From positions 1 to 20,052 of IMG/VR virus record IMGVR_UViG_3300044653_000013: DNA of 20,052 nucleotides; one strand, 5' to 3'. The DNA comes from a virus. Positions within the stretch are counted from its first letter, which is position 1; each line of letters opens with the position of its first letter. Below, in pieces: positions 1 to 20,052 of the stretch. Both the position numbers and the translations under genes were made by a program. The notes under the pieces were generated by a model that saw nothing but the letters and a program-made list of their open reading frames with translations, searched no databases and had not been told where the DNA came from.

Positions 1-143
1 TTATTATGCAACGTAAGAACTTCGAGCCGCATGTTGGTATCTTCTTGAATGGTCGAATTTTACACTTGCTTGAGACAGGTGTTGAATATCAACCGTTGGT
101 TGTAGCTCGGAGATTTTTTACTTCAGTTAGGTACTACCGATGA
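1..143 (+). CDS. NlpC/P60-type tail assembly peptidase, C-terminal end (partial, lambda K-like)
   Basis: An open frame enters from the left edge (first full codon at base 3) and stops at 141-143, giving about 46 residues. The segment PHVGIFLNGRILHLLETGV resembles the end of the NlpC/P60 (C40) cell-wall peptidase domain of lambda tail protein K: an H-x-G-I/V strand carrying the likely catalytic His, a second LH-x-L strand, and a final aromatic-Arg ending (RYYR). The catalytic Cys would lie upstream of the window and cannot be checked. Family knowledge: such proteins sit at the tail tip and may cut peptidoglycan during assembly or DNA entry. The TGA overlaps the next gene's ATG (ATGA), so the two are probably translationally coupled. 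The downstream tail-tip gene supports the call. Confidence 0.7.
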   Translation, partial: IMQRKNFEPHVGIFLNGRILHLLETGVEYQPLVVARRFFTSVRYYR

Positions 144-3100
144 ACAAAATAACTGTTTGTGAAAATTCATTTGATCCTTCAACATGGTGTGTTTACGAAA
201 ACGTCACCGATGTTCGAGAATTTTTGTTCAAACACTTCAATGGCATTTGGCCATCAAGTGCTCATGTTTATCTCGACCATGTTGCGAAGAATGCGGATAT
301 TACTCCCTACGACGAAGCCGGTATCGAACGACTCGGGAAGGTTTCAGGACATTTCTTTGTTGTGGTTTATCCCAAAGGTCTACCCGCTGTCCTTCTCATT
401 GTTTCAATTGCATTAACGGCAGCATCTATTGCTGTCGCGTTGCTCCTCCGGCCTAATACCACACAAAAATTGAATTCCGCTGGTTCACCAAATAACGCGC
501 TTGGTAACCGCACCAATAAAGCACGACCGAATGAACGCATTCCAGATATATTCGGGACTTTGTATGCTACCTTTGACTTACTCGCATTTCCGTACAAAAC
601 GTTTGTTGCTGATGGCTATTATGGTAATACTGAATATGAACATGTGTATGCTTGCATTGGTCGTGGATCGTATGTAATCAATCAAGTGAGTGGTCTTTAT
701 CAAGTACGTGACGATACTACACCTTTAAGCGAAATCGATAACGCACAGTGTGGTATCTATGGTCCCGGTACGGCTCCGATGTCAGGGAGTCCCGAGCTTA
801 TTATTGGCCCGTATGCCGCTGAACCCGTTGTTAATTTAATCCCTTCTACGTGTGTCAACGGTCAAATTCTGAATGATTTCAATATTGGTTCAGAACTTGG
901 GGAAGGTTTCAGTTATACGGGTGGAGGGATCACCATTACGGGTGATCCTGGCGTTGGCCAAATTCAAGCAATTGCTGGTTTGGGACTTCATATAACTGGA
1001 AACTTGGATTTATCTACATATATCAATGTGGGCGATTCAATTACCATTGGTGGTGCGCCTGGAAACATAACTTCGTTTATGACATTTATAGATGATCTTT
1101 GTGTTGATCCGGCTGGTATTCAACCTTCTGTTCACATTGGTTCATATCTAGGAGTACAATGTGTTTACACAGTTACAGCTATTTTTTCATTGGCTAATCC
1201 TGGTGATACACTTGTCTTAAATACTCCGACTGCGCTTGAAGCAATCAATCCAGCATGGACTACGATAGGGCTTTTTGGTTCACTAACTGCCGGTTCATTC
1301 ACCGGACCAATGAGCGTAGCTCAATCTCTCTTTAATTTTTTTGAGAACGGCTCTTTTTACGTCGGGCCATTTTGGTTGAACTATCCCACGATGGAAGCGG
1401 TTTGGTCTAACTTCGTTTGTCCTCAAGGTCTTTTTCGCATTGATACTAGCAATAATCAACAAACTGTTGAATCAATCGTTAATGTATATGTATGGCCTTG
1501 TGATGTGAATGGTAATCCAACTACGACAGCGCCAGTAGTTAGTACTTGTACATTTGGAGGAAACTCAACTGATCGTTTAATGAAAGGTGGTACGCTAAAA
1601 ACAACCGTTACTCCCGGTCCTGGCGGCATTCTTATAATGGCGCAAAAAACAAATGCCGCTCCCAATTTTACGGGAACGGCTTCTTACACAGATCAAACAC
1701 AATGGCGCGATCTTTATATTATATCGGGTTCTCCTCCGGCCACATTTGGAAACGTCACAACGGTACAAACGATTATTCCAAATACTCCGGCATCACTAGC
1801 AATTAAAGAACGGAAACTGAATGCGCTGGTTACTCGTGTGGTCCAATCATCAAGCTATGGACCGCCTGTTGCGACCGTTGCCGATATTCAAATTATTGGT
1901 ATTTTCGGTGCGCCAAGCGCGTTAGAGATAACAGTTGCCGGTACAAACAATGTTGATGGCGGATTTCAAATTGGAGATACTGTCAATTACAGTATTGAAT
2001 ACTCTTCTGGAATCATAATTACTCTTGCCGGTCAAATGGTACTTAACGTCGTTGCTGTGGGAAGTACAACAACTGTTCTATCAGGCAATATAACGGGAGG
2101 CTCACAATCTCTTGTTTCGGCAACGGGCACTGTCACGTATGTCTATGGTGCGAGAGCAAGTTCCAATGCAGCCGATATTCTTATTACTATGGCTCTTGAT
2201 CCGTTTATCGGAAATATGAGCATAGCGAATATTGATGTAACAGGCATCTATGCGATTGCCGGTCCTGGTGGAACAATTCAAAATTATTTTCAGATGTATC
2301 CAGATGAAACTTTGCCCACACAGTTCTGCTATACGTTCGATGACGATACGCAATCATTCGAGGAATCTGTGGCAGACATCGCAACGGCTATTTTTTGTGT
2401 TGCGTACAGACGTGGTGGGATTCTCACACTCTCCTTTGAACAAGCTCAATCAAATAGTACTCTTTTGTTCAATCATAGAAATAAGGTTCCACGTACAGAA
2501 AAACGAACAGTAAGCTTTGGAACCGTTAACAATAACGATGGCATTGAACTTGTGTACGTCGAACCGAATTACCCAAACTTTCCGAATGTGGATACAAAGG
2601 TTACTTTGTACTTTCCTCCGGCAGTGGGCGGTGTCGGTGGAACGGCAGTAAATCCGAAGAAGATAGTTTCAGTTGGCATTCGTAATGTGTCACAAGCTAC
2701 GGTCCTTGGTTGGCGCTATTATTGGAAGTTAATGGCGCAAAACACTACCGTTCAATTTGATTGCACAGAGGAAGCTGCGCTCTCAGTCCTGCAAGATAGA
2801 ATTCTCATTGCGGACAATACACGATCAGATACACAAGATGGTGAAGTAATCGCTCAATCATCATTGCTATTGACCTTATCGCAGAATGTCGCGTTGACCG
2901 CGCCATATGTCTATTCAATCTTTTTACAACATCCCGATGAAACAATTGAAAGCATTCCTATTACTGCGGGTTCTAATCCTAATCAAGTCATTTTAGAATA
3001 TGCTCCCGATCAAGCATTGGTTATGGGACCGGGGAACTATGCTAACACGACTTATTGGATTGTGAGCAATGCGCCAGTTGAACAATCTCCGTTTCTTGTT

Positions 3101-3292
3101 GTTGAAAAAACTCCGAAAGATAACAAAACTTACGAAGTAAAGGCGATCAATTATAGTCCCCTTTACTACAGTATGGATAGTATGTTCTCAACCGATGTTG
3201 ACATTGCGGCATTGCATTTGGAAATCGTGACAAATCCGGCTGGTGGACAAGTTGACGTGGCTGCATTAGTGATTGAAGTAGTTACGACTTAG
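140..3292 (+). CDS. Tail-tip / host-specificity protein (lambda J / TipJ-like), 1050 aa
   Basis: This is the central tail-tip protein, which closes the distal tail tube and usually determines receptor contact. The N-terminal ~110 residues resemble lambda I-type tail assembly sequence and contain a strongly hydrophobic stretch (about residues 82-103, LPAVLLIVSIALTAASIAVA onward). The stretch SPNNALGNRTNKARPNERIP (about 116-135) followed by DIFGT is the characteristic motif of J/TipJ-like proteins. Next come a segment around 'EYEHVYACIGRG' and a long beta-rich Gly/Thr/Ser body. The 'KTYEVKAINYSPLYY' region near residue 1005 resembles the end of a J-type FN3-like module. The last ~30 residues hold two imperfect copies of D(I/V)AAL..E(I/V)VT. 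The start overlaps the preceding stop (ATGA), with a weak TTAGG upstream. Role is confident; receptor specificity cannot be inferred. Confidence 0.85.
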   Translation: MNKITVCENSFDPSTWCVYENVTDVREFLFKHFNGIWPSSAHVYLDHVAKNADITPYDEAGIERLGKVSGHFFVVVYPKGLPAVLLIVSIALTAASIAVALLLRPNTTQKLNSAGSPNNALGNRTNKARPNERIPDIFGTLYATFDLLAFPYKTFVADGYYGNTEYEHVYACIGRGSYVINQVSGLYQVRDDTTPLSEIDNAQCGIYGPGTAPMSGSPELIIGPYAAEPVVNLIPSTCVNGQILNDFNIGSELGEGFSYTGGGITITGDPGVGQIQAIAGLGLHITGNLDLSTYINVGDSITIGGAPGNITSFMTFIDDLCVDPAGIQPSVHIGSYLGVQCVYTVTAIFSLANPGDTLVLNTPTALEAINPAWTTIGLFGSLTAGSFTGPMSVAQSLFNFFENGSFYVGPFWLNYPTMEAVWSNFVCPQGLFRIDTSNNQQTVESIVNVYVWPCDVNGNPTTTAPVVSTCTFGGNSTDRLMKGGTLKTTVTPGPGGILIMAQKTNAAPNFTGTASYTDQTQWRDLYIISGSPPATFGNVTTVQTIIPNTPASLAIKERKLNALVTRVVQSSSYGPPVATVADIQIIGIFGAPSALEITVAGTNNVDGGFQIGDTVNYSIEYSSGIIITLAGQMVLNVVAVGSTTTVLSGNITGGSQSLVSATGTVTYVYGARASSNAADILITMALDPFIGNMSIANIDVTGIYAIAGPGGTIQNYFQMYPDETLPTQFCYTFDDDTQSFEESVADIATAIFCVAYRRGGILTLSFEQAQSNSTLLFNHRNKVPRTEKRTVSFGTVNNNDGIELVYVEPNYPNFPNVDTKVTLYFPPAVGGVGGTAVNPKKIVSVGIRNVSQATVLGWRYYWKLMAQNTTVQFDCTEEAALSVLQDRILIADNTRSDTQDGEVIAQSSLLLTLSQNVALTAPYVYSIFLQHPDETIESIPITAGSNPNQVILEYAPDQALVMGPGNYANTTYWIVSNAPVEQSPFLVVEKTPKDNKTYEVKAINYSPLYYSMDSMFSTDVDIAALHLEIVTNPAGGQVDVAALVIEVVTT

Positions 3293-3302
3293 GAGAAATC
3301 AA

Positions 3303-4319
3303 ATGAATTGGTTCACAGATAGTTTCTCGCATTATTCAACGCTGGCGCAAATTCTTGCTAAGTGGAACGGTCCTTCCGGCAATAACTTGGTTGTGGGAAG
3401 CGCTTACGCGATTGGCGCAGCTTCGCAAGGAATGCAAACGCAGAGTAATTCAGCGTTCCGTAATTTAGGTGACAATATTAGTACAGGTGCTTTTGGTGCT
3501 CGTTTTCGGTTAGATAGTACTTCTAGCGGAACCTTCCTCAATTTCTTTCAAGTGCTTGACCTTGGAACAGTACAATTAACTGTAAGTTACAATACAAGTG
3601 GACAATTATCGCTTTATCGAGGCGGAGGCGCACTCTTAGGCAGTGAACCGATTACTTTGACTTTGGGAACAGTTCACACTATTGAACTTGTCCCGGTAAT
3701 TGCTGGTGGGACTGGCGGCTCTTGCAGCGTTTACATTGACAATGTTCTTTTAATGACAATTACCGGCGTGAGTACAAGTGCGAGTGGTAATGGTTACTTC
3801 AATCAAGTTTCAATCGGTGACCCAAATCAATTCAAATTCATTTCATGGGCAGATGTATACCTAAATGATTTTACTGGCGCTGCGATGAACGTTCGCCTAG
3901 GTAATTGGTCAATTTTACCGTACACCGTGAATGCTGCCGGTACTTACGCCGAATTCACCCCTGGCGGAACTATCTTGGGAACAAATTACCAACAGCTAGA
4001 CAAGGCGCTCGCAAGCTCTGCCAGCTACAACGAGTCCACGACCGTGAGCAATCGAGATAACTTTCACATGGCTCCGGCCTTGGGAACGCTCCTAGGCGCA
4101 AGACAGTGGCTCTACGCGCAAGCCGGGGGCGGCGGATCGCGTGCAATCGCACTCACCTTGTCCAACTTTACGGATCAGATTGGAGTGAGTCAGTCTCTCG
4201 GATCAGAGGTTTACGGCTTCTTCACGGCTGATGCTTCAATTGATCCGTCTACGGGAGCGGCATGGGCATCCATATTTGCGCTGAATGCTTCAGAATCTGG
4301 TTACATCATTACTGTGTAG
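3303..4319 (+). CDS. Putative tail-associated protein with concanavalin/LamG-like fold, 338 aa
   Basis: It starts 10 bases after the tail-tip stop, and the Shine-Dalgarno GGAG overlaps that stop (TAGGAGAAATCAA-ATG), so the two genes form one transcription unit. Residues about 1-195 look like a beta-sandwich of the LamG/concanavalin A-like type: alternating strands, 'FGARFRLDSTSSGTFLNFFQ', a 'HTIELVPV' strand and 'CSVYIDNVLLMTI', the usual ligand-binding sandwich order in phage structural proteins. The C-terminal ~140 residues form a second module ending 'DPSTGAAWASIFALNASESG', a pattern I associate with the C-termini of phage LamG-like proteins. It may be a tail-tip accessory, fibre or adhesin; the position after TipJ supports this. 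No catalytic residues are recognisable. Its 3' end overlaps the convergent polymerase gene by 11 bases. Confidence 0.6.
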   Translation: MNWFTDSFSHYSTLAQILAKWNGPSGNNLVVGSAYAIGAASQGMQTQSNSAFRNLGDNISTGAFGARFRLDSTSSGTFLNFFQVLDLGTVQLTVSYNTSGQLSLYRGGGALLGSEPITLTLGTVHTIELVPVIAGGTGGSCSVYIDNVLLMTITGVSTSASGNGYFNQVSIGDPNQFKFISWADVYLNDFTGAAMNVRLGNWSILPYTVNAAGTYAEFTPGGTILGTNYQQLDKALASSASYNESTTVSNRDNFHMAPALGTLLGARQWLYAQAGGGGSRAIALTLSNFTDQIGVSQSLGSEVYGFFTADASIDPSTGAAWASIFALNASESGYIITV

Positions 4320-6408
4320 CTTCCCATTGTTGTGTAGCTGGATTAAATGCTGTTTCCATCTTACCCCATGATGGGCCGCGTTCAAGCTCGTACTTAACAG
4401 GTACACGCAAAGCCAAAGCATTCTCCATTATCCAATGCATATATTTGCCGGCTTCAATCTGTTGCGGCGAATCATCAATTACACTTCGACCATTTGAATC
4501 GTGGACCGTAAGCTTTGGGTATCCTGCGACCGCGTACACGCCATCTTTCAGACAGCGCCACATAGCTTTTTTCAAATTATCAGCGGCAGAACCTTGACAG
4601 CGACCGGCCATAGACTTGTGAGTACCAGCGCGTTGAATTTGCGAGCCGTATTCGCGTATTGCTTGTTGATAAGGAAATCCTGGATACCGTACATAGCTTT
4701 GCGTTTCTTCGTCCCATTCGCTTATTGGTTCCCACAGATCGAACCTGTAGCGGCGATTAAGGATGGTCGTAATATAGCCAAGTGCCTTAGCCTCATTTAT
4801 AAATGCTTGTTGTGAAGGCTTGATGAATGGGATTGCTTTGAAATAGGCTTCACGCATAACCTTTCCGGCTGGCAATGGACAATGTGCCATGCCACAAAGT
4901 TTGACTAAACCTAAGCCAAATAGTAGTCCAAAATTTGGTTCTTTAATAGTCATTCGGCCTGTTGCAAATGTTCCGGCAGCTACTTCCGAGGCGTTACGCG
5001 GAATATAGATTCCAGTGGCTTCTTTAATTGTCTGTTGTACAAGAGTATGATAATCCATGTCTGGATCATCAATATATTTTTGCCTGAATTCGTCAGATAG
5101 TGGCCCGACTGCGTAATGCATGAACATTCTATATTCGATTTGGGAATAATCACCATTCTCGAAACATAAGTGTCCTTCATCGGGCAGGAAACAAGTCATT
5201 ATTTGCTTGCCTAATTTTGTGCGTGATGGAATGTTCTGAAGATCGGGAGTAGAACTTGATAACCTTCCTGTTACAGTTCCACCGGCTTCGCCGCGTGAAC
5301 CTTCGTTTCTCAGAGGATGAAATTGACCATGAATGCGACCGTTGACATGACTCTTGAGAATGTATGATTCGATAAATGTATCGCGCAGCTTATAAAACTT
5401 CCTAACTTCAAGGATAAGTTCCGAGAGGGGATCAGTTTGGTCCATCAGCCAAGGTGCGGTGAAACTTCCCTTTTTTGTCTTAGGCGTAATTGGGTATTTG
5501 ATGTTAAGTGCGTCATAAGCTGGTGCGAGATCATCGGGAGATAGCACATTAATATTCTTGCCGGTCAAATCAAAGATAGACTTTTCACCTTTGATAATCT
5601 CTCGCGTCAGTTCTTTCTTCATTATTTGAGCTTTGTTAAGATCAACGCGACAGCCAAGCTTACGCATCATAACCCAGAGTGGAATTAACTCACACTCCAT
5701 GCGATATAAATCCCAAAGACCTTGCGCGTGAAGGAGCTTGAATTGATGGACAAGATTTAATCGAGGAAGTTTGGCATCCTGTTCCCCGTAAGGACCGGCG
5801 AGCTTCGGCGAGCTACGATAAATGTTGGATCGCTGTGCGCTTGTGGGTTCGCCGCCGTAAGCTTTAGCACACCACTCATACAGAATGCTCGATTCTTTGT
5901 GCAGACCGAGATACTTGGATGAAATGAATTCGAGTCTTACAGGATCGTCTTGCGTAAGAAGCGCTTCGGCAAATTGGCAATCATGCAATTCTCCAGTGAC
6001 CCAAATATCTTCATCGGTCGCGTTTCCAATGTCGTAAATAACATTGGCTCCGAATTTTGGTATATCCGGCGTAGTTTGCAGAACGTCTCGCCAATATTCA
6101 ATCGTTCTGCTGGCATCCAAATTAAGGTGTCGGTCAACTTCATGGCGAATGGGCCGATACTCAGTATAAGTTGATCCATCGCGGAATAAAAGATCAATTG
6201 AGCCTCCACAGATAGACGCCTTACCACGGCTCCAACCTGGACCTCTCTCAAAGTCATTCTCCTTTACTTCAAAATCAAATCCAATCGCAATAGCTTGTCG
6301 AAACGGAGGGTAGCTAGTTGGCGCTCGCCAGTTCGTTTCTGGCGTTAGCGGGAGATCAGCAAGGGAAGTTCGTTTGACGCTAGATAAATCTATGTTATCG
6401 AAAAACAT
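4309..6408 (-). CDS. Family A DNA polymerase with 3'-5' exonuclease domain, 699 aa
   Basis: This is a replicative phage polymerase of the Pol I family. The proofreading motifs are intact: Exo I DFE (D45/E47), Exo II N-x3-D (N122-D126) and Exo III Y-x3-D (Y207-D211). The polymerase core has TGRLSSSTPDLQNIP (380-394), motif A DYSQIEYR (D420, E425), motif B R485-x3-K489-x3-F493 followed by F497-G498, QGSAADNLKKAM (605-616), and motif C VHDS (H636, D637). Two positions are unusual: the Tyr that follows motif B in E. coli Pol I (Y766) is Phe497, and the usual HDE of motif C is HDS. No 5'-3' exonuclease domain is present, and 699 aa suits an exo-pol protein. It is the last gene of the minus-strand operon. 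The ATG at 6408 has no convincing Shine-Dalgarno sequence and may depend on coupling to upstream translation. Confidence 0.95.
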   Translation of the reverse strand: MFFDNIDLSSVKRTSLADLPLTPETNWRAPTSYPPFRQAIAIGFDFEVKENDFERGPGWSRGKASICGGSIDLLFRDGSTYTEYRPIRHEVDRHLNLDASRTIEYWRDVLQTTPDIPKFGANVIYDIGNATDEDIWVTGELHDCQFAEALLTQDDPVRLEFISSKYLGLHKESSILYEWCAKAYGGEPTSAQRSNIYRSSPKLAGPYGEQDAKLPRLNLVHQFKLLHAQGLWDLYRMECELIPLWVMMRKLGCRVDLNKAQIMKKELTREIIKGEKSIFDLTGKNINVLSPDDLAPAYDALNIKYPITPKTKKGSFTAPWLMDQTDPLSELILEVRKFYKLRDTFIESYILKSHVNGRIHGQFHPLRNEGSRGEAGGTVTGRLSSSTPDLQNIPSRTKLGKQIMTCFLPDEGHLCFENGDYSQIEYRMFMHYAVGPLSDEFRQKYIDDPDMDYHTLVQQTIKEATGIYIPRNASEVAAGTFATGRMTIKEPNFGLLFGLGLVKLCGMAHCPLPAGKVMREAYFKAIPFIKPSQQAFINEAKALGYITTILNRRYRFDLWEPISEWDEETQSYVRYPGFPYQQAIREYGSQIQRAGTHKSMAGRCQGSAADNLKKAMWRCLKDGVYAVAGYPKLTVHDSNGRSVIDDSPQQIEAGKYMHWIMENALALRVPVKYELERGPSWGKMETAFNPATQQWEATQ

Positions 6409-6506
6409 TTTCGTTCTATTGTTACAATTGTGTCATTGTGTGCTGCGCCATGCGTTATTAATCGAATACGCATCATTTCAAAAGAGCGCGTTTTGCAAGT
6501 AATCAT
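6390..6506 (-). CDS. Possible 38-aa basic micro-protein bridging the GNAT-like and polymerase genes
   Basis: The ATG at 6506-6504 overlaps the TGA of the GNAT-like gene (ATGA). The frame runs to a TAG at 6392-6390, 19 bases into the polymerase gene. The product begins MITCKTRSFEMMRIRLIT and is net basic. No Shine-Dalgarno sequence of its own is visible, so it would have to be translated by termination-reinitiation, as seems usual in this operon. If translated, it would carry ribosomes to the poorly signalled polymerase start. The support is only its fit with the operon's overlap pattern and with an otherwise empty 94-base gap; no homologue is recognised. Confidence 0.35.
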   Translation of the reverse strand: MITCKTRSFEMMRIRLITHGAAHNDTIVTIERKCFSIT

Positions 6507-6880
6507 TTTCGTGGATACCGAATCATTTCATTACTAAATAATCGTTCAAAGCCTCTCCGCTGATACCACGCGATTAATTGTATTTCGTCCATCCCATCAA
6601 CATCGTCCATTGCACAAACGCCTAATGATATTTGAACATGGTAGTGGTCGGCGATCTCGCATAACCAAAGAATGCATTCGGTAGCATACCCATTGCGTCG
6701 AAGTAATGCTTTCGTAGAAATGTTCAAAATACGAACTTCAATTTTGTTGACTACACAAACATTTATTAAGACAACGCTACGAAATAAACGACTGCTCCCT
6801 TTCGTGCCTCGTGTACCATCCCGAAAAGCTAATCTAAAAAGGGATGTCTTCGTCAATATCGGGTTTATGCAAGTGCTCAT
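6503..6880 (-). CDS. Small GNAT-like acetyltransferase, 125 aa
   Basis: The C-terminal half reads as a GNAT fold. A beta-strand (KIEVRILNIST) leads into the acetyl-CoA pyrophosphate-binding signature R61-R-N-G-Y-A66 (the R/QxxGxG/A motif) and helix ATECILWLCEIADHY. Then come the 'VQISLGV' strand and the terminal 'LIAWYQRRGFERLFSNEMIRYPR', the usual GNAT motif B. The N-terminal ~45 residues match less clearly, so the acceptor substrate is unknown. The start at 6880 is chosen because a strong AGAGGAG lies 9 bases before that ATG; it places the start 47 bases inside the 3' end of the clamp-like gene. Acetylation of a host or phage protein or of a small molecule is possible but cannot be read from sequence. 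Confidence 0.6.
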   Translation of the reverse strand: MSTCINPILTKTSLFRLAFRDGTRGTKGSSRLFRSVVLINVCVVNKIEVRILNISTKALLRRNGYATECILWLCEIADHYHVQISLGVCAMDDVDGMDEIQLIAWYQRRGFERLFSNEMIRYPRK

Positions 6881-7856
6881 GGAAAATAACTCCTCTGAGA
6901 TTGTCACCAAAAAATGCTGTACCATCCGGTCGTGCGTTTGCATTCCACTTTGTTGCATGGCGCGAAATGTACATCAAATCTTCGCTCAAATAGATACGCG
7001 GTTCGTAACGTTCTCCCTCAAATGGAAGAGAAAGACCGCTGCCTTCTTCTTTCGTGCCAAACGGATGGGAACTTACTAAATTGCCTTCAACATAAATCTT
7101 ACCCACAGAGAAAGGCTCGACCTTCTTAACGGCATCGAAAAAACTCTTGTCAACCGCGTGCGGAATGCCTTGACTTGAAAGCATTGCATTTACGCTGGAC
7201 GGCCATTTCGTGTCAAAACATTTGGTGAATAACCAAGTAGAATCTTCAAAGTAGAATGTGACACTAGTTGTGGAGAAACCAAATGCTGTGATCTTTTTCT
7301 TCGCTTTGCGAAGTTTCATGTATGCGAGTTTCGGAATAAGCATTCCTGTGGGAAAGGAACAACCGTGCCATGCTTCCATAATCACACTTCGATTGGTTGC
7401 TACGACACTTCCGTCGTTTAATTGGATGGACGTTTCTAGGACAGTTTCTCCGGCCGTGGTCGCAAGACCGGCGATTTTGTCCAGAGCCTCGATAAAACGC
7501 TCATCTAAAGGGGCAACGGCAGCGTCAGGCTGGCACCAGACGAACGCGGACGGATCAAGGCAGGGGACATAGGCATGGAAATCGCCGGAGCGCACAAGGA
7601 GCTTGGAGGGGGAAAGTTGGGTGATGGCAAATTCCATCCCGGCGCGTTCGATAGCGGCTTGAAAAAGTGCTATCTGTGGGCACGCGGATAAGTCTTCCTC
7701 AATCGGCGTCCCTACACCGATTGTCAAATTGAAAGACACGGCTCGATTTTCATCAATACGACAATAGGTTGATTGATCTTCGCCAATCTTGTACGGAATG
7801 GTGAGGAAATCAAGTGCTTGCTCAAGCGAGCTCTTCGGATTTTTCTTTGGAGGCAA
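6834..7856 (-). CDS. DNA sliding-clamp-like (DnaN/beta-like) protein with SSB-like C-terminal tip, 340 aa
   Basis: The pattern resembles bacterial beta clamps. The middle domain reads 'ERFIEALDKIAGLAT' - 'ETSIQLNDGSVVATNRSVIM' - 'ILIPKLAYMKL'-like - 'SVTFYFEDSTWLFTKCFDTKWPS', the clamp's helix-strand order ending in the Phe/Trp-Pro turn. The end 'DGTAFFGDNLRGVIFHE' resembles the last clamp strand, and 340 aa suits three clamp domains. The protein then ends KPDIDEDIPF, nearly identical to the acidic tip of bacterial SSB (E. coli ends DFDDDIPF), which recruits host repair and replication proteins. The start codon is TTG at 7856, one codon after the in-frame TAA of the previous gene; no ATG exists before residue 73. 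A clamp role fits its place just upstream of the polymerase. Alternative: an unrelated beta-rich replication accessory protein. Confidence 0.5.
   Translation of the reverse strand: MPPKKNPKSSLEQALDFLTIPYKIGEDQSTYCRIDENRAVSFNLTIGVGTPIEEDLSACPQIALFQAAIERAGMEFAITQLSPSKLLVRSGDFHAYVPCLDPSAFVWCQPDAAVAPLDERFIEALDKIAGLATTAGETVLETSIQLNDGSVVATNRSVIMEAWHGCSFPTGMLIPKLAYMKLRKAKKKITAFGFSTTSVTFYFEDSTWLFTKCFDTKWPSSVNAMLSSQGIPHAVDKSFFDAVKKVEPFSVGKIYVEGNLVSSHPFGTKEEGSGLSLPFEGERYEPRIYLSEDLMYISRHATKWNANARPDGTAFFGDNLRGVIFHEHLHKPDIDEDIPF
6890..6896 (-). promoter_or_regulatory. Shine-Dalgarno AGAGGAG that fixes the GNAT-like start
   Basis: On the minus strand AGAGGAG stands 9 bases before the ATG at 6880, inside the coding sequence of the upstream clamp-like gene. 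It is the best ribosome-binding site in this part of the operon. It favours this ATG over the longer frame starting at 6958. Confidence 0.7.
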
Positions 7857-7859
7857 GAA

Positions 7860-8153
7860 TTATAAACCTACGTGCGTTCGTTTGAGAAACACAAGCGCTT
7901 GCATATTTGATTCAGCTTCGCCTAAAGTTTCGGGAGTAAGGTTCTTCGCTCGCTTCAGTAGCAAGTAAGCGCGCTTGCGAAAGTATTCTTTCTTGCGGTT
8001 GCCGCAATCGCCATAGCCGTGATCGTGAGATGGCGGACTATGCGGAACACCCATTGCTTTGCACGTTGCACGATAATTTTCGTGAAGTTGCTTTGCAATC
8101 ATTTCAATTATTGGACCGCGCTTCGGAACGAATGTTAATTCTTCAATACTCAT
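7860..8153 (-). CDS. Hypothetical phage protein, 97 aa
   Basis: I do not recognise a family. The protein is mostly helical and basic (R/K-rich 'NRKKEYFRKRAYLLLKRAKN'), with a His/Pro/Cys-containing central loop 'PHSPPSHDHGYGDCGNRKK'. The start ATG at 8153 has GGAGG nine bases upstream and lies 11 bases inside the helicase gene, so it is a genuine operon member. Its TAA is followed in the same frame by one codon and then the TTG start of the clamp-like gene. The neighbours (helicase, clamp-like protein) suggest a replication accessory role, but that is context only. Confidence 0.7.
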   Translation of the reverse strand: MSIEELTFVPKRGPIIEMIAKQLHENYRATCKAMGVPHSPPSHDHGYGDCGNRKKEYFRKRAYLLLKRAKNLTPETLGEAESNMQALVFLKRTHVGL

Positions 8154-9741
8154 AGCCCAATACCTCCGGGTACTTCTTATTAGTCCAAACCCTAATACGT
8201 CTTGGAACCTTCAAGGCCGAAACATACTTCAAAGCTTCGTCTGTTGTTGGAGGCGCTTCTTTCACTCCCATGCGCTCTCTCCACCAGTTACGTGCTTTGA
8301 TTGCTGCGAAGCCTGTGTGCTCTAAACAAATCCATTCGCTAAACATCTGTAAACCACAAAAGTATGAAACCTTAATCATTGCCGGTCTTCCTGGCTTTTG
8401 CTTTCGATTGTATACCACTCGTTGAACTTCAAATTGACCGTAGATTGGCTCAACTTCTTGCCGTACCAATTCTTCAGTTCCGGCACTCTTTACCAGTTTT
8501 TCAACTTTAGGAAATTCAGCACCACAGGCACAACAAACCACAGCGCGAGCATGATTGTACACACCGCAACTATCACAAATACGAACCGGCGCAATCCCTG
8601 GTACGGCTCCTTTAATTCTTTTGCGAGGAAGAACAGGATCGTTGATAGGACCAAGGCGCGGAGTGTTTCTCGCAAAGTCGAGTACAAGGCAGTTCTCCTT
8701 TAACGTTGCTGGTGACGGTCGCGTACCTCGACCTAGCATCTGTACCCACAGATTAGTGCTCGCTGTGGGCCGGAGCATTAAGATAAAATCAATCGGTGGA
8801 TGATTAAATCCGGTTGTCAACTTCCCGTAATTAATGATGCACCGAATATCTCCGCGCTTAAATGCTTTAATACGTTCATCAGCAAGATCACCTTTTAGTT
8901 TTGAGTGAACTACCGCGCAATCAATGCCCAAACTGCTTAGGACGGTTTCGATGTGTTCCGCGTGTTCAATGCCAGATGCAAATGCGAGCCAACATTGTCT
9001 GTCGAATCCTTCTTCGACCGCCTCTTGACAAGCGGCGTAGGTGACAGACTCAATATCAACTGCGCGTTGTAATTGATCTTGGTTAAAGTCTCCCGCAACG
9101 ATCTTAACTGAGGACGTGTCAAGTTCAGTTTTCGTGCGTTTGGGAACGGGCGGAACGAGAAAACCTTCAGAGATGAGGCGGTTAAATCCTTGGAAGGTCG
9201 TGAGATCATAACAGATGTCGGTAAATAAACCGTCCTCCGTGAGTAATCCTTGTCCTGTTCGATACGGTGTTGCTGTGAAACCAATCACGCGAAGATGCGA
9301 ATTGATCGTCTTTAATCCTGTAATGACTTTTTGATAATTCGTGCCGTCTTTCGGTGAGATAAGATGGGCTTCGTCAACGAGCATAAGGTCACGATGACCA
9401 AACTTATCAATGCAATTGACCACACTTTGAACTCCCCCGTAAATAAGAGGAAAATGTGTATCCCGAGTGTTAAGCCCAGAGCTAAATATCCCAAGAGGAA
9501 CAGACGGCCATTGTTCACGAATGTCTTCTGCATTTTGTTCAATTAGCTCCTTTACGTGTGTCAAACAAATGATGCGTTGGCGCGGAAATCGCGTAAGCAC
9601 GTTCTTGCAGAACAGCGAGATAACTAAAGACTTCCCGGTTGCTGTGGGCAATGCGATAACTGGATTACCAATTCCACCTTTCTCGTAGTAATTCCAAATA
9701 GAAGCTTCAGCTTCGACTTGATACCAACGTGGAACGTGCAT
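8143..9741 (-). CDS. Superfamily 2 DEAH helicase with zinc ribbon, 532 aa
   Basis: This is an ATP-dependent SF2 helicase/translocase of the phage ResIII/SSL2-like type. Counting from the ATG at 9741: Q-motif-like 'RWYQVEAEA' near the N-terminus, Walker A PTATGKS (32-38), Walker B DEAH (123-126), motif III TATP (156-159), motif V 'KLTTGFNHPPIDFI', and motif VI QMLGRGTR (334-341). A zinc ribbon CxxC...CxxC follows (389-392 and 403-406). The ATG at 9741 is preferred over a TTG at 9801: it overlaps the preceding stop (TAATG) and places the conserved N-terminal motif at the usual distance, although the ribosome-binding site is weak. Family knowledge: such helicases remodel forks, D-loops or recombination intermediates. 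Being encoded with a polymerase, nuclease and Sak4-like ATPase fits replication/recombination. Confidence 0.93.
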   Translation of the reverse strand: MHVPRWYQVEAEASIWNYYEKGGIGNPVIALPTATGKSLVISLFCKNVLTRFPRQRIICLTHVKELIEQNAEDIREQWPSVPLGIFSSGLNTRDTHFPLIYGGVQSVVNCIDKFGHRDLMLVDEAHLISPKDGTNYQKVITGLKTINSHLRVIGFTATPYRTGQGLLTEDGLFTDICYDLTTFQGFNRLISEGFLVPPVPKRTKTELDTSSVKIVAGDFNQDQLQRAVDIESVTYAACQEAVEEGFDRQCWLAFASGIEHAEHIETVLSSLGIDCAVVHSKLKGDLADERIKAFKRGDIRCIINYGKLTTGFNHPPIDFILMLRPTASTNLWVQMLGRGTRPSPATLKENCLVLDFARNTPRLGPINDPVLPRKRIKGAVPGIAPVRICDSCGVYNHARAVVCCACGAEFPKVEKLVKSAGTEELVRQEVEPIYGQFEVQRVVYNRKQKPGRPAMIKVSYFCGLQMFSEWICLEHTGFAAIKARNWWRERMGVKEAPPTTDEALKYVSALKVPRRIRVWTNKKYPEVLGYEY

Positions 9742-9896
9742 TAGTAAATGAATCCAATTATGAAATAGCGTACTATACCTTTTTGTTCTGCCGTTGCCCA
9801 AATTTGCTTACGTTGCGGGTATAGAAGGAAATAGCCGTCCCAGTTCCATACCCATCCTTCGGTATATGCGTAATGCAATCGAATGAAAGGTTTCAT
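9741..9896 (-). CDS. Small Trp/Tyr-rich protein, 51 aa
   Basis: The ATG at 9896-9894 overlaps the TGA of the preceding gene (ATGA). The TAA at 9743-9741 overlaps the helicase ATG (TAATG). The product starts MKPFIRLHYAYTEGWVWNWD and ends IVRYFIIGFIY; it is aromatic-rich with a hydrophobic C-terminus. An in-frame ATG four codons earlier (9908) is an alternative start. The double overlap and clean filling of an otherwise empty gap make this a real gene in my view. Overlapping frames on the same strand (a 68-aa frame at 9808-10014) lack this fit. No family is recognised. Confidence 0.6.
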   Translation of the reverse strand: MKPFIRLHYAYTEGWVWNWDGYFLLYPQRKQIWATAEQKGIVRYFIIGFIY

Positions 9897-10132
9897 TTGT
9901 TCGTCCATTGTATTTTTGAAAAGATAAATTTAATAGGGCGGTTACGGAGTGCGTTAACGGCTTCATTAACTGTAGCAATAGCATGATTAAATGACCAACC
10001 AGCCGTAACAGCATCGGTCATAAATTGTCGAAGATCGGCAACCATTCCGCGAGCATAACAATGCTCTATTACATATTCCAACGGAAGGCCGTAAGTATCA
10101 ACAAATAAGAAAGCTTGCTTAAAAGTTTTCAT
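9893..10132 (-). CDS. Hypothetical phage protein, 79 aa
   Basis: A small protein, largely alpha-helical by eye (YVIEHCYARGMVADLRQFMTDAV, HAIATVNEAVNALR), of a kind common in phage replication operons. I recognise no family. The start at 10132 is preceded by a GGGAAAG/GTGAG stretch that can serve as Shine-Dalgarno sequence, and it lies 14 bases inside the upstream gene. The stop overlaps the next ATG. Confidence 0.65.
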   Translation of the reverse strand: MKTFKQAFLFVDTYGLPLEYVIEHCYARGMVADLRQFMTDAVTAGWSFNHAIATVNEAVNALRNRPIKFIFSKIQWTNK

Positions 10133-10340
10133 CGTTGCTCACTTTCCCAACCACGTAGCCAATTAAGATGGGCTTAAATTTAATTTGTTTGAATGCATGG
10201 CGTATTTCCCAATAAGAATCCTGACTTGGGTAAGCGTAAACTAATCCCGTTTTTCGCTCATTCGGAGATGGATTCAACGGGACGAACATTCGCACGCGAA
10301 TACGTTTCCAAAGCGTTACCGTGTCGCTATCTGTTGCCAT
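10119..10340 (-). CDS. Hypothetical phage protein, 73 aa
   Basis: The start is set at the ATG at 10340, because AAAGGA lies 8 bases before it. An in-frame ATG at 10349 has that same purine tract pressed directly against it and is less likely. The gene begins within the 3' end of the nuclease gene (25-base overlap). The product begins MATDSDTVTLWKRIRVRMF, with further beta-like segments (TGLVYAY, PILIGYVVGKV). No family is recognised. Confidence 0.65.
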   Translation of the reverse strand: MATDSDTVTLWKRIRVRMFVPLNPSPNERKTGLVYAYPSQDSYWEIRHAFKQIKFKPILIGYVVGKVSNDENF

Positions 10341-11233
10341 GCTTCGCATCCTTTCGGTATTTCATCAGGTGGAATGATTGCGTTCCAATGCCCACAATGC
10401 CATTGCTTTTCTGGCATTGGAGTAGCCTGAACACAGCTTCGACAGTTCTTTATTGCAGGTTCTCCAAAGTGACAAATCGGTCGTGCAGCACACATCTTAC
10501 ATTTCCAAAATGACGGTAGCTCGCTAAGGCGCGGCGGTGGAAATGTAGAACGGATAATTGCTTCGGCGCGTTCCGTTTGCTGATTCGCCAATGACCAATC
10601 AAGTTCAACGAGTTCAATGTTAAGATCGTCGTTTTCTTTATTGACTGCGATATAAAGGCAGTAATGAATGTTCATCCGGCTACCATAAACTGATGCCTGA
10701 ATGAAATGCATTGGTTTTTCTTTCTGAACTCCACTGCCCAATAGAATGTTAAAGCGTTCATCTTTTTGCGTTTTGATCTCTAACAGGATCGGAGGAAACT
10801 TACCGTAGCGTTCGGGTAGGGCGGCAACGCCATCGCCTGATCCTCCACCATGTCCACTCGCAAATGCGATATGGAATTGCTTTCCGTCAACATCAACTTG
10901 CTTAACTAAAAAGCCTACGCCAGTGAGCCATTCAATAACGCGATTCTCTTCAAGGTGTCCTCGTTGAAAAAGCCGCTGCATTCGACCACTAAATACTTCC
11001 CGAAACATCCAACGAAAACTAAACCACAAATAGCGGTCACATTCGTGACCAATGATGCTTGCACCCAAATGAGTACGCGGACCATCGTCATACTGTTTTT
11101 GGCACCATTCGTCAATATCTTTTTGAATTCGTTCCGCAAGCGCATCACGACCGGCGAACGTTTCAATGTCAAATGATCGACATTCGTCATCGCTTGGAGA
11201 ACTAATTTTAACGAGTTTGTTTTGTTTAATCAT
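10316..11233 (-). CDS. PD-(D/E)XK nuclease, Cas4/RecB type, probable Fe-S protein, 305 aa
   Basis: The nuclease core is visible: 'GDGVAAL' with D134, 'ILLEIKT' with E152 and K154 (the D...ExK signature), and QASVY (Q179, Y183), the RecB-family QxxxY motif. Four cysteines are placed as in Cas4/AddB Fe-S nucleases: C65 (GHECDRY) in the N-terminal helical part, and C245, C248 and C254 (WKCKMCAARPICH) after the core. Additional C264, C267 and C280 could bind a second metal. Family knowledge: such enzymes degrade or resect DNA ends, often 5'-3', to make recombinogenic ssDNA. Placed between the DUF669 and helicase genes, it probably supplies end-processing for phage recombination-dependent replication. 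The ATG at 11233 has no strong Shine-Dalgarno sequence. There is no cas1/cas2 nearby, so a CRISPR adaptation role is not indicated. Confidence 0.88.
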   Translation of the reverse strand: MIKQNKLVKISSPSDDECRSFDIETFAGRDALAERIQKDIDEWCQKQYDDGPRTHLGASIIGHECDRYLWFSFRWMFREVFSGRMQRLFQRGHLEENRVIEWLTGVGFLVKQVDVDGKQFHIAFASGHGGGSGDGVAALPERYGKFPPILLEIKTQKDERFNILLGSGVQKEKPMHFIQASVYGSRMNIHYCLYIAVNKENDDLNIELVELDWSLANQQTERAEAIIRSTFPPPRLSELPSFWKCKMCAARPICHFGEPAIKNCRSCVQATPMPEKQWHCGHWNAIIPPDEIPKGCEAWQQIATR

Positions 11234-11324
11234 GGAATGAAATTAAAAGGGAATTGACCCACTCGCCAATCCCCTTCACCATCCTTCTGACGTGCTTGAG
11301 ACTCACGTTAAAAGGAACGATCTT
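11234..11324 (-). other. 91-base gap with an 18-codon micro-ORF of uncertain reality
   Basis: This is one of the few gaps in the operon. A frame from ATG at 11282 (MVKGIGEWVNSLLISFHD) ends in a TAA at 11228-11226, just inside the nuclease gene, and could couple translation to that weakly signalled start. The AGAAGG lies immediately against the ATG, which is not a normal spacing, so I do not call it a gene. No convincing terminator or promoter is seen. Confidence 0.25.
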
Positions 11325-11978
11325 TTACCGTGCCCACGCTGGACGTTCGGTTGCTGCGGGTGCGGCTGGTGCTCCGCCCCAGACTGGCGCTGCGGGTGCA
11401 GTCGGTGCCGTCGGTCCTGGCGCTGTCCATGCTGGCGCTGCCTGTGCTGGCGGTCCCCATGAAGGAGCTGGTGCGGTCGGTGCCGGAGCCGTAGGCGAGG
11501 GTGGTCCCCATGCCGGTGCTGCGGTTACTTGCGCGATAGGCGCGGCGGGAGGATACGCTGTGGTGCCAGCTTTGCCCGGAGCGTTACCGTCAATATCCTT
11601 CACGCCAAAGACCTTGGTATATTGCGGGTTCTCAAGCTGTGGTCCGAGAATAGCAATAAATGGAATGTTGTGTAGCTGCCGCGTGTCAGAAACGTTGAAT
11701 TGCTTCGTTACGTGGCAGATTGCGGAAAGTTCGCGGCGAGCGATGTCACAAGCTTGCTGACTCGCATTGAACAAGTTAAGCCCATACTGAATCTTGCGAT
11801 TCAGTTGTGCCCCTGGATCGAGAATTTGCAGTTGAAAGACTAGCCTTCCTCCCGTTTTGTCTTTCGTCTCAACAGGCTCGCTATCGGTGATTACTACATG
11901 ATAGTCACCCATTGGAGGCGGCGGAGCAAAGCTTGAAGGGTCAACTTGTCGTGCGTCGAATGGTTGTTGAAATTGCAT
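11325..11978 (-). CDS. DUF669 family phage protein (putative ssDNA-binding) with Ala/Pro/Trp-rich tail, 217 aa
   Basis: Residues about 23-115 match the DUF669 pattern found in many phage recombination modules: GDYHVVITDSEPVETKDKTGG, LVFQLQILD, RKIQYGLNLFNASQQACDIARREL and 'LSAIC'. The family commonly sits beside Sak4-like or AAA ATPases and is thought to bind DNA, though a biochemical role is not settled. Residues about 138-217 form an 80-residue low-complexity tail of Ala, Pro, Thr and Gly punctuated by Trp157, 174, 184, 200 and 215. It has no acidic SSB tip. The start at 11978 is chosen over an upstream TTG because AAAGGAG stands 6 bases before this ATG. The tail is visibly more GC-rich than the body of the gene. 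Confidence 0.8.
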   Translation of the reverse strand: MQFQQPFDARQVDPSSFAPPPPMGDYHVVITDSEPVETKDKTGGRLVFQLQILDPGAQLNRKIQYGLNLFNASQQACDIARRELSAICHVTKQFNVSDTRQLHNIPFIAILGPQLENPQYTKVFGVKDIDGNAPGKAGTTAYPPAAPIAQVTAAPAWGPPSPTAPAPTAPAPSWGPPAQAAPAWTAPGPTAPTAPAAPVWGGAPAAPAATERPAWAR

Positions 11979-11984
11979 TTGTTT

Positions 11985-11991
11985 CTCCTTT
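11985..11991 (-). promoter_or_regulatory. Shine-Dalgarno AAAGGAG deciding the DUF669 start
   Basis: A consensus AAAGGAG on the minus strand lies 6 bases before the ATG at 11978. It rules against the longer TTG-initiated frame that overlaps the ATPase stop. Confidence 0.75.
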
Positions 11992-11998
11992 GTGAAAT

Positions 11999-12673
11999 TC
12001 AAAACCCTAAAATCTTCTTAAATACGACTGTCAAATCCGGCTGTTCAAACTCTTCAAGCATACCGCTGCGATCTCTCGCCGCGTGCTGAAAAGTGGTCTT
12101 CGTGCAAAGACAACGATAACGTGGATCGCCGGGATGCTGAATCATCCGAAAGACTTCATCAAAGAAATATGGAAGTTGTGGACCAAGTTTTTGTCCCGGC
12201 ATCATCGGACGATAACGTGTAATACCTGTATCTTCTTCCTTTGTCCATTCTTCTTTCGCTACCACGACTACGCTTTTCCCCGGCATATCGCGGAACCACC
12301 GAACACGTTCAATAACTTTGTCGATAATTTCGCCAAATGCCTTTCTCGGGTCTTTCGTCTTTCGCTTCTCTTCAGCTAAACAAGTTTCGGCGATCTCAGA
12401 AACGCTGTCTAAGCCATACGTGTAAAACTGTTTCGCTTCGGACGATTGAACAATCCAGCGCATAGCATCATCCAATCCGGCGATGCTCTTAACTTCGATG
12501 TAAGGAACGTGCTGGCGTCGAAGTGAAAGTAAACCATTCTCTGCGCTTATGATGACCGGCAACGGGGCCGTCGCTAAAAGAGGCGTCTTGCCTATGCCAT
12601 ATTGACCATACAGCATAACCTTGATACCATCGCGTAGCGGATCGGCTCCGTCGGTATATTGAAGTTGAATCAT
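11999..12673 (-). CDS. Sak4-like / AAA_24 phage P-loop ATPase, 224 aa
   Basis: A RecA-type phage nucleotide-binding protein. Walker A GQYGIGKT occupies residues 23-30. The Sak4/AAA_24 features follow: 'PVIISAENGLLSLRR', a 'FYTYGLDSVSEI' strand with the Walker B-like D89-S90, and 'SVVVVAKEEW' near 134-143. The end, 'YRCLCTKTTFQHAARDRSG', resembles the C-terminal region of this family. Family knowledge: Sak4 proteins promote single-strand annealing and recombination and are often beside a DUF669 or SSB gene, as here. The start at 12673 is chosen because it overlaps the TGA of the 39-aa ORF (ATGA). A frame extending to 12838 would overlap that ORF and lacks a ribosome site. Lengths near 220-280 aa are usual. 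Confidence 0.85.
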   Translation of the reverse strand: MIQLQYTDGADPLRDGIKVMLYGQYGIGKTPLLATAPLPVIISAENGLLSLRRQHVPYIEVKSIAGLDDAMRWIVQSSEAKQFYTYGLDSVSEIAETCLAEEKRKTKDPRKAFGEIIDKVIERVRWFRDMPGKSVVVVAKEEWTKEEDTGITRYRPMMPGQKLGPQLPYFFDEVFRMIQHPGDPRYRCLCTKTTFQHAARDRSGMLEEFEQPDLTVVFKKILGF

Positions 12674-12789
12674 CCTTTCCCCATTTGTTCTGTAGCTTTC
12701 ACGACGAGCGCCGTCAACGCCTTCAAGAATAGTGCAAGTTCCGTTTGCCAACTTGACGCGGGCGTTGCGACATACGATTGATCGTCCAT
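12670..12789 (-). CDS. 39-aa micro-protein preceding the Sak4-like ATPase
   Basis: A strong AAAGGAG sits 7 bases before the ATG at 12789, directly after the stop of the upstream gene. The TGA overlaps the ATPase ATG (ATGA). The product is MDDQSYVATPASSWQTELAL followed by an amphipathic segment FLKALTALVVKATEQMGKG. The ribosome-binding site and precise overlaps at both ends argue for real translation. I recognise no family; a helical partner or regulator of the ATPase is a guess based on coupling. Confidence 0.65.
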   Translation of the reverse strand: MDDQSYVATPASSWQTELALFLKALTALVVKATEQMGKG

Positions 12790-12796
12790 AAGGAAA

Positions 12797-12803
12797 CTCC
12801 TTT
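12797..12803 (-). promoter_or_regulatory. Shine-Dalgarno AAAGGAG of the 39-aa ORF
   Basis: A consensus ribosome site 7 bases before the ATG at 12789. It also explains why the long frame starting at 12838 is not the true ATPase start. Confidence 0.75.
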
Positions 12804-13331
12804 CTAAAAACCCTCTTTGAACGAAACACCGTCTTCAATGACAGTCGCGCCAGCTTCCACAGTGGGCGGTGGAGGGGTTTTTTCTTTTGGTGGAATTAGT
12901 TCAAGAACCGGCATTCCCGGCTTGACAGTCGTGGCGGCTGCAATCAAGGCGTTCAGCGCCGGATGTTGCTCTGCGAGCTTGAGAACTTCGCGGTACGCTG
13001 TCACAGAAAGTTCCGGCTTCCATTTCACAAGAGACTGTGCAATGCCAGGATCAATCGCAGCGACGGCACTCAAAAGCGCTTCCATTTGACCGGACTGGTT
13101 AGTTGCTGAATAATTCATACTCTTCGTCGCCTTAAGTCGATAGTCCCAACCGATGTCAATTGACTCAGTTCCTTCCAGCTTCGTTGCCGTAAAATTCATC
13201 TCGACAAGTTTGACACGCAATTGATTCTCTTTACTTTTCACTTCGGCCAATTGGGAAGAAGCTTGAACCCAATCGGTAATCAACTGAGTCGTATCTTTGT
13301 CAAGATCAACTTTTGCTATTTTCTTCGGCAT
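12804..13331 (-). CDS. Conserved phage protein of unknown function (coiled-coil N-terminus), 175 aa
   Basis: The N-terminal ~45 residues (DTTQLITDWVQASSQLAEVKSKENQLRVKLVEM) are predicted helical or coiled-coil. The core ends with 'SLVKWKPELSVTAYREVLKLAEQHPALNALIAAATTVKPGMPVLELIPPK'. The WKPELS..Y and kPg.P.LELIPPK patterns recur in small phage proteins encoded near DUF669/Sak4 or RecT-like recombination genes, but I know no established function. The C-terminal ~25 residues are Pro/Thr/Val-rich and end with an acidic patch. The start ATG at 13331 has GGAG about 9 bases upstream and overlaps the preceding gene by 16 bases. It is probably a recombination or replication accessory protein (inference). 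Confidence 0.75.
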   Translation of the reverse strand: MPKKIAKVDLDKDTTQLITDWVQASSQLAEVKSKENQLRVKLVEMNFTATKLEGTESIDIGWDYRLKATKSMNYSATNQSGQMEALLSAVAAIDPGIAQSLVKWKPELSVTAYREVLKLAEQHPALNALIAAATTVKPGMPVLELIPPKEKTPPPPTVEAGATVIEDGVSFKEGF

Positions 13332-13525
13332 AATTTCTTCTCCAAACTCGAGTCTTTTGATTGAATTCTACGATTGCGAATGGCATTTTGCTGCAACCGG
13401 CGGCCTTTAGCTTTGGCGGAAGATGTTTTCAATTCCCGCTCCTCAATACCGATTCCGGCGGCGCACGCGGCGCAATGCGGGTTACGCGCACCGGCGTGGG
13501 ACCAAGTTCCGTGGTTCACGCGCAT
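13316..13525 (-). CDS. Small basic protein with one CxxC, first gene of the replication operon, 69 aa
   Basis: The ATG at 13525 has TTTAGGAG eight bases upstream, a good ribosome site. The product has 'NPHCAACAAGIG' (CxxC, with His nearby) and then a strongly basic C-terminal half (KGRRLQQNAIRNRRIQ, KKLCRRK). A half zinc finger or nucleic-acid-binding role is possible, but only one CxxC pair is present. No family is recognised. It lies just downstream of a structured leader and the divergent promoter region, so it would be the first product of the operon. Confidence 0.6.
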   Translation of the reverse strand: MRVNHGTWSHAGARNPHCAACAAGIGIEERELKTSSAKAKGRRLQQNAIRNRRIQSKDSSLEKKLCRRK

Positions 13526-13545
13526 TACGAAATCTCCTAAAGAAT

Positions 13546-13570
13546 GGGGCGGCGCGGACTCAACCGCCCC
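13546..13570 (-). promoter_or_regulatory. GC-rich hairpin in the leader of the replication operon
   Basis: A perfect 7-base inverted repeat, GGGGCGG (13546-13552) and CCGCCCC (13564-13570), with an 11-base loop, lies just upstream of the AGGAG of the first gene. A second copy of GGGGCG occurs further 5' on the transcript (from GGCGGGGCG around 13580-13588) and could compete for the same CCGCCCC arm. It lacks a U-run, so it is not a standard terminator. Confidence 0.4.
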
Positions 13571-13592
13571 GTTGTGGGACGCCCCGCCATGA

Positions 13593-13622
13593 ACATTACG
13601 CGGAGATGCCCGAATTTGTCAA
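13593..13622 (-). promoter_or_regulatory. Candidate sigma70 promoter for the replication operon
   Basis: On the minus strand a perfect -35 TTGACA (13622-13617) is followed after 18 bases by TAATGT (13598-13593), a mediocre -10. Transcription would start near 13586 and give a leader of about 60 bases before the 13525 start. A second possible -35, CTGACA, lies further upstream (13669-13664). Confidence 0.4.
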
Positions 13623-13647
13623 GAAAAAAATCACGAATATTTTTACC

Positions 13648-13676
13648 TTGACGAAATTTTATTTGTCAGGTATGTT
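13648..13676 (+). promoter_or_regulatory. Sigma70-like promoter of the HTH regulator (leaderless transcript)
   Basis: TTGACG (13648-13653) is separated by exactly 17 bases from TATGTT (13671-13676). The expected start of transcription (7-9 bases past the -10) falls at 13683-13685, on the GTG start of the HTH gene, which has no Shine-Dalgarno sequence. A leaderless mRNA is therefore likely, as known for lambda cI from PRM. Confidence 0.6.
13649..13668. promoter_or_regulatory. Candidate operator, inverted repeat TGACRAA-N6-TTTGTCA
   Basis: Half-sites TGACGAA (13649-13655) and TTTGTCA (13662-13668) form an imperfect (6 of 7) inverted repeat around a 6-base centre. It overlaps the -35 and spacer of the plus promoter. 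A third half-site TTTGTCA occurs at 13615-13621, on the -35 of the minus promoter. The HTH protein encoded downstream is the natural candidate ligand. Confidence 0.45.
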
Positions 13677-13684
13677 CCCTATCG

Positions 13685-13909
13685 GTGTACCAGAAAAACC
13701 CTAATGTTCCCGCGTCTCTTCTCTATAATCGCACGATAGAGTTGTTGAAGTATCGTCCTGTTACGCTCAAACTCACACAGATCAGTAAGGATACCGGCTT
13801 ACCTGTGGGTTGGCTCGCTTCGATCCTTAATCGCTCCGACATCAGCCCATCAGTTCATCGCATTGAACTTCTGTACACCTATTTAAGTGGCAAATCGTTG
13901 GAACTATAA
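13685..13909 (+). CDS. Small Cro/CI-like helix-turn-helix DNA-binding protein, 74 aa
   Basis: A compact helix-turn-helix lies at about residues 31-50 (TQISKDTGLPVGWLASILNR). Helix one is preceded by 'TIELLKYRPVTLKL'. It is followed by 'SPSVHRIELLYTYLSGKS', the closing helix typical of small phage HTH proteins of the Cro/XRE-like type. The start is GTG at 13685, the only plausible in-frame initiation codon; it has no ribosome site and lies at the predicted transcription start. The stop is directly followed by the ATG of the primase gene (TAAATG). A likely role is repression or autoregulation at the divergent promoter region. Whether it controls lysogeny or only early gene timing cannot be told. 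Confidence 0.75.
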   Translation: MYQKNPNVPASLLYNRTIELLKYRPVTLKLTQISKDTGLPVGWLASILNRSDISPSVHRIELLYTYLSGKSLEL

Positions 13910-16228
13910 ATGTTCCCAGAAGAATTGAAAGCGTACCCACAATGGGTGCTCTGGCGCGAGGCGCAAAAACCCGATGGTGAATATACCAAAGTGCCGGTTA
14001 ATCCGCACGATGGTACGCTTGCCGCATCAAACAATCCGTTAACATGGTCCACATTTGACATTGCGTTTGCATCGTCCAAACGCCTAATTTGCGGCATTGG
14101 CTTCATGCTCGCGGAGAGCGATCCATACGCTTTCATTGACCTAGATGATCCACGACGCATAAAAAAGGGAAGGCTGATCCGCTCAGAAGATGAGTGCTCC
14201 GCAATTGATCTCCGTCAAATAAAGATATTTGATACATTTGACAGCTACAGCGAACGTTCGCCATCCGGCAAAGGATTGCATATCATTGTCAAAGGCTCCG
14301 TACCAAGCGGACGGCGTAGAGATGAAGTTGAAGTTTATTCATCTTTGCGTTTTATGACAATGACCGGCGATACTTTTAGTGATAAACCAATTGCAGAGCG
14401 CAATGATTTGCTTCGCGTCTTGTGGGAAGAGATTGGAGGGAAAAACAATGACCAAACTGAAATTCGAGAATCAGAGCAAAAATACGATGATCGAGATATA
14501 TATGAACAAGCACGTCAAGCGGTTAACGGCGACAAGTTCTTGCTTCTTTGGAATGGTGATTGGATTAGTGCTGGTTATTCTTCGCAATCCGAAGCTGATT
14601 TTTCTCTTATCAACATGCTCGGTTTCTACTCACGTAATGTTTCACAGATCAAAAGATTATTTTATATTTCGGCTCTCGGACAACGAGACAAAGCTAAACG
14701 AAAAAACTATATTGAAAAGATGATTCAGCGAAGTTTTGACAATCAACCTGCTTTTATTGATTTTGCCGAATTGGACGCCAATCTCAAAAAAGAGTTGGAC
14801 GTGAAATCAAATGAACACGCAACGCCTAATCCGTACCTTGGTCCTCTCTTTGGGAACGTCCCTGATCCCGAGTATGATTACACTACTCCCCCTGGCTTGC
14901 TTGGGGAAATTGCTCAATTTATTTACGAGAGTGCCCCTCGACAAGTCAAAGAAATCGCATTGGCAGCTTCAATTGGCCTTATGGCTGGCATTTGTGGTAG
15001 AGCCTACAATGTTTCCTCAAAGGGACTCAATCAATACGTCCTGTTACTTGCGAAAACTGGTACTGGTAAGGAAACTGTTGCGAGTGGAATTGACAAAATC
15101 ATGCGTGAGGTACGAGTACAGTGTCCCTCAGCGGTTGAGTTCCTTGGTCCGTCGGCGATTGCTTCGGGGCAAGCGATTATAAAACATCTTGCTAAACAGC
15201 CGTGCTGCGTAGCTATTGTTGGTGAATTCGGATTAGTTATGCAGTCTATGTGTTCTGAACATGCCGATGCAAATAAGATTCTTCTCCGAAAAACATTGCT
15301 TGAACTATACATGAAATCAGGTAGTCAGGACACCCTCCGCGCCACATGGTATAGTGATAAGCGTGATGATACGCCTTCGGTAGCGAGTCCGGCATTTTCA
15401 ATCCTGGGAGAATCGACGCCTAGCACTTACTATACGGGACTAGATGAATCAATGATTGCACAAGGTTTGTTGCCGCGCTTCATGGTAATTGAATACAACG
15501 GTCAACGACCACAGTTTAATAAAAAACACGCTTCGGTTAAACCGTCTGAGGCCTTCATTACGCGAGTCTCTGAACTATGCGAAAACTGCCATTCGCTGAT
15601 GGCACATGGAAGAGTAGTAGAAATTCAACTAGACAGCGATGCTGAAGCCTTTCTAGATGAGTACGAAAAGAAAACTACGGACAGCATTAACAATTCCGAC
15701 CTCGTTTTGGCAAATGAATTATGGAATCGCGCCAGCTTGAAGATGGTTAAGCTTGCTGCGCTCATAGCTGTGGGCAACAATCCTTATGCGCCCTTAGTGA
15801 GCCTTCCTGATATAAAATGGGCACATGATCTTGTCGAACGGGATATTAGTGCTGTTTTTAAACGCTTTGATACAGGGGAAATTGGCCGTGAGACGGGCGA
15901 AGGCAATCAACTTCACGATCTCGAATTGTTGATTCGAGATTATCTTATTCGACCATTTGATGACCACTTACGGAAGTATGTCGTTGATCCTAGAATGCAC
16001 GGAGATCGCGTGATTTCATGGAGTTATTTGAATCGACGCATTACGCAAAAGGGATCGTATAGGAATGATCGTGTTGGCGCGTCATTTGCCTTACGTCGCT
16101 CAATTGAAGCTTTATTACTTGACGGTTCAATACGTGAAGTACGCCAAGTGGATATGGAGAAACGTTACGGCAGGACATCGAAAGGTTTTGGAATCGTTGA
16201 AATCAATCACTTCATCAATCGTCGCTAA
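13910..16228 (+). CDS. Bifunctional primase-polymerase (AEP-like) and DUF3987 helicase, 772 aa
   Basis: The N-terminal part is an archaeo-eukaryotic primase-like domain: 'PEELKAYPQWVLWRE', 'TKVPVNPHDG', 'GIGFMLAESDPYAFIDLDD' with catalytic-type D77/D79, 'SPSGKGLHIIVKG' with H124, and 'RFMTMTGD' (148-154). Residues 227-275 (SEADFSLINMLGFY...NYIEKMI) match the primase C-terminal helical region. The C-terminal half is a DUF3987-type P-loop ATPase with Walker A AKTGTGKE (381-388) and 'AIVGEFG' (435-441) as the Walker B-like site. In Walker A the residue after Lys is Glu, where Ser/Thr is usual. The architecture matches phage and mobile-element replication initiators that prime and unwind DNA. It begins immediately after the HTH stop, so both are on one transcript, opposite to the polymerase operon. 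Confidence 0.9.
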   Translation: MFPEELKAYPQWVLWREAQKPDGEYTKVPVNPHDGTLAASNNPLTWSTFDIAFASSKRLICGIGFMLAESDPYAFIDLDDPRRIKKGRLIRSEDECSAIDLRQIKIFDTFDSYSERSPSGKGLHIIVKGSVPSGRRRDEVEVYSSLRFMTMTGDTFSDKPIAERNDLLRVLWEEIGGKNNDQTEIRESEQKYDDRDIYEQARQAVNGDKFLLLWNGDWISAGYSSQSEADFSLINMLGFYSRNVSQIKRLFYISALGQRDKAKRKNYIEKMIQRSFDNQPAFIDFAELDANLKKELDVKSNEHATPNPYLGPLFGNVPDPEYDYTTPPGLLGEIAQFIYESAPRQVKEIALAASIGLMAGICGRAYNVSSKGLNQYVLLLAKTGTGKETVASGIDKIMREVRVQCPSAVEFLGPSAIASGQAIIKHLAKQPCCVAIVGEFGLVMQSMCSEHADANKILLRKTLLELYMKSGSQDTLRATWYSDKRDDTPSVASPAFSILGESTPSTYYTGLDESMIAQGLLPRFMVIEYNGQRPQFNKKHASVKPSEAFITRVSELCENCHSLMAHGRVVEIQLDSDAEAFLDEYEKKTTDSINNSDLVLANELWNRASLKMVKLAALIAVGNNPYAPLVSLPDIKWAHDLVERDISAVFKRFDTGEIGRETGEGNQLHDLELLIRDYLIRPFDDHLRKYVVDPRMHGDRVISWSYLNRRITQKGSYRNDRVGASFALRRSIEALLLDGSIREVRQVDMEKRYGRTSKGFGIVEINHFINRR

Positions 16229-16591
16229 AAGTTCTTCCACTACTTTTCTAAAATCAAATTGGCTCAAAAAGCAGTAACCCTCCCGTTGACCCTCCATTTC
16301 CATTTTGCAAAATCCCAAAAAACCAGTAACCAGTGAGGGGAGATCGGATTCGACAGGCGCGGATCGGATTTTCGGAATGTCTATTAATTCGATAATGTCT
16401 ATTGGTCTAGTAGACTTAGTTTTTCCTTTGGAATCAATGAGATACAAGCCTAAGGTATTCGCCCTGATAAAATACGGTATTCTCTCGATTGCTTCAGGCA
16501 GGGCACACGATATGCTCCGTGCATGATGGAGCTGTTGACACGATTGCGTGAACGAGTTTTTGCGCAAAATGAATGCTACGTACCAAAGAAA
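16229..16591. other. 363-base gap rich in direct repeats and palindromes (candidate origin or control region)
   Basis: No gene can be supported here. Frames on both strands exist but lack ribosome sites or run antisense into the primase gene. Visible structure: CAGTAACC at 16272-16279 and 16324-16331; GATCGGATT at 16342-16350 and 16362-16370; AATGTCTATT at 16376-16385 and 16394-16403; an interrupted palindrome GTCTA-G-TAGAC at 16405-16415; and perfect 12-base palindromes ATTTTGCAAAAT (16302-16313) and TTTTGCGCAAAA (16558-16569). The region lies between the primase-helicase gene and the end of a convergent operon. Confidence 0.45.
16376..16415. repeat. Direct repeat AATGTCTATT x2 followed by the palindrome GTCTAGTAGAC
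   Basis: Two identical 10-base copies spaced 18 bases apart (16376 and 16394) are followed by an odd palindrome sharing the GTCTA core. Five GTCTA/TAGAC elements or partial elements fall within about 40 bases, an iteron-like cluster. Confidence 0.55.
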
Positions 16592-16615
16592 AACCGTGCC
16601 TAGAGAGGCACGGTT
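16583..16615 (-). terminator. Rho-independent terminator of the right-hand minus operon
   Basis: A perfect 9-base stem AACCGTGCC/GGCACGGTT (16592-16600 and 16607-16615) has a 6-base loop. On the minus strand the stem is followed by a T-rich tract (GGTTTTTCTTTGG), which makes a good intrinsic terminator 21 bases after the stop of the last gene of that operon. On the plus strand the following bases are not U-rich, so it is probably one-directional. Confidence 0.85.
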
Positions 16616-16635
16616 CGTTATTCGGACGGTGATCG

Positions 16636-17073
16636 TTACTTCTTCATTAGGTCGGCATAGTCCAAAGCTTTGACTTGATTCCGCCATGCCACATCTAAGT
16701 AATCGCGTGTTAACCAACCAATTAGATATGCCTCTGCCGCGCTGTCTCGACACGTTAGAAAGGTTGTAGCAGGGGGCATGTCCTTGACTTCTGTTCCCAT
16801 GCGTGCGTTTTCCATAATCAATAGCTTTGCGGCGGTTCCCAGGTGGAAGGCTGAAGGAATTGCATCGGATGGTCTGTTTGACCTGTGGCGTCTTTCGTGC
16901 GCTGTTTCGCGGCCTAATAGACGGCCTAACGCATCTTGGTAGCCAATGTTTCTTGCATGGTCGCGCAATGCATTCGCTGGATGGTCGTATTGCTTGGAAC
17001 CTTCCATGTAAGCTTTGGTAATCGAAAATTGAAACTGTTCCCATAAGACGTTAATTTTCCGCTTTACATTCAT
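16636..17073 (-). CDS. Hypothetical phage protein, 145 aa
   Basis: The last gene before the terminator. The ATG at 17073 has AAAGGA about 9 bases upstream, like the other genes of this operon. The protein looks largely helical: an N-terminal 'VLWEQFQFSITKAYMEG' helix, a basic central part (RETAHERRHRSNRPSD), and 'DSAAEAYLIGWLTRDYLDVAWRNQVKALDYADLMKK' at the end. No catalytic motif or family is recognised. A longer overlapping frame on the same strand (16127-17044) lacks a ribosome site and crosses the terminator, so it is not preferred. Confidence 0.7.
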   Translation of the reverse strand: MNVKRKINVLWEQFQFSITKAYMEGSKQYDHPANALRDHARNIGYQDALGRLLGRETAHERRHRSNRPSDAIPSAFHLGTAAKLLIMENARMGTEVKDMPPATTFLTCRDSAAEAYLIGWLTRDYLDVAWRNQVKALDYADLMKK

Positions 17074-17129
17074 AGTGATTTCCTTTCTCGTTTTTTAGAG
17101 TGCTGACCGCACCGTTTAGTTAACTTCGA

Positions 17130-17162
17130 TAGCGCGTCAACCTTGCCACAGGGGACGCGCTA
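17130..17162 (-). repeat. Intergenic hairpin with 9-base perfect arms (TAGCGCGTC/GACGCGCTA)
   Basis: The arms 17130-17138 and 17154-17162 enclose a 15-base loop in the gap upstream of the 145-aa gene. There is no following T-run, so it is not a standard terminator. Right beside it, TAACGCGGTTAGCTA (17161-17175) is repeated exactly at 17416-17430 in the next gap. Confidence 0.6.
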
Positions 17163-17168
17163 ACGCGG

Positions 17169-17384
17169 TTAGCTAAAACACTTGTTTTCTGACCGCATGA
17201 CGTAATACGCAATGGCTCCAATCAATTCTTCTGCCCGATCATCATTAGCAAGCTGGCCGATTCCATCTTGTTTAAGAGACAATCGGCAAGCTGTGAAAGC
17301 ATTGTCAATAGCTTTACGTATTTCATCCGTCATTTGTTCATAGGCAGAATGCACTTTTTGTGTGTCAATACTTGTAAATGACAT
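17169..17384 (-). CDS. Hypothetical phage protein, 71 aa
   Basis: The ATG at 17384 is preceded by AAAGGAAGGAAAA, a strong ribosome site shared in form with its operon neighbours. The product is predicted to be nearly all alpha-helical (QKVHSAYEQMTDEIRKAIDNAF, DDRAEELIGAIAYYVM) and mildly acidic. No family is recognised. Hairpin-bearing gaps flank it on both sides. Confidence 0.7.
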   Translation of the reverse strand: MSFTSIDTQKVHSAYEQMTDEIRKAIDNAFTACRLSLKQDGIGQLANDDRAEELIGAIAYYVMRSENKCFS

Positions 17385-17413
17385 TTTAGTTTTCCTTCCT
17401 TTCTGCGAACGGC

Positions 17414-17457
17414 ATTAACGCGGTTAGCTAGTCAAGCGATTCGATAGCTTCGTTAAT
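17414..17457 (-). repeat. Intergenic hairpin with TAACGCGGTTAGCTA repeat
   Basis: Outer arms ATTAACG (17414-17420) and CGTTAAT (17451-17457) are perfect inverted repeats. Inner arms AGCTA and TAGCT can extend the stem after an internal loop. The outer 3' arm overlaps the stop codon of the 119-aa gene. The 15-base TAACGCGGTTAGCTA and TTCGATAGC elements are shared with the gap at 17074-17168. Confidence 0.5.
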
Positions 17458-17812
17458 CATCTTCGTTTGTCTCGGTGTTGATACGGTCGGAAATTGCTTT
17501 CCATTCTTCGTCACGTTCTTGGATGGTATCAAAGTAATCTACAGTGACGAATCCGCTTGAATCCTCACGCAAGATGACACCCGCACAAGACGTTAGCTTT
17601 TCTTGTTCGGATTCGTTCAAAGTTTCAAGCAGGGGGTCATGATCTTTAAAAATGGATAGACCATTCTTCATTAGCCCAAACCATTCGCCATTCTCGTCAA
17701 CACTTCCGCATTCGTCATCCGTCATGCCATTCAAAGATACGTCATAGACGTAGCTATCTAAGATGGTAGAAAACTTACCAGGACCGTAAGGTCTGATAGT
17801 GTCGTTTGGCAT
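17453..17812 (-). CDS. Hypothetical, strongly acidic phage protein, 119 aa
   Basis: The ATG at 17812 overlaps the TAA of the upstream gene (TAATG) and has AAAGGAAGGA nearby. The protein has 28 Asp/Glu against 9 Lys/Arg, with a very acidic end (RINTETNEDD). Recognisable segments such as 'RPYGPGKFSTILDSYVYDVSLNG' and 'DENGEWFGLMKNG' look like a compact alpha/beta domain, but I cannot assign a family. The charge would suit a DNA-mimic or protein-binding role, which is speculation. It is coupled to the 256-aa conserved protein. Confidence 0.7.
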   Translation of the reverse strand: MPNDTIRPYGPGKFSTILDSYVYDVSLNGMTDDECGSVDENGEWFGLMKNGLSIFKDHDPLLETLNESEQEKLTSCAGVILREDSSGFVTVDYFDTIQERDEEWKAISDRINTETNEDD

Positions 17813-18582
17813 TATGCATCCTTCCTTTCGATGTTCTTAAATGCTTGGCTGATAGCGCGGGAACTGAACCCGATAGCTTCTAATTGTTCACGTAGATCGT
17901 CTAATTCTACCTTTTCGACATCGGCGATCTCCGAATCATCGGAATCGGACTCGATTCCCCACAGACCTCCCGATGTAACGGTTTTTTGTGGCCCCATTCC
18001 TCCGGTATAGTTTCCATCGGTATTACGTGTGCCATAGGTAACGCACCAGACGGCTTCCGCTTGAATTCCGACATACCACCAATTACCGCCTTGCAATTCT
18101 TTCATTCGGGCATAGTCTTGTGCTATGTATTGGATGAGTTGGGCGTCTGTTAAATTTTTGGGTTCGCCATTGGAATCTACATAGTTAAACGATGGATTGA
18201 AATAGTGATATTGATTACGCTGATAATCGCCCGATTCGCCACAATTGCATTCGCCGTCACGGAGCGATTCTAGGACATCAATAGTTTCTTGAAAATTATC
18301 TATTACTTGAATGTCTTTTGAATCTTGTTCGCCTTTTTCAAAGCAAACTTTTTCGCGTTCTTCCATTTGTCGGTATTGGTGATCTACCGCGTGTTCCAAG
18401 TTTGCCCATGCCTCGCCTTGCGGCTGATTCCAGTTCTGCGAATTGCATTCAAGCGTATGTTGCCTATCAATGGTAAAGCGAGATGTTGAACGGTTCGAAT
18501 ATTCCCCGTAGTAAGAAGTATCGCTGCCCGAATCCATCATAGTTTTGATGGTTACTGATAGGATGCGTTTACCGTTTTTCAT
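17812..18582 (-). CDS. Conserved phage protein of unknown function, 256 aa
   Basis: The segment 'LTDAQLIQYIAQDYARMKELQGGNWWYVGIQAEAVW' and the ending 'SGGLWGIESDSDDSEIADVEKVELDDLREQLEAIGFS' follow a pattern I have seen in phage and plasmid proteins encoded beside DUF932 genes; no function is established. The N-terminus has a Ser/Tyr/Asn-rich beta stretch. The middle holds 'CNCGESGDY', a possible but incomplete metal site. The start ATG has AAAGGA about 11 bases upstream. The stop overlaps the next ATG (TAATG). Confidence 0.75.
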   Translation of the reverse strand: MKNGKRILSVTIKTMMDSGSDTSYYGEYSNRSTSRFTIDRQHTLECNSQNWNQPQGEAWANLEHAVDHQYRQMEEREKVCFEKGEQDSKDIQVIDNFQETIDVLESLRDGECNCGESGDYQRNQYHYFNPSFNYVDSNGEPKNLTDAQLIQYIAQDYARMKELQGGNWWYVGIQAEAVWCVTYGTRNTDGNYTGGMGPQKTVTSGGLWGIESDSDDSEIADVEKVELDDLREQLEAIGFSSRAISQAFKNIERKDA

Positions 18583-18628
18583 GGTTCGTACTTTCCTTTG
18601 TGCGCTAGTTGCGCTGTAATCGAATCAA

Positions 18629-18650
18629 TAGCGCGTCTGCGACCGCGCTA
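18629..18650 (-). repeat. Intergenic hairpin with TAGCGCG/CGCGCTA arms
   Basis: Arms 18629-18635 and 18644-18650 are perfect 7-base inverted repeats with an 8-base loop, which can add a short TC/GA inner stem. They lie in the 77-base gap between the DUF932 gene and the 256-aa gene. The arm sequence is the same as that of the hairpin at 17130-17162. Confidence 0.5.
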
Positions 18651-18659
18651 ATGTCGCAA

Positions 18660-19760
18660 TTATAGCCGAATGCCTAAAGCCTTGAGGAATTGCGCGTCAT
18701 TCAGTGGCGAATGTGCAATTTCATTGTGGGAGTGCATTGGCATACGTTCCAAGTCTGCCGTTACATCTTCGATCACGGCAAGCGCATTCGACTTGAGAAT
18801 ATCGCCAGTACCGATAACAGCATTCTCCGCCCGAGCTTGAGCAACGCTATAGCCTTGCCGTGAGTCAGTCATACGCGCCGTACGGAAATGATCGGTGTAT
18901 TCCGTGACGGCGTTTAGCAGGTTGTAGGCACTCCCTGCAATTTCAGGGAACGCGTTGTTATCGTTGCACGCGTACAATCCCAACACTTCCGTAATGACAT
19001 TCTCGCGGCGAGTGGTATTGGCGTTCTCTTCTTTCGGCGCGGGAAAAAGTTTGTTCAAGACTTGAACCATAGTTTCGCGGGTCATCTTGCGCGAACGCAA
19101 TGCCTGTAACTTTTCTTCTAAGCGTTTTGCATCCGTCACAACGCCTGTCATTAAAGACTTGGCCTTGTCCATCCGAACGTCTGCATTCTTGGTGTGTTTG
19201 ACACGGAACGCCGATGCGCCGTCAGACAAAGCCGCGTTTAGCGTGTTCTGGCAAACGACACGTACTGTCGTTAGCTTGACAGTGTGGGCCATCGAACCAT
19301 CGTGCGCCGTAGCGAATACAAGGTACGTTTCGTGCCGGTCGCCTTTGACAATTTCAATGTCAGCCTTCGGGACGCGCACAGAACACCATATTTTTGCACC
19401 ATTGCCTAAGGCACCCGCTGAATCGTAATGTGATCCGCCGTTTGCTTCTAGGAGCGTATCGACAAACTGAAAGCACTCTGAATTTTGCTTGATTGCGAAA
19501 TCCGCGCCAACAGTTCCGAGATGAGCGTTATCGCTGTCACGAAAAATCGAACATGATGGTGTTTCGACAACAACCCCTTTAGGATTGCGTGCATAGTTCT
19601 TTACTTTGGTAACATTCCAATCGAGTCCGGCGAGTTTGATAGCTTCGTCCCAAGACGGCGCGTTGACGCAACGCTGTCCCAATTCGTGCCACGCATCTTT
19701 ACGTTCGCCTACCACAAACATGCAATCTTTGGTGCCGTCGTTATAGATGTTATGAGCCAT
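18660..19760 (-). CDS. DUF932 family phage/plasmid protein (TIGR03299-like), 366 aa
   Basis: The N-terminal 'WHELGQRCVNAPSWDEAIKLAGLDWNV' is the hallmark of DUF932. It is followed by 'GTVGADFAIKQNSECFQFVDTLL', 'KIWCSVRVPKADIEIVKGDRHETYLVFATAHDGSMAHTVKLTTVRVVCQNTLNAAL' and a helical C-terminal half, all in family order and at usual length. The function of the family is not established; it is common on phages and plasmids. The start ATG at 19760 has AGAGGA 9 bases upstream; a longer ATG frame to 19835 has none. The N-terminus overlaps a possible 16-codon leader ORF. Context: first complete gene of the operon in this window. Confidence 0.92.
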   Translation of the reverse strand: MAHNIYNDGTKDCMFVVGERKDAWHELGQRCVNAPSWDEAIKLAGLDWNVTKVKNYARNPKGVVVETPSCSIFRDSDNAHLGTVGADFAIKQNSECFQFVDTLLEANGGSHYDSAGALGNGAKIWCSVRVPKADIEIVKGDRHETYLVFATAHDGSMAHTVKLTTVRVVCQNTLNAALSDGASAFRVKHTKNADVRMDKAKSLMTGVVTDAKRLEEKLQALRSRKMTRETMVQVLNKLFPAPKEENANTTRRENVITEVLGLYACNDNNAFPEIAGSAYNLLNAVTEYTDHFRTARMTDSRQGYSVAQARAENAVIGTGDILKSNALAVIEDVTADLERMPMHSHNEIAHSPLNDAQFLKALGIRL

Positions 19761-19800
19761 TGTGTTTTTCCTCTGCGAGTTTAGTGACTTGTTCAGCCAT
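19750..19800 (-). CDS. Possible 16-aa leader peptide overlapping the DUF932 start
   Basis: ATG at 19800 opens MAEQVTKLAEEKHNGS, which ends in a TAA 11 bases inside the DUF932 gene. It has no clear Shine-Dalgarno sequence of its own, and the DUF932 ribosome site lies within it. It may couple translation or be chance; it is listed only because coupling overlaps are frequent here. Confidence 0.2.
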   Translation of the reverse strand: MAEQVTKLAEEKHNGS

Positions 19801-19850
19801 GCTAACTCAATATGCCCACAATTGCTTGTAGGCATAATGCGTTGTCATTG

Positions 19851-20052
19851 CTAGTAGTGAAACGGGCAGCATGATTGCTTACCCTCTGCAACGCGCCTGC
19901 AATGGTCGCATGTTTTAGGTTGGGGCGAATGAGAAACTTCTACTGTGAGGAATGCTTCGCTTGTGACAGGTTCGGCGCGGGTATACCGAAGGTGTCCATT
20001 TCCTTCGTTAATGATGCGGTCCAGTTTGGCGAATACGGGAACGGTTTCGCTA
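19851..20052 (-). CDS. Partial hypothetical protein with Cys cluster, 3' end
   Basis: A frame open at the right edge ends in a TAG at 19853-19851, giving 66 residues. The end 'KTCDHCRRVAEGKQSCCPFHY' contains CxxC plus CC and terminal His, suggesting a small zinc-binding knuckle. Upstream sequence 'AKLDRIINEGNGHLRYTRAEP' is unremarkable. The start lies outside the window and the family is unknown. It is probably an upstream member of the DUF932 operon; the 90-base gap between them holds only short frames. Confidence 0.55.
   Translation of the reverse strand, partial: SETVPVFAKLDRIINEGNGHLRYTRAEPVTSEAFLTVEVSHSPQPKTCDHCRRVAEGKQSCCPFHY

Follow-up and report, generated by a model that had tools for sequence, protein, structure and literature searches.

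The viral DNA analysed here, hereafter the window (20,052 nucleotides, positions 1 to 20,052 of IMG/VR record IMGVR_UViG_3300044653_000013), encodes a sliding clamp, a beta-type DNA polymerase processivity factor (positions 6834–7856, minus strand), whose C terminus carries the acidic IPF tip of bacterial SSB. The tip, which binds many partners at the replication fork and has been pursued as a drug target, is usually treated as belonging to SSB itself. In the window, the phage SSB ends without it, and we consider it probable that the clamp bears a flexible tail ending in a functional docking tip of the SSB type, provided in trans for that tipless SSB. Comparison with related siphophages leads us to favour, on balance, a broader reading for the group, in which the SSB tip is a detachable, relocatable signal that is absent from the phage SSB and is carried in trans by usually one unrelated replisome protein, so that the fork hub for tip-binding enzymes is whichever protein bears it, here the clamp.

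The clamp ORF opens with TTG, encodes 340 residues and terminates in ...HLHKPDIDEDIPF-stop; its codons confirm what the first-pass annotation had read on the minus strand, namely KPDIDEDIPF followed directly by a stop, here TAG. Against the PHROGs it matches phrog_947 (DNA polymerase processivity factor) at E 3.4e-39. By tblastn, 298 phage records match it, all at less than 60% identity, and the best matches, from Septimatrevirus and kin and from E. coli phage Shy, reach approximately 35–36%; many of the matching records are annotated as replicative clamp or processivity factor. A search with the single sequence returned one relative only and a scan of bacterial and archaeal genomes two, both in MAG contigs, while a profile of nine relatives reached PDB structures of DnaN at E 1.5e-6. 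The AlphaFold (AF2) model, computed with 54 natural sequences as input, has a pLDDT of 93.2 and a pTM of 0.88. Its top Foldseek matches are DnaN (E 1.5e-17, TM 0.73), and VIA aligns model residues 6–328 with residues 6–366 of the 372 in DnaN (Z 26.8 across 316 residues). The first model residue is protein residue 2, and the clamp fold proper spans protein residues 7–329 or thereabouts (6870–7838, minus strand), with the whole bacterial DnaN chain covered. As modelled, the protein is a full three-domain DnaN-type ring subunit, which bears out the earlier clamp assignment, and we rejected the reading that it is not a clamp on the strength of the AF2 model, the Foldseek match and the VIA score. 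No SSB match was found for it in Pfam or the PHROGs, and its fold is that of a clamp, so it does not belong to the OB-fold SSB families. No clamp loader was found among the annotated genes of Pseudomonas phage 73, a phage with a related, tip-bearing clamp.

The VIA alignment stops at model residue 328, and the tip-bearing C-terminal residues therefore lie outside the clamp fold. This tail (residues 330–340; 6837–6869, minus strand) is probably disordered, given its low pLDDT (mean of approximately 62 over the last nine residues, as in a disordered tail), its position past the DnaN alignment and the variability of the corresponding linker in relatives. The tip itself, DIDEDIPF, occupies positions 6837–6860 on the minus strand with TAG directly after it, its last five residues being those conserved in tip-bearing clamps, and the clamp is alone among the window ORFs of at least 40 aa in ending with PF or PY. 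Among relatives, tipless clamps mostly stop at a conserved RGxxxG, where the clamp fold ends, whereas tip-bearing clamps continue past it with a tail that is highly variable in length and sequence (median distance from RG to the end, 9 versus 30 residues). Across 39 tip-bearing clamps, entropy is approximately 3–3.8 bits at linker positions −20 to −7 and falls to 0.63, 0.55, 0.62, 0.00 and 0.17 bits at the last five positions, where Pro is encoded by all four of its codons and Ile by three. Since the linker is hypervariable, yet the last five residues are near-invariant and encoded by varying codons, the tip is not a chance ending; on this sequence pattern, the clamp tip is under purifying selection. 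Tip-bearing helicases show a similar drop in entropy at their ends. Across the six frames of phage 73, no ORF but the clamp has an acidic IPF end; the tail peptide of that clamp reads NPSDNYEDDIPF, compared with HKPDIDEDIPF in the window. The tip, for which the first-pass annotation had proposed a search in homologues, is thus present in many of them, though not all.

The clamp belongs to a replication and recombination module in the order PolA, clamp, 97-aa ORF, RadD-like helicase, Cas4-like exonuclease, DUF669 SSB, Sak4 and a DUF7173 protein, followed by the primase on the other strand (13910–16228, plus strand; phrog_3022, E 1e-212). The family A DNA polymerase (4309–6408, minus strand; PF00476, E 4e-50) is the presumed user of the clamp. 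Approximately 425 bases (6409–6833) separate the clamp stop from the polymerase start, where annotated relatives mostly have almost none; this gap contains the 3′ part of an ORF (6503–6958, minus strand) that has no significant family match. On its other side, the clamp starts 3 nt past the stop of the 97-aa ORF (7860–8153, minus strand), which lies between helicase and clamp, has no significant family and occupies the slot of a tip-bearing zinc-finger protein in many relatives; it gave no match to an HMM of that protein. The helicase (8143–9801, minus strand) is an SF2 enzyme with a zinc ribbon (phrog_16, E 9.5e-91; RadD in the PDB, E 9.9e-51) and ends KYPEVLGYEY, with no tip. Beyond it lie the Cas4-domain exonuclease (10316–11233, minus strand; phrog_1990, E 1e-94), the DUF669 SSB (11325–12002, minus strand; PF05037, E 6e-8; phrog_6015, E 8e-46) and a Sak4-like RecA-fold annealase (11999–12838, minus strand; phrog_124, E 2e-47; AAA_24, E 2e-21), itself a candidate client of the tip. 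The SSB ends RPAWAR, in agreement with the earlier observation that it lacks the tip.

To see which proteins carry the tip in this lineage, we scored a loose version of it in 252 loci comprising 29,320 ORFs. It occurs on 109 of 135 zinc-finger proteins, 51 of 236 clamps and 46 of 224 helicases (Queuovirinae-type relatives are among those whose helicase C terminus can bear it), and on 2 of 190 exonucleases, one phage being counted twice. None of the lineage's 145 DUF669 SSBs has it, nor do any of 113 Sak4 proteins, 48 polymerases, 78 primases and 112 DUF7173-type proteins. In the remaining ORFs (at least 40 aa and outside the named families) it was scored in 11 of 28,039, most of the 11 having no acidic run. 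In one phage, the Cas4-like exonuclease (L096:6595–7620) ends DSDIPF and the zinc-finger protein is tipped as well.

The most frequent carrier is a zinc-finger-like protein of approximately 75 aa with the pattern CxxC...C...RPPARVIxxGC...DDIPF, whose gene sits after the helicase gene and often overlaps the helicase stop. It corresponds to phrog_23504, a PHROG of unknown function (L019:9446–9658 and approximately 130 relatives, with an SSB-type tip in most phages), and found no Pfam family above the cut-off. Its cysteines suggest that it binds zinc, and it is similar to the cysteine domain at the C terminus of the Cas4-like exonuclease (hhalign E 1e-6, probability 91). In locus L150, where the clamp ends SDDVPF, the zinc-finger protein (5409–5669) reads DKDDIPFDYPLTKT-stop (...DKDDIPF-DYPLTKT-stop), and its tip is no longer terminal because a seven-residue extension buries the DDIPF; judged by this ending, the protein is a fossil of a former tip. 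Degraded zinc-finger tips also occur in three loci in which the helicase is tipped.

The carriers tend to exclude one another. Among loci collected through patterns of the clamp core, which exclude the tail and hence are independent of the tip, 95 have both clamp and helicase, and 84 of these have exactly one carrier: the zinc-finger protein only (40), the clamp only, in loci where no zinc-finger protein was found (33), the clamp beside a tipless zinc-finger protein (8) or the helicase only (3). Two carriers occur once (L098), and no carrier was found in the locus sequence examined for the remaining 10, two of which have eroded clamp tips (DDISV and DDEIQF) and eight none at all. When the set was enlarged to 181 loci, at the cost of some bias, one carrier was found in 158, two in 4 and none in 19 by a strict rule, several of these 19 having a weaker ending, for example PPF. 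In that set, a tip on the clamp and a tip elsewhere are strongly disassociated (Fisher p 3e-19, uncorrected for relatedness), and counts from the zinc-finger-seeded scan may lean toward tip-bearing zinc-finger proteins because every seed row carries the tip. Tested by independent pairs on the helicase tree, the exclusion did not reach significance (median p 0.25), few pairs being informative. As the informative pairs are too few, the case for exclusion rests on the overall pattern, the tipless or buried zinc-finger tips and the repeated switches rather than on that test. Taken together, the sequences make the tip look like a working signal that moves between proteins.

Switching is evident on a helicase-core tree of 155 rows, on which the clamp tip changes state at least nine times (seven of these changes being forced by starred branches) and the helicase tip five times. 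The window, with its clamp tip, is sister to L001, which has a zinc-finger tip (support 96). Outside the lineage, the tip is found on SSB: the DUF669 SSB of phage HK620 ends NDYPPF, and a scan of viral contigs for DDDIPF-TAA, whose matches of known function fall mostly in SSB families, returned tip-bearing DUF669 SSBs in L270, L286, L299, L337 and L369, the first four of which adjoin Sak4. The same scan recovered, in L274, a tipped helicase close to a DUF669 SSB that lacks the tip and, in L363, a clamp with the tip. These findings support the earlier suggestion that the docking signal may have moved from SSB onto the clamp, DUF669 SSBs being tipped elsewhere and never in the lineage itself. 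Change from SSB to the other carriers is the direction that we infer from this comparison.

Several further endings deserve mention. Many scan matches in L255–L333 fall in PHROGs with no assigned function (phrog_25370, 19 of 77; phrog_862, 8; also phrog_1811, phrog_2544 and phrog_2402), and these could possibly be unrecognised SSBs or further non-SSB carriers. HK620 hkaM (L254:5754–5942), a small orphan beside sak4, ends PSELPF, a weak form of the tip, in the phage whose SSB has NDYPPF. The DUF669 SSBs of the window's lineage often end in a recurrent motif of their own, WGQR, WGAR or WGQK (PAWAR in the window), preceded by a long low-complexity tail, and this ending may be a second docking signal that replaces the IPF tip.

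In bacterial SSB tips, the terminal Phe and its carboxylate dock into hydrophobic pockets that have basic residues around them (PMC10238739), and the free C-terminal Phe of the phage tip would be expected to dock into pockets like those. In the mechanism that we propose, a phage whose DUF669 SSB has no tip would place one on a single other replication protein, the clamp in the window and the zinc-finger protein or the RadD-like helicase in relatives, and this tip would draw tip-binding enzymes to a phage fork from which the tipless phage SSB would have displaced host SSB. That one role is shared by all bearers is an assumption, as the carriers differ biochemically. As for the partner, we see roughly an even chance that the tip engages host SSB-interacting proteins such as PriA, RecG, RadD, the clamp-loader chi subunit and others; Sak4 of the phage itself is a tentative candidate, and some other phage protein is likewise conceivable but doubtful.

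The candidacy of Sak4 amounts to an alternative reading of the system, namely that the tip serves the phage's own annealase, which the clamp, the zinc-finger protein or the helicase would recruit to the fork. HK620 provides the precedent, where the tip of the DUF669 SSB recruits Sak4, and where Sak4 binding, stimulation and recruitment require the final six residues of the SSB (PMC5928155); the same paper reported the Sak4 of phage 73 to be insoluble. The adjacency of Sak4 to tip-bearing DUF669 SSBs in four loci outside the lineage fits this reading, as does the occurrence of Sak4 in most lineage loci with the SSB gene in view. However, 13 loci without a strict tip have Sak4 all the same, HK620 Sak4 needed the SSB to be on ssDNA in order to bind the tip while a clamp sits on duplex DNA, and the lineage SSB's own WGQR, WGAR or WGQK end could serve Sak4 instead. 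We regard this reading as possible but rather doubtful. The phage's own RadD-like helicase, considered as a partner on the model of the SSB tip binding E. coli RadD, is improbable in our estimation. It is a RadD relative encoded next to tip carriers, and the mapped RadD pocket (PMC10238739) is partly recognisable in phage helicases, which keep the hydrophobic floor; 86 of the 87 helicases examined have K or R at the position of R145, the last having a gap. Yet R21 and R49, two of the three pocket arginines, are not conserved among the 87, which led us to disfavour and not adopt this partner; moreover, one lineage's helicase is itself tipped, and its AF2 model leaves that tip disordered and not docked within the molecule.

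The remaining two readings concern what the tip does rather than whom it serves. It could be a decoy, absorbing nucleases or repair proteins of the host that interact with SSB and so keeping them away from phage DNA, a role consistent with its canonical bacterial sequence and one that very different carriers could presumably all perform; its carriers are fork and recombination proteins of one module, whereas a decoy would need neither a clamp nor a helicase, and we think this explanation unlikely. That the tip is merely an acidic end arising by chance, with no function, is highly improbable: some relatives do lack a clamp tip and a few apparently lack any, but the near-zero entropy of the last five residues despite synonymous codon variation, the far higher rate in clamps than in other ORFs and the mutual exclusion of carriers all argue against it. 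For the family, we rejected chance on the tip rate together with the entropy and codon pattern. Our preferred reading remains that of a functional docking tip borne in trans.

With the tip off SSB, one copy per phage as a rule and several independent switches, these phages offer a natural system in which ssDNA binding is separated from partner recruitment. With them, one can ask directly which of the tip-binding enzymes are really needed at a fork and where they must be delivered, and they point to a likely function-bearing feature for phrog_23504 and for the replication clamps of phages already known, Pseudomonas phage 73 among them. Within the open-licence papers covered, a scope that makes this a weak negative, we came across neither an SSB tip on a phage clamp or on another protein that is not an SSB, nor its relocation. 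The clamp is known and the tip is known; their combination is new, and it shifts from phage to phage.

Each component can be set beside a characterised counterpart. The window helicase is a relative of E. coli RadD, a known tip binder with a pocket for the SSB C terminus (PMC10238739), but differs where phage helicases fail to conserve R21 and R49. The clamp shares its whole three-domain fold (Z 26.8) with bacterial DnaN and the phrog_947 clamps of Septimatrevirus and Queuovirinae, and with the phage clamps of that family also the gene order of clamp then PolA; the tail lies past the end of the alignment with bacterial DnaN, and the window clamp and approximately one-fifth of the sampled phage relatives differ in adding this variable, SSB-tipped extension. 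The HK620 system consists of the same SSB and annealase families encoded by adjoining genes (PMC5928155), but its tip is on the SSB; in the window's lineage the SSB has none, and a different protein bears it. Finally, the tail resembles the C terminus of E. coli SSB (DDDIPF) in placing acidic residues and IPF at the very end of the chain behind a flexible, variable linker; unlike that of bacterial SSB, it is found here on a clamp, a zinc-finger protein or a helicase.
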